Source: Bordetella parapertussis | Lineage (GTDB): Bacteria > Pseudomonadota > Gammaproteobacteria > Burkholderiales > Burkholderiaceae_B | Length of the DNA stretch: 48,065 nt | Assembly (NCBI GenBank): GCA_945887835.1 | Contig: CAMCZQ010000005.1 | Location: 1-48,065, forward strand | Direction of reading: 5' to 3' | Part shown: positions 1 through 48,065 of the stretch, one piece after another | Layout of the letters: the number at the start of each line of letters is the position of its first letter | Numbering within the stretch: the first letter of the stretch is position 1 | The notes under the pieces: generated by a model | The model's database searches: none | The model's input: only the letters and a program-made list of their open reading frames with translations | What the model was told of the DNA's origin: nothing | Program-made: the position numbers and the translations under genes

Positions 1-762
1 TGTCACCTTATTCTTTTTGATCAGATCGATGACGCGCACAACCTCTGCAGCCGTCGGCTCGCTACCGGTGGCTAGGCCTTGCAAAGGATAAAAGGTCACG
101 CCATAAGCCGCCGCAAAATAACCAAAAGCATCGTGCGAGGTGATCACCCTGCGTCGTTCAACCGGCACGGTAGCAATTTGAGCCTTTGTGGCCTGATCCA
201 GTGCCCGAATACGTTTGTTATAGTCAGCAGCGCGTTGTTCAAACACCGCAGAATGCGCTGGCAACGCTGCTGCTAAGGCGATTCGGATTGTCTCAACATA
301 ACGCTCGGCATTCGCCAAGTTTTGCCAGGCATGAGGGTCGGGCGCACCGTGCGAATGCTGATGACCATGCCCTTTGGAAGCGCCCGCGTGATGATGGTCA
401 TCTTTGAGCTGAAGAGGGCTCTTCACCCCTTTGCTAGCAATCACAATGGGGCCGCGATAGCCAGAGGCTTTCACTAAGCGATCCAACCAGCCTTCAAAAC
501 CCAGACCATTCACAAACACTAAACGCGCCGACGCAATACGCTTAGCATCAGCAGGTGTTGGATTAAAAACGTGTGAGTCGGTGTTGGGGCCAACAAGTGA
601 TGTCACCTCAATGTGCGGGCCTCCGACTTCACGCACCATATCGGCCAAGATCGAAAAACTCGCAACAACAGGCAAGGGTTGCGCCGCAAGCACTGGCGTG
701 ACCAAACAAAACACAATCGCCAGAAAAAGTTTTTGTAGACGTTCGTTGACCACGTTCAGCAT
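1..762 (-). CDS. znuA: Zinc ABC transporter periplasmic binding protein ZnuA (C-terminus beyond window)
   Basis: Captures Zn(II) in the periplasm and delivers it to the ZnuBC permease. The first 254 residues are present; the gene runs off the left edge of the window. A signal peptide covers about residues 1-27 (hydrophobic LAIVFCLVTPVLA, then AAQ). Expected zinc-ligand histidines are seen at H64 (DSHVFNPTP), H144 (DPHAWQN) and H210 (VITSHDAFGYF), with the family block YPLQGLATGSEPTAAEV near residues 225-241. A His/Asp-rich loop lies between the first two ligands at about residues 121-144, as usual for ZnuA and thought to collect zinc. The start ATG follows the znuB stop by one nucleotide, so the genes are co-transcribed. 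Family assignment is firm; zinc rather than manganese is inferred from the His-rich loop and the neighbouring Zur. Confidence 0.93.
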   Translation of the reverse strand, partial: MLNVVNERLQKLFLAIVFCLVTPVLAAQPLPVVASFSILADMVREVGGPHIEVTSLVGPNTDSHVFNPTPADAKRIASARLVFVNGLGFEGWLDRLVKASGYRGPIVIASKGVKSPLQLKDDHHHAGASKGHGHQHSHGAPDPHAWQNLANAERYVETIRIALAAALPAHSAVFEQRAADYNKRIRALDQATKAQIATVPVERRRVITSHDAFGYFAAAYGVTFYPLQGLATGSEPTAAEVVRVIDLIKKNKVT

Positions 763-763
763 C

Positions 764-1657
764 TTAAGCCTCTTTATGTTGATGAGCGGGAAACCACACC
801 AGGCGCAGGCTCTCGCGTACACCCAGACAAAGCGAGAGCAAATACAGCCCTCCGGCAAACAAAACAATTGCAGGACCTGGAGGTACGTTAGCGTGGTATG
901 AAATCAACAGCCCAGCTGCTCCGCTTAACGCACCAAACCCAGCAGCAAAAAGCGCTCTGGCCACAACACCGGCACACCAAAACCGCGCAGCTGTCGCTGG
1001 CAACATCAGCAAGCCGACGGCCATGAGTGTGCCTAACGCTTGAAAGGCAGATACCAAGGTCAGCACCACCATCAACATAAAGAGTTGATGCACTAAACCA
1101 CCTCGCCCACCGACCGAGCGTAAAAAAACAGGATCGAAACACTCAACAATCAACGGACGCCAAATCACTGCGAGCCCGAGCAGAGTCAGGCTTGACGCTC
1201 CGCCGATCAGCAACAGCGACTCACCGTCTATTGCTAGCACGCTGCCAAACAGGAAGTGAAGCAAATCGACCTTACTATCAGACGTTGCAATCAGCATCAC
1301 GCCGAGTGCTAACGTAATTAAATAGAACGAGGCAAAACTAGCATCCTCTTTTTGTGCGGTCCAGCGCGTGACCGCGGCAGCAAGCAAGGCCATGAGCGCG
1401 GCTGCAACAAAACTGCCGATGGTCATCGCGGGTAACGACAGGCCAAAAAATATAAAGCCGACCGCAGCACCTGGCAACACTGCATGCGCGATGGCATCGC
1501 CCGCCAAACTCATACGCCGTAAGACGAGAATGGTACCGATCGGCCCACAAGCTAAGCCAATCGCGAGACACGCCACCAAGGCGCGTCGCATGAAATCATA
1601 TTCAACGAAAGGCTGAAAGAACCACGCATACGCCAATACAAACCAATCAAACACCAT
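764..1657 (-). CDS. znuB: Zinc ABC transporter permease ZnuB
   Basis: Inner-membrane channel subunit of the zinc importer (ABC-3 permease family). The 297 residues are highly hydrophobic with about eight to nine membrane segments. The family signature near residues 45-65, RRMSLAGDAIAHAVLPGAA, is clear, and the usual late segment LGTLMAVGLLMLPATAARF is present. Its ATG overlaps the stop codon of znuC (TGATG), and znuA begins directly after its stop, giving the order His-rich protein, znuC, znuB, znuA. The C-terminal tail AHQHKEA has two histidines. Length and motifs are normal for the family; no defect is seen. Confidence 0.94.
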   Translation of the reverse strand: MVFDWFVLAYAWFFQPFVEYDFMRRALVACLAIGLACGPIGTILVLRRMSLAGDAIAHAVLPGAAVGFIFFGLSLPAMTIGSFVAAALMALLAAAVTRWTAQKEDASFASFYLITLALGVMLIATSDSKVDLLHFLFGSVLAIDGESLLLIGGASSLTLLGLAVIWRPLIVECFDPVFLRSVGGRGGLVHQLFMLMVVLTLVSAFQALGTLMAVGLLMLPATAARFWCAGVVARALFAAGFGALSGAAGLLISYHANVPPGPAIVLFAGGLYLLSLCLGVRESLRLVWFPAHQHKEA

Positions 1658-2442
1658 CAGCGCACCATCCCCACATCACTGGGCCGCGCGCACCAGGGTG
1701 CCCGCTCATCCCAATATTCAGACGTTTGTCGAGCTCGCGCGAGGTTTTCGGGTGCGAGTGCTTGCGCGCTATCGCCCCAGGCAATGACTTCGCGTGCCAA
1801 TAACAGTGTTTGTGGAAAATGTGCGAGAACCATATTCATGTCGTGCAACACGGCGATGACCGTGCGCGCCTGCCGGTGCCAAGTCAGCACAACTTGTAAT
1901 AAGTCATCCGCGGTACGCGTATCCAATGCATTGAAAGGCTCGTCGAGCAAAATAATTGGTGCGTCTTGCATCAGCAACCGTGCAAACAACACCCGCTGCA
2001 GTTGGCCAACGGACAGTTCACCGATCAAGCGACGTTCAAATCCAACCAGACCTACCGCAGCCAATGCTTCGGTGGCATGCATACGCATCAGTGCTGTCAC
2101 GCGATTAAAGCTTTTGAGCTCGCGCCAGGCCCCGAGCAATACAACGTCTACCACACGAATCGGAAACTCTCGGTCAATTGAGGATTGCTGTGGAAGATAG
2201 GCCAATTCACACTTTTGGGCGCGTCCAAAGTGAATTGACCCCTCTGCGGCCTGAAGTTGACCAGAGAGCGCACCGAGCAGTGTGCTTTTGCCGGCACCAT
2301 TCGGGCCCACGATCGCGGTAAGCGAACCGGGCAGAAAACGCCCCGTCACGTGATGCACCGCAGGGTGCCCTTGATAGGCAAGCGTCAGATTTTGGATCTC
2401 GATCGCTTCAGGCGTGAGTCGGGTCGAACGCTGATCAGACAT
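1657..2442 (-). CDS. znuC: Zinc ABC transporter ATPase ZnuC
   Basis: ATP-hydrolysing subunit that drives zinc import, on the cytoplasmic face of ZnuB. Walker A is GPNGAGKST, the Q-loop region is LAYLPQQSS, the ABC signature is LSVGQLQRVLFAR, Walker B is IILLDEPFNALD, and the switch histidine is in AVLHDMN. I place the start at the ATG at 2442 (MSDQRST); an in-frame TTG three codons upstream is possible but no better ribosome site supports it. The start overlaps the end of the upstream His-rich gene by 8 nt, suggesting translational coupling. Signature glutamine replaces the more common second glycine-lined form (LSVGQ), as in many metal-type ATPases. Confidence 0.94.
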   Translation of the reverse strand: MSDQRSTRLTPEAIEIQNLTLAYQGHPAVHHVTGRFLPGSLTAIVGPNGAGKSTLLGALSGQLQAAEGSIHFGRAQKCELAYLPQQSSIDREFPIRVVDVVLLGAWRELKSFNRVTALMRMHATEALAAVGLVGFERRLIGELSVGQLQRVLFARLLMQDAPIILLDEPFNALDTRTADDLLQVVLTWHRQARTVIAVLHDMNMVLAHFPQTLLLAREVIAWGDSAQALAPENLARARQTSEYWDERAPWCARPSDVGMVR

Positions 2443-2752
2443 TGCCAACAAACGCCCAGAAAATTGCTAACCACAACAAACTCAGCAAGGCGCACACCGC
2501 CAAGACCCTTGCGCCAACTCCAACTAAAACGGGGCTGACTTCGACTCGCGAACCACTTGGGCGTGGGCCGTGCGTGTGCGGCACCGAATGATCGTGCGTG
2601 TGGCTATGGGCGTGAAACGCTGGCTGACCTTGACTCTTATCATGAGCGTGCTGCTCGACCGTCTGATGCACATGCGCTGCGTCAGGCTGCCGTCCAAGTG
2701 CTTGGCTGACGGGTTCATTCGTTCGAGGAGACTGTGCTGAGGCCAGGGGCAT
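2435..2752 (-). CDS. Histidine-rich single-span membrane protein, first gene of the znu operon
   Basis: Unrecognised 105-residue protein. Residues 27-61 contain eleven histidines, mostly as alternating HxH pairs, a pattern typical of zinc-binding linkers. Residues 78-102 form one strongly hydrophobic membrane segment ending in FVGNV. There is no classical signal peptide, so the His-rich part may face the cytoplasm or the periplasm depending on topology. It is the first gene after the Zur-type operator and overlaps znuC by 8 nt, so it is made with the importer. By inference it is a zinc buffer or an accessory subunit of ZnuBC, but nothing in the sequence proves this. The coding call rests on the operon overlap and composition; no known family was recognised. 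Confidence 0.75.
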   Translation of the reverse strand: MPLASAQSPRTNEPVSQALGRQPDAAHVHQTVEQHAHDKSQGQPAFHAHSHTHDHSVPHTHGPRPSGSRVEVSPVLVGVGARVLAVCALLSLLWLAIFWAFVGNV

Positions 2753-2822
2753 AAAGCAGGATAATCTGAGTCATTAGGGTTGAGGATGCGCATTACGTAA
2801 GGTAAAAATTTGCGCAATCTTG

Positions 2823-2848
2823 GATAATGATAATACAATATCATTATC
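2823..2848. promoter_or_regulatory. Zur-type operator between zur and the znu operon
   Basis: A perfect inverted repeat: arms GATAATGATA and TATCATTATC, 10 bp each, separated by 6 bp. Its core TGATA-N6-TATCA (2828-2843) recurs twice at 9533-9569 before the second zinc operon. It lies 70 bp before the His-rich/znu operon and 113 bp before zur, so it could control both. The sequence resembles Fur-family boxes, and the AT-rich dyad resembles known Zur sites; binding by the adjacent regulator is inferred. Confidence 0.85.
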
Positions 2849-2961
2849 GCTGCACGCACTTTGCCTCGCCTGTGTTAATTTTCGTCGTAGCCGCAGCGCA
2901 TTGCCCTGTCGACAGTCGCCGGCGCTGACCTGGTGTCGCGTTTGTTCTTCAAGAAAGGCTC

Positions 2962-3327
2962 ATGGAAAGATCAACGATTCAACGCTCTGCCATCCACGAT
3001 GCTTTAAAGCGTGCGGGGCGTCCCCTGCTGGCGCTTGAGGTGCTCGAGCTAGCGTGTGAAACTGTGCCACGCATAGGCATCGCAACGATCTACAGAAATT
3101 TAAAAACGATGGTTGACGAGGGCTTGCTTCGGCAAGTTGTCTTGCCCGGCGAAAACCCTCGGTTTGAACTCTCTGGTCACGGGCATCATCACCATTTTCA
3201 GTGCAAAACATGTCAAAAAGTCTTTGACATTCACTCGTGCCCAACCGATTTAGCCGCCCTTGCACCAAAGGGTTTTACGATCGAAGATCACGACTTGACC
3301 TTGTACGGTCGCTGCAAAAACTGCTAG
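2962..3327 (+). CDS. zur: Fur-family zinc uptake regulator Zur
   Basis: Zinc-sensing repressor of the Fur family, 121 residues. The winged-helix part includes ATIYRNLKTMVDEGLL at residues 41-56, the family DNA-recognition block. The dimerisation half has HGHHHHF (73-79), C81 and C84, and a second pair C118 and C121 at the extreme C-terminus, matching the structural zinc site of Zur/Fur. Zur rather than Fur is inferred from the adjacent znu operon and the second zinc operon with matching operator. An AAAGG ribosome site precedes the ATG. The last codons form the first unit of a four-copy 41-bp tandem repeat, so the reading frame ends inside the repeat. Confidence 0.92.
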   Translation: MERSTIQRSAIHDALKRAGRPLLALEVLELACETVPRIGIATIYRNLKTMVDEGLLRQVVLPGENPRFELSGHGHHHHFQCKTCQKVFDIHSCPTDLAALAPKGFTIEDHDLTLYGRCKNC

Positions 3328-3470
3328 CACTGAGTTGACGGATAAGTGGTCGCTGCAAAAACTGCTGGCGCTATGTTGCCAGATGAGTGACTGCAACAAA
3401 AACTACTCGCACTGAGTTGCCAGATGAGTGACCGCAGCAAAAACTACTAGCGCTGTGTTGCCGGATGAGT
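3307..3470. repeat. Four tandem copies of a 41-bp unit starting inside zur
   Basis: Units lie at 3307-3347, 3348-3388, 3389-3429 and 3430-3470, followed by a five-base partial copy. Each begins near GGTCGCTGCAAAAACTGCT and ends GATGAGT or GATAAGT. Unit 1 encodes the final residues GRCKNC and stop of Zur; units 2-4 are non-coding copies that have diverged by several substitutions. The unit length is not a multiple of three. The array fills nearly all of the gap between the convergent zur and nicO-type genes. It most likely arose by slippage duplication of the zur 3' end. Confidence 0.93.
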
Positions 3471-3488
3471 GGTCGACTCGATGACACA

Positions 3489-4658
3489 CTAGGCATTCAG
3501 CGCAGCACCGAACAACAAAATACCTAACGTCAATAAGGCAACCGACGCCAACCCCTGCACCACTAGCAGTAGCCACCGACCAACCAGACGCTGTTGACCA
3601 CCGACGACACTGACCGTGGCCTGGTTAAGCCACAGTGACGCTGTCGTCAACGCAGCCACCGTCAGCCCTGTTCCCAATCCCATCGCTAACGCCGCGGCAA
3701 CCCCGGCGAGAAAAAAACCTTGTGCCAGCGCAAAGACCAACACAAAAATAGCACCGGTGCACGGGCGTAATCCAACTGCCAAAATCGCTGAACTTGCCTT
3801 GGACCAAGTCAAGCGCCCTGTCAACAGCGCTGGATCAGGCGCATGCAAATGTCCGCAGTGCTCATCGTGCTGATGCGTGTCATGCTGTTGTGATCGTGTG
3901 ACCACCTCGGTCTCATGAGCCTCACGGTGATCGGGGTGATCGCAGTGACCGTGCTGATGGTGATGGCCGTGATGGTGGTGATGATCATGATGATTCTGTT
4001 GGGCCAGATGATGACTCTGCCCGGCATGAGAGGCATCGCTTTTTACAGGCGCCGCAGACGCACGAGCAAGTCGCTGTGTGAGCCAGCGCCAGACGGGCCG
4101 AATGATCTGCCGAAAAACGAGCCAGGCGCCGAGCGCCACCATCATGGCGTACGAGGCGATCTCAAGCCACCAAGTTGCCCGAGTTAACGCCAACCCAGAT
4201 ACGTTCAGCACCCCTGCGGCAATACCCACTAAGGTGATCGCCACAAGCGCCTGCAAAAAAGCCGACAACAATGCCAAGATCGCACCGTTTTTGACCGTTT
4301 CACGATTTGCCAAGACGTAGGCCGCTAACACAGCCTTGCCGTGCCCGGGGCCAAGTGCGTGAAACACACCATAAGCAAAAGACAAGCCAAGTAACAACCA
4401 CGCCGCCCAACCGTCTTGCTGCCAGGCACGAACCGCGCCAGTCAATTGTCGATAAAAGTGCGATTGCCACATTGCCATTTGCGCAAAAAACTCAGCAAGC
4501 CAACCCGTCGAGCTGGTACTCAAACGCTGTTCGGCTATCGCAAAGGGGTGACCGGTAACGGCAAGCACATCAGCCGTCAGACCTAAAAGAGCCACGACAA
4601 ACGCGACTGAGACGAGTGCCAGGAGCAGGCGTGGCAGTTGAGCACCGATTACAGACAT
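3489..4658 (-). CDS. NicO/RcnA-type divalent metal permease with long His-rich loop
   Basis: Integral membrane metal transporter of the nickel/cobalt NicO family, 389 residues. HALGPGHGK at residues 100-108 and GLRPCTG at 296-302 are the two family signatures, each at the start of a membrane segment. Residues 211-272 form a cytoplasmic-type loop extremely rich in His and Asp. The gene follows the DUF1007 gene by 7 nt; DUF1007-NicO pairs are a recurrent arrangement. Because the operon seems Zur-controlled, zinc is the more likely cargo than nickel or cobalt, and its direction (import or efflux) cannot be told from the sequence. It is the last gene of the six-gene operon. Confidence 0.88.
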   Translation of the reverse strand: MSVIGAQLPRLLLALVSVAFVVALLGLTADVLAVTGHPFAIAEQRLSTSSTGWLAEFFAQMAMWQSHFYRQLTGAVRAWQQDGWAAWLLLGLSFAYGVFHALGPGHGKAVLAAYVLANRETVKNGAILALLSAFLQALVAITLVGIAAGVLNVSGLALTRATWWLEIASYAMMVALGAWLVFRQIIRPVWRWLTQRLARASAAPVKSDASHAGQSHHLAQQNHHDHHHHHGHHHQHGHCDHPDHREAHETEVVTRSQQHDTHQHDEHCGHLHAPDPALLTGRLTWSKASSAILAVGLRPCTGAIFVLVFALAQGFFLAGVAAALAMGLGTGLTVAALTTASLWLNQATVSVVGGQQRLVGRWLLLVVQGLASVALLTLGILLFGAALNA

Positions 4659-4665
4659 CGCGCGC

Positions 4666-5343
4666 TCAACAGGTCACTTTGAATTGATGCGACAGTTGAC
4701 GCACAAGCTGTCGCAAATGCTCGGGTAACTCCTTTTGGTCTGGCGTCAACGCACCAAGTTGCCGTTGACTTTTTGGGTCGAGTGCCCGAGGAGGCATGTG
4801 CGAATACCGGCAGGTGGACGGCGCCTCGCTGAGCGTAAGCACCTGACTTCCCTTGTAATCAAAGGCAACAAAATAACCAGGGTCGTTGACATCAACCTCG
4901 AGCGACAGTTTGCTGAGTGCGAGCGGCTCGTTGAAGGGCAACTCAAACGACAAAGTGAGTTGATTCGTTTGAGTATCCAAGTTCGACTGCGTATGCACTG
5001 GTTTTTGCAGCGCAATAGGCTGACCGCCGTGCGACACTGTCGTAAAAAAGTGCGAGGCAGGATCAGCCAGATTCAGCATCCACTGATCCGTTAAGGTTTT
5101 AAGTTCAGCGGCTGGTACCACACCATTTTTTTCGCGCGTGATCCCCTGTAACGAAAAAGCCGAAAACAGTTCATCAAACTTCCAAGCGTGCCGCAAGGCG
5201 GTAACCTGCCCCTGACTATTAAACAAAAGAGTCAAGTGCCCCTCGATCCAAACATGAGGATGAGCATGTGCAGTTTGCGCTGCACACAAACACAAGAGCA
5301 GAGCCGTTAAACTTCGCAACCATCGAATGCTTAGCGATAACAT
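4666..5343 (-). CDS. DUF1007 periplasmic protein, partner of the NicO permease
   Basis: Exported protein of 225 residues with a signal peptide ending AHA at about residue 27, so the mature protein starts with the DUF1007 hallmark HPHVWIEG. A second characteristic stretch is HAWKFDELFSAF at about 53-64. The mature N-terminus and two cysteines near the C-terminal half (SEAPSTCRY and the final C225) could take part in metal binding or disulfide formation. DUF1007 proteins are widely found next to NicO permeases and are assumed to hand metal to or from them. The downstream permease starts 7 nt after its stop. The precise biochemical role is unknown. Confidence 0.85.
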   Translation of the reverse strand: MLSLSIRWLRSLTALLLCLCAAQTAHAHPHVWIEGHLTLLFNSQGQVTALRHAWKFDELFSAFSLQGITREKNGVVPAAELKTLTDQWMLNLADPASHFFTTVSHGGQPIALQKPVHTQSNLDTQTNQLTLSFELPFNEPLALSKLSLEVDVNDPGYFVAFDYKGSQVLTLSEAPSTCRYSHMPPRALDPKSQRQLGALTPDQKELPEHLRQLVRQLSHQFKVTC

Positions 5344-5403
5344 CGAAAATCCAGATTCATTTTGACGTGTGACTACACCACCACGATCATAATCTTATTA
5401 TTC

Positions 5404-6390
5404 TCACTTTGCGGACGCTTTTTTTTCGACACATTGAGACAGACCACTCATGATACTGTCTTTAGGCATATTTTTACCAATAAAAACCATCTTTGATTCG
5501 CGCTTTTCACCGGGACGCCAGGCAGAGCCAAGCTCTGAACCCATCAACATATGAACACCTTGAAATACCACGCGCCGCTCTTGCCCCCTAATATTCAGCA
5601 CCCCTTTGTATCGCATCAAGTTTACGCCATAGATCTGAACGAGACCATCCATAAACTCTTCTAACGGCTCGAGTCGCAGCGGACGCGATTCTCTAAATAC
5701 AAAAGACGTTACCTCATCATCGTGTTCGTGATCAACATCCGTAAGAAAATCTGGTTCAATCTCAAGAATTGAATTCAAATTAAATCCTCGAATATCAAAA
5801 AGGTCATCAACGCTTGATACCCCGTGTTTCGCGACCCCCATCTTAGCGCGAGGATTCATCTTCAGCACACGTTGACGCAAAGCTTCAAAAGCGAGCGGAT
5901 CAATCAAATCGGTTTTTGTAAACAATATTCGATCCGCAAAACCAACTTGCTCTTGCGCTTCGTGATGCTCGTCAAATTGCTGGGAAGCATGCTTGCAATC
6001 AACCATCGTAACGATAGCATCAAGTAAATACTTTTCAGACACACTTTCATCAACAAAAAAGGTTTGTGCCACAGGTGCTGGATCCGCCAACCCCGTTGTT
6101 TCGATGACGACTCGATCGAAAGAAATCGAACCCTTTTCTTTTTTTTCGACTAGCTCGCCTAAGATACGCACCAAATCGCCACGCACCGTGCAGCAGATAC
6201 AACCATTATTCATTTCAACGATTTGCTCGTCGCTGTCCTTAAATAACAAATCATTATCAATTCCCTCTTCACCGAATTCATTTTCGATCACCGCAATACG
6301 ATGTCCGTGATTGCCTTGCAAAATATTTTTTAATAATGTGGTCTTGCCACTACCTAGAAATCCTGTAAGGATTGTGACTGGAATTTTCAT
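5404..6390 (-). CDS. COG0523 (CobW-family) GTPase, putative zinc metallochaperone
   Basis: G3E-family P-loop GTPase of 328 residues. Walker A is GFLGSGKTT (10-18), the metal-binding motif CICC is at 64-67, GLADPAPV is at 100-107, and the guanine-recognition motif is TKTD at 158-161. The CobW C-terminal domain follows; a short acidic/His patch (HEHDDE) is at 221-226. Members in Zur regulons (ZigA/YeiR/ZNG1 type) are held to load zinc into client enzymes under starvation. Its position between a zinc-binding protein and a metal permease agrees. Stretches of this gene are visibly AT-richer (about one third GC in sampled 60-base blocks) than its neighbours, which may mark separate ancestry. CobW in cobalamin synthesis is unlikely as no cob genes are near. 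Confidence 0.9.
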   Translation of the reverse strand: MKIPVTILTGFLGSGKTTLLKNILQGNHGHRIAVIENEFGEEGIDNDLLFKDSDEQIVEMNNGCICCTVRGDLVRILGELVEKKEKGSISFDRVVIETTGLADPAPVAQTFFVDESVSEKYLLDAIVTMVDCKHASQQFDEHHEAQEQVGFADRILFTKTDLIDPLAFEALRQRVLKMNPRAKMGVAKHGVSSVDDLFDIRGFNLNSILEIEPDFLTDVDHEHDDEVTSFVFRESRPLRLEPLEEFMDGLVQIYGVNLMRYKGVLNIRGQERRVVFQGVHMLMGSELGSAWRPGEKRESKMVFIGKNMPKDSIMSGLSQCVEKKASAK

Positions 6391-6416
6391 AACATTTGTT
6401 CCATTTAATCTATCGT

Positions 6417-7343
6417 TTACCGTTTGTTACCAGCTTTGACAAGGCGCGCAACTGTGTCTTCAAAAAAAGCCTCCAGCGTTGAGGCCTCTTTATTGCCTCC
6501 AACGGTAAAGGGCAGCACGACGAGCGGTATGGTCGCTCTTTCGCTAAACCATTTAGAGGCAGCATCGCCTGCGTAGGCAGACGTAATAATCATGCGACCT
6601 TTTAGCTGACTTTGCCTTTGCAACACCGCACCAAGATGAACGACCGACGGATCAACACCTGGCGTTGGCTCGAGCTCACCGACTTGAACTAGGCCAAGCC
6701 AGTCGTTTAGGTATAAGTAAGCATCATGTTGCACCCAGATTTTTTCTCCTTGCAAAGGCTGAGCCCTGGTTGCCCAGCGATCAATGTTCGCTTGCCATTT
6801 AAAGATAAAGCTTCGCAACCGGTCTTGATAAAAACTACTGTTGACCGAGTCAAGCAAGACCAACCGTTCAGTCAAAGCCTGCGCAATCGGCAAAAAGTTT
6901 CGCGGATCAGTTTGAATGTGTGGATTACCTGCCGCATGCACATCGCCCATGCTTCGGTCTGCTGAGGTGGGGATACCTAGAAGCTGTATGTATTGACTCG
7001 CCTCGAACATGCCGGGCGTGCCCGGCAAGATCCTTGGATTGCCTGCGTCGCGCTGCAAGATTGGTAGCCAACCGATTTCAAGATCCGCACCGGTCGCGAG
7101 CAGCAGTTGCGCACTACGCGCCCGTGCCAGCAGCGAGGGGCGTGCTTGCACACGGTGCGGGTCTTGCAAAGCATTGGTGGCCACGTACACTTTGATTTTG
7201 TCTCCGCCCAGCTCTTCTGCCAACGCCCCCCACTCAGGCACTGTTGCGAAAACGTTAAGTTGCGCCTGGACAGGCGCACCTACCAACAATGCGCAAGCGA
7301 GCATTGCTAAAGACAACCCACGGTAAGCGTTAGAGAAAGTCAT
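6417..7343 (-). CDS. ZnuA-like metal-binding protein without cognate permease
   Basis: Periplasmic binding protein of the cluster A-I (ZnuA) fold, 308 residues, with signal peptide ending AQA at about 27. Histidines matching three zinc ligands are H63 (DPHRVQARPS), H142 (NPHIQTDP) and H206 (WVQHDAYLYL). It lacks the His-rich loop of the other ZnuA in the window, and the fourth acidic ligand is not obvious (that area reads SAYAGDAASKW). No ABC permease or ATPase is in its operon, so it may feed ZnuBC of the neighbouring operon or deliver zinc to the outer-membrane or NicO components. A good AAAGGAA ribosome site precedes the ATG. The gene ends 27 nt before the GTPase. Confidence 0.88.
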   Translation of the reverse strand: MTFSNAYRGLSLAMLACALLVGAPVQAQLNVFATVPEWGALAEELGGDKIKVYVATNALQDPHRVQARPSLLARARSAQLLLATGADLEIGWLPILQRDAGNPRILPGTPGMFEASQYIQLLGIPTSADRSMGDVHAAGNPHIQTDPRNFLPIAQALTERLVLLDSVNSSFYQDRLRSFIFKWQANIDRWATRAQPLQGEKIWVQHDAYLYLNDWLGLVQVGELEPTPGVDPSVVHLGAVLQRQSQLKGRMIITSAYAGDAASKWFSERATIPLVVLPFTVGGNKEASTLEAFFEDTVARLVKAGNKR

Positions 7344-7358
7344 GCGGATTCCTTTAGT

Positions 7359-8963
7359 TTAGAAACGATGCGCGCCATGGGCCCCGAGACTCATGATGTA
7401 TTGCAAAAAGACCTGATTATTGGTTTTGCCCGGACCGTACATCGTGTCTTGTGCGACCTGCAACCTAAACATTGAGTATTCAGAGTTAGCCCAATCCACC
7501 ATGACAGTGTTACGCATTGGGTTGTAAGACTCGAGCGGTGTGCCAGTTAAGGTACCAGCGCTAAATCCATAATTCGAATTGCCACCGAATAGCTGATCAA
7601 AGCGATAACCGACCCTCCAGTTTGGCATGAACTGATAAATGCCTTGCACGTAAAAACCACTTTGCGTGTTGGTGTAGGCATTACCAAAGCAAGGCGCTGC
7701 ACAAGACACAGACTCGTTCGGGCTATTAATTGACGCTGAACCTTTTTGGGTATTCCAGAAGGCTTCGCCCTGAAGCTTGAAGTTCTGACGACTTGAGTTA
7801 CCGTTTGGTGCCCACTTGTACACAAAATCAGCGACCAGAACACCTGTCGTGCCGTTGAACTCGAACGTATCAGTCTCGTTCAGCAAAGATTGTCTGGGAC
7901 GGTCGCCGGTGCTTGAGGTGACATAAGACAAACCACCAAGCCATGAAGACTCGGTACCAATGTCGCCGCCGAGTTTGGCAAAAATCGTGCCCAGCCTTGG
8001 TCTGTTTTCGTTAAAGTTGTTGCCGTTGGGGTAGGTCATGCCTTGCCCGAGTTCGGCCCCAAACCGAAGGTACATATTTTCAAGAGGTGCCACCCACGAA
8101 ACCTGAGCGCCCGTATTGTTAAGCTGCCCGCCAAAAAATGCCTTGTACGCAAGCGGCAAGTCAACGAAATCCCATTCGTGAGGGTGTTTGTTGTTCAAGT
8201 AACCCACATTCGAGAAGAATTTACCGGCCTTGACTTTTAAACCGCCCGGCATCGCGATCGTCTCAAAAAATGCCTCTTCTAAAGCGACACTAAAGTCTTG
8301 CCCGTCTTGTCCAAGGACTAAACGTGCCTCAGCACGAAAGAGATTATCTACCGTGCCGGCAAGTGCTAGCTCGGACTCGCCCAAAGAGAAGCCACGCGGA
8401 ATGTTTTCGCTACCGGTGGGAATAAAGCCGCGACCAAGAGTTTCTGGATTTTGGCTTTGCGCAGAATATTTACCATCAATGATCAATGAAATTTCTGGCG
8501 TGATGGGCCCAATTTTTGGTAGGACGATTCCTCTGCCTAAGGATGAAGGTGGGTTACGACCAAGGTCGGGAGCCCCAGCAACAGCGCTGCCCGAGGTTGG
8601 GCTTGCGCCAGCAGTCGTCGCGACTGGAATCGGACTCGTAATCGCTTTCGCATTTGCTGAGGTTGGTGCCGCGGGAGTAACAGTCACAGAGGCTGTCGCA
8701 GGACGCCCGGTTGTAGGCGCAGCGCCTTGCTGGCGAGACAACTGGGTATTTTGTTGCTGCAATGTCGTGATTTTTTGCTCAAGCGAGTTGATACGATTTT
8801 CGTACAACACGCGCATGGCCTGGATGGTGTCTTGAAGCTTAGCAAGATCGGCTGCGGTTGCCGGCGGCGATGCAGTTTGAGCGAGGCTGGGCTGTGCCAG
8901 CACAAAAGCGGCAACAAAGCCTAATGCTGCGCAGGCACGCGCAGCGTATTTAAGATTAAACAT
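7359..8963 (-). CDS. Outer-membrane beta-barrel protein (porin-like) of the zinc operon
   Basis: 534-residue exported protein. Residues 1-29 are a signal peptide. Residues 38-79 are a heptad-rich coiled coil (LQDTIQAMRVLYENRINSLE and onwards), residues 80-150 are an Ala/Thr/Pro/Ser linker, and the rest alternates short amphipathic strands with Gly/Asn turns and ends in Phe, as for an outer-membrane barrel. The coiled coil plus barrel layout resembles trimeric phosphate-type porins. No TonB box or plug domain is seen. Its place immediately before the periplasmic binding protein (15 nt gap) suggests a pore for zinc or a zinc complex across the outer membrane; that is inference. Ribosome site AAGGAT precedes the ATG. 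Confidence 0.82.
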   Translation of the reverse strand: MFNLKYAARACAALGFVAAFVLAQPSLAQTASPPATAADLAKLQDTIQAMRVLYENRINSLEQKITTLQQQNTQLSRQQGAAPTTGRPATASVTVTPAAPTSANAKAITSPIPVATTAGASPTSGSAVAGAPDLGRNPPSSLGRGIVLPKIGPITPEISLIIDGKYSAQSQNPETLGRGFIPTGSENIPRGFSLGESELALAGTVDNLFRAEARLVLGQDGQDFSVALEEAFFETIAMPGGLKVKAGKFFSNVGYLNNKHPHEWDFVDLPLAYKAFFGGQLNNTGAQVSWVAPLENMYLRFGAELGQGMTYPNGNNFNENRPRLGTIFAKLGGDIGTESSWLGGLSYVTSSTGDRPRQSLLNETDTFEFNGTTGVLVADFVYKWAPNGNSSRQNFKLQGEAFWNTQKGSASINSPNESVSCAAPCFGNAYTNTQSGFYVQGIYQFMPNWRVGYRFDQLFGGNSNYGFSAGTLTGTPLESYNPMRNTVMVDWANSEYSMFRLQVAQDTMYGPGKTNNQVFLQYIMSLGAHGAHRF

Positions 8964-9019
8964 CTTTTGATCCTTAAATTGAACACGAAATCAACGCTGA
9001 AAAGCGTTGCGAGAGGGTG

Positions 9020-9508
9020 TTAACTTAAGAAGGTGGGCGGCCCACGTTGATTCGCGAGTTCGACCGGTGTCGCAAAACGGCAGACCGGTTGCGATCGCGG
9101 CTGCAAAGCATCCGCACGTGAAGCCGCTAGCTGAGCGGTTTGAGACGTCAGACCAACAGTTTGAGCAACGTCCTCTAAACACTTGAGACATAACTCCGAG
9201 GCAGACGATACCTGCTCAGCGTGCGAAAAAACCGTTGCACTGGGTGGGCTGACGACGTCCTCTTCCATCACAGAATTTGGTAACGTCGCTGCGATGTCTG
9301 CGGTCACGGCCTTGGCCGAGGTTGCTTGAAGCGAGGTCGCAGCCTCGATGACGCGACTCGCTTCGTTGAGCGCGTGCTCTGGCCCGTGCCAAACCATGCT
9401 CAGTTGTAAGGCAAGAAACGCTAAAAGAGCCACACATGCCAGCACCCGACTGGCTGTCTTTCGACAGAAGTCAGGTGGAGACAGTACGATAGAGTGCGCA
9501 GTAGGCAT
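9020..9508 (-). CDS. Small membrane-anchored protein resembling DUF2946, first gene of the second zinc operon
   Basis: 162 residues from the ATG at 9508; an adjacent upstream TTG is in frame but less likely. One hydrophobic segment (about 20-39) acts as signal or anchor. The rest is Ala/Ser/Val-rich with a CLKC motif at 107-110 and a C-terminal RGPPTF. A CxxC in the middle and a terminal R-G/A-P-P are features I associate with DUF2946 proteins, often found near metal-homeostasis genes; the match is by pattern only. The Zur-type dyads lie 14-60 bp upstream, so it is the leading gene of the six-gene operon. No strong ribosome site was found. Function unknown. Confidence 0.62.
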   Translation of the reverse strand: MPTAHSIVLSPPDFCRKTASRVLACVALLAFLALQLSMVWHGPEHALNEASRVIEAATSLQATSAKAVTADIAATLPNSVMEEDVVSPPSATVFSHAEQVSSASELCLKCLEDVAQTVGLTSQTAQLAASRADALQPRSQPVCRFATPVELANQRGPPTFLS

Positions 9509-9521
9509 CAAGCAACACTAA

Positions 9522-9569
9522 GTTATCACTATTGATAACATAGTATCACTTATTGATAATGAAATATCA
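9522..9569. promoter_or_regulatory. Overlapping Zur-type operators before the six-gene zinc operon
   Basis: Two copies of TGATA-N6-TATCA lie at 9533-9548 and 9554-9569, the same core as the operator at 2828-2843. A further perfect 7-bp inverted repeat, GTTATCA-N4-TGATAAC, is at 9522-9539, and TATCA-N5-TGATA at 9544-9558 links the two. The sites are spaced 21 bp, two helical turns, so dimers would bind the same face. They end 14 bp before the first start codon and must overlap the core promoter, which suits repression under zinc sufficiency. Confidence 0.82.
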
Positions 9570-9600
9570 CTACCAATTAAAAAAGTCGACCAACCAACCT

Positions 9601-11832
9601 TTATAGGCCGACAATCCCGCCATCGTCTTTCGTGATCACGATCGTGGCTGAACGCGGGCGACCTGCAGGCCCATAACCCATATTGCCAGGCCAGGTGCTC
9701 TGGAATTTGAACTCAGTTGCATCCCCCAGAGCGGGCGTCTGCTCGCCAGGATGCTGGATATTGACAAACAAAGTCTTACCGTCGGCTGTTTCGGTCACGC
9801 CCGTCACCTCAGCCCCCTTGGGCGCCACCAAAAACCGTCTGAGCTTAGCTTCACCTAGCGCTGCGCCAATAAAGGTCTCTTGTTGGCTCGTTTGTTCTTG
9901 ACCTGCCACCACCATGTTGTTGTTCACAGTGACTTTACCGCCGTCACCCACCTGCCCCGGAATCGCTGCAAGCATCATGCAATTGGTTTCGTCGGTCATG
10001 GCACCATCATCGGTCTGTATCCAACAAATGCCTGTCGCCTGACTAAACCACAAACCATCAGGTGAAGAAAAAGAATTGTTTGCTGTGAGCCCTGAAAGAT
10101 TGGCTGAGCCTGCATCTTCTTCTGCGCCAAACAAAAAGATATCCCACTGAAACTGCAGTGCGGTTGAATGATCGTTTTGTTCGTGGAAGCGAATAATATG
10201 CCCGTTCGGATTGCCCGAACTCTTTTTGCCGTCAACGTCGGTGTAGGCGCGTGGGTTGGCAGCATTCAGCTTTGCCGGATTGCGATTCGCAGCGTCGCTG
10301 TTGGTGAGCGCAAAATAAATGTCGCCGTTCTTGTGATTCACTGCGCCATATTCAGGACGGTCCATCGGCGTTGCACCAACCGCGTCAGCCGCCAGTCGCG
10401 TATTCACCAGAACATCGGCCTGGTTCGCAAAGGCGTACTTGGCATACGACGCAATTTTAGGATCTGTCAGCGTCAGTTCAAGCCATTGACCGCTGCCATC
10501 AGCTTTAAATTGCGCCACGAACAGCTTGCCTTCATTCAGATATTTGTCACCGATGGCCATGCCACCGCCCACATCCTGAGGATTCCAGACTGCGGTGCTC
10601 ACAAACTTATAGATGTACTCATTGCGGGTGTCACAACCCATGTAAAACGCCAGAGGCTCTCCGGCTTTAGGGATTCCGCAAACTGCGGCTTCGTGCGCGA
10701 AGCGACCGAGCGCAACACGTTTTGCTGCCACCGCATCACGCGTGACAGGATCAATTTCAACAATAAAGCCAAAGGTGTTGGCTTCGTTTCTAAAATCTTG
10801 TGCCGCCGAAGCACCGCTCGCCGCTATGTTCCAACGCGTGAAGCGATTGTCCATGTCTGAGACGGTATGCCACCCTTGACTAGAGGCTTTGGGACTTTGC
10901 GGATTCAGTGGCGCACTCACTACACCATAACGCTTAAGAGAGGCCTGCGATTTAGGCTCGAGAGCCGCTGCACCTGCGGCAATCTGAAAGTATTTTGCCC
11001 AATTCTCTTCGCAGGTCAGGTACGTGCCCCAAGGCGTTTTACCGTGTCCGCAGTTATTCAGCGTGCCGCGAACCATTGCACCCTTAGGATCAAAAGCCGT
11101 CACCATCAGTGCGTGAATATTTTTCAACTCTGCTTGTGGCCCTGTCACAGACATCGGCGTTTGCGCTGTTAGGCGGCGGTTGAGCGGCGAGTCGAGTCGA
11201 TAACTCCAGCCCTGCGGCCCTTTCGTCATTTCAACAACTGAGACCCCATGCAGGTTGATCTCTTTGAGCACCTCAAGTTCAGGACGCGAGCCCAAATCCC
11301 AGGCACCAAACTGACCAAACTTTTTACCTTGCTGTCCGTTCGACGTCTGGCCCTTAGGATGCAACAGATGTGACTCAGCTGAGCTTTCGTGATTGACTAC
11401 CAACAGCGCGCGACCGGTATCGCGCTCGGTGTATTGACCTTTTTCATCAATATAAAAAATGTCCATGCCGTCGTGTTGATCTCCGATCCGGGCAGACCAA
11501 TCATCGAGTTCTAGGCCTTGATTAGAAAAAGCAGACACTTTATCGGTCAGCGGGTCGCCAGAGGCATGAAGAACCTTATAGCTATACCCTGGTGGTAATA
11601 GCACTGAGTCAAGCAGACTTTTTTGAACTGCAGAAAAGCCAAGCCCAGTGGCCGCGTTTGTGGCAGTCGTTGCGTGAGCAAAAGGGATCAGGGTGTCAGA
11701 CAACAGGCCAAGACCCGCCAATCCGATTGCACCCCGAATCAGCTGCCTACGCGAAGGGTTTTTAAGCGAGGCTGCCAAAACGGTCTGAAAATGCGGCTGT
11801 TTAGATGGGTTGTCGGTATCAATTGGGTGCAT
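9601..11832 (-). CDS. phoX: Tat-exported alkaline phosphatase PhoX
   Basis: PhoX-family (formerly DUF839) phosphomonoesterase, 743 residues, acting in the periplasm or outside. A twin-arginine signal is seen at residues 27-33 (SRRQLIR) followed by a hydrophobic stretch and FAHA. Family blocks include LLVVNHESS, GTYLTCEENW, and GLWFSQATGICWIQTDDGA. Known PhoX enzymes use calcium and iron, not the zinc needed by PhoA. The gene has its own Pho box 52 bp upstream, so it is expected to be induced by phosphate starvation through PhoB. It is tail-on to the zinc operon promoter but transcribed separately. Length is within the large-PhoX range. Confidence 0.93.
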   Translation of the reverse strand: MHPIDTDNPSKQPHFQTVLAASLKNPSRRQLIRGAIGLAGLGLLSDTLIPFAHATTATNAATGLGFSAVQKSLLDSVLLPPGYSYKVLHASGDPLTDKVSAFSNQGLELDDWSARIGDQHDGMDIFYIDEKGQYTERDTGRALLVVNHESSAESHLLHPKGQTSNGQQGKKFGQFGAWDLGSRPELEVLKEINLHGVSVVEMTKGPQGWSYRLDSPLNRRLTAQTPMSVTGPQAELKNIHALMVTAFDPKGAMVRGTLNNCGHGKTPWGTYLTCEENWAKYFQIAAGAAALEPKSQASLKRYGVVSAPLNPQSPKASSQGWHTVSDMDNRFTRWNIAASGASAAQDFRNEANTFGFIVEIDPVTRDAVAAKRVALGRFAHEAAVCGIPKAGEPLAFYMGCDTRNEYIYKFVSTAVWNPQDVGGGMAIGDKYLNEGKLFVAQFKADGSGQWLELTLTDPKIASYAKYAFANQADVLVNTRLAADAVGATPMDRPEYGAVNHKNGDIYFALTNSDAANRNPAKLNAANPRAYTDVDGKKSSGNPNGHIIRFHEQNDHSTALQFQWDIFLFGAEEDAGSANLSGLTANNSFSSPDGLWFSQATGICWIQTDDGAMTDETNCMMLAAIPGQVGDGGKVTVNNNMVVAGQEQTSQQETFIGAALGEAKLRRFLVAPKGAEVTGVTETADGKTLFVNIQHPGEQTPALGDATEFKFQSTWPGNMGYGPAGRPRSATIVITKDDGGIVGL

Positions 11833-11883
11833 GGCAAACTTCTTGAGTTAGCGTGATTAAGAACGAGATCTAACCACGCCAAA

Positions 11884-11901
11884 ATGACAGAATCATGACT
11901 G
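11884..11901 (-). promoter_or_regulatory. Pho box upstream of phoX
   Basis: Read on the minus strand, two 7-bp direct repeats, CAGTCAT and CTGTCAT, are separated by GATT. This matches the 7-4-7 PhoB box (consensus CTGTCAT in both halves) with one mismatch. It lies 52 bp before the phoX start codon, a typical distance for an activator site replacing the -35 element. Confidence 0.88.
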
Positions 11902-12033
11902 AATTTAACCAAACGGCCAATCTACTCCCGCTTAGGGTGAGGATGGCTAGCGCGGACGTCGCCGGTGTCTAAGATGCTCACCGACTTTGGCGTTTATTTT
12001 TGCTCGATCTATTGGCAAATAATGCCATCATCG

Positions 12034-13467
12034 CTAAGCGCGCCTGAGCACCTGCCCCGCTCTTGCGTGGGTAGTGACGCCGTCCTGCCAACTCAGTACA
12101 CCGTTGACATAGACTTGATGGATCCCTGCGGCTGGGCGCACGGGATCAGCGAAGGTCGCGCTATCTTTGATATGCAACGGATCAAAGACGACCAGATCCG
12201 CAGCGTAGCCCTCTTTAATCAAACCACGATCTTTCAAACCAAAGCGTGATGCTGACAGGCCAGTCATTTTGTGAACAGCCGTTTCAAGCGGAAACAGCTT
12301 GCGATCACGACTGTAGTGACCCAACACGCGCGGGAAGGCGCCCCACAGACGCGGATGTGGAAAAGTGTCGTGTGGCAGACCGTCTGAGCCGATCATCGTT
12401 TCCGGATAGGCCAGGATTCGCTCAACATCGCCTTCATCCATCGAAAAATAAATGGCGCCTGCAGGCTGCAGCGAAGCTAAAAACTCAGTCAACGGTAGGT
12501 CTTGTTCTTTGAGCAACTCATCAACATAGCGGCCGCTCGTCTCGGGCTTCGCTTTAGACCAAGAAATTAAGGTTCGCGAGGCTTGCTCAACGGTATCTTG
12601 TCGCAACACGGTTGACGACGCGACATACGGATAACAATCGAGGCACACGTCGCCTTGCGCACGCATTTGATCAACTAGGGCAAGTGTTTCGCGCGAGCGG
12701 CCGAAGTTTTCTTGGCCATTCACTTTATGGTGCGACAACACTTGCCGCACGCCTAGCTCTTTTGCGATTGACATGGCCTCAGTCATCGCCTCAAGCACCT
12801 GCGCGGCTTCGTTACGAATGTGTGAGGCAATCAGTGCGGTACCCCCACGCAAGGGTTCAAACACGGCTTGAATTTCAGCCGCGGTAGCTGCTTGAGCCGG
12901 GGCATAATACAGACCGGTAGACACCCCTACCACACCCGCGTCAAGGGCCTCTTGAACCAGAATCTGCATTTTTGCAATTTCAGCGTCATTAGCAGGTCGC
13001 GCCAGGTCAGACATGGTGACCGCACGCAAAGTGGTGTGGCCAAGCAAGGCAGCCATATTGACAGCAGGTGGATTTTTTTCAAGCGCCGCGAAATAATCCG
13101 CAAATGTCCCGTAACGCTGACTGGGGCCATTTGCAATCAAATTCAAAGGTGGAATCGCTTCGGCTTGCCCCAGCGGCGCAAGGCTCAAACCACAATTGCC
13201 TGTAATGACGGTGGTGGCTCCCTGACTGACTTTTGCAGCCATCGAGGGGTCGGCCAGCAATAGACGATCGTCGTGTGTGTGGACGTCGATAAAACCTGGG
13301 GCGATTGCCAAGCCCTTCAAATCGATTGTCTTAGCCGCGGCATAGTTCAGCGCCTCGCCAACCCCAACAATACGGCCGTCTTTGACCGCAACGCTGGCCT
13401 GGCGCCTTGCCTCGCCGCTACCATCGATCACCACGCCATTTATCAACAATAAATCACAGTTCAACAT
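12034..13467 (-). CDS. N-acyl-D-amino-acid deacylase (D-aminoacylase)
   Basis: Amidohydrolase-superfamily enzyme, 477 residues, expected to release D-amino acids from N-acyl-D-amino acids in the cytoplasm. The metal-binding HTHDD follows GLAIAPGFIDV, and the family blocks GNCGLSLAP, VSTGLYYAP, SHIRNE and GSDGLPHDTFPHPR are all present. The C-terminal DLVVFDP is the usual beta-sandwich end. The ATG at 13467 has a GAGGCGG ribosome site; an in-frame TTG 27 nt upstream extends the frame but lacks support. The gene stands divergent from the diaminopropionate ammonia-lyase operon and shares a 236-bp promoter region with it, consistent with a joint role in D-amino-acid use. Confidence 0.9.
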   Translation of the reverse strand: MLNCDLLLINGVVIDGSGEARRQASVAVKDGRIVGVGEALNYAAAKTIDLKGLAIAPGFIDVHTHDDRLLLADPSMAAKVSQGATTVITGNCGLSLAPLGQAEAIPPLNLIANGPSQRYGTFADYFAALEKNPPAVNMAALLGHTTLRAVTMSDLARPANDAEIAKMQILVQEALDAGVVGVSTGLYYAPAQAATAAEIQAVFEPLRGGTALIASHIRNEAAQVLEAMTEAMSIAKELGVRQVLSHHKVNGQENFGRSRETLALVDQMRAQGDVCLDCYPYVASSTVLRQDTVEQASRTLISWSKAKPETSGRYVDELLKEQDLPLTEFLASLQPAGAIYFSMDEGDVERILAYPETMIGSDGLPHDTFPHPRLWGAFPRVLGHYSRDRKLFPLETAVHKMTGLSASRFGLKDRGLIKEGYAADLVVFDPLHIKDSATFADPVRPAAGIHQVYVNGVLSWQDGVTTHARAGQVLRRA

Positions 13468-13703
13468 GTCTAGCCGCCTCGACTTAAAAAGCAAAGATTG
13501 AAGATTCGCGTGCGAACCACCGGAACCGGCAAGGACAATGCACGGAAAAGTGTTTAGCTGCCACGCAAAACGAGTCTACACCGTATATTTTCACTTGCCG
13601 CCAACCTAAACGAAAATTATTCTTATTTGCTAAAGCTGATACCATTTTGCTCTAGTAACGGAAATAACTGAGCTTGTTCGGTTGTTTGACACTTGAGACC
13701 CGC

Positions 13704-14918
13704 ATGAATCCCCACGCAGACGCTTTTACCAACCCCTATGCCGAGCCAAGCCAGTCAGCTTACGGCGCCAAGCGCGCGAGCGTCATGAGCCAAGAAGGGT
13801 TTGATGCTGCCTTCGCCGAAATCTCAAGCTGGCCGGGCTACGCCCCCACCCCCTTGGTATCCTTACCTAAATTGGCACAACAACTTGGTCTTGCTGAAAT
13901 TCTTTACAAAGACGAACGCGGCCGCTTTGGTCTGGGCAGCTTCAAAGCGTTGGGCGGGGCCTATGCTGTGGCTAACGTCTTGCGCCTCAAGGTGCAGCAT
14001 AAGCGTGGTCTGGCTCAGGTCAGTTCAAAAGAATTGTTATCCGGAGCCTTCAAAGACTTAATCAATGCGTCCACCGTCGCCTGTGCAACCGATGGCAACC
14101 ATGGACGCTCGGTCGCCTGGGGCGCTCGTCTGTTTGGCTGCAAGTGTGTGATCTATGTTCACGAAACCGTCAGCCAAGGCCGACGCGATGCCATCGCACA
14201 CTACGGCGCCGAGGTACGCGAAGTCAAAGGCAATTACGACGACGCGGTTCGGTTTGCAGCCGCGACTGCCGCCTCAGAGGGCTGGACCGTCGTCTCTGAC
14301 ACCTCGTATCCCGGTTATCGCGACATTCCACTTGATGTCATGCATGGTTATGGCGTCATGGCCTCAGAAATTGTGACTCAAATGTCTTCAAGGCAACCGC
14401 CCACACACGTCTTTGCGCAAGCTGGCGTTGGTGCGTTAGCGTCGGCGGTCTGTGCAAATTTTTGGCTGCAATGGGGTGCGCAACGTCCTCTATTTATTGT
14501 GACTGAACCCACGCAAGCAGATTGTGTCTATAAAAGCTTACAGGCGGGCCAACGCACAGTCGTTGAAGGTTCGTTGGATACTGTCATGGCGGGGCTGGCC
14601 TGCGGCGAGGTCTCTGAACTCGCGTGGGAAATTCTGCACGGCGGCACAAATGTCGCAGTGGCTGTCGACGATGCCTACGCCCTTGAAGCCATGCGAATGT
14701 TGGCGCAACCACAAAAAGGTGACCCTGCCATCGTGGCTGGCGAAACCGGTGGAGTGGGTCTTGCCGCCCTTCTCGCTGCGCGCGATCATGCCAACATCCG
14801 CACGCAACTCAAACTCGATGCACATTCGCGGGTCTTGTTATTGGGCAGCGAAGGCGACACCGATCCCGTTATTTACCGACAAGTTATTGGAAAAACCGCT
14901 TCTGAGGTACTCGCATGA
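13704..14918 (+). CDS. dpaL: Diaminopropionate ammonia-lyase
   Basis: PLP enzyme (fold type II) that converts 2,3-diaminopropionate, D or L, to pyruvate and two ammonia; also known as YgeX. 404 residues from ATG 13704, near the family's usual 400. The PLP lysine is K81 in GLGSFKALGGAYAV; CATDGNHGRSVAWGA is the substrate/phosphate region, and LLLGSEGDTDP near the C-terminus is the phosphate-binding glycine-rich end. A GAGA precedes the ATG; the frame is open 30 nt further up to a TTG that is unlikely to be used. It overlaps the next gene by 4 nt (ATGA). The neighbouring carbamoylases fit amino-acid nitrogen salvage, as in ygeX clusters. Confidence 0.9.
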   Translation: MNPHADAFTNPYAEPSQSAYGAKRASVMSQEGFDAAFAEISSWPGYAPTPLVSLPKLAQQLGLAEILYKDERGRFGLGSFKALGGAYAVANVLRLKVQHKRGLAQVSSKELLSGAFKDLINASTVACATDGNHGRSVAWGARLFGCKCVIYVHETVSQGRRDAIAHYGAEVREVKGNYDDAVRFAAATAASEGWTVVSDTSYPGYRDIPLDVMHGYGVMASEIVTQMSSRQPPTHVFAQAGVGALASAVCANFWLQWGAQRPLFIVTEPTQADCVYKSLQAGQRTVVEGSLDTVMAGLACGEVSELAWEILHGGTNVAVAVDDAYALEAMRMLAQPQKGDPAIVAGETGGVGLAALLAARDHANIRTQLKLDAHSRVLLLGSEGDTDPVIYRQVIGKTASEVLA

Positions 14919-16162
14919 ACACTCTTGACTCACGTGCACTGGGCTTACGGGTTCAGCCCGGACCGCTACTCGAGCAACTCAATACGCTCGCTGACATTGG
15001 CATGACCCCAGAAGGTGCCTGCTGTCGTTTAGCGCTCTCTGACGAGGATCGCATCGGTCGAGACCTGCTCATTACGTGGATGAAAGCGCTTAAGCTTGAG
15101 GTCAGTGTCGATCCAATTGGCAATATTTTTGGCTGGCGTGCTGGGCTCGAGAATCTGGCGCCCGTGATGACGGGCTCGCATATCGACACGGTTCGCACTG
15201 GCGGGCGTTACGACGGGCCCTTAGGTGTGCTTGGTGGGCTTGAGGTTGTTCGCGCCTTAAACGAGGCCGATATCGTGACGCGTCGGCCATTAGTGGTGGC
15301 TGCGTTCACCAACGAAGAAGGTGCTCGCTTTCACCCAGATATGCTCGGTTCACTCGTCTACGTTGGCGGCTTGTCACTTGACGACGCCTACGCCTCGCAT
15401 AGCGCAGATGGCAAAGTCTTGATCGATGAGCTGACTAAAATTGGCTACGTTGGCAAGGCTGCCCTACCCTTGTGCAAACCACACGCGTTTGTTGAGTTAC
15501 ACATTGAACAAGGCCCGATTCTTGATATTGAGGGCATCACCATTGGTGCGGTACGCGACTTGCAAGGGATTTCCTGGCAAGAGCTGACCATCGTGGGGCA
15601 ATCCAACCATGCAGGCACCACGCCGATGCGCTTGCGGCACGATGCTGGCTACTGCGCAGCTGCGATCAGCGTCTTTATGCGTAAGCTCACCATTGAGATG
15701 GGCGGCGCTCAAGTCGCAACCATGGGGGTGACACAGTTGCATCCCAATTTGATCAATGTGATTGCCGCACGAGCGGTTGTGACAGTCGATTTGCGCAATA
15801 CCGATGAAGCATTATTAAAAATCGCCGAACAAAAAGTCGCTGATTTTTTAGTCAAACTCGCTACTGACGAAGGCGTCAAGATTACCAGCCATCGCCTCGC
15901 GCGCTTTGAGCCCGTAAAGTTTGACGATGGCATTGCTGATTTGATTGCACAGCACGCACAAACACTAGGTTACTCGTGTCGTTCAATGACCTCTGGCGCT
16001 GGGCACGATGCGCAAATGATGGCGCGCTTTTGCCCAAGCGCAATGATTTTTGTCCCCTCGGTCAAAGGGATCAGTCATAACCCGGCCGAACATACAGAGG
16101 TGAAAGACCTTGTGGCGGGTGGCAATGTTTTATTACAAACAATGCTTGAGTTAGCGAAGTAA
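14915..16162 (+). CDS. M20-family amidase/carbamoylase (N-carbamoyl-L-amino-acid hydrolase or allantoate amidohydrolase type)
   Basis: Binuclear-metal hydrolase of 415 residues in the hydantoinase/carbamoylase branch of peptidase family M20. Metal-site motifs are MTGSHIDTVRTGGRYDG, FTNEEGARF and ELHIEQGPILD, with TSGAGHDAQ near the C-terminus. The central lid/dimerisation domain includes GQSNHAGTTPMRLRHD. Members cleave N-carbamoyl-L-amino acids, beta-ureidopropionate or allantoate; the motifs do not separate these reliably. Its start overlaps the dpaL stop by 4 nt. Next to a D-specific carbamoylase, an L-carbamoylase role is plausible. Confidence 0.88.
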   Translation: MNTLDSRALGLRVQPGPLLEQLNTLADIGMTPEGACCRLALSDEDRIGRDLLITWMKALKLEVSVDPIGNIFGWRAGLENLAPVMTGSHIDTVRTGGRYDGPLGVLGGLEVVRALNEADIVTRRPLVVAAFTNEEGARFHPDMLGSLVYVGGLSLDDAYASHSADGKVLIDELTKIGYVGKAALPLCKPHAFVELHIEQGPILDIEGITIGAVRDLQGISWQELTIVGQSNHAGTTPMRLRHDAGYCAAAISVFMRKLTIEMGGAQVATMGVTQLHPNLINVIAARAVVTVDLRNTDEALLKIAEQKVADFLVKLATDEGVKITSHRLARFEPVKFDDGIADLIAQHAQTLGYSCRSMTSGAGHDAQMMARFCPSAMIFVPSVKGISHNPAEHTEVKDLVAGGNVLLQTMLELAK

Positions 16163-16237
16163 GTTTGCTTAATAAGACTCTGCAAAATCGTCGTTCCGTG
16201 CTTTCAAACAGTTTGATCATCAATTAGGAAAAATTTC

Positions 16238-17215
16238 ATGACACGCATTGTGACGGTAGGTGCAGCACAACTGGGCCCGATCGCGTTAAGCGATACTCGC
16301 GCGCAAGTGGTCAATCGCATGATTGATTTGATGCAACAGGCCAAAGGCTGTGGCTGTGATGTGTTGGTGTTTCCTGAACTGGCGCTCACCACGTTTTTTC
16401 CGCGTTGGTATTTTGACAAGCAAGACGAACTCGATGCTTTTTTTGAAACCGCCATGCCAGGGCCTGAGACCCAACGCCTGTTTGATACCGCAAAGGCGTT
16501 GCAAATTGGCTTCTATTTGGGATATGCCGAACTGGTACACGAAGACGGACGAGTGCGGCACTTCAACACAGCGATCACTGTCGATAAAACCGGAACAATT
16601 ATTTCAAAATATCGAAAAATCCATTTGCCAGGCCATGAAGAGCACGAGCCTTGGCGTCGTTTTCAACACCTTGAAAAACGTTATTTTGAAACTGGCAATC
16701 TTGGCTTTACTGCTTTTCAAGCGAATTGGGGTGCCAACAAAAAAGGCGTCTTTGGCATGGCAATCTGCAATGATCGTCGATGGTCTGAAACGTACCGCAT
16801 CTTAGGCCTTCAAGCCGCTGAGATGATTTTTATCGGATACAACACACCGGTGCATAATCCGCCGGCACCCGAGCACGATGCGTTATCAAATTTTCACAAC
16901 GAACTCGTCATGCAATCAGGCGCGTATCAAAACGGCACCTGGGTAGTGGGTGTTGCAAAAGCGGGCCTCGAAGAAGGTGTCGAACAGATTGGTAATTCGA
17001 TTATCGTTGCGCCCTCGGGCGAGATCGCTGCCGCTTGCACAACCTTAGGTGACGAATTGGCGATTGCGCGTTGCGATCTTGATTTGTGTCACTCGTATAA
17101 GAACACGACCTTTAACTTTGCCCGCCATCGTCAGCCCGAGCAATATCGCTTGATCGTCGAACGCAAGGGGGCGATTGCCCCTTCTGCATTACCAAGCGGC
17201 AGCGAGCAAGTTTAG
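16238..17215 (+). CDS. N-carbamoyl-D-amino-acid hydrolase (nitrilase superfamily)
   Basis: Carbon-nitrogen hydrolase, 325 residues, that would split N-carbamoyl-D-amino acids into D-amino acid, CO2 and ammonia. The catalytic Glu-Lys-Cys triad is E47 (VFPELALTTFFPRW), K127 (KYRKIHLPG) and C177 (MAICNDRRW); E47 and K127 fall at the same numbers as in characterised D-carbamoylases, and the C-terminal RHRQPEQY is also typical. An AGGAAAA ribosome site precedes the ATG. It is the last gene of the dpaL operon; its 3' end overlaps the convergent alcohol dehydrogenase by 27 bp. Confidence 0.9.
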   Translation: MTRIVTVGAAQLGPIALSDTRAQVVNRMIDLMQQAKGCGCDVLVFPELALTTFFPRWYFDKQDELDAFFETAMPGPETQRLFDTAKALQIGFYLGYAELVHEDGRVRHFNTAITVDKTGTIISKYRKIHLPGHEEHEPWRRFQHLEKRYFETGNLGFTAFQANWGANKKGVFGMAICNDRRWSETYRILGLQAAEMIFIGYNTPVHNPPAPEHDALSNFHNELVMQSGAYQNGTWVVGVAKAGLEEGVEQIGNSIIVAPSGEIAAACTTLGDELAIARCDLDLCHSYKNTTFNFARHRQPEQYRLIVERKGAIAPSALPSGSEQV

Positions 17216-18316
17216 ATAGTCGCTTTCGGTCAGCGTACGCGGATTAGTCTTGTGGGCGTTATCGACTAGCGACGCCTGCGTCAAAGATTGAAAACTATCT
17301 TGCTGAACGCCAAGTTCTTTTAGGCCTGAGGGCAGGCCTAAGTTTCGATTGAGCTGCAAAAACAATTGAACTAAATCGGTATCGGCTGCCAAGCCCATGG
17401 CGCGACACAACAACGGCAACTTGTCTTGAAGAACTGACGCGTTGATTGCTAGCACATGCGGCAACATAATGGCATTGAGTGTGCCATGGTGATAACCCAA
17501 CGCACCGAGTGAGTGCGATACCGAGTGCACTGCACCTAGACCCTTTTGAAAGCATACCGCGCCTTCAAGCGCACCCATCATCATGTGCCAACGCGCATCA
17601 GCGTCGCTCCCATCCGCCACGGCTCGTTCAATATGTTGATACAAACGCGTCAGACCATCGAGGGCGATCGCATCAATTGGCGGATTCACTAGGGGCGAGC
17701 AAAATGTTTCAACACAATGCGAAAGTGCATCCATACCAGTCGCTGCGGTCATATATTTTGGTAAAGACACCGTCAATTCGGGATCACAGATTGCCACGCT
17801 CACAATCGTTGGACACCCAACACCCGCTTTAATACCGTTATTAAAAATGATGACTGCTGAACGGCCCACTTCGCTACCGCTACCAGAGGTGGTCGGCATC
17901 AAAATCAAGGGTGGCGGATTCACAATGGGGCGCGGGGAAGCATTGCGATTACAATATTCCCATAACGGTGCAGGGTCACCGCATAAGACCGCAATCGCCT
18001 TGGCCAAATCAAGGGTTGCACCGCCCCCAATGCCAATGATTCCATCACAATTATTGGTCTGATAGGCAGTCAGACCCGCCACAGCGGCATCCTCGGTCGG
18101 GTTCGGTGGTGTCTGATCAAAGATCACGGCTTCGTGCATCCCCGAAAGGGTTTCAGTCGCCTGATCGAATACCCCAGCCGTCCTCACCCCCTTATCGGTG
18201 ACAAACAAAGGTCTGTTCATGCCTAACTGAGTGCTTTCAAGCACTAACTGCTTGCGTTCGCCGTGACCGAAGTGTACTTTCGTGTTGAATGACAGAATCG
18301 CCACGTGCTGCTCCAA
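17189..18316 (-). CDS. Iron-containing alcohol dehydrogenase family protein
   Basis: Group III (Fe-dependent) alcohol dehydrogenase fold, 375 residues, NAD(P)-dependent oxidation or reduction in the cytoplasm. The nucleotide-binding GIGGGATLDLAKA is present, with GSGSEVGRSAVI, GMDALSHCVETFCSP and HSLGALGYHHGTLNAIMLPHVL carrying the expected His/Asp metal ligands. Maleylacetate reductases share the fold, so the substrate is open. It is the last gene of a nine-gene minus-strand operon and begins 3 nt after the Bug protein gene stop. The C-terminal 27 nt overlap the convergent carbamoylase. Confidence 0.88.
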   Translation of the reverse strand: MEQHVAILSFNTKVHFGHGERKQLVLESTQLGMNRPLFVTDKGVRTAGVFDQATETLSGMHEAVIFDQTPPNPTEDAAVAGLTAYQTNNCDGIIGIGGGATLDLAKAIAVLCGDPAPLWEYCNRNASPRPIVNPPPLILMPTTSGSGSEVGRSAVIIFNNGIKAGVGCPTIVSVAICDPELTVSLPKYMTAATGMDALSHCVETFCSPLVNPPIDAIALDGLTRLYQHIERAVADGSDADARWHMMMGALEGAVCFQKGLGAVHSVSHSLGALGYHHGTLNAIMLPHVLAINASVLQDKLPLLCRAMGLAADTDLVQLFLQLNRNLGLPSGLKELGVQQDSFQSLTQASLVDNAHKTNPRTLTESDYLNLLAAAW

Positions 18317-18319
18317 ACA

Positions 18320-19315
18320 TTAATCCGACTTAGCTCCAGACGCGCGTGCCACAACACCCCAGCGATCTGTCTCTTTCTTTAAGAATTCGCCAAAAGCTTT
18401 AGGTGACGATTGCACAAACGGCTCGACACCGACTTTGCGCATGGATTCAACCAAGTCAGGCGAATTGGCTGCACGAACGAGAGCCGCATATAACTTGTCG
18501 ACGATTGGCTGAGGTATTTTTGCAGGTCCCATCACGCCAAACCAGTTGAACGCCAAAATCTCAGGAAAACCCTGCTCAACCGAAGTCAAGGTATTGGGTA
18601 GCAAAACTGCTCGCTGTGTGTTGGTGATCGCGACCGCTCTTAAGCGACCGTCTTGCACGAGCGGGTACAGCGGAGGCAAGTCGACAATAATGCCGTCAAC
18701 GTGCGCACCCAATAAGTCAGCGATGGCTGGCCCCGCGCCCTTATAGGGCACATGAATGATGTCGCCACTACCGGCCGCAGTACGCAACAGTTCGATTGCC
18801 AAGTGTGGCAGGCCACCACTACCCGAAGACGAAATGGTGACACGACGTGTTTTTGATAAATCGATCAACTCTTTTAACGATTTGGCCGGCACAGAGGGAT
18901 GAAGCGCCAGCAGCTCTGGTGTTTGCGCAACGGTGGTGATTCCGACCAAATCTGTCAAGGTGTTAAACGAGATTTTAGGGAACGTGTGTGGACTAATCAC
19001 CAAGGGGCTCGCACTCGCAATGGTAATCGTGTAACCATCGGGTGCCGCTTTGGCCACAAAATCGGTACCAATCAAACCATTACTGCCTGACTTATTCACA
19101 ACGACAACCGATTGACCCAAGATCTCAGTGAGCTTCGGGGCAAACAATCGCGCAACAATGTCATTTGATCCCCCTGGTGGGAAACCCACGATTAAGGAGA
19201 TCGATTTGTTGGGATAGTCTTGGGCTTGAGCCAACCCGCCGAGCACGGACAAGGAAGCGAACAACACCGCAGCGCTTTTAAAAATATGAGTGATACGTTT
19301 CAAAGAAATTTTCAT
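18320..19315 (-). CDS. Bug/TctC-family periplasmic solute-binding protein (copy 1)
   Basis: Periplasmic receptor of the tripartite tricarboxylate family, 331 residues. A signal peptide ends AQA at about residue 31, and the mature protein begins DYPNKSISLIVGFPPGGSNDIVAR, whose glycine-rich loop binds carboxylates in this fold. Later blocks, SSGSGGLPHLAIELL and HVPYKGAGPAIADLLG, are characteristic. No TctA or TctB membrane gene is in the window, so it either uses a distant permease or acts as a sensor, as is common for Bug proteins in Bordetella-like genomes. Ligand unknown. Confidence 0.9.
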   Translation of the reverse strand: MKISLKRITHIFKSAAVLFASLSVLGGLAQAQDYPNKSISLIVGFPPGGSNDIVARLFAPKLTEILGQSVVVVNKSGSNGLIGTDFVAKAAPDGYTITIASASPLVISPHTFPKISFNTLTDLVGITTVAQTPELLALHPSVPAKSLKELIDLSKTRRVTISSSGSGGLPHLAIELLRTAAGSGDIIHVPYKGAGPAIADLLGAHVDGIIVDLPPLYPLVQDGRLRAVAITNTQRAVLLPNTLTSVEQGFPEILAFNWFGVMGPAKIPQPIVDKLYAALVRAANSPDLVESMRKVGVEPFVQSSPKAFGEFLKKETDRWGVVARASGAKSD

Positions 19316-19357
19316 AGCACACCTCGAAAAAAAATTAAGTAACGGAGCGGACGCAAA

Positions 19358-20170
19358 TCAATAGGGAATCGGCTCAAGGTCAAGCCGCATGGCTATACCC
19401 GATAGAGCTTCTGAAACAGAGGGATAGCGATGCACCACCAACGGATCATGCCCAGGCACTACATGGCACGGTGACTGCGCCAAGGCCACCAAGCGTTCGT
19501 AGCCTTCGATGGCCTCACCCAAGTGATAGACCAGATGAAAGCACCGCTTTTGCTCAAAATGCTCGTAGTAATGGCTGGCGTCTGACGCGAGCACCACCCA
19601 ACCTCGAGCGGTGTGAACACGCACCACTTGCATGCCAGCAGTGTGTCCGCCAATTTTATGCACACTAATACCCGGCGCAATCGTCGCATCGCCTTGGTGA
19701 AAAATGACGCGATCCTTGTAAACCAACCGGATCATGCCGGCTACGTGATCCACCTCAAAAGCACGACTGAACTGCTCGCAGCACATTAGGCGACCTGTCG
19801 CAAACGCCATCTCAGCCTCTTGCAGATGAAATTTAGCAATCGGAAACTCATCAAACGTACCCACATGATCGTTATGCAAATGCGTGATCACGATTTCAGC
19901 GATGTCTTTGGTGTCGATGCCGAGCAGTTTCAACGCATCTGCTGGTCGCCGTAACAAGGTACGGTTGCGCTTATCGGCCATATCCTGATTGAAGCCCGTA
20001 TCAACCAACACTAAGCGTTGACCATCGCGTATCACCCAGAGGTAATAATCCATCGGCATTGGCACATCGTGGGGATCGCCCCCCACGAAATGATCAGGTC
20101 TGCGACCCTCTCGGGTTGCATACTTTAGGGCGATGACCTCATAACACGGTAAATCTGTTTGATTCGTCAT
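19358..20170 (-). CDS. Metallo-beta-lactamase-fold hydrolase, lactonase-like (copy 1)
   Basis: 270-residue enzyme of the AttM/AiiA-like branch of the metallo-beta-lactamase superfamily. The zinc motif is THLHNDHVG at residues 96-104; later ligands are GGHTAGM, ASDASHYYEH and VPGHDP. The branch includes N-acyl-homoserine and other lactonases, but the operon suggests opening of a lactone or cleavage of an ester in a catabolic route rather than quorum quenching. It is clearly related to the copy at 25157-25981 (same opening block GGDPHD-PMPMDY), pointing to duplication within the operon. No signal peptide. Confidence 0.87.
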   Translation of the reverse strand: MTNQTDLPCYEVIALKYATREGRRPDHFVGGDPHDVPMPMDYYLWVIRDGQRLVLVDTGFNQDMADKRNRTLLRRPADALKLLGIDTKDIAEIVITHLHNDHVGTFDEFPIAKFHLQEAEMAFATGRLMCCEQFSRAFEVDHVAGMIRLVYKDRVIFHQGDATIAPGISVHKIGGHTAGMQVVRVHTARGWVVLASDASHYYEHFEQKRCFHLVYHLGEAIEGYERLVALAQSPCHVVPGHDPLVVHRYPSVSEALSGIAMRLDLEPIPY

Positions 20171-20203
20171 GATTGTTCAATCACCAAAGCAGCGGTTTGC
20201 TCA

Positions 20204-21574
20204 TTAAACACCAAGCTTGGAGGTGAGCTTCATCAGTTCACCCACAAGCTGGCAGTTTTCGATTGAAGCCACAGCGGCAGCGATTTCACCCGCACGCTTA
20301 GCGCCCAAGACAGGGATCACAAGGCTATCAAACTTGCCACGCAATTCGTCATCACTCATTGAGTTTTGAATAGACCCTTTAGGATAATCAATCTGCGACA
20401 CAAATTTTGAACCATCATCCATCACCATCGTCATCAAACATGACACGCCGCGCGGCAGCGAATCATCGACGGTAATGTTGACTAGATCAGTCAAGCGGAT
20501 CAATTCAGCTTCGCCCAAGCGTGTATCGTTATATTGAGCAAACAGCGCCTGACCATCTAGTAAGGCCACAGCCACTGAGTAAGGCAAACTCACTTGCGCT
20601 TCATGATAGGTCTGGGGACGTTTGTTTTGATGATAAAGCGCCCAATCCGAATGACGCGCCATTTCAATCGCCTTGATGCGTTTTAAATCGGGCGCGTGCT
20701 TGCGCCGAATTTCAAGCGCGCAGTCAATCGCGTTATGAATGGGGCGCGCGCATGAGTAAGGCTTAAATTCAATATCAAGTTGATAGGGTTGTGCAAAATC
20801 TTTGACCAACTGTGAAGGATCGCTTTTATCTGTGAAGGCCGCTAAAAAGCCGCGCTCGCCTTCAAAAATCGTTGCTGCGCCGGTAAAACCAAGGCCCGCC
20901 ATCGTGGCAGCCGTCACGCCATTACGCGCCGCGGGGCCCGGATTAAAACGCTTTTGCATTGAGGGGCCGTACATCTCCATCAAGCCAGACGCTGACGCGC
21001 CCGCCATCCCAAGGGCCGAGACCATTTGCTCTGCCGACAAGCCCTGTAATTTTGCAGCCGCAATCGTTGCACCGAAGACCCCGGTTGTTGGCGTGGTGTG
21101 AAACCCACGGTTACGCAACGACGAGTTTGCGGCTTTGCTCAAGCGCTCCATCATTTCGCAGCCAGCGGCCAACGCCGTCAACAGGTCTTTGCCACTTGCA
21201 CCCACTTGCTCGGCCGTGGCTAACGCTGAGGAATACACAGGCGGGCTGAAGTGAAACAGAGCCAGCACATCGATGTCGTCAAGCTCGATGCTGTGTGAAG
21301 AAATTGCATTGGCGAAGGCCGCCTGCATGGCGGGGACGCGAGCATCACCACCAATCAACGTTGACTCGGCATGTCCGCCGGTGACAGCAGCAAACTTACG
21401 GGCAACCTGACCACTTTCACTTTGGCTACCCGAGATGGCGACACCCAAATAATCAAGCAATAAACGCTTGACTGATTTTTTGGTCGCCTCGGTCAAATGC
21501 CCATAGTCAAATTTTTTGAAATGTGCGGCTAATTGATCGGCCAAAGTATTCGAAGAAGCTGAAGTGTGTTTCAT
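20204..21574 (-). CDS. MmgE/PrpD-family protein (copy 1)
   Basis: 456 residues of the MmgE/PrpD family, whose characterised members are 2-methylcitrate dehydratase, cis-aconitate decarboxylase and related (de)hydratases/decarboxylases. Family blocks are LLLDYLGVAISG, AFANAISSHSIELDDID, GFHTTPTTGVFGATIAAAKL and KPYSCARPIHNAID. No methylcitrate synthase or methylisocitrate lyase of the propionate pathway sits beside it, so PrpD itself is unlikely. It follows another family member in the operon, with a heptanucleotide repeat in between. Substrate unknown. Confidence 0.88.
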   Translation of the reverse strand: MKHTSASSNTLADQLAAHFKKFDYGHLTEATKKSVKRLLLDYLGVAISGSQSESGQVARKFAAVTGGHAESTLIGGDARVPAMQAAFANAISSHSIELDDIDVLALFHFSPPVYSSALATAEQVGASGKDLLTALAAGCEMMERLSKAANSSLRNRGFHTTPTTGVFGATIAAAKLQGLSAEQMVSALGMAGASASGLMEMYGPSMQKRFNPGPAARNGVTAATMAGLGFTGAATIFEGERGFLAAFTDKSDPSQLVKDFAQPYQLDIEFKPYSCARPIHNAIDCALEIRRKHAPDLKRIKAIEMARHSDWALYHQNKRPQTYHEAQVSLPYSVAVALLDGQALFAQYNDTRLGEAELIRLTDLVNITVDDSLPRGVSCLMTMVMDDGSKFVSQIDYPKGSIQNSMSDDELRGKFDSLVIPVLGAKRAGEIAAAVASIENCQLVGELMKLTSKLGV

Positions 21575-21603
21575 TTTATTTCAGGACATGCCTGCTCAAA
21601 GAT

Positions 21604-21645
21604 TAGAAGTTAGAAGCTAAAAGATAAAAGATAAAAGATAAAAAT
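21604..21645. repeat. Six tandem 7-bp units in an operon spacer
   Basis: Heptamers read TAGAAGT, TAGAAGC, TAAAAGA, TAAAAGA, TAAAAGA, TAAAAAT. They occupy most of the 70-bp gap between the two MmgE/PrpD genes and touch the stop codon of the upstream gene. The three central copies are identical. Copy number changes would alter spacing but not a reading frame. Confidence 0.85.
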
Positions 21646-23048
21646 TAAACGTTACGCGCAGCGGCTAAAAGATTAAAAAGCTCAGCGGTATCGTCTAGGC
21701 GCTCTAATTGCGCGATCAACGCAATCGTGCGGTCGATATTCTTGGCGCTCAAGCATGACTCGACAACGTTACGAAACTTATAAACCACATCCTCGTGCGA
21801 CAAGGGATTTTCAGGGCTGCCGCGTCGATTGAGAATCTCGTGCTGAAAGCTGCGACCATCGCGCGTGATGATCTTCACGCGAGCAGCGTGCCGATAGGCG
21901 GCCCCCATGGCTTCGATGTCTCGATCAATACTCGCTTCAATGCGAGTAATGAAATCCAAAATCTTAGGGTCTGCGAGGCGATTTTCAGCATATTGAGCAA
22001 CAAACGCCTTGCCATCAAAGCCAATCACAGCAATGCCATAAAACAAATTCATTTGTGCAGCGGTTACCCCTTGGGCTTTATATTCCCACGCACAATGCGT
22101 GTAGGTCATTGGACTCATCCCGATTTCAACTTTACTCAAGTCATCGGGCGTTAACTGATGCGTGTTGAGCAAATAGGCGAAAGCATCCAACGCCGAGTGG
22201 ATGCTCGTCACGCAGGCATGCGGCTTGTATCCCACCTTGCCCGTTTCCCACACCACGCCAAGATCTTCGGTCAGGCGACTTGCATTAGGCTTATCAGAGT
22301 ATGAGCTGAGGTATCCGCCGTAGCCAGCCTCTAGTACGTCACTAATTCCGGTGAAATCGCGTTGTGCAAGGTATGCAGAATAGACACCACTTTGTGCCGC
22401 ACGACCGGAATGAAAGCGTTTCACCATGGCACCCTCTTGGGCCGCCATCAAACCACCGGCTTGTGAACCGACAATTCCGAGCGCGTGTTGCATGCGGAGG
22501 GCATTGAGTTTAAGCATCTTGGCTGCAGAGGCTGCAGCAACAAACGCCCCCGAGGTACCCTGCGGATGAAAGCCCCTGAAGAACAAGCCCATGGTCGCTG
22601 CATTGCCAACACGCGTCCCAATCTCATAGCCAGTGGTCATCGCGGTCAATAGAGTTTTACCACTCGCGCCACCCGCCTGTTCGGCCAGCGCCACCACCAC
22701 AGGCGTGGCAATCGAACCAGCATGAACAATTGATTCTTTATGAATGTCGTCGAGCTCAAACGCGTGGCCCGCCGTTGCATTCACCAACACCGCACCAGCC
22801 ACTGAGGTTTTTTTACCAGTACCAAAAATCGAAGCTACTGGGCGAGCATCCTCAGCTTCGATCATGGCTTGAACGCGCTGGGTCCAAGGCAAAGTTGCCC
22901 CAAATAAACAACAACCAACGCTGTCTAAAAAACTGGTCTTCATGCGGTCAATCACTTCCGCTGGTATCGCTGTGTACTCAATGCCGGCAGCAAACTCTGC
23001 GAGTTTTTGCGTGGCACCGGGTAATAAGGATTGAGGGTGGCTATCCAT
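21645..23048 (-). CDS. MmgE/PrpD-family protein (copy 2)
   Basis: 467-residue MmgE/PrpD-family protein. Diagnostic stretches are FLDSVGCCLFGA, NATAGHAFELDDIHKES, GFHPQGTSGAFVAAASAAK and KPHACVTSIHSALDA. It is distinct from the downstream copy (different lengths and many substitutions), so the pair may form a heteromer or act on successive intermediates. The first two Bug genes precede it and the second MmgE/PrpD gene follows. Substrate not predictable; family assignment is firm. Confidence 0.88.
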   Translation of the reverse strand: MDSHPQSLLPGATQKLAEFAAGIEYTAIPAEVIDRMKTSFLDSVGCCLFGATLPWTQRVQAMIEAEDARPVASIFGTGKKTSVAGAVLVNATAGHAFELDDIHKESIVHAGSIATPVVVALAEQAGGASGKTLLTAMTTGYEIGTRVGNAATMGLFFRGFHPQGTSGAFVAAASAAKMLKLNALRMQHALGIVGSQAGGLMAAQEGAMVKRFHSGRAAQSGVYSAYLAQRDFTGISDVLEAGYGGYLSSYSDKPNASRLTEDLGVVWETGKVGYKPHACVTSIHSALDAFAYLLNTHQLTPDDLSKVEIGMSPMTYTHCAWEYKAQGVTAAQMNLFYGIAVIGFDGKAFVAQYAENRLADPKILDFITRIEASIDRDIEAMGAAYRHAARVKIITRDGRSFQHEILNRRGSPENPLSHEDVVYKFRNVVESCLSAKNIDRTIALIAQLERLDDTAELFNLLAAARNV

Positions 23049-23113
23049 AGTCTCGTTTTGAATCGTTGAAAAATAAAAATGAAAAACGTCTTAGTTCTTA
23101 AAATAAATTCGAA

Positions 23114-24079
23114 CTACTCTGCCTTAAGCCCAGCTTGCTTCACAATTGCGCTCCACTTCGTGACTTCCGCTGCAACCAACGCCCCCCAGGCCTCGGGCGT
23201 GTTGGACCCACTCACCGGATCAAAGCCCACATCAACCATCTGTTTTATAAAAATAGAATCTTTAACAATTGCAACGATCTCGCGATTCAAGCGGCCAATA
23301 ATGGGCTTAGGTGTTGCGGCCGGCGCATACACGCCACTCCATTGCAAGGTTTGAAAACCGGTCACGCCCGCTTCGGCAATCGTTGGGAACTCAGGCAAAG
23401 AGTTTGAGCGACGATCATCACCGATACCCAACACTCGCAAAGAGCCGGCTCGTACATGCGGCAGAGGTGCTGCCGCACCGCTCATCGACAACTCAACCTG
23501 CCCCCCCAATAAGTCGTTGAGCATCGGACCAGAGCCGCGATACGGCACATGCACGATATCTGTTTTAGTCAGTATTTTGAAAAGCTCCATGGGTAAGGCG
23601 TTAGCGTTTGAACTCGCGCCGTAAGAGAGTTTTCCTGGATGCGCTTGCGCATAGTCAATGAGTTGCTGTACAGACTGAATCGGCACCTTGGCATTGACAA
23701 GCAATAACACCTGTTGGTTAGCCGTTTGTGCAATGGGTGCCAAATCGCGCACAGAGTTGTACGCCATTTTTTTACCAAAGGCCACGTTATAGGCTTGGCT
23801 TGTTCCATCGATGAGCAAGGTATAACCATCGGGTGAGGCCTTAGCGACAACATCAGTGCCGATACTGCCGTCAGACCCTGGGCGGTTTTCGATGACGACC
23901 GACACCCCCAAAGAGTCAGACAGCCGTCGGCCTAGCATGCGCCCTAAAATATCAGTACCCCCACCCGGCGTGTAAGGCACCACCAGTTTGATGGACTTAG
24001 TCGGCCAAGCAGCCTCTTGGGCTTGCCCCGGCAGACAGACCAAACAGACCACAAGGGCCATGAATATTTTAAGACTCAT
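23114..24079 (-). CDS. Bug/TctC-family periplasmic solute-binding protein (copy 2)
   Basis: 321 residues from the ATG at 24079, chosen because it opens a standard signal peptide (MSLKIFMALVVCLVCLPGQAQ); the frame is open further to a TTG. The mature start WPTKSIKLVVPYTPGGGTDILGR has the Bug glycine-rich ligand loop, and YGASSNANALPMELFK and HVPYRGSGPMLNDLLGG match the later ligand segments. It directly follows another Bug gene (gap 47 nt). Two Bug proteins in a row suggest either two related ligands or one sensor and one carrier. No TctAB partner in the window. Confidence 0.9.
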   Translation of the reverse strand: MSLKIFMALVVCLVCLPGQAQEAAWPTKSIKLVVPYTPGGGTDILGRMLGRRLSDSLGVSVVIENRPGSDGSIGTDVVAKASPDGYTLLIDGTSQAYNVAFGKKMAYNSVRDLAPIAQTANQQVLLLVNAKVPIQSVQQLIDYAQAHPGKLSYGASSNANALPMELFKILTKTDIVHVPYRGSGPMLNDLLGGQVELSMSGAAAPLPHVRAGSLRVLGIGDDRRSNSLPEFPTIAEAGVTGFQTLQWSGVYAPAATPKPIIGRLNREIVAIVKDSIFIKQMVDVGFDPVSGSNTPEAWGALVAAEVTKWSAIVKQAGLKAE

Positions 24080-24126
24080 ACGTTGTTGAATCTCATAGGC
24101 GAGGCGAGGCGCATCTATCAACTCGC

Positions 24127-25092
24127 TTACTCAATCACCGTGCCAGACGCCTTAATCAGGGCCGCCCATTTTTTGTATTCTGCATCTAGAAACGCTTTGG
24201 CTTTAGCTGAATCACCATTAATGATGTTCACCCCCGCGGCTTGAACTTTGTCGCGAAGATCTGGCATTTGCAATACCTTTGCCAGTTGCGTTTGCATAAA
24301 AGACACCACATTCGCTGGCAGATTTGCAGGCCCCAGCACCATGTACCAGGTGGTTGAGGCGTAACCTTTGACGCCGGCTTCTTCAATCGTAGGCATATCC
24401 TTCGCGATCGTCGAGCGTGTGACGCCTGTCTGACCCAAGGCAATCACGCGGCCATCGCGCACGTAAGGCATGCTTTCAGAAATCGGCAACATCGTCACAT
24501 CGACTTCGCCCGACATCACGTCGATCAAGGCGGGACCACCACCGCGGTAAGGAATATGCAAATATTGCATGCCCGTCATATGACGCAAAACGTCCATCGC
24601 CAAATGCGATGAGCTGCCGTTGCCAGAACTCGCAAAGCGAATGGCGTCTGGCTTCGTCTTGCCCATCGCAACCAAGTCATTGACCGACTTGATCGGCAAC
24701 TTAGCATTTGCCAACAAAACTAAAGGCGCTTCGCCAATCAAGGCAATGGGCGTGAAATCTTCAATCTTGAAATTAACTTTTTTATACAAGCTTGGGTTAA
24801 TCGCAATACCAGGCGTACTAAACAGCAGCGTGTAACCATCGGGCTTAGCCGAAGCCGTTGCGGCAAAAGCGATATTGCCCCCTGCCCCTGTTCGATTTTC
24901 AACGACGAACTGTTTGCCCGTGACATCACTGAGTTTTTGCATGACCAAGCGGCCAACGATATCAGCACTGCCGCCAGCTGGAAAGCCAACGAACACTTGC
25001 ACCGAGCGCGCGGGATAGTCTTGCGCAGACACGGGCGCCAAAAAACTTAAACAAAACAGCGCCGCAACCGAGAGAAAAGTAGAACGTTTCAT
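24127..25092 (-). CDS. Bug/TctC-family periplasmic solute-binding protein (copy 3)
   Basis: 321 residues with signal peptide ending VSAQ at about 24 and mature start DYPARSVQVFVGFPAGGSADIVGR. FASSGNGSSSHLAMDVLR and HIPYRGGGPALIDVMSG are the usual ligand-binding blocks. An AGAGGCG ribosome site precedes the ATG. It lies between the lactonase-like gene and Bug copy 2; this Bug-hydrolase pairing mirrors the pairing at 18320-20170, consistent with duplication of a two-gene module. Ligand unknown. Confidence 0.9.
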   Translation of the reverse strand: MKRSTFLSVAALFCLSFLAPVSAQDYPARSVQVFVGFPAGGSADIVGRLVMQKLSDVTGKQFVVENRTGAGGNIAFAATASAKPDGYTLLFSTPGIAINPSLYKKVNFKIEDFTPIALIGEAPLVLLANAKLPIKSVNDLVAMGKTKPDAIRFASSGNGSSSHLAMDVLRHMTGMQYLHIPYRGGGPALIDVMSGEVDVTMLPISESMPYVRDGRVIALGQTGVTRSTIAKDMPTIEEAGVKGYASTTWYMVLGPANLPANVVSFMQTQLAKVLQMPDLRDKVQAAGVNIINGDSAKAKAFLDAEYKKWAALIKASGTVIE

Positions 25093-25107
25093 GGTACGCC
25101 TCTTTAA

Positions 25108-25155
25108 TAGTTGAATATTTCAGTAGTTGAATATTTAAATAGTTGAATCTGATTA
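25108..25155. repeat. Three 16-bp tandem units in an operon spacer
   Basis: Units start at 25108, 25124 and 25140, each beginning TAGTTGAAT; the first two share TAGTTGAATATTT. They sit in the 64-bp gap between the hydrolase gene and Bug copy 3, just upstream of the latter's ribosome site on the minus strand. Confidence 0.8.
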
Positions 25156-25156
25156 A

Positions 25157-25981
25157 TTAATACGTCGGGTCTGCATCTAACTGCACAGCGATCCCCTCAA
25201 GCGCCTTCGAGACTGCAGGATAACGCTGCATCACTAATGGATCATGCCCGGGCACGATATGTTGCAGTGAGCTCGCTAATTTTTCAAGTTTGCCGTAACC
25301 CTCAACCGCTTCTGCCACATTGAACATCGTGGTAAAAACACGTTTCTTTTCAAAGTGCTCGTAATAGTGGCTGGTATCTGAAGCCAGCACGACCCAACCG
25401 CGACGAGTCCATACGCGCACACACTGCACACCGTGCGTATGACCGCCGATGCGATGAATCGACACCCCCGGTGCTAACTCAGCCTCGCCTGCATAAAAGC
25501 TCACTCGATCCTTGTAAACCAAGCGCACCATGCCGACCACCTCATCCACCTCGTAGCCATGATTGAATTGCTTGTGCCGCATATGGCGACCGGTCGCATA
25601 GGCCATCTCATCATCCTGCAAATGAAATTGCGCAATAGGAAAGCTTTCAAAGGTCCCCACATGGTCATAGTGCAAATGGGTAATGATCACATCTTTCACT
25701 TGCGCGACATCCACACCGATTGCCGCCAACCCCTCTGCCGGAGTGCGCAACAGTGTGCGCCCGCGCTGGGCTGCCACCTCTGCACCAAAGCCCGTATCCA
25801 CAACAAACGTGTGCTGCGCGTTACGCACCACCCAAACAAAATAATCCATTGGCATCGGGCCATCGTGAGGGTCTCCGCCGATAAAATGATTTTTGCGCTG
25901 CGCCTCACGCGTGGCATAACGCATGGCAAAAACTTCATAGATCGGCAAGCCGCTCGGGCTACCCGCTTGGCTGTTGGTCAT
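25157..25981 (-). CDS. Metallo-beta-lactamase-fold hydrolase, lactonase-like (copy 2)
   Basis: 274-residue paralogue of the protein at 19358-20170. The zinc motif is THLHYDHVG at residues 101-109, followed by GGHTHGV, ASDTSHYYEHF and VPGHDPLV. Both copies share the N-terminal YATREAQ/GR and GGDPHD-PMPMDY blocks, so they very likely act on related substrates. The ATG overlaps the stop codon of the upstream flavoprotein (ATGA), implying translational coupling. Lactone or ester hydrolysis is the family-level expectation. Confidence 0.87.
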   Translation of the reverse strand: MTNSQAGSPSGLPIYEVFAMRYATREAQRKNHFIGGDPHDGPMPMDYFVWVVRNAQHTFVVDTGFGAEVAAQRGRTLLRTPAEGLAAIGVDVAQVKDVIITHLHYDHVGTFESFPIAQFHLQDDEMAYATGRHMRHKQFNHGYEVDEVVGMVRLVYKDRVSFYAGEAELAPGVSIHRIGGHTHGVQCVRVWTRRGWVVLASDTSHYYEHFEKKRVFTTMFNVAEAVEGYGKLEKLASSLQHIVPGHDPLVMQRYPAVSKALEGIAVQLDADPTY

Positions 25982-27969
25982 ACTGTTCTTCCAGAAAAAG
26001 GTTGTTGATCAATACCGAGAGCTACCATCCAGCCATCGCGAATCGCAGATAAAAAATCACCAGGCGCATGGCAGTCGCCAACCCGCGCATAGGGCACACC
26101 GGCTTGCTCAAGGGCTGCGACCACATCGATATTAGAGCGTGGTCCATTCGCAAAAATCAGAACTTGTCCGATAGGCAATTGCTTAGAAGCTGCCTGACCA
26201 ATCTTGACCGTCAAGTGTCGTTCGCTCAGGCTTTCAATACGGCATTGTGTGATCACGCGCACACCGGCCGCAGCAATCCGCTCAAGCAATTCGAATTTAT
26301 TGTTGCGCGCCATCCCATTTGCCGCAGTTGCTTGCATTTCTAGCACTTGAATATCGCAACCTGTCAGACGCAACAAATCAGCCACTTCAACGCCAACCAT
26401 GCCACCGCCAATGATAGTCACCGACGTGCCTGGCGCGATACGCTCGGGCGAGGTAAACACGTCCCAAGCATGCATCACTGCGATATCACTCGCAAGAGCC
26501 CCAGTATCAATTGGAGCTTCTCTTGGCACAGAGCCCGTTGCCACCACGACAAAGTCCGGCTTAAACGCCTTGATCATTGCCGCGTCAGCATCAATGCCAC
26601 ATCTGACAGGCACCTTCATCTCCATCAACTGCGACCAACGATAATCCCAGACCGGCTGAACCTCCGTCTTATCGGGTGCTGCGACGGCCAAATGAATTTG
26701 TCCTCCGACGCGTGCCGCTTTTTCCCAAATCTCAACCTCGTGGCCTCGCCCGCGTGCGACCCGCGCAGCTTCAACACCAGCGACTCCAGCCCCCAACACT
26801 AAGACCCGCTTACGAGGTGTTTGTGGTGGAGCAAATAATTGCGGTTCAGCAAATTCAAGGGCTTCGAATTCTGTGCCGACCATTGGGTTCTGTACACACG
26901 ACACATCTTTTTCAAGCGTTAAACGTTCAAAACAGACATTGCAGGCAATACATTCGCGTATGGGTGCCTTGACCTCGCCAAAGGCTTTGAGTGCCCAATG
27001 CGGATCCGCATACAACGCGCGTCCCACCGAGACAAAATCTGCGCTGCCGCTTGCCAAGACGGCCTCGGCATCTGCGGGCGTCACAATCCGACCGGCCACA
27101 AACACCGGTACGCCAACCGCCTCTTTGATGGGTTTGGCTACAGGTGCCAGACAACCACGCGCAAACGAAGGCGGCTGGATACAGTGCTTGGATAGTTGCG
27201 GGCTTTCATTGCTGCCACCAGACAGATCAATCGCATCGGCTCCTGCCTGCTCAACGGCCTGAGCCAGGGCAATAATCTCATCTTGTGTGTAACCACCTTC
27301 GACAAACTCACTTGCGCTTAAGCGCACAACCAAACACAAATCAGGCAACGCTTGCCTGACCCGATCAATCGTTTCAAGCAACATTCGCATCCGGTTTTGC
27401 AAGCTGCCTCCGTACTGGTCGGTTCGCTGATTGACCCGTTCCGTAAAGAACTGTTGAAATAAATAACCGTTACCCGCGTGGATTTCGACGCCGTCATAGC
27501 CCGCAAGCCAAAGGCGACGGGCAGCTGCAACAAATAAACCCTGCAACGCGTGAATCTCTGTGACACGCAGCGCTCGCACTGCGTCGCCCGTGTTGGGATT
27601 AATCCAGTCGCTTGGGCCAACCGGCTCCATGTTGAGTACAGCCCGACGTAGCAAGGCACCACGATGGTTAATTTGACCAAACACATGACTGCCGTGATCT
27701 TTGATGCCCTGTACCAAGCGGGCAAGCCCTGGAATAAAGCGGTCGTGATAACAACACAAGGAATTATGATGCGAGCGTGCGGTCTCAGTCACAATCATGG
27801 CCTCAGTCATAATCATGGCAACCCCACCTCGTGCGCGCTCGGCGTAATACTCGCAGTCGCGCTGAGTCGACAGTCCGTCGGTCGTACTGTAGTTCGTCCC
27901 CATCGGCGCCATGATGATGCGGTTTTTTAAACGTAGATTGCCGATCTGGCCCGCTTGTTGCAACAACAT
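25978..27969 (-). CDS. Old-yellow-enzyme/2,4-dienoyl-CoA reductase-like FMN/Fe-S/FAD flavoprotein
   Basis: 663-residue NADH:flavin oxidoreductase of the FadH/trimethylamine-dehydrogenase type. Residues 1-330 form the OYE barrel, including YDGVEIHAGNGYLFQQF (158-174). Cysteines C340, C343, C346 and C358 (CIACNVC, then DVSC) would hold a 4Fe-4S cluster. Two dinucleotide folds follow: VLVLGAGVAGVE (about 389-400) and TIIGGGMVGVEVADLL. Such enzymes reduce activated C=C bonds or demethylate amines. It is the first gene of the nine-gene operon, divergent from lysR, with an AGAGGGTG ribosome site. The substrate may be an unsaturated acid or cyclic enone; this is inference. Confidence 0.9.
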   Translation of the reverse strand: MLLQQAGQIGNLRLKNRIIMAPMGTNYSTTDGLSTQRDCEYYAERARGGVAMIMTEAMIVTETARSHHNSLCCYHDRFIPGLARLVQGIKDHGSHVFGQINHRGALLRRAVLNMEPVGPSDWINPNTGDAVRALRVTEIHALQGLFVAAARRLWLAGYDGVEIHAGNGYLFQQFFTERVNQRTDQYGGSLQNRMRMLLETIDRVRQALPDLCLVVRLSASEFVEGGYTQDEIIALAQAVEQAGADAIDLSGGSNESPQLSKHCIQPPSFARGCLAPVAKPIKEAVGVPVFVAGRIVTPADAEAVLASGSADFVSVGRALYADPHWALKAFGEVKAPIRECIACNVCFERLTLEKDVSCVQNPMVGTEFEALEFAEPQLFAPPQTPRKRVLVLGAGVAGVEAARVARGRGHEVEIWEKAARVGGQIHLAVAAPDKTEVQPVWDYRWSQLMEMKVPVRCGIDADAAMIKAFKPDFVVVATGSVPREAPIDTGALASDIAVMHAWDVFTSPERIAPGTSVTIIGGGMVGVEVADLLRLTGCDIQVLEMQATAANGMARNNKFELLERIAAAGVRVITQCRIESLSERHLTVKIGQAASKQLPIGQVLIFANGPRSNIDVVAALEQAGVPYARVGDCHAPGDFLSAIRDGWMVALGIDQQPFSGRTV

Positions 27970-28060
27970 AAGTCACCCTCTCGCCCCGCTTGTATTTGCG
28001 CGACGTTGTCTCTGCCCCGAACAAAAGGAGCCTGTTATAGATCTTCAGGCAGTATGCTAA

Positions 28061-28077
28061 CTACTGATTAATAGTAG
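28061..28077. promoter_or_regulatory. Palindrome in the divergent lysR/flavoprotein promoter region, candidate LysR site
   Basis: Inverted repeat CTACT-N7-AGTAG, nearly symmetric throughout (centre GATTAAT). It lies 59 bp before lysR and 92 bp before the flavoprotein operon in the 166-bp divergent region, where a LysR-type regulator usually binds. The dyad style (interrupted, AT centre) resembles LTTR boxes. Binding is inferred. Confidence 0.5.
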
Positions 28078-28135
28078 GTCAATCCGGTAAAATGAAAAAC
28101 AATACTGAATTGCAGTCAATAATAGGGCTTTAACG

Positions 28136-29038
28136 ATGCGCAATCTCAACGCCTTACTGGTTTTCGCCAAAGTCGCAGAAACGCGCAGCTTTACCGTCGC
28201 CGCACAGCGCTTAGGACTCACCGCTTCGGCCATCAGCAAGTCCGTCGCCAGGCTTGAGCAAGAGCTTGGCGTCAAACTCTTGCAGCGTTCAACCCGCTTG
28301 GTCAGCCTAACCGACGAGGGCTCAAGCTTTTATGAGCGCTGCCGCAATATCCTGGACGAGCTCGACGACGCAGAGAGCGCAGTCACTCAGGCCAACGCCA
28401 CACCAAAGGGCCGCTTACGCATTCAGATGCCAGTTGGTTTTGGTCGCCGCGTCGTCGCACCCAAGCTATGGGAGTTCACCCAGCAGCACCCGGAACTGGT
28501 GGTGGATGTTGAATTAAGCGATCGCGTGGTTGATCTTGCCTATGAAGGCATCGATGCCGCAATTCAGATTGGTCCGGTGAGCGACTCGCGAGTGGTGGCG
28601 CGCAGGCTCTGTCGTTTGAGTTTTGCGGCCTGCGCTTCACCGCAATACTTAGCCAAGCATGGCGAACCAACAACCCCAGAAGAGCTAGAGAATCATCAGT
28701 GTCTGGCCTATTTGCTGCCCATGACCGGCGGACATCGCGAATGGCAATTTGCAAAAGATGGCCAAAATTTTTCTAAGTCGTTCTCAGGCGCGTTAAATAT
28801 TAATAACGCCGAGTCTTTGCTTGAAGCCGTGGTAGGCGGCGCTGGGATTACCATGATCAGTAACTTCATTGCGGCGGACGCCTTAAAAAGTGGAAAACTG
28901 AAGACGATCTTGCCGGATTACATCGTCGAAGGCCCCGAGGTGTTCGTAGTCTATTTGCCACGAAACAATCTTTCGGCGAAAGTAAAGGCCTTTGTTGAAT
29001 TTTTAACCCTAACTGTTGAAGGCATCGAACGTACATGA
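28136..29038 (+). CDS. LysR-family transcriptional regulator
   Basis: 300-residue LTTR. The N-terminal winged helix-turn-helix runs from about residue 1 to 60 (AAQRLGLTASAISKSVARLE), followed by the linker helix and a periplasmic-binding-fold effector domain. It is divergent from the nine-gene operon and overlaps the next gene by 4 nt (ATGA), so it probably controls both units. The effector domain has the typical EGIDAAIQIGPVSDSRVVAR block of the group close to the DsdC/PtxR-like CrgA branch. The effector is presumably the operon substrate or an intermediate. Confidence 0.92.
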   Translation: MRNLNALLVFAKVAETRSFTVAAQRLGLTASAISKSVARLEQELGVKLLQRSTRLVSLTDEGSSFYERCRNILDELDDAESAVTQANATPKGRLRIQMPVGFGRRVVAPKLWEFTQQHPELVVDVELSDRVVDLAYEGIDAAIQIGPVSDSRVVARRLCRLSFAACASPQYLAKHGEPTTPEELENHQCLAYLLPMTGGHREWQFAKDGQNFSKSFSGALNINNAESLLEAVVGGAGITMISNFIAADALKSGKLKTILPDYIVEGPEVFVVYLPRNNLSAKVKAFVEFLTLTVEGIERT

Positions 29039-29739
29039 CAACCCCCACCACCACACTCAAACTCATGTCAACGATGGCACTGCGCAGCGTTCTCAATGAA
29101 GTGATTCCTGATTTTGAAAAACAAACGGGCAGCACCGTTGAAATCAAATATGGTGCCACTGCAAAATTAACCGAGCGAATTCGCGGCGGCGCCCGCGGCG
29201 ATATCGTGATAGCCGTAGCGGGTTCAATCAACGAACTCGAAGCCGAAGACATTTTGCAACAAGGCGCACGGGTCGATCTCGTCACCTCGGATGTCGCTAT
29301 GGCCGTTAGGCTTGGCGCACCTGTCCCTGACATCTCGACGCAAGAGGCGTTTATTGCAACTTTGCGCGCTTCGCGTTCATTCGTATTTTCTAAACAAGGT
29401 GCAAGCGGGATGTACTTCGCAAGCCTGCTCAAGCGCCTTGGAATAGACGAAGAACTTCGGCCCAAAGCAACGGTTTTGGCAGAGGGCCTGACGGGCGAAC
29501 CTGTGGCTCGCGGTGAGATTGAACTCGCGGTGCAGCAAATGAGTGAACTGATGCAGGTGTCTGGGATTCATATCTTTGCCAAACTACCCCCTGCTGTTCA
29601 ACAATCAACAACGTTTTCAATTGGCATATTTAAAGATCCAATCAAGCCTGAGGTGATCAGCGCCTTCAATGCGTTTATGCGCACGCCAGCGGTCACAGCG
29701 GTGTACAAGCGTCAAGGTTTAGACCCAATCACACTTTAA
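29035..29739 (+). CDS. ModA-like substrate-binding-domain protein lacking a signal peptide
   Basis: 234 residues with the fold of molybdate-type periplasmic binding proteins: LKLMSTMALRSVLNEVIPDFE, then GATAKLTERIRGGARGDIVIA, and SKQGASGMYFASLLKRLGI. The protein starts almost directly at the first strand, with no hydrophobic leader, so it should stay in the cytoplasm. No ABC permease is nearby. Its start overlaps the lysR stop (ATGA). A role as an intracellular ligand-binding partner or sensor is possible; alternatively an upstream signal was lost when it fused its start to lysR. Small organic ligands are as likely as oxyanions. Confidence 0.82.
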   Translation: MTTPTTTLKLMSTMALRSVLNEVIPDFEKQTGSTVEIKYGATAKLTERIRGGARGDIVIAVAGSINELEAEDILQQGARVDLVTSDVAMAVRLGAPVPDISTQEAFIATLRASRSFVFSKQGASGMYFASLLKRLGIDEELRPKATVLAEGLTGEPVARGEIELAVQQMSELMQVSGIHIFAKLPPAVQQSTTFSIGIFKDPIKPEVISAFNAFMRTPAVTAVYKRQGLDPITL

Positions 29740-29755
29740 CTTTCGAGAAACCCAC

Positions 29756-31381
29756 ATGACCAATGCTCTGCATGACCTAACGTTAGCGCAGGCGGCAGAA
29801 CTGCTGCGCACCCGCAAGCTCTCGCCACTTGAGTATGTGAATCATCAGATCGCGCGTATTGAAACGCTTGATGTGCAACTGAGTGCATTCATTACACCGA
29901 CCTTTGCCTTGGCGCGCCAGCAAGCCCAAACGGCTGAGGCTCAGATCATGGCGGGTGACTATCGCGGGCCCATGCATGGCATCCCGTTTGGTGCAAAAGA
30001 CATCTACGAAACAGCGAATATTCTGACGACTGGCGGCTCGCGCACAGCGCAGCACTACGTGCCCACCAAAAACGCCGCAGTCGTATCCAAGCTCTACGGC
30101 GCTGGTGCCGTGTTGATGGGCAAACTCAATACACACGAATTTGCGCATGGCGGGCCCTCACTTGATTTGCCTTGGCCGCCGGTGCGAAATCCTTGGGATC
30201 TAGAGCGGTTCAGTGGCGGCTCATCAAGCGGCTCAGGGGCCGCGGTCGCAGCAGGGTTCGTGCCGGCGGCGTTAGGCACCGACACGGGAGGTTCGATTCG
30301 CGGCCCAGCCTCGTTGTGCGGGATTGCGGGCTTTATGCCTAGCTCGGGGCTAGTGAGTCGCACGGGTGTCATGCCTAATTCCTTTACCTTCGATCACTGT
30401 GGCCCGATGGCCTGGACGGTCGAAGACTGTGCGCTCATGTTGCAAGCGATTGCGGGACATGACTCGCAAGATGGCAACAGCTTTGCGCAACCCATCCAAG
30501 ATTACAAATCTCAGTTGGCCGGAGGCGTTAAAGGTCTGCGCATCGGTGTATTGCGTCACTGGTGGGAAGAAGAAACCCCCGCCAATCCTGAACATCTGCA
30601 AGCACTCGAACAAGCCATCGATACCTTCAAACAGTTAGGCGCACACGTGGCAGACTGTCGCGTGCGCTCGATGCAAGACTATATGGATGTCAAGGTAGTC
30701 ATCGCTGAGACAGAAATCTTTGCGGTACATCAGCATGATCTGATCAGTCGACCAAGTGACTTTGGGCACGATTTCTTGAGTCGAATCCTACCTGCCTCGT
30801 TGTTTCAATCCGTTGATTACTTGGCAGCGACACGTGAACATCGGCGGATGATCAACGAGATGCAACCCATTTATGAAAAGTTTGATTTGCTCTTGATGCC
30901 AACCTTCGGACCTGCCAGCCCAATCACAGCGCATCGCCCCATCACGTTTTGGCAACGTGGCACTTCACAAGTGCTAGCCAACGTCTCAGGGGGCCCTGCG
31001 CTCGCTGTGTGCTGTGGCTTTAACGCGGCCGGCCTACCCATGGGCTTGCAACTCGTCGGTGCCCCGCAGGCCGATGCCTTAGTCTTACGCGCCGGCCATA
31101 CCTACGAATTGGCGGCCGGCTTGCGCGCGAAACGCCCGACACTCGTTGCGGGCAATCAGGCGCCGGTACTTGCACCGCAAAACTTAACACCTGACACCTC
31201 GGGCTGCGATGCTGCCACGCGCGAGCTTGCCCTGCGCATGGCAAAAAATGCTGGACTTAAGTTAAATGAAGCACAAGCCGAAATCTTGCTTGAAGCTGCG
31301 CCGTATGCCTTCGCGATGACTCAACGGCTGCGTAAAAATCGAAATTGGTTCGAAGAGCCTGCTAATGTTTTTAGAACCTAA
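29756..31381 (+). CDS. Amidase of the amidase-signature family
   Basis: 541-residue Ser-cisSer-Lys amidohydrolase. The catalytic lysine is K81 (PFGAKDIYE), the glycine/serine-rich block is GGSSSGSGAAVA at 154-165, and the nucleophile is S180 in DTGGSIRGPAS. The C-terminal 100 residues after about 440 extend beyond the core amidase domain. Family members hydrolyse aryl or aliphatic amides, allophanate, or Glu-tRNA amide; the lack of gatB/gatC and the operon context argue for a small-molecule amide. It follows the ModA-like gene by 16 nt and precedes the lyase by 11 nt. Confidence 0.9.
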   Translation: MTNALHDLTLAQAAELLRTRKLSPLEYVNHQIARIETLDVQLSAFITPTFALARQQAQTAEAQIMAGDYRGPMHGIPFGAKDIYETANILTTGGSRTAQHYVPTKNAAVVSKLYGAGAVLMGKLNTHEFAHGGPSLDLPWPPVRNPWDLERFSGGSSSGSGAAVAAGFVPAALGTDTGGSIRGPASLCGIAGFMPSSGLVSRTGVMPNSFTFDHCGPMAWTVEDCALMLQAIAGHDSQDGNSFAQPIQDYKSQLAGGVKGLRIGVLRHWWEEETPANPEHLQALEQAIDTFKQLGAHVADCRVRSMQDYMDVKVVIAETEIFAVHQHDLISRPSDFGHDFLSRILPASLFQSVDYLAATREHRRMINEMQPIYEKFDLLLMPTFGPASPITAHRPITFWQRGTSQVLANVSGGPALAVCCGFNAAGLPMGLQLVGAPQADALVLRAGHTYELAAGLRAKRPTLVAGNQAPVLAPQNLTPDTSGCDAATRELALRMAKNAGLKLNEAQAEILLEAAPYAFAMTQRLRKNRNWFEEPANVFRT

Positions 31382-31392
31382 GAGACACACTC

Positions 31393-32262
31393 ATGATCAA
31401 TCTTAAAAGTCGCCTCCAACAAGCTGAAATCTTATTAGCACCGGGCGTGTATGACGCCTTATCAGCCTTGATGGCAGAGCAAGCAGGGTTTGAGGCTGTG
31501 TATATCTCTGGTGCGTCGGTGGCCTATACGACGCTCGGGCGTTCTGACGTGGGGCTCACAACCTTTACGGAGGTCAACGAAAAAATCGTACAGATGCGGG
31601 ATCGCATCAATCTACCCATCATCGTGGATGCCGACACTGGCTTTGGTAACGCGCTAAATACCGAGCGCACCGTGCGTGGCTTTGAACGCAATGGCGCCAA
31701 TATCATTCAGCTTGAGGATCAAAGTTTTCCGAAGCGTTGTGGGCATCTTGAAGGCAAAACGGTGGTCTCAACCGCTGAAATGGTTGGCAAGATCAAAGCA
31801 GCCGTCAACTCACGTCACAGCGCGGATACCTTGATCATGGCGCGCACCGATGCCGTCGCGGTTGAAGGGTTTGAGCAAGCGCTCGAGCGTGCTGAACATT
31901 ACCTGGCAGCGGGTGCAGATATTTTATTCATCGAAGCCGTACGGAGCGACGAGCAAATGCGACTCGTCAACGAACGTTTTAAAGGTCGCGCACCTTTGCT
32001 GGCGAACATGGTCGAAGGCGGCAAAACGCCGGTTAAGTCAACTGCTGTGTTGCAACAGCTAGGCTATTCAATCGCAATCTTCCCAGGTGGTACGGTGCGC
32101 TCAGTGGCCATGACCTTACAGGCTTACTTTGCAGAACTGAAAGCGACAGGCAGCACAGACGGCTTTCGGGACAAGATGTTCAACTTTGATGGTTTAAATA
32201 GCTTGATTGGTACCCCCGAACTTTTGGCACGCGGTAAGCGCTACGAAGGCGGCGGCGAGTAG
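31393..32262 (+). CDS. Isocitrate lyase/PEP mutase-family C-C lyase (dimethylmalate or methylisocitrate lyase-like)
   Basis: 289-residue enzyme of the PEP mutase/isocitrate lyase superfamily. YISGASVAYTTLGRSD and VDADTGFGN (78-86) bind the carboxylate and Mg, and PKRCGHLEGK at 113-122 carries the cysteine base (C116) that marks retro-aldol lyases. This argues for splitting a 2-hydroxy-di/tricarboxylate into pyruvate or glyoxylate plus an acid, as 2,3-dimethylmalate lyase and 2-methylisocitrate lyase do, rather than phosphonate chemistry. The usual oxaloacetate decarboxylase homologues lack this cysteine. Exact substrate unknown. Confidence 0.85.
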   Translation: MINLKSRLQQAEILLAPGVYDALSALMAEQAGFEAVYISGASVAYTTLGRSDVGLTTFTEVNEKIVQMRDRINLPIIVDADTGFGNALNTERTVRGFERNGANIIQLEDQSFPKRCGHLEGKTVVSTAEMVGKIKAAVNSRHSADTLIMARTDAVAVEGFEQALERAEHYLAAGADILFIEAVRSDEQMRLVNERFKGRAPLLANMVEGGKTPVKSTAVLQQLGYSIAIFPGGTVRSVAMTLQAYFAELKATGSTDGFRDKMFNFDGLNSLIGTPELLARGKRYEGGGE

Positions 32263-32302
32263 CAATCGCACCATCGAAAATGCTCGGCCGCACTTTAAAA
32301 GT

Positions 32303-32323
32303 AATTTTGAATTTTGAATTTTG
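32303..32323. repeat. Three tandem AATTTTG heptamers in an operon spacer
   Basis: Identical 7-bp units at 32303-32309, 32310-32316 and 32317-32323, lying 14-34 bp before the dehydrogenase start codon. It is the third short AT-rich triple repeat found in an operon spacer of this window. Confidence 0.8.
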
Positions 32324-32336
32324 ACTGGAAGCTAGA

Positions 32337-33401
32337 ATGAAAACGTATCGTATCGCCACGATTCCCGGTGACGGCATTGGTAAAGAAGTGGTCCCTGAAG
32401 GACAAAAAGTACTTGAGGCGCTTGCACGTCAAAATCCTGCATTGAAATTCGAGTTCGAAAACTTTGACTGGGGTGGCGACTACTATCGCAAGCACGGCAT
32501 GATGATGCCCGAAGACGGCCTCGACCCTTTGCGCGAAAAAGATGCGATTTTGTTTGGCTCGGCGGGCGACCCGCACATCCCAGATCACATCACGCTGTGG
32601 GGCCTGCGTCTAAAAATTTGCCAAGGCTTTGATCAATACGCTAACGTGCGTCCAACTCGTATTTTGCCTGGTATTGATGCCCCGCTTAAGCGCTGCACGC
32701 CAGCCCAACTCGACTGGGTGATTGTGCGCGAAAACTCAGAAGGTGAGTACTCGGGTGTGGGTGGTCGCGCGCATCAAGGTCACCCGATTGAAGTGGCAAC
32801 CGATGTCAGCATGATGACGCGTGCTGGTGTTGAACGCATCATGCGCTACGCCTTCAAACTGGCGCAATCACGTCCGCGCAAACTGCTGACTGTCGTGACT
32901 AAATCAAACGCACAACGCCATGCGATGGTGATGTGGGACGAAATCGCGGTCCAAATTTCAAAAGAGTTTCCGGACGTCACCTGGGATAAAGAGTTAGTCG
33001 ATGCCGCCACTGCGCGGATGGTCAATCGCCCCGCCACTCTCGATACGCTGGTGGCAACTAACCTACACGCCGATATTTTGAGTGATCTCGCGGCCGCCTT
33101 GGCAGGCAGTCTGGGGATTGCGCCAACCGGCAATATCGACCCCGAACGGCGCTACCCGTCGATGTTTGAGCCCATCCACGGCTCGGCCTTTGACATCATG
33201 GGCAAAGGTTTGGCAAACCCGATTGGTACCTTTTGGTCAGTGGTGATGCTGCTTGAGCATTTGGGTGAGCAGGCAGCAGCCGATCGGTTAATGGCCGCGA
33301 TCGAGGCAGTGACCGCCAACCCCAGACTGCACACACGTGATTTAGGCGGCTTGGCCACCACTGCGCAAGTGACCGCCGCAGTCTGCGAAAAAATCGCCTA
33401 A
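32337..33401 (+). CDS. Tartrate/D-malate-type dehydrogenase (isopropylmalate dehydrogenase family)
   Basis: 354-residue beta-decarboxylating dehydrogenase. The opening MKTYRIATIPGDGIGKEVVPEG is the tartrate dehydrogenase/D-malate dehydrogenase pattern. NVRPTRILPGI, RENSEGEYSGVGGR and the metal aspartates in NLHADILSDLAAALAGSLG follow, and EPIHGSAFDIMGKGLANP is the NAD-binding end. Family members oxidise tartrate, D-malate or isopropylmalate using NAD and Mn/Mg. No leuCD genes are nearby, so leucine synthesis is unlikely. The convergent TRAP transporter could bring in its dicarboxylate substrate. Confidence 0.88.
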   Translation: MKTYRIATIPGDGIGKEVVPEGQKVLEALARQNPALKFEFENFDWGGDYYRKHGMMMPEDGLDPLREKDAILFGSAGDPHIPDHITLWGLRLKICQGFDQYANVRPTRILPGIDAPLKRCTPAQLDWVIVRENSEGEYSGVGGRAHQGHPIEVATDVSMMTRAGVERIMRYAFKLAQSRPRKLLTVVTKSNAQRHAMVMWDEIAVQISKEFPDVTWDKELVDAATARMVNRPATLDTLVATNLHADILSDLAAALAGSLGIAPTGNIDPERRYPSMFEPIHGSAFDIMGKGLANPIGTFWSVVMLLEHLGEQAAADRLMAAIEAVTANPRLHTRDLGGLATTAQVTAAVCEKIA

Positions 33402-33421
33402 GTCGATAAACTCAACGAGAA

Positions 33422-33452
33422 GACTAACCGTGTGCCGGATGCGCGGTTAGTC
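33422..33452. terminator. Hairpin between convergent operons
   Basis: Perfect 9-bp stem GACTAACCG/CGGTTAGTC with a 13-base loop, placed between the dehydrogenase stop and the convergent TRAP permease stop. It has no clear U-run on either side, so it could be a weak or Rho-assisted bidirectional end, or an mRNA-stabilising stem. Confidence 0.5.
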
Positions 33453-33476
33453 GCGCGTAACGTTAGGGCGTGGGCT

Positions 33477-34787
33477 CTACTTCGCCTTACCCATGACATA
33501 GTCTGGCAGCACCGTCACCACCTCTGGGAAAACCGTAATGATGACGATACAAATGACCAGACAGATAAAAAACGGAATCGCAGCCAGCGCAATCGTATTG
33601 CTGTCTTTGCCCGTCATATTCTGCAATACGAATAAGTTAAACCCAACGGGTGGCGTCACCTCTGCGATCTCAACCAACAAGACGATAAAGATCCCAAACC
33701 AGATCAGATCGAAACCCGCTTTTTGAATCATCGGCAACACGACTGCTGCGGTCAGCACAATCATGCTGATGCCATCGAGCGCCGTCCCTAAAATCAAATA
33801 CACCACAACCAGACAACCAATCAGCGCGTAGGGCGACAGTTGCATGGCATTGACCCATTCGGCCAATTCGCGAGGCACGCCCGTGAACGCCATCGTTTTG
33901 GTCAAGAACGCAGCACCCGCCAGAATAATCATGATCATGCAACTGGTACGCGTCGTACCCATCAGACCCTCCCAGAAATTTTTCCAGGTCAACGAACGAC
34001 TGTAGGCGGCGATCGCCAACGAGCCAACGACGCCGTAGGCCGCGCACTCGGTTGCTGTGGCGTAGCCGGCCACCAGCACCCAGACGATAAAGATGATTAA
34101 GAGCGCACAGGGAATTAAGTTGCCGCTTTTACGCAGCTTTTCAAGAAAACTTGACGGGGGATCGGCAGCAGGAACTTTTGATGGATTTCGGATTGACCAC
34201 CAGGCGATATAGCCCATGAACAAGGCCATCAAAATCGCAGAGGGAATAAAGCCCGCAAGAAAAATTCGGATAATTGAGGCGTCGGCAGCGACGGCATACA
34301 CCACCATCGTGATCGAAGGCGGGATCAGAATCCCCAACGTGCCCGAGGTAGCCAAAGCACCCAACGCCAGCTTTTCATCGTAGCCGCGTTTTTTAAGCTC
34401 GGGCAAGGCCACTTTTGCGATGGTGGCACAGGTGGCCGCAGACGAGCCGCTGACTGAACCGAAAATCCCGCAACCCAACACCGTTGTGTGCATCAGGCGG
34501 CCAGGCACGCGATTGAGCCAGGGTCGCAGGCCCTCAAACATCTCTTCACTTAGTTTGGTTCTGAACAGAATCTCACCCATCCAGATAAACAAGGGTAAGG
34601 CCGCAAGCTCCCAAGAGGCGTTAGTTTCCCAAAACGCCGAGAACAAATTTTTGCCTGGCTCTGTGTTGACAAAAAAAGCTTGCCCGACCCAGCCACAGAT
34701 CGCCAACGTCATGGCGATCCAGATTCCGCCAGATAAAAACAACAACATGATGATCAGTAAAAACAGACCGATTCCGAGCGTTTCCAT
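33477..34787 (-). CDS. TRAP transporter large permease (DctM family)
   Basis: 436-residue membrane protein of the TRAP DctM family, about twelve segments, which carries the substrate across the inner membrane with Na+. Family blocks include MGEILFRTKLSEEMFEGL, GSVSGSSAATCATIAKVALPEL, GTLGILIPPSITMVVYA and EVTPPVGFNLFVLQ. It is the last gene of a dctP-dctQ-dctM operon. The acid type cannot be told from the permease; the convergent tartrate/malate-type dehydrogenase hints at a hydroxy acid. Confidence 0.93.
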   Translation of the reverse strand: METLGIGLFLLIIMLLFLSGGIWIAMTLAICGWVGQAFFVNTEPGKNLFSAFWETNASWELAALPLFIWMGEILFRTKLSEEMFEGLRPWLNRVPGRLMHTTVLGCGIFGSVSGSSAATCATIAKVALPELKKRGYDEKLALGALATSGTLGILIPPSITMVVYAVAADASIIRIFLAGFIPSAILMALFMGYIAWWSIRNPSKVPAADPPSSFLEKLRKSGNLIPCALLIIFIVWVLVAGYATATECAAYGVVGSLAIAAYSRSLTWKNFWEGLMGTTRTSCMIMIILAGAAFLTKTMAFTGVPRELAEWVNAMQLSPYALIGCLVVVYLILGTALDGISMIVLTAAVVLPMIQKAGFDLIWFGIFIVLLVEIAEVTPPVGFNLFVLQNMTGKDSNTIALAAIPFFICLVICIVIITVFPEVVTVLPDYVMGKAK

Positions 34788-34928
34788 AAAGTATCTCTAA
34801 AAATTGCAGACTAAGCGTCGGAAAAAATACCTGACTCTTGCCCACGGGTGCGAGGCGTTCTGAAGCGCCACGTACGACGCGCGCGACCGCTACCTAAAGG
34901 GCGACGCGCTGAGCGCGCGGGTACCACG
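34788..34928. other. GC-rich spacer between dctQ and dctM
   Basis: A 141-bp gap, long for TRAP genes that usually abut. It contains a GC-rich self-complementary stretch around CGCGCTGAGCGCG (34903-34917 area) and reads as an arginine-rich frame without a family match. I see no gene in it. It might be an mRNA-processing or translation-balancing hairpin. Confidence 0.4.
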
Positions 34929-35462
34929 TTAGACATCAGAAGAAAAGTCTCCCTTCGCATGCCGCTCTTCAACGGCAACAACATAGGTTGGACGATTGCC
35001 GCGAGCGACAATCACAAGTTCGTCGACAACCGCGATAAAAAACAACCAGGCACCAATCAGAAAAGACAGTTGTGGAATCCACATCGGCATAGGCAAGAGC
35101 CCGCCGGCAACATCTTTAAAGACCCAGCTTTCGTAGGTGAACAACGTTGCTGACCAAGCTAGGTAGCCAACTGCCACCGATGCACAGGCCAGTGACGCCA
35201 ACTCAAAACGCTGGCGTGGCTTTGGCGCAAGTTTTTCGAGCAGCAGCGTGACGCGCACGAAATCGCCGTGCTTAAAGGCGTGCGCCATCGCTAAAAATGC
35301 TGCTGCGGCACACAACCAGGCCACAACGTCGTTGACGGCCCCTGTCTTCACACCAAATTCGCGCAGCACGCTTTGCCCGACCATCAAGGCGCAAATCGCG
35401 CACACACAGAGAGCGGCAATGCCGCCCGCCACGAGGTACAACGTATCAAGAAACTTTCTCAT
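34929..35462 (-). CDS. TRAP transporter small permease (DctQ family)
   Basis: 177-residue protein with four membrane segments, typical of the DctQ subunit that holds the transporter complex together. MVGQSVLREFG, AFLAMAHAFKHGDFVRVTLL and LPMPMWIPQLSFLIGAWLF are the expected positions of family conservation. It is between the binding-protein gene (43 nt gap) and the large permease (141 nt gap). Confidence 0.9.
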   Translation of the reverse strand: MRKFLDTLYLVAGGIAALCVCAICALMVGQSVLREFGVKTGAVNDVVAWLCAAAAFLAMAHAFKHGDFVRVTLLLEKLAPKPRQRFELASLACASVAVGYLAWSATLFTYESWVFKDVAGGLLPMPMWIPQLSFLIGAWLFFIAVVDELVIVARGNRPTYVVAVEERHAKGDFSSDV

Positions 35463-35505
35463 GGGGCGGCATCACTTTGGTCTACAGAATCAAAAAATAA
35501 AAAAT

Positions 35506-36498
35506 TTACTTAGCAGGTACAAGTTTGCGATAGTCTGCAATCAGTGCAGTACCTTGTGCGCCTGCTTTCTTTTCCCAGTCAGCCAAAAGCGTGGCACCAA
35601 TTTTGTTGAATTCAGCTAAGAAAGTGGCCGACGGCACCGTAATGGTCATGCCGTTGTCAGTCAGGATTTTTTTCAACGAAGCTTCTTTTTCTTCGCTGGT
35701 TTTCCAGCCCCGCGTCTGGGCTTCAGCTGCCGCTTTCGTGACTGCGTCTTGCGTTGCTTTTTCTAGAGCGTTGAAGGCTTTCAGGCTGACAATGACGGCA
35801 TTCTTTGGAATGAAGGCCTGAAAGTCGTACCAAAACTTCATGCTTTCGTACGTTTTTGTATCGACGCCCGTCATGCTCGAAGACAAATAGCTCTCCACCA
35901 CCCCCGTGGCAAGCGCCTGGCTTAGCTCAGCGGCTTGAATCGTGACCGGAACCATATTCATTAACTCAGCCAGACGGGCCGTAACAGGCGAATACGATCT
36001 CCATTTCAGACCTTTCATCTCTGCGACCGAGTTCACGGGCTTTTTGGTGTAGATCCCCTGCGGATTCCAAGGCACCGTAAATAGAATCTTCATGCCTTGA
36101 GCTTCTAAATATTTGTCAAGTGCCGGGCGCTGTACCTGGTCAAGACTTTTGGCTTGAGCATAATTACCAACCAAATTAGGCATGCCATCCATACCAAACA
36201 CTGGATTTTCATTTTCGTAATTGACCAGCAGAATTTCGCCCAACTGTGCCTGACCGCCCTGCACAGCCCGCTTGATCTCTGGGGCTTTAAAAAGCGAAGC
36301 ATTCGCATGCACAACAATCTTGAGCTTGCCTGCGGTGGCTGCATCCACTTGCTTGGCAAAGTATTCGAGGTTTTCAGTGTGAAAATTGCCTGGCGCATAA
36401 GCCGAAGGCAAATCCCATTTTGTTTGGGCCTGAGCCAAGCTGGTCAAACCAACACAGGCCAAGGCAGCGGCCAAACGAATAAGAGGTAAGCGGGACAT
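35506..36498 (-). CDS. TRAP transporter periplasmic binding protein (DctP family)
   Basis: 330 residues from the ATG at 36498, preceded by the ribosome site AGGAGA; a longer frame upstream lacks a leader and is not used. The signal peptide ends AQAQ at about residue 25. GGQAQLGEILLVNYENENPVFGMDGMP and WRSYSPVTARLAELMNMVPVTI correspond to the DctP ligand-binding lobes; the arginine in the latter is in the position that clasps the carboxylate. It captures an organic acid in the periplasm for the DctQM permease. Confidence 0.92.
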   Translation of the reverse strand: MSRLPLIRLAAALACVGLTSLAQAQTKWDLPSAYAPGNFHTENLEYFAKQVDAATAGKLKIVVHANASLFKAPEIKRAVQGGQAQLGEILLVNYENENPVFGMDGMPNLVGNYAQAKSLDQVQRPALDKYLEAQGMKILFTVPWNPQGIYTKKPVNSVAEMKGLKWRSYSPVTARLAELMNMVPVTIQAAELSQALATGVVESYLSSSMTGVDTKTYESMKFWYDFQAFIPKNAVIVSLKAFNALEKATQDAVTKAAAEAQTRGWKTSEEKEASLKKILTDNGMTITVPSATFLAEFNKIGATLLADWEKKAGAQGTALIADYRKLVPAK

Positions 36499-36674
36499 GG
36501 TGTCTCCTGTCGATGGATTAAAGTAAAAAGGACAACTCGGGTCACAAAGGACTGACTTCATACCGAGCGGGGTAGGCCACACCTGCGGCACTGCACCATC
36601 TCGAATGACAATCATAGTAACGAAGAAGTAAGATTAGTGGTCAAAAAGTATTAAAAAAACCTTGGAGAGCGATC

Positions 36675-37364
36675 TTGAATGCACGCTATGAATTACTGCT
36701 GAAAGGCAATAGTCTGAGCTTTAAAGGGGGCTTTTTTGGGCTCTGCAACGTGGCCCTTCTCACCGCGGCCGATGGCACCCGTATTTTGTTCGATACCGGC
36801 CACTATTGCGTGCGCAAAGCCTTACTCGCCAGCCTCAAAGAACGCGGCCTAGCCCCTACGGATATCGATTTGGTGTTCTTATCTCATTTGCATTTTGACC
36901 ACTGTCAAAATCTTGATCTGTTTAAAGGCGTCAAGGTCTGCGTCAGCGAAACCGAACTCGCCTACGCACGCAACCCGCATCCGGATGACCTGTTCGTCCC
37001 TTGGAAAATTCATGAACTACTCGCTGAGTTTGATGTGCGCGTCTTACCCAAGCGCGGCGAACTTGTGCCCGGCGTCGAGCACTTTGAAGTGCCTGGTCAC
37101 ACCACGGGTTCGCAAGCGCTACGCTTTACGCAGGCCGACGGGCGCCGCGTGGTCTTAGCCGGCGATGCGGTCAAATATCCTAAAGAGGTGTTAGCCCAAA
37201 TGAGCGATATGTGTTTTGCCTCACAAGAAGAATCAAAACGCTCGATCGCCGAAATTTGCGAAGGCACTGACGTGATTGTGCCAGGGCATTTTCCTGAAAT
37301 CTTCAGGCGCAACGGCGGCTGGATTTGGGACGAACCACCAACGATCGAACTGATTTTGCGTTGA
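36675..37364 (+). CDS. Metallo-beta-lactamase-fold hydrolase (orphan)
   Basis: 229-residue metallo-beta-lactamase-superfamily protein. The zinc motif is SHLHFDH at 70-76, with VPGHTTGS, LAGDAV and VPGHFPE supplying later ligands. It starts at TTG 36675, because GGAGAG lies 7-8 nt upstream and no in-frame ATG is near. It belongs to a different branch from the two lactonase-like proteins in the large operon. It is divergent from the TRAP operon across a 176-bp promoter region and has no co-transcribed partner, so it may be regulated with that transporter. Substrate unknown. Confidence 0.82.
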   Translation: MNARYELLLKGNSLSFKGGFFGLCNVALLTAADGTRILFDTGHYCVRKALLASLKERGLAPTDIDLVFLSHLHFDHCQNLDLFKGVKVCVSETELAYARNPHPDDLFVPWKIHELLAEFDVRVLPKRGELVPGVEHFEVPGHTTGSQALRFTQADGRRVVLAGDAVKYPKEVLAQMSDMCFASQEESKRSIAEICEGTDVIVPGHFPEIFRRNGGWIWDEPPTIELILR

Positions 37365-37480
37365 ACAACGCCGATCAACTGTGTCACCCGCAGCCCGAAC
37401 CCCTGGAGTGTGCCGAAGCGACTCAACCTTCCCGGAAGGGTCAGGATTTCCCTAGGTTTCGCTCAAAACGACGACCTATT

Positions 37481-37510
37481 GAGAAATAATTTGTACATTT
37501 CTCATTTTTT
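37481..37510 (+). terminator. Weak hairpin plus T-run after the orphan hydrolase
   Basis: Inverted repeat GAGAAAT/ATTTCTC (37481-37487 and 37497-37503) with a 9-base loop, followed by a run of Ts from 37505. It could end transcription of the hydrolase gene, but the stem is AT-rich and it overlaps the -35 element proposed for terC. Confidence 0.4.
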
Positions 37511-37520
37511 TAGGTATATT
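37491..37520 (+). promoter_or_regulatory. Putative sigma-70 promoter of the riboswitch-terC transcript
   Basis: TTGTAC (37491-37496) and TATATT (37515-37520) are separated by 18 bp, close to the consensus. The predicted start point falls at about 37527, exactly where the riboswitch P1 stem begins, which supports the call. Confidence 0.6.
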
Positions 37521-37526
37521 TAAACT

Positions 37527-37668
37527 TCGATGGGGAGTAGCTCCAGTTCTTTGTGATCCGGTTCAAATTTAATCTCACAAAGGGCACGTCAAGTCGTCAT
37601 TACGAAGCGAAAGCTTCCGGCTTGTCGGGCACATAACTGAACCATAACAAGCCGAGCAAGACCTTCGA
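37527..37668 (+). ncRNA. yybP-ykoY manganese riboswitch upstream of terC
   Basis: The hallmark GGGGAGTAGC is at 37532-37541 and the closing GAGCAAGACC at 37654-37663, as in yybP-ykoY RNAs such as that of E. coli alx. The outer stem is seen: TCGATGG (37527-37533) pairs with CCTTCGA (37662-37668) apart from one U-U. GTCGTCA and GTCGGGCA, also common in the motif, are at about 37593 and 37624. A hairpin follows at 37702-37727 (CGTT-g-TGTTGA, T5 loop, TCAACA-AACG) that may be the expression platform. These RNAs sense Mn2+ and switch on Mn exporters and TerC-type proteins. The rest of the 37365-37786 gap holds only the promoter and the weak terminator. Confidence 0.85.
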
Positions 37669-37786
37669 TCAGTGGCCTAACAGGGCATGTTTTGACAAGT
37701 TCGTTGTGTTGATTTTTTCAACAAACGCTTTGCCATTACGTTTCTTGTTTAGGCTTTGATTGATTGGTTCTTTTTAGGCTTGAACA

Positions 37787-38515
37787 ATGGAACTCTTTTC
37801 CTCCACATGGTGGTCGGCTCTGCTCGCCATTATTCTAATCGACCTTGTACTGGCGGGTGACAACGCAATCGTCATTGCGCTAGCTGCCCGTAAACTTCCC
37901 CCTGCTTTGCAAAAGAAAACCATCTGGTTTGGCACCGTTGGGGCGATTGTTGTTCGCTCGACCCTAACGGTAGGCGTCGTCTGGCTGCTCAAAATTCCTG
38001 GCCTCATGTTGGTGGGTGGGCTCGGGCTTCTTTGGATTGCCTGCAAACTCATTATTGATACCGGTCAAGACAAAGAGCACGATATCCGCGTCACGACTTT
38101 TTGGGGCGCCATGAAAACCATCATCGTGGCTGACGCCTTGATGGGCATTGATAACGTGCTTGGTGTCGCAGGTGCCGCCCAAGGCTCTTTTGATTTGGTC
38201 ATCATTGGTTTAATCATCAGTGTCCCGATCGTGGTGTTTGGCAGCACGCTGGTTCTTAAGCTGGTCGAACGCTGGCCCGTCATCATCCACCTGGGTGCCG
38301 CCGTTCTGGCGTTTACTGCAGCCAAGATGATCACTGACGAAGCCCTGCTTGATCCAATCTTTGATGGGACCGCTCGCATCAACGAAATCGCTCACTGGGT
38401 CACTTACGGCATCGCAATCGCTGTCGTGCTCGTGACCGGAAAGCTTACCTCACGCACAACCAACGACGCAGATACCCCCTCCCCTTCACAACCTGTCATG
38501 AATCATAAAACCTAG
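37787..38515 (+). CDS. TerC-family integral membrane protein (YjbE type), probable Mn-related transporter
   Basis: 242-residue membrane protein of the TerC family with about seven segments. The acidic membrane motifs DLVLAGDNAIVIALA (about 19-33) and ADALMGIDNVLGVAGAA mark the family and are thought to coordinate metal. TerC proteins act in manganese efflux or in loading manganese to secreted enzymes; here the preceding yybP-ykoY RNA makes manganese the most likely signal. The ATG follows TTTTTAGGCTTGAACA, a modest ribosome site. The unknown gene at 38527 is co-transcribed. Confidence 0.9.
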   Translation: MELFSSTWWSALLAIILIDLVLAGDNAIVIALAARKLPPALQKKTIWFGTVGAIVVRSTLTVGVVWLLKIPGLMLVGGLGLLWIACKLIIDTGQDKEHDIRVTTFWGAMKTIIVADALMGIDNVLGVAGAAQGSFDLVIIGLIISVPIVVFGSTLVLKLVERWPVIIHLGAAVLAFTAAKMITDEALLDPIFDGTARINEIAHWVTYGIAIAVVLVTGKLTSRTTNDADTPSPSQPVMNHKT

Positions 38516-38526
38516 GAGATTGACAT

Positions 38527-38970
38527 ATGGAAACGCTCATTATTTATGTAAACGAAACTGAATATGCTCGTAATCAGCTTGCTGCAATGCTAAGCGTCCG
38601 GCAGCCAACCCAGTGTGTGCTCGTGGGTTGCCCGCCTAAGTTAAATCGACATATTTCAAAATGGATCTCAGGCGCAGCACGCAAGAAATGGCAAACGCAG
38701 TGGGTGGATACCGTGTGCGGCGAAATCTCAACAGCCTTTGTTCAAGAGGGCCATCAGTTTTTGACCAGGGCTGCCTTTGGTCCCCTTGTCAATGTCACCA
38801 AGCAATTACAAGGCGAGTTTTTTGGTGCTCGCGTGCTCGATGCCCGGCGACCAAAATTAGCGCAGACACGCGAGCCAGTGATCGAAGGGCAGCAGGTCCA
38901 ACCCGATCTTGCCTCTCGCGCGATGGGTGTTGCGGCCACCACGACAATCCTTGTCCTGGCGGTAGATTAA
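38527..38970 (+). CDS. Unrecognised 147-residue protein co-transcribed with terC
   Basis: No family recognised. It begins with a beta-strand (METLIIYVNETEYARNQLA) and reads like a small alpha/beta cytoplasmic protein; a C-terminal hydrophobic strand, TTTILVLAVD, ends it. Two cysteines at about 30 and 35 (QCVLVGCPP), and C64. No signal peptide or membrane span. A strong AGGAGA ribosome site lies 6 nt before the ATG, and the gene starts 11 nt after terC. It therefore falls under the same manganese riboswitch. The stress-protein-like opening strand is suggestive only. A strong hairpin follows at 39044-39077. Confidence 0.78.
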   Translation: METLIIYVNETEYARNQLAAMLSVRQPTQCVLVGCPPKLNRHISKWISGAARKKWQTQWVDTVCGEISTAFVQEGHQFLTRAAFGPLVNVTKQLQGEFFGARVLDARRPKLAQTREPVIEGQQVQPDLASRAMGVAATTTILVLAVD

Positions 38971-39043
38971 CGATTTTTTTAGCCCTCTCGAATACCCCTT
39001 CGCCCACGCGAAGGTAAAAATCTGGTTTTCCCTATATGATTAC

Positions 39044-39077
39044 AAAGCTCAGGCTCTCTTTTGAGAGCCTGAGCTTT
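39044..39077. terminator. Strong hairpin terminator after the terC unit
   Basis: Perfect 15-bp stem (AAAGCTCAGGCTCTC paired with GAGAGCCTGAGCTTT) with a TTTT loop. It is 74 bp after the 147-residue gene and 96 bp before the CoA-transferase operon. The T-run after the stem is short (four Ts partly inside it), so it may work in both directions. Confidence 0.8.
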
Positions 39078-39172
39078 TGGTTCAACGGGACTTGTACACA
39101 GGTACTTTTGCACGAACTGCTTTTACCTGCTGCTCAACACTTAGCAGAAAATCTACCAACTAAACGAAAAAA

Positions 39173-40339
39173 ATGACAGAGACCACGCAATCCACAACTG
39201 CCGCCCCAGGCCCTTTTACCGGGCTGACAGTGATCGAACTTGGGCATAGCGTAGCAGCACCCTTTGCCGGACAAATCCTGAGTGAATTGGGTGCCCGAGT
39301 CATCAAGATTGAAAAAGCCGAGGGCGACGATGCCAGGCGCTGGGGCCCCCCTTTCTGGGAAGGTGCTTCGGCTTTTTTTCAAGCGCTTAACCGTAACAAA
39401 CAATCGGTCGTATGCGAACTACGCGACCCCGAGCAAATCGCAGCACTTAAAGATCTGATCTGCAACGAGGCGGATATTGTTATCCAAAACCTGCGACCCG
39501 GCCATGTTGAGCAGCTTGGGCTAGACGGGAAAAGTCTACTCGCGCGACAGCCGCGTTTGATTTATTGCAGTCTGGGCGCGTTCGGGCGTGAAGGGCCGCT
39601 AAAAACACGGCCAGGCTACGACCCATTGATGCAAGCGTTTGGCGGCATCATGAGCACCACCGGCGAACCGGGTCGGTCAGCGGTGAGGGTGGGTGCCTCG
39701 ATCGTGGATATGGGCACAGGCATGTGGGGCATCATCGGAATTTTGACTGCGCTCTACGAGCGTCAAGTATCAGGCGTTGGCCGTATTGTGGATGTCTCGC
39801 TCTTCGAAACAGCAACTTGCTGGGTGTCTTTGTTGGCATCGCAATATTTGGCCTCGGGAAAATTAGCGGGTAAGCAGGGTTCAGGAACCCCAGGGATCGT
39901 CCCTTATAAGGGCTACTTAACGAGCGACGGTGAAGTTGTCATTGCGGCGGGTAGCGATGGCCTGTTTAGGTCGTTAGCAAAAGTCTTAGCCCGACCCGAA
40001 TGGCTCGAAGACCCGCGTTTTATAGACAATCCAAAGCGCGTAGAAAACCAACACGCGCTTTACACCATGATCGAAGGAATTGTTGCCCAGCAAACCACCG
40101 AACACTGGATTAAGCTGCTTGAAGCTGCGGGGGTTCCGTGTTCGCCTGTCAACGATTTAGCACAGATGCTTGCTCACCCCCAAACCGAAGCGTTGGGCCT
40201 GGTGCAAGACGTGCCCGGAACCGCCATGCGCTTTTTAGGCCTGCCCTTGAGCTTTGATGGTGTGCGTCCTAAACCACTTGCGCCACCGCCAAAACTTGGT
40301 GAACATACAGAGCTATTTTTAAAAAGGAAAACCCCATGA
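39173..40339 (+). CDS. CaiB/BaiF-family CoA-transferase
   Basis: 388-residue family III CoA-transferase, moving CoA between carboxylic acids in the cytoplasm. The N-terminal block GLTVIELGHSVAAPFAGQILSELG (CoA site) and the catalytic aspartate in SIVDMGTGMWG are clear; GRIVDVSLFET and GTPGIVPYKGY follow. It overlaps the enoyl-CoA hydratase gene by 4 nt (ATGA). In this operon it would activate an organic acid as its CoA thioester for the following dehydrogenase and hydratase. Acid substrate not predictable. Confidence 0.92.
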   Translation: MTETTQSTTAAPGPFTGLTVIELGHSVAAPFAGQILSELGARVIKIEKAEGDDARRWGPPFWEGASAFFQALNRNKQSVVCELRDPEQIAALKDLICNEADIVIQNLRPGHVEQLGLDGKSLLARQPRLIYCSLGAFGREGPLKTRPGYDPLMQAFGGIMSTTGEPGRSAVRVGASIVDMGTGMWGIIGILTALYERQVSGVGRIVDVSLFETATCWVSLLASQYLASGKLAGKQGSGTPGIVPYKGYLTSDGEVVIAAGSDGLFRSLAKVLARPEWLEDPRFIDNPKRVENQHALYTMIEGIVAQQTTEHWIKLLEAAGVPCSPVNDLAQMLAHPQTEALGLVQDVPGTAMRFLGLPLSFDGVRPKPLAPPPKLGEHTELFLKRKTP

Positions 40340-41136
40340 CCGCCCTGCCGAGCTATGAGACGATCGCCACAGAAGTGATCGGCGCGCACATCTTAAAAGT
40401 TACGATCAACCGTCCGCACGTGGGCAATGCTATCAACACCCAGATGGGTCACGACATGCTTGATCTCTGGAACCGTCTCACGGCCGATGCTGGCGATACT
40501 CGCTGCGTTGTACTGACCGGTGCTGGCGAAAAAATATTTTGTGCCGGTGGCGATCTGAAAGAGCGCAACGGTATGACGAATAAACAATGGACACTGCAGC
40601 ACGAACTGTTTGAGCGTATGTACTGGACGTTGGTGGATTTGCCAGTGCCCGTGATTGCCGCGGTCAACGGACACGCTTATGCGGGCGGACTTGAAATGGC
40701 TTTGTTGTGCGATTTTATTTATGCAAGCAATGCGGCGCGCTTTGCCCTGACCGAAGTCACGCTGGGCATCATGCCAGGCGCGGGTGGCACGCAAAACCTG
40801 CCGCGCGCGATTGGCGAGCGTCGCGCCAAAGAAATCCTGATGACGGGCAAGCCTTTTAACGCGCAACAGGCGAGTGAATATGGCTTGGTCAATGCCGTGC
40901 TTGAACCGGCTGATGTGTTGCCTCGCGCGCTTGAAACTGCTGAAGCAATTGCCAGCAATGCTCCACTGTCGGTTCGTCAAATCAAAAAATCAGTACGCTA
41001 CGGAGGCCAAATGGAATTACGCACAGCCTTCAGATTTGAGATTGAAGCCTACAACCATTTGATCGGCACTGAAGATCGTATCGAAGGGATTGCGGCCTTT
41101 AATGAAAAGCGTAAAGCGAATTTCAAAGGATGCTAG
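40336..41136 (+). CDS. Enoyl-CoA hydratase/isomerase-family protein
   Basis: 266-residue crotonase-fold enzyme. The oxyanion-hole segments are GAGEKIFCAGGDLKE and NGHAYAGGLEMALLCDF, and the glutamates for hydration are in FALTEVTLGIMPGAGGTQNLPR. The expected reaction is addition of water to an enoyl-CoA made by the acyl-CoA dehydrogenase of the same operon. The ATG overlaps the CoA-transferase stop. A stem-loop follows at 41150-41169. Confidence 0.92.
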   Translation: MTALPSYETIATEVIGAHILKVTINRPHVGNAINTQMGHDMLDLWNRLTADAGDTRCVVLTGAGEKIFCAGGDLKERNGMTNKQWTLQHELFERMYWTLVDLPVPVIAAVNGHAYAGGLEMALLCDFIYASNAARFALTEVTLGIMPGAGGTQNLPRAIGERRAKEILMTGKPFNAQQASEYGLVNAVLEPADVLPRALETAEAIASNAPLSVRQIKKSVRYGGQMELRTAFRFEIEAYNHLIGTEDRIEGIAAFNEKRKANFKGC

Positions 41137-41149
41137 TCGAATGAAAAGT

Positions 41150-41169
41150 GGCGCTGCAAAAGCAGCGCC
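41150..41169. other. Intercistronic stem-loop
   Basis: Perfect 8-bp stem GGCGCTGC/GCAGCGCC with AAAA loop, between the hydratase and the acyl-CoA dehydrogenase genes (110-bp gap). Without a T-run it is more likely an mRNA-processing or stability element than a terminator. Confidence 0.6.
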
Positions 41170-41245
41170 CGAGCGTGCTCAACAGCGCGACGATCACACG
41201 ATTGCAGAGCACAGCAAATAATAATTTTGATACGGAGCACGTAAC

Positions 41246-42430
41246 ATGACTCAAACAACCCACTCACTGACAATAGACACTGGTTTGGATTACCCCGAGA
41301 TTCGCGAAGGCGTGAAACGCGTTTGTGCGGATTTTCCGGGCGCTTACTGGCGTGGTCTGGAAGAAAAACTGGCCTACCCCACAGAGTTTGTACAAGCGCT
41401 GACTGCCTCGGGTTACTTGGGCGCGCTGATCCCCGAAGAATTCGGTGGCAGCGGTATGCCGTTGCGCGCAGCAATGGTGATTCTTGAAACGATTCATGAA
41501 TCGGGCTGTAACGCTGGGGCCTGTCATGCGCAGATGTACACCATGGGTACAGTGATGCGTCACGGCAGTGAGGCGCAAAAGAAAAAGTACCTGCCCGATA
41601 TTGCCGCCGGTAAAGTGCGCCTACAAGCCTTTGGCGTCACCGAACCCACCACCGGCACTGACACAACCAAGCTTAAGACTCGCGCCGAACGTCAAGGCGA
41701 TCACTACGTGATCAATGGGCAAAAGGTTTGGACCTCGCGTGCGTTGCACTCTGACTTGATGCTGCTGTTAGCGCGTACCACCCCCATTGATCAATGCAAA
41801 AAGAAAAGCGATGGCCTGTCAGTCTTTTTGTTAGACATTCGCGATGGTCTGGGCAAAGGTCTTGAGATTCGCCCGCTGAAGGCGATGATCAACCATCACG
41901 CTACCGAAGTCTTTTTTGATAATTTGAAGATACCGGCTGACAACCTAATTGGTGAAGAAGGCAAAGGCTTTAAATATATTCTTGATGGTATGAATGCCGA
42001 ACGTATTTTGGTGTCAGCCGAAGCGATTGGTGATGCGCGCTGGTTTACCAAAACAGCCGTGGCTTATGTCAACGAGCGTCGTGTCTTTGATCGCCCAATC
42101 GGTCAAAATCAAGCCGTGCAGTTTCCGATTGCACGCGCGCACGCCGAAACCGATGCGGCCGATTTAATCTTGCGCCGCGCAGCCGCCCTCTTTGATGCGG
42201 GCTTGCCTTGCGGCGATGACGCCAACATGGGCAAGCTACTCGCCTCGGATGCCACCTGGCACGCGGCAGAAGCGTGCTTGCAGTGTCATGGCGGTTTTGG
42301 CTACGCCAAAGAGTATGACGTTGAACGCAAGTGGCGTGAAACACGTTTGTTCCAGATTGCCCCGATTTCGACTAACTTAGTGCTGTCGTACATTGGCGAG
42401 CACATGTTGGGTATGCCTCGTTCGTTTTAA
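41246..42430 (+). CDS. Acyl-CoA dehydrogenase with atypical catalytic segment
   Basis: 394-residue FAD flavoprotein that makes an enoyl-CoA. The FAD/substrate blocks AFGVTEPTTGTDTTKLKTRAE and ILDGMNAERILVSAEAIGDARWF, and CLQCHGGFGYAKEYDVERKWRETRLFQIAPISTN, show the family. In the last block most family members have EGT(S/N) with the catalytic glutamate, whereas this protein has APIS, so the base must come from elsewhere, as in some branched-chain or long-chain relatives. A GGAG ribosome site precedes the ATG. It is followed after 28 nt by the MmgE/PrpD gene. Confidence 0.9.
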   Translation: MTQTTHSLTIDTGLDYPEIREGVKRVCADFPGAYWRGLEEKLAYPTEFVQALTASGYLGALIPEEFGGSGMPLRAAMVILETIHESGCNAGACHAQMYTMGTVMRHGSEAQKKKYLPDIAAGKVRLQAFGVTEPTTGTDTTKLKTRAERQGDHYVINGQKVWTSRALHSDLMLLLARTTPIDQCKKKSDGLSVFLLDIRDGLGKGLEIRPLKAMINHHATEVFFDNLKIPADNLIGEEGKGFKYILDGMNAERILVSAEAIGDARWFTKTAVAYVNERRVFDRPIGQNQAVQFPIARAHAETDAADLILRRAAALFDAGLPCGDDANMGKLLASDATWHAAEACLQCHGGFGYAKEYDVERKWRETRLFQIAPISTNLVLSYIGEHMLGMPRSF

Positions 42431-42458
42431 TCAAAACAATCACTATAAAGAGACAAAC

Positions 42459-43826
42459 ATGACTGGATTAACCCAAGCCCTCGCCGCCTTTGTCGCTAAG
42501 CCCACGTTCGGCAACAACGAACAAGGCGCACTCGCGGTTGCCAAAACTGGTTTTATGGATACGATCGCCACCATGATGGCCGGCCACAACGAGCCGGTTG
42601 TCAATATCGTTCGTCAATTTTTTGCCAATGCAACAACGCCTGCCGAAGCACCTGTACCTTTTTGGGGTACGATGCATCCAGCCGCCCAAGCCGCCTTCAT
42701 CACCGCGGTCGCTGGCCATGCGCTTGATTACGATGATGTCGCGTTGTCGGGTCATCCCAGCACTGCGTTGGTACCCGCCATCTTGGCTGAAGGTTATGTG
42801 CTAAATAGCTCTGGGCTCGACGCGTTACGCGCCTATGTGGTTGGCTATGAAGTCTGGGCCGAACTCGTCAGCCGCGAAACCGATCAGTATCACTTAAAAG
42901 GCTGGCATCCGACGGGGGTGTTTGGCGCAGTGGGCGCAGCCGCCGCAGTTGCTTACCTAAGACGTTTAAATGAGGCGGACACGCGCCAAGCCTTGGCGAT
43001 TGCGGCCAGTCTTGCCAGCGGCTTGGTTGCCAACTTTGGCACAATGACAAAGCCCTTTCATGCGGGCCGTGCTGCAGCGCACGGTATCGAAGCGGTGCGT
43101 TTGTCAATGCTTGGCATGACCTCGGCGCCCGACGTCTTTGAGCACCCTGCGGGTTATCTGAATGCGTTGTCAAAGGCCGGACGTGTTGATCGTACGCGCC
43201 CTGCAGACACGCTCGGTCAGAAGCTGCGCATTTTAGAGACTGGGCTTTCGATTAAGCGCTACCCAGTGTGTTACTCCTCACATCGAACCATTGACGCGGT
43301 CATCAAAATTGTCGAAGCAGAAAATCTGCAACCTAGTGAAATCAAGAACGTCCATGTCATCACGGGTGTTGCCCAAGCCTCGATGCTAAGAAACCATCGG
43401 CCAGTCACGGGTCTAGAGGCTAAATTTAGCGGAGAGTTCGCAGTGGCCTCAGCGATTGTTGCCCGTGACGTCGGCTTGTCTCAGCTCACCGACAAGTTTT
43501 CAACCCGCGCAGACGTCTCAGAACTGTATAGCAAAGTCTCGATTGAATCCGTGGATACCGTGTGCCCACTCGATCCGGCCTTTGCGTTCACAGATCGTGT
43601 CACCATTGAAACCAATGATGGTCGCAAGTTCGATTCTGGAGAGATTAGGTTTCCGTTAGGTCACGCCTTGAACCCGATTGACGCGGCTGGTCTCAAACGT
43701 AAGTTCATGGATTGCATTGAGACCGGCAAGACTGCAAACAATTCTATCAAAGGTGCGGATGCCGAACTATACGATCGTCTCGCAACGTTAGAGCGTCTTC
43801 CGAGTCTGCGAAACCTTTTTAAATAA
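42459..43826 (+). CDS. MmgE/PrpD-family protein (copy 3)
   Basis: 455 residues from the ATG at 42459, which has AAGAGA upstream; an earlier in-frame start would lie inside the dehydrogenase gene. Family blocks are FMDTIATMMAGHNEP, AAFITAVAGHALDYDDVALSGHPST, GWHPTGVFGAVGAAAAVAYL and KRYPVCYSSHRTIDA. It closes the CoA-transferase operon, where it might isomerise, dehydrate or decarboxylate the carboxylic acid before or after CoA activation. It is the third family member in the window and is not a close copy of the other two. Confidence 0.9.
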   Translation: MTGLTQALAAFVAKPTFGNNEQGALAVAKTGFMDTIATMMAGHNEPVVNIVRQFFANATTPAEAPVPFWGTMHPAAQAAFITAVAGHALDYDDVALSGHPSTALVPAILAEGYVLNSSGLDALRAYVVGYEVWAELVSRETDQYHLKGWHPTGVFGAVGAAAAVAYLRRLNEADTRQALAIAASLASGLVANFGTMTKPFHAGRAAAHGIEAVRLSMLGMTSAPDVFEHPAGYLNALSKAGRVDRTRPADTLGQKLRILETGLSIKRYPVCYSSHRTIDAVIKIVEAENLQPSEIKNVHVITGVAQASMLRNHRPVTGLEAKFSGEFAVASAIVARDVGLSQLTDKFSTRADVSELYSKVSIESVDTVCPLDPAFAFTDRVTIETNDGRKFDSGEIRFPLGHALNPIDAAGLKRKFMDCIETGKTANNSIKGADAELYDRLATLERLPSLRNLFK

Positions 43827-43895
43827 CCGCCTGAGCCGTCGCGTCGCACCTACGAGGCGGTGGCTCTTGGCCCCACACAGGCCGTTAGCCCCAGC

Positions 43896-45428
43896 ATGAG
43901 TTACAGCGTTGTTTGGTTTAAACGTGATCTGCGGCTCAGTGACCACGCCGCACTGACTCAAGCGCTTGGTCGGGGCCCCGTGCTATGTCTGTATATCGTC
44001 GAACCCTCTTTGTGGCGCAGCGCAGATGCTGCGACTCAACACTATCACTTTTTGCTTGAAAGCCTGCGCGACCTGTATCTTGAACTGAAGCGACGCGGAG
44101 GGGTGCTGCACGTGGTGGCAGGTGAGGCGGTCGACGTGTTCGATAAACTTTACGCGCTCAAGCCCTTTGACAGTCTTTATTCTCATCAAGAAACTGGCAA
44201 CGCGCTGTCGTATACGCGCGATCGTGCCGTGGCGAGCTGGTGTCGCACGCGCGCCATCCCCTGGTTGCAAAGTCAGCACTTTGGTGTCACACGTGGGTTA
44301 AAGGATCGCGATCTCTGGAAAGATCTTTGGGATCAGTACGTTGGGCAACCCAGCCTTCCAGCGCCAGCCGTGATCTCTTGTGTCGACTTGCCGTGGCGCG
44401 AGCCTGCGCTGCCCAAGGCAGCAGCACTTGGTCTGGATTTTGCAGAGCCTTCGCAACGGCAGCGTGGCGGACGTACGCTCGCGCTAGAAGTTTTGAACAG
44501 TTTTTTAAACGACCGCAGCCAACAATACCGCGGGGGGATTTCTTCCCCCCTGTCGGCGCCTACCGCCTGTTCGCGTTTGTCTGCGTATCTGACCTTTGGC
44601 TGCTTGAGCCTGCGCGAAATTGTACAAGCCACGTCCCTGCAACTCAAGGCGTTGAGCCCTGCGCAAACCTGGCAAAAAAAAGGCTTAACAGCGTTTATCA
44701 GCCGCTTGTACTGGCACTGTCACTTCATTCAAAAATTAGAAAGCGAGCCCGAAATTGAGTTTCAAAACATGCACCGGGGCTATGATGGTTTGCGTGAAAA
44801 CGACTGGAATCCCTCGCACTTTGAAGCACTTAAAGCAGGTCAAACGGGTTGGCCAATGGTCGACGCCTGCGTCGCGATGTTGCGCGAGACCGGCTGGTTG
44901 AATTTTAGAATGCGCGCAATGTTGGTATCGACGGCCGCTTACCCCCTTTGGTTAGACTGGCGCCCAGTTGGTCATTGGTTGGCGCGCCAATTTTTGGATT
45001 ACGAGCCCGGCATTCATTGGAGCCAGTTGCAGATGCAATCCGGTACGACGGGTATAAACATCCCGCGTATCTATAACCCGATTAAACAGGCGCAAGATCA
45101 CGATCCAAACGGCGTATTTGTCAGACGCTGGCTGCCCGCTATGCGACGCGTGCCCGACACCTGGCTGTTTGAGCCCTGGAAAATGCCTCACTCGCTGCAA
45201 GTGCAACACAACGTGTATGTAGGCACAGACCTGCGTGTGCCGATCGTCGAGCTTGAAGCGAGCACGCGAGCGGCCAAACAAAAACTCTACGCCCTCAGGG
45301 CGCAGCCTCAAGTACGTGCCACCAAGCGCGAGGTCGTGCAAAAACATGGCTCACGCAAACGTTTGGTATCCGTCAAACAAAAACCTGCCGGAGCACCCGC
45401 AAGTCAACAGCGCACCCTAGACTTCTGA
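43896..45428 (+). CDS. FAD-binding photolyase/cryptochrome family protein (atypical class I branch)
   Basis: 510 residues from ATG 43896 ([20 protein letters not shown]); a GTG 36 nt upstream is also in frame and has GAGG just before it, so the start is not certain. The N-terminal Rossmann antenna domain is followed by the helical FAD domain, with [37 protein letters not shown] and [20 protein letters not shown] as the flavin-binding core. It lacks the standard ELIWREF of CPD photolyases in the first of these blocks. Expected to repair UV-induced pyrimidine dimers or act as a photoreceptor. The next gene starts on its stop codon (TGATG). Confidence 0.9.
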
Positions 45429-45598
45429 TGTCAAACGATTCTTCGATGCGCGGCGTCAGCAAAAATAATCTGCCCAGTAAAAACTGTCTGAGTTGCCTGC
45501 GCCCGTTTACCTGGCGTAAAAAATGGGAACGTGACTGGGACAACGTCAAGTATTGTTCTGAGCGCTGCCGGCGCACTGTAACAGGCAAGAATTCATGA
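45428..45598 (+). CDS. DUF2256 zinc-finger-like small protein
   Basis: 56-residue protein. The family core [16 protein letters not shown] (18-33) and [10 protein letters not shown] (40-49) gives four cysteines in two CxxC/CxxxC pairs, C20/C23 and C43/C47, likely a small zinc ribbon. DUF2256 genes are commonly found beside photolyase/cryptochrome genes; no biochemical role is established. Its ATG overlaps the stop of the first photolyase (1 nt) and its stop overlaps the start of the DASH gene (ATGA), so it is translated in a tightly coupled string. Confidence 0.92.
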
Positions 45599-47007
45599 TT
45601 GCAATCTATTGGTTTCGTAACGATTTGCGTCTGTGTGATCAGCCGTCTTTTAGACAAGCCTGCGAGCAGGCTACTCGGCTCGCGCCGGTCTTTACCCATG
45701 ACATCGATCAGACTGCACCAACTCGTTGGGGCTTTGAGCGCCGGGGGCCACACAGAAAGTACGCCCTACGCTCGGCGCTGCAAGCGCTCAAGGTGCAACT
45801 ACGCCAACGACAAAGCGATTTACTGGAGTGTCAAGGCGACCCGTGTCAAACGCTGATTGAACTGGCTAAACATTTTGGTACTGACACTATTTTTTGCGAA
45901 GAAATCGCGGCGCCCGAAGAGCAACAGCAAGTGGTCAGGCTGAGAAAAGCGGGCCTAACCGTCAACACCCTTTGGCACTCGAGTCTACTGGCGTCGCACG
46001 ACTTACCGTTTACGATTGAGCAGTTGCCGTCAGTCTTTACCGAGTTCAGAGTGGCCGTTGAAAAGACTAAAGTTGTGGTGCAAGCCCCAGAGGACGCCGT
46101 GACAGTCGTGCCACCGCTACCTGACGGATTTATTCAGAGCAAATCTGTAGCGCTTAACCAGTCAACCCGTGCGGACCTTCACCCCCTTGATTCCTTAGCT
46201 CAACCCGACGCCCGCAGCTCACTGGTTTTTTCAACAGCACACGATTTTGCCGGAACGCAGGGTGGACTCAGACACATCCAGCAATATTTTGAACGCCATC
46301 TGGCACACAGCTACAAAGCAACCCGTAACCATTTATCCGGTTTGGATTACTCGACAAAGTTTTCAGTATGGCTGGCTTCGGGGGCGCTCTCAGCCCGGAT
46401 GCTCTACCAACAATTACAAGCCTTCGAAGCCAAGCACGGCGCCAACGACGGCAGCTACTGGATTTGGTTTGAATTGCTTTGGCGTGATTATTTTAGATTT
46501 TTACATCTAAGGTTTGGGGCTCAGCTCTATCGGCGTTCAGGCTTACACCAGCGCGCCACTATTGAACAAAGGGGTCAGCGCGACGGCAAAACGCATTTCA
46601 ATGCCGGCAAACCGCAATTCACTGCCGGCATTGAGCAAGCGGGTGGCGCTGCCATCAAGACTCCTGCACAAGCTGAGCTGTTTGAGCGCTGGTGCTTGGG
46701 TGAATCTGGCGAATCCTTTGTCGACGCAGGGATGCGTGAATTAAGACACACTGGCTACCTATCGAACCGGTTGCGGCAAGTCGTGGCCAGTTATTTGATT
46801 CATAACCTGAAGCTTGACTGGCGTGCCGGCGCGGCGTGGTTTGAGTCGCAGTTAATCGACTACGACGTGTATAGCAATCAGGGTAACTGGCTCTATATCG
46901 CGGGGCTTGGTACGGATCCGCGCGGTGGCCGCGCGATGCGCACAGACAAACAGGCGAACGAACACGATCACGCTGGAACTTACCGAAAACAATGGGGCAC
47001 GCTTTGA
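45595..47007 (+). CDS. DASH-family cryptochrome
   Basis: 470-residue cryptochrome DASH. It begins [18 protein letters not shown], and the flavin domain has [40 protein letters not shown] and the DASH-specific end [20 protein letters not shown] proteins repair cyclobutane dimers in single-stranded or looped DNA and may signal light. Between about residues 320 and 350 is a short imperfect duplication ([18 protein letters not shown]). It overlaps DUF2256 by 4 nt and the next photolyase gene by 16 nt. Confidence 0.92.
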
Positions 47008-48065
47008 CAACCTTAAGACTGATCCTCGGCGATCAACTCAACCCTGAGCATTCGTGGTTTTTAAAGCCTCGCGCTGATGTGGTATTTGCTTGTATTGAAA
47101 TGCGACAAGAGACCGATTACGTCTTACATCATGCGCAAAAGGTGATTGCGATTTTTGCAGGGATGCGCGACCTCGCGCGTTTGCTTAAGGCGCGCGGGCA
47201 CAAGGTGCACTACCTGAGCATCGATGACGCGACTAATAAACAGAGCCTAGCGGCAAATCTCGATACCCTGTTGGCCCACTACGCCTGCACGCACTTTGAA
47301 TATCAAGAGCCCGACGAATGGCGTCTTGATCAACAACTTCAGCACTACGCCCGTGCCAGCAAACTTGACTGCTCAGCAGTATCAAGTGAACATTTTTATA
47401 CGACGCGCGCAGAGGTCAGCACGTTATTTGCCGGGCAAAAGGCCTGGCTCATGGAACGTTTCTATCGCCAGATGCGCACAAAACATAAAATTCTGATGCT
47501 CGACGCGAAGCGCCCCGTCGAAGGCAAATGGAACTTTGACCATGAAAACCGAAAGGCCTGGTCAGGTACTCCAGCTGAACCGGCAGACAAGCGTCCAAGA
47601 CACGATCACTCGGCGTTATGGGCAACCATTGAGGCTGCTGGCGTACGAACCTTTGGTACGCCCAACGCCGCACACTTTGCGTGGCCGCTTAACCGTGCAG
47701 AGGCCTTGGTTTGTTTGAAGGATTTTATTGAAATCGCACTTCCTCACTTTGGCGATTTTCAAGATGCATTAAGCACGAAGGGCTGGCGACTGTTTCATTC
47801 GCTCTTATCCTTTGCCTTAAATACAAAAATGCTGAATCCGCGCGAGGTGGTCGAACGCGCACAGCAAGCCTGGCTTGACCAAAAAATTTCGATCGCAACA
47901 GCCGAAGGCTTTATTCGCCAAATTTTGGGTTGGCGCGAATATATACGAGGCGTGTATTGGGGCAAGATGCCTGATTACGGGACACAAAATTATTTTGAAC
48001 ACACCACCGCCTTGCCAAAGTGGTTTTGGACAGGAAAAACCAAAATGCGCTGCCTTGAGCTTTCG
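46992..48065 (+). CDS. Iron-sulfur bacterial photolyase (FeS-BCP/PhrB-like, (6-4) type; C-terminus beyond window)
   Basis: The first 358 residues are present; the gene continues past the right edge. LRLILGDQLNPEHSWF and VVFACIEMRQETDYVLHHAQKV open the DPRP antenna domain. KRPVEGKWNFDHENRK, FHSLLSFALNTKMLNP, EGFIRQILGWREYIRGVYW and LPKWFWTGKTKMRC are typical of the FeS-BCP group, and C354 matches the first of four cluster cysteines (C350 in Agrobacterium PhrB). Such enzymes repair (6-4) photoproducts. I start at ATG 46992; a TTG at 47004 is the alternative. It overlaps the DASH gene in a different frame. Confidence 0.9.
   Translation, partial: MGHALTTLRLILGDQLNPEHSWFLKPRADVVFACIEMRQETDYVLHHAQKVIAIFAGMRDLARLLKARGHKVHYLSIDDATNKQSLAANLDTLLAHYACTHFEYQEPDEWRLDQQLQHYARASKLDCSAVSSEHFYTTRAEVSTLFAGQKAWLMERFYRQMRTKHKILMLDAKRPVEGKWNFDHENRKAWSGTPAEPADKRPRHDHSALWATIEAAGVRTFGTPNAAHFAWPLNRAEALVCLKDFIEIALPHFGDFQDALSTKGWRLFHSLLSFALNTKMLNPREVVERAQQAWLDQKISIATAEGFIRQILGWREYIRGVYWGKMPDYGTQNYFEHTTALPKWFWTGKTKMRCLELS

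Follow-up and report, generated by a model that had tools for sequence, protein, structure and literature searches.

Among the described zinc systems closest to the locus examined here, ZnuD, ZnuK, and ZnuL are Zur-regulated TonB-dependent zinc receptors (PMC2895646, PMC4176598), and ZevAB has a role in zinc in Haemophilus influenzae (as cited in PMC3872050, PMC8000910, and PMC10563805). The cyanobacterial ZepA system consists, according to the accessible part of its report, of an extracellular protein and TonB-dependent receptors (PMC10957091); as the same part of that report describes no unit of a porin, a ZnuA, and a permease, this system was considered and set aside as the closest one. Little is known of how zinc passes this outer barrier of the cell independently of TonB.

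The window, namely the whole stretch of 48,065 nucleotides analysed here, comes from a freshwater bacterium and carries six co-directional genes on the minus strand (3489–9508/9511), all with intact reading frames and separated by gaps of 7–60 bp. These genes had been picked out in a sequence-only reading of the same DNA, and their positions and families were confirmed by the frames and by Pfam. In the direction of transcription, the first gene (9020–9511) encodes a small protein with an N-terminal hydrophobic segment, a CxxC motif, and a C-terminal RGPP; it matches no Pfam family itself, and 17 of the 40 sequences scanned (i.e., the small protein and 39 relatives) match DUF2946 (PF11162) at E ≤ 0.05 (best, 3.6e-6). 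It is followed by the genes of an outer-membrane porin with an N-terminal helix (7359–8963), a ZnuA-like binding protein with no His loop (6417–7343; PF01297, E 4.9e-32), a COG0523 GTPase (5404–6390; cobW and CobW_C, i.e., PF02492, E 9e-58, and PF07683, E 3e-22), a ZevA-like and presumably periplasmic DUF1007 protein (4666–5343; PF06226, E 1.9e-48), and a ZevB-like permease of the NicO family with a His-rich loop (3489–4658; PF03824, E 2.3e-38). H63, H136, H142, and H206 of the ZnuA-like protein are invariant in an alignment of 18 rows, and the COG0523 translation contains the CxCC motif in the form of GCICC.

It had also been proposed that these genes form a self-contained route with no ABC permease. 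This is contradicted by the same window, in which a full set of znuABC lies across the regulator gene, also on the minus strand: namely, znuA1 (1–726; PF01297, E 8.9e-69), a canonical His-loop zinc-binding protein of an ABC importer whose open-ended frame is truncated at the contig end, a znuB-type ABC-3 permease with a cytoplasmic loop, IVECFDPVFLRSVGGRGG (764–1657; PF00950, E 3.1e-53), and a znuC-type ATPase (1657–2451; PF00005). The latter two match AztB at 251.8 bits and AztA at 204.9 bits, below the respective cut-offs of 280 and 220, and the permease also matches the solved PsaB and ZnuB chains. Overlapping znuC on the same strand is the gene of a small His-rich protein (2435–2752), which has no Pfam family and a hydrophobic C-terminal segment as judged by eye; its homologues adjoin znuC in the loci L002, L003, L014, L015, and L113.

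The regulator (2962–3327, plus strand; PF01475, E 1e-20) is a Fur-family protein presumed to be Zur. Because it scores 16 bits against the Zur model of NCBIfam (cut-off, 167) and higher against the PerR models, the name of Zur rests on its neighbours and on the operator; the Zur-type control claimed in the sequence-only reading is probable, and the regulator's own score speaks against it. Among 151 genomes of the family, relatives of this protein have 58–79% identity in four genomes of the genus and five of genus g32, the rest of those listed being at ≤38%. Operator-like palindromes of the form TGATA-N6-TATCA are present in the intergenic region of the znu operon and zur (TGATAATACAATATCA, 2828–2843) and, in tandem, upstream of the CxxC gene (TGATAACATAGTATCA, 9533–9548; TGATAATGAAATATCA, 9554–9569). 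The classic Zur box, TGTTATNNTATAACA, was tried and rejected; with three mismatches it gives four matches in the window against a chance mean of 6.3, and because this is no more than chance, we take TGATA-N6-TATCA as the different, local operator. Its stricter form, TGATAWNNNNWTATCA, has three sites in the genome of 3.66 Mb, two of which are at this locus, and none in the reversed control, and a search for GTTATNNNATAAC across the whole genome gave one palindromic site, on a different contig. Also, TGATA-N6-TATCA sites lie directly upstream of zur in L111–L114 and L120 and are shared, within one genome, by loci that lie on separate contigs, i.e., L105 and L113 in G127 and L106 and L114 in G144. 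They are absent at L103 and L104 (two of the four barrel loci of the genus) and at the permease locus on contig C25 described below. An Rfam scan of positions 1–12000 found no RNA.

By structural modelling, the porin is predicted to be an OprP/DcaP-like 16-strand barrel preceded by an N-terminal helix (residues 37–79). The barrel-only model built from 50 rows (pLDDT 84.3) has no plug domain and 16 strands, when the 17 DSSP elements are counted with 52–55 and 58–65 merged as one; it superseded a first model from 18 rows (pLDDT 61.8), from which the helix is taken. The barrel with a stalk, as it had been described, is thus modelled well in its barrel and with low to moderate confidence in its helix. 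The fold agrees with those of OprP and OprO at a VIA Z of 27.9 and an rmsd of 2.9–3.1 over 314–317 residues, and the top Foldseek matches are mostly porins; an hmmsearch of PDB chains with the porin profile gave weak matches (best, E 0.032), none of which is a porin. An identity as a TonB-dependent receptor was rejected, given the 16 strands and no plug in the model and no Pfam match to a receptor or plug, and the protein as modelled is probably a passive channel, not a TonB-driven receptor. Between the modelled strands 5 and 6, residues 260–268 (HPHEWDFVD; 8160–8186, minus strand) make up a putative constriction loop with the motif HxHxxDxxD, in which H260 and H262 are conserved in 50 of 50 rows and D265 and D268 in 48 of 50.

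Conservation of the six-gene order beyond this strain, on which the sequence-only reading had staked its proposal, is weak. All six genes are present in two of the 18 related loci: namely, L002, which is probably from the same species as the window (barrel 99% identical), and L003 (barrel 81% identical). There is no COG0523 gene at this place in L015 and L004, the latter of which stops within DUF1007, and L014 is devoid of COG0523, DUF1007, and NicO; L005, L006, and L019 are truncated at contig ends, and the available stretch of the remaining 10 loci shows only the barrel–ZnuA pair, in some cases with the small gene. DUF1007 and NicO adjoin each other in L111–L114 of the genus as in the window, and in those relatives the pair sits with the zur–znu genes and the barrel and ZnuA-like genes are elsewhere; furthermore, the slot held here by COG0523–DUF1007–NicO is filled in relatives by a cassette permease. 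The parts of the locus have separate histories. The COG0523 gene, in particular, has a GC content of 0.433 against 0.507–0.582 and is therefore likely to have been inserted later.

The barrel–ZnuA pair belongs to a cassette composed of the small protein, the porin, the ZnuA-like protein, and an ABC-3 permease, which is widespread and apparently undescribed; no description of it was found in the titles and abstract openings of the open-licence PMC literature. Since the pair is part of this widespread cassette with its own permease, the novelty that had been assigned to the six-gene makeup resides in the cassette instead. The zinc-uptake parts said to span the envelope are there, with an outer-membrane component of which no description was found, and the six-gene unit as a self-contained route is not upheld. 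When the class was searched with a profile of the porin, 115 of its 369 genomes gave a match, which was strong in 75. We then compared 43 loci, i.e., 37 hand-picked from 114 class matches with strong ones favoured and all six family matches, the own genome being excluded; profiles detected the binding protein in 43/43 and the permease in 42/43, and no ATPase gene lies in the cassette in 41/43, the two exceptions being L079 and L080 (five have an ATPase gene anywhere in the locus). A frame with an RGPP-like end is upstream of the porin in 39/43, a count made by choosing on that C-terminal motif and without a chance control. In the 38 loci with the porin called as an open reading frame, an E. 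coli-type Zur box (≥12/14 positions) is upstream in five, against 0.05 expected from shuffles; the other 33 upstream regions have no strong box of this type, and two of these, L105 and L106, carry TGATA-N6-TATCA. A gene facing the cassette in L074 has the Zur model as its best match (138.6 bits, below the cut-off of 167). Association with such genes suggests zinc as the substrate of both cassette and locus.

The cassette permeases of L007, L008, and L011 match PF00950 at E 1e-16 to 7e-18, L007 being a locus of the isolate Zwartia hollandica LF4-65, and no relative was found in a PDB sequence search with a cassette permease. In the loop columns, 50 of 53 cassette permeases have no residue, two have 15, and one has 18, whereas all of the 20 canonical relatives have 18; the 53 are partly non-independent, as L007/L105, L017/L106, and L008/L103 come from the same or near-same genomes. 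We take the missing loop to be the expected site of the ATPase-coupling helix. No other type of ABC-3 permease was detected, apart from weak matches, in 29 of 57 near-complete strong carriers, of which 20 had their cassette permease aligned (20/20 without the loop) and nine were assigned by E-value. When all of the 115 porin genomes are considered, 64 have a canonical-type ABC-3 permease, 42 weak matches only, five none, and four are in between; the counts of 75 and 57 exclude 40 genomes with weaker porin matches. As a probe for ZnuC in the genomes without a canonical ZnuB, the ZnuC of the window is poor, since even G278, G392, and G427, which have a canonical znuABC, gave matches of only 26–31%, G500 being an exception; a ZnuC may thus be encoded elsewhere. 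As for the window species, its own cassette ABC-3 permease is on a separate contig (G000:C25:25997–26728), with neighbours resembling, by eye, the complete cassettes of L012, L013, and L018.

How the six genes act together can be read in several ways. According to the sequence-only reading, zinc is led by a dedicated non-ABC route from the porin via the ZnuA-like protein and DUF1007/NicO to COG0523, for which the co-directional genes, the short gaps, and the occupation of the relatives' permease slot would speak; we nonetheless find this quite improbable, given znuABC in the same window, the full order in just two of 18 related loci, and the occurrence of DUF1007–NicO without the porin in relatives, the porin being far commoner than DUF1007 (115 vs 16 of 369 class genomes). 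It is also rather improbable that NicO/DUF1007 handles nickel or cobalt, by import or efflux, and is merely parked in a zinc locus. The sole NCBIfam match of NicO is indeed nickel/cobalt efflux (57.7 bits, below the cut-off of 195), and the pairs in L126, L129, and L130 have no labelled zur, but nine of the 20 hand-picked DUF1007 loci are beside genes labelled zur and znu (L111–L114, L120–L122, L124, and L125, with only NicO of the pair labelled in L121), and the pair in the window sits behind the tandem operator.

The substrate of the porin might, furthermore, be a zinc complex or an anion such as phosphate, polyphosphate, or citrate instead of free Zn2+. OprO is a pyrophosphate porin, and OprP, the other best fold match, is a phosphate porin by its entry title; also, phoX, which adjoins the locus in L003–L006, L015, and L019, would signify a linkage to phosphate. 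This appears unlikely to us, however, in view of the His and Asp residues conserved in the loop and the porin gene followed by that of a ZnuA-family binding protein in 43/43 loci, and a search of the 44 loci L063–L106 found no phoX homologue.

We therefore consider it fairly probable that the window holds an island for zinc starvation, controlled by a repressor of the Fur family (Zur-type), in which two older zinc-regulated loci were joined and COG0523 was inserted later. The two-locus origin is supported by the arrangement in L111–L114: one source would be zur and znuCBA with the ZevAB-like DUF1007–NicO pair and the other that portion of the widespread cassette which encodes the small protein, the porin, and the ZnuA-like protein, the gene of the COG0523 chaperone being a later addition. 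At low zinc, the repressor would leave the TGATA-N6-TATCA boxes, and Zn2+, judging from the sequence and the model, might pass the porin through a constriction lined with His and Asp. The ZnuA-like protein, with its family and conserved His residues, may then bind zinc in the periplasm, and the inner membrane would be crossed by ZnuBC with ATP and possibly by NicO with DUF1007. Proteins of the COG0523 family pass zinc to enzymes, and the one here would be expected to do the same. Most other bearers of the cassette would perform the inner-membrane step with their own ABC-3-derived permease, usually without an ATPase gene or the coupling loop; in the window species, the cassette permease gene would have stayed behind on another contig. 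In weighing the island, we counted against it the 33/38 upstream regions without a strong E. coli-type box and the L103, L104, and C25 loci without TGATA-N6-TATCA, and also OprP/OprO as anion porins, the adjacent phoX, the poor Zur score, and the DUF1007–NicO pairs without zur.

More tentatively, with somewhat less than an even chance in our estimate, the porin, the ZnuA-like protein, and the ABC-3-derived permease devoid of both ATPase and coupling loop would constitute a widespread Zur-controlled, ATP-independent, high-affinity zinc importer across both membranes, and would stand in for ZnuABC in roughly every second near-complete genome sampled that carries the cassette; its outer half would have been grafted onto a ZnuABC/ZevAB locus in the window. 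An ABC-family permease without an ATPase, if true, would be a new way of driving binding-protein-dependent import. The cassette genes are few and open to testing, the porin is common, and the window illustrates modular assembly of Zur-controlled loci.

In comparison with known systems, the cassette resembles the ABC-3 importers ZnuABC, AztABC, and PsaBCA in its ZnuA-family binding protein, its ABC-3 permease, and its probable Zur-type regulation, and a full copy of the ZnuABC type is in the window itself. Unlike this type, the cassette mostly has no ATPase gene (41/43) and a permease without the loop that is kept by 20/20 canonical ones (50/53), and it includes a porin of its own as well as the small protein. 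ZevA and ZevB belong to the DUF1007 and NicO families, and it is by family membership that the DUF1007–NicO pair in its zinc context is likened to ZevAB; the pair in the window differs in being joined to zur–znuCBA and the porin unit. The modelled porin shares with OprP, OprO, and DcaP the 16-strand barrel (Z 23.8–27.9) and the N-terminal helix that these proteins carry ahead of it, but its identity to OprP/OprO is 12–14%, with no solved relative by sequence, and it is distinguished by the conserved HxHxxDxxD of the loop that follows strand 5 and by the ZnuA-like neighbour in 43/43 loci. Like ZnuD, ZnuK, and ZnuL, finally, it would be the outer-membrane component of a Zur regulon, whereas its model is a 16-strand barrel without a plug in place of a 22-strand barrel with a plug.

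The window opens contig C5 of our own genome (3.66 Mb in 292 contigs, 87% complete), and the named relatives of its barrel protein belong to Alcaligenaceae, including Zwartia hollandica. The six genes of the sequence-only reading, for the small CxxC protein, the barrel, the ZnuA-like protein, COG0523, DUF1007 and NicO, are intact and co-directional (3489-9511, all on the minus strand), with intergenic gaps of 7-60 bp. Outside these six lies a Fur-family gene, presumably zur (2962-3327, plus strand), and divergent from it are the genes of a small His-rich protein (2435-2752, overlapping znuC; no match in Pfam), znuC, znuB, and a His-loop znuA truncated by the contig end. Since znuC, znuB and znuA are present, the earlier claim of a missing ABC permease fails for the window. 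The His-rich protein is also kept together with znuC in four other loci (L002, L003, L014, and L015). A tandem array of about four copies of a 41-bp unit (3307-3475) starts within the last zur codons and occupies the whole gap up to the convergent nicO.

With the barrel profile, matches were obtained in 115 of 369 class genomes, 75 of them at E<1e-90; the class, deduced from the family, is Gammaproteobacteria in GTDB. Among 299 phylum-sampled genomes there were 44 matches, more than half of them weak. We then compared 43 barrel loci, namely 37 of the 114 class matches (own genome excluded, strong ones favoured) and all six matches in the family, again without the own genome. Beyond these 43, a binding protein and a permease are also encoded downstream of the barrel in L133-L138, six loci of a family that lies outside the class. 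In six-frame profile searches, a ZnuA-like gene was found downstream of the barrel in 43/43 loci and a permease in 42/43, and an ABC ATPase was detected anywhere in the locus in only five: within the cassette in L079 and L080, in an adjacent canonical znuABC in L090 and L092, and on the opposite strand some kilobases off in L096. In L079 and L080, which are divergent cassettes, the ATPase gene follows the binding protein, and these two possibly represent steps on the way to a cassette without an ATPase. Upstream of the barrel, a reading frame with a RAPP/RGPP-like C-terminus was found in 39 of the 43 loci, 32 of the 39 having CxxC, where the proteins were chosen by the C-terminal motif itself and the counts carry no chance control; DUF2946 was matched in 17 of 40 scanned small proteins, among which the window's own gave no match. 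In L014, the barrel gene (8876-10536) was matched as two overlapping pieces in different frames; it may be broken, or the bin may contain a sequencing error. Also, four metagenome bins titled Bordetella parapertussis or Candidatus Methylopumilus (L002, L016, L017, and L019) have an Alcaligenaceae-type barrel region, and their titles may be misassigned.

In the alignment with canonical ABC-3 permeases, the 18 columns holding IVECFDPVFLRSVGGRGG in the window ZnuB are empty in 50 of 53 cassette permeases; the exceptions retain 15 (L081 and L082) or 18 (L079) residues, while all 20 canonical permeases have 18. A same-strand ATPase gene lies within 2.5 kb of 19 canonical permeases from the loci versus 1/53 cassette permeases, the window ZnuB, whose znuC adjoins, being outside this scoring. 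The IVECFDPVFLRSVGGRGG loop of ABC-3 permeases presumably carries, by homology, the coupling helix, and the loop missing from the cassette permeases would then be the coupling-helix loop. A simple rule linking loop and ATPase is nonetheless weakened, because L081 and L082 keep most of the loop in a locus with no ATPase gene. Coupling helices at the TMD-NBD interface are discussed for PsaBC and MntBC in PMC11779740, and the metal triad of MntC is given in PMC8487065 as Asp47-His51-Asp94. By our reading of the alignment, the His of that triad corresponds to His in 20/20 canonical permeases; the cassette permeases have Gln (52/53) or a gap (1/53) in this column. Completeness reaches 95% or more in 57 of the 75 genomes that match the barrel strongly; 28 of these 57 have canonical-type ABC-3 matches and 29 weak ones only (E>1e-20), of which 20 had their permease aligned, all without the loop, and nine were classed by E-value, their permeases being outside the alignment. 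A ZnuB partner was therefore undetected in about half of these 57 genomes.

The barrel-only model (pLDDT 84.3, pTM 0.86) has 16 strands when elements 52-55 and 58-65 are taken as one. In structure comparison it scores highest against OprP and OprO (Z 27.9), followed by PorB, OmpT, OprB, and DcaP (Z about 24). Judging from this model, the barrel is a porin by fold, and a TonB-dependent receptor is ruled out by the modelled 16-strand fold. In general porins, the constriction loop L3 lies between strands 5 and 6. Between the same modelled strands are H260 and H262, conserved in 50/50 aligned rows, and D265 and D268, conserved in 48/50; their L3-equivalent position suggests a putative metal-binding eyelet.

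A Zur-type box (at least 12/14 matches) was found upstream of 5 of 38 cassettes, with 0.05 expected from dinucleotide shuffles, and the other 33 upstream regions had no strong box of this pattern. In L074, such a box lies between the cassette and a facing gene, whose best model match is Zur (138.6 bits, under the cut-off of 167), and a canonical znuABC adjoins the cassette in L090 and L092. These boxes, the Zur-like gene and the neighbouring znuABC favour zinc as what the cassette would serve.

In the window itself, a TGATA-N6-TATCA palindrome is located between zur and the znu operon (2828), and a tandem pair upstream of the six genes (9533 and 9554). TGATAWNNNNWTATCA occurs three times genome-wide, two of the copies in this locus, and its reversed pattern not at all. 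The third (contig C62, 14110-14125; L031) is apparently intergenic, near a gene read by eye as TRAP-type binding-protein-like; the regulator may act there too, or the copy may have arisen by chance. G127 and G144 have a zur-znu locus and a separate barrel locus on different contigs (L113/L105 and L114/L106, respectively), each with one TGATA-N6-TATCA copy just upstream; the operator common to both loci independently supports co-regulation. In G060, the site is at the zur-znu locus (L111) only, and it is absent from the barrel loci L103 (G060) and L104 (G086).

As for the assembly of the cluster, the proposed six-gene order was seen exactly in two of the 18 related loci surveyed. DUF1007 and NicO adjoin zur and znu genes in G060, G108, G127, and G144 (L111-L114), and in all of these except G108 the barrel is present at a separate place, in a unit of barrel, ZnuA-like protein and ABC-3 permease (L103, L105, and L106). 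Genes labelled zur and znu accompany the DUF1007-NicO pair or NicO in 9 of 20 hand-picked DUF1007 loci; the pair occurs with no labelled zur in L126, L129, and L130. Our own genome keeps a cassette-type permease on contig C25. One flank of it has a nucleosidase gene, and the opposite flank has genes for a hotdog protein, Ldh_2, OsmC, acyl-CoA dehydrogenase, and rubredoxin. By eye from translations (Pfam names being Ldh_2 and nucleosidase only, from L007 and L011), these flanks resemble those of complete cassettes in L012, L013, and L018, and in L011 on the nucleosidase side only. The barrel and ZnuA-like genes therefore probably moved off, leaving the permease behind. The 12-kb stretch with this permease (L083) has no TGATA-N6-TATCA site, and around 9977-10759 of L083 the permease is preceded by a gene resembling that of a tripartite-tricarboxylate-type binding protein. 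COG0523 is missing at the corresponding place in L004, L014, and L015, and its GC content in the window is 0.433 versus 0.507-0.582 in the neighbours.

No description of the porin, ZnuA-like protein and permease cassette was found in searches of open-licence PMC papers. Zinc reviews and regulon papers name ZnuABC, ZIP transporters, ZevAB, TonB-dependent receptors, and COG0523 (PMC6103462, PMC2770081, PMC10563805, PMC4176598, PMC8000910, PMC3872050). Genes known or predicted for zinc starvation are combined in the window in a new way. More surprising than the six-gene arrangement is the conserved cassette of porin, binding protein and loop-less permease, the outer half of which the window holds; its parts are individually recognisable, and we infer an ATP-independent mode for it.
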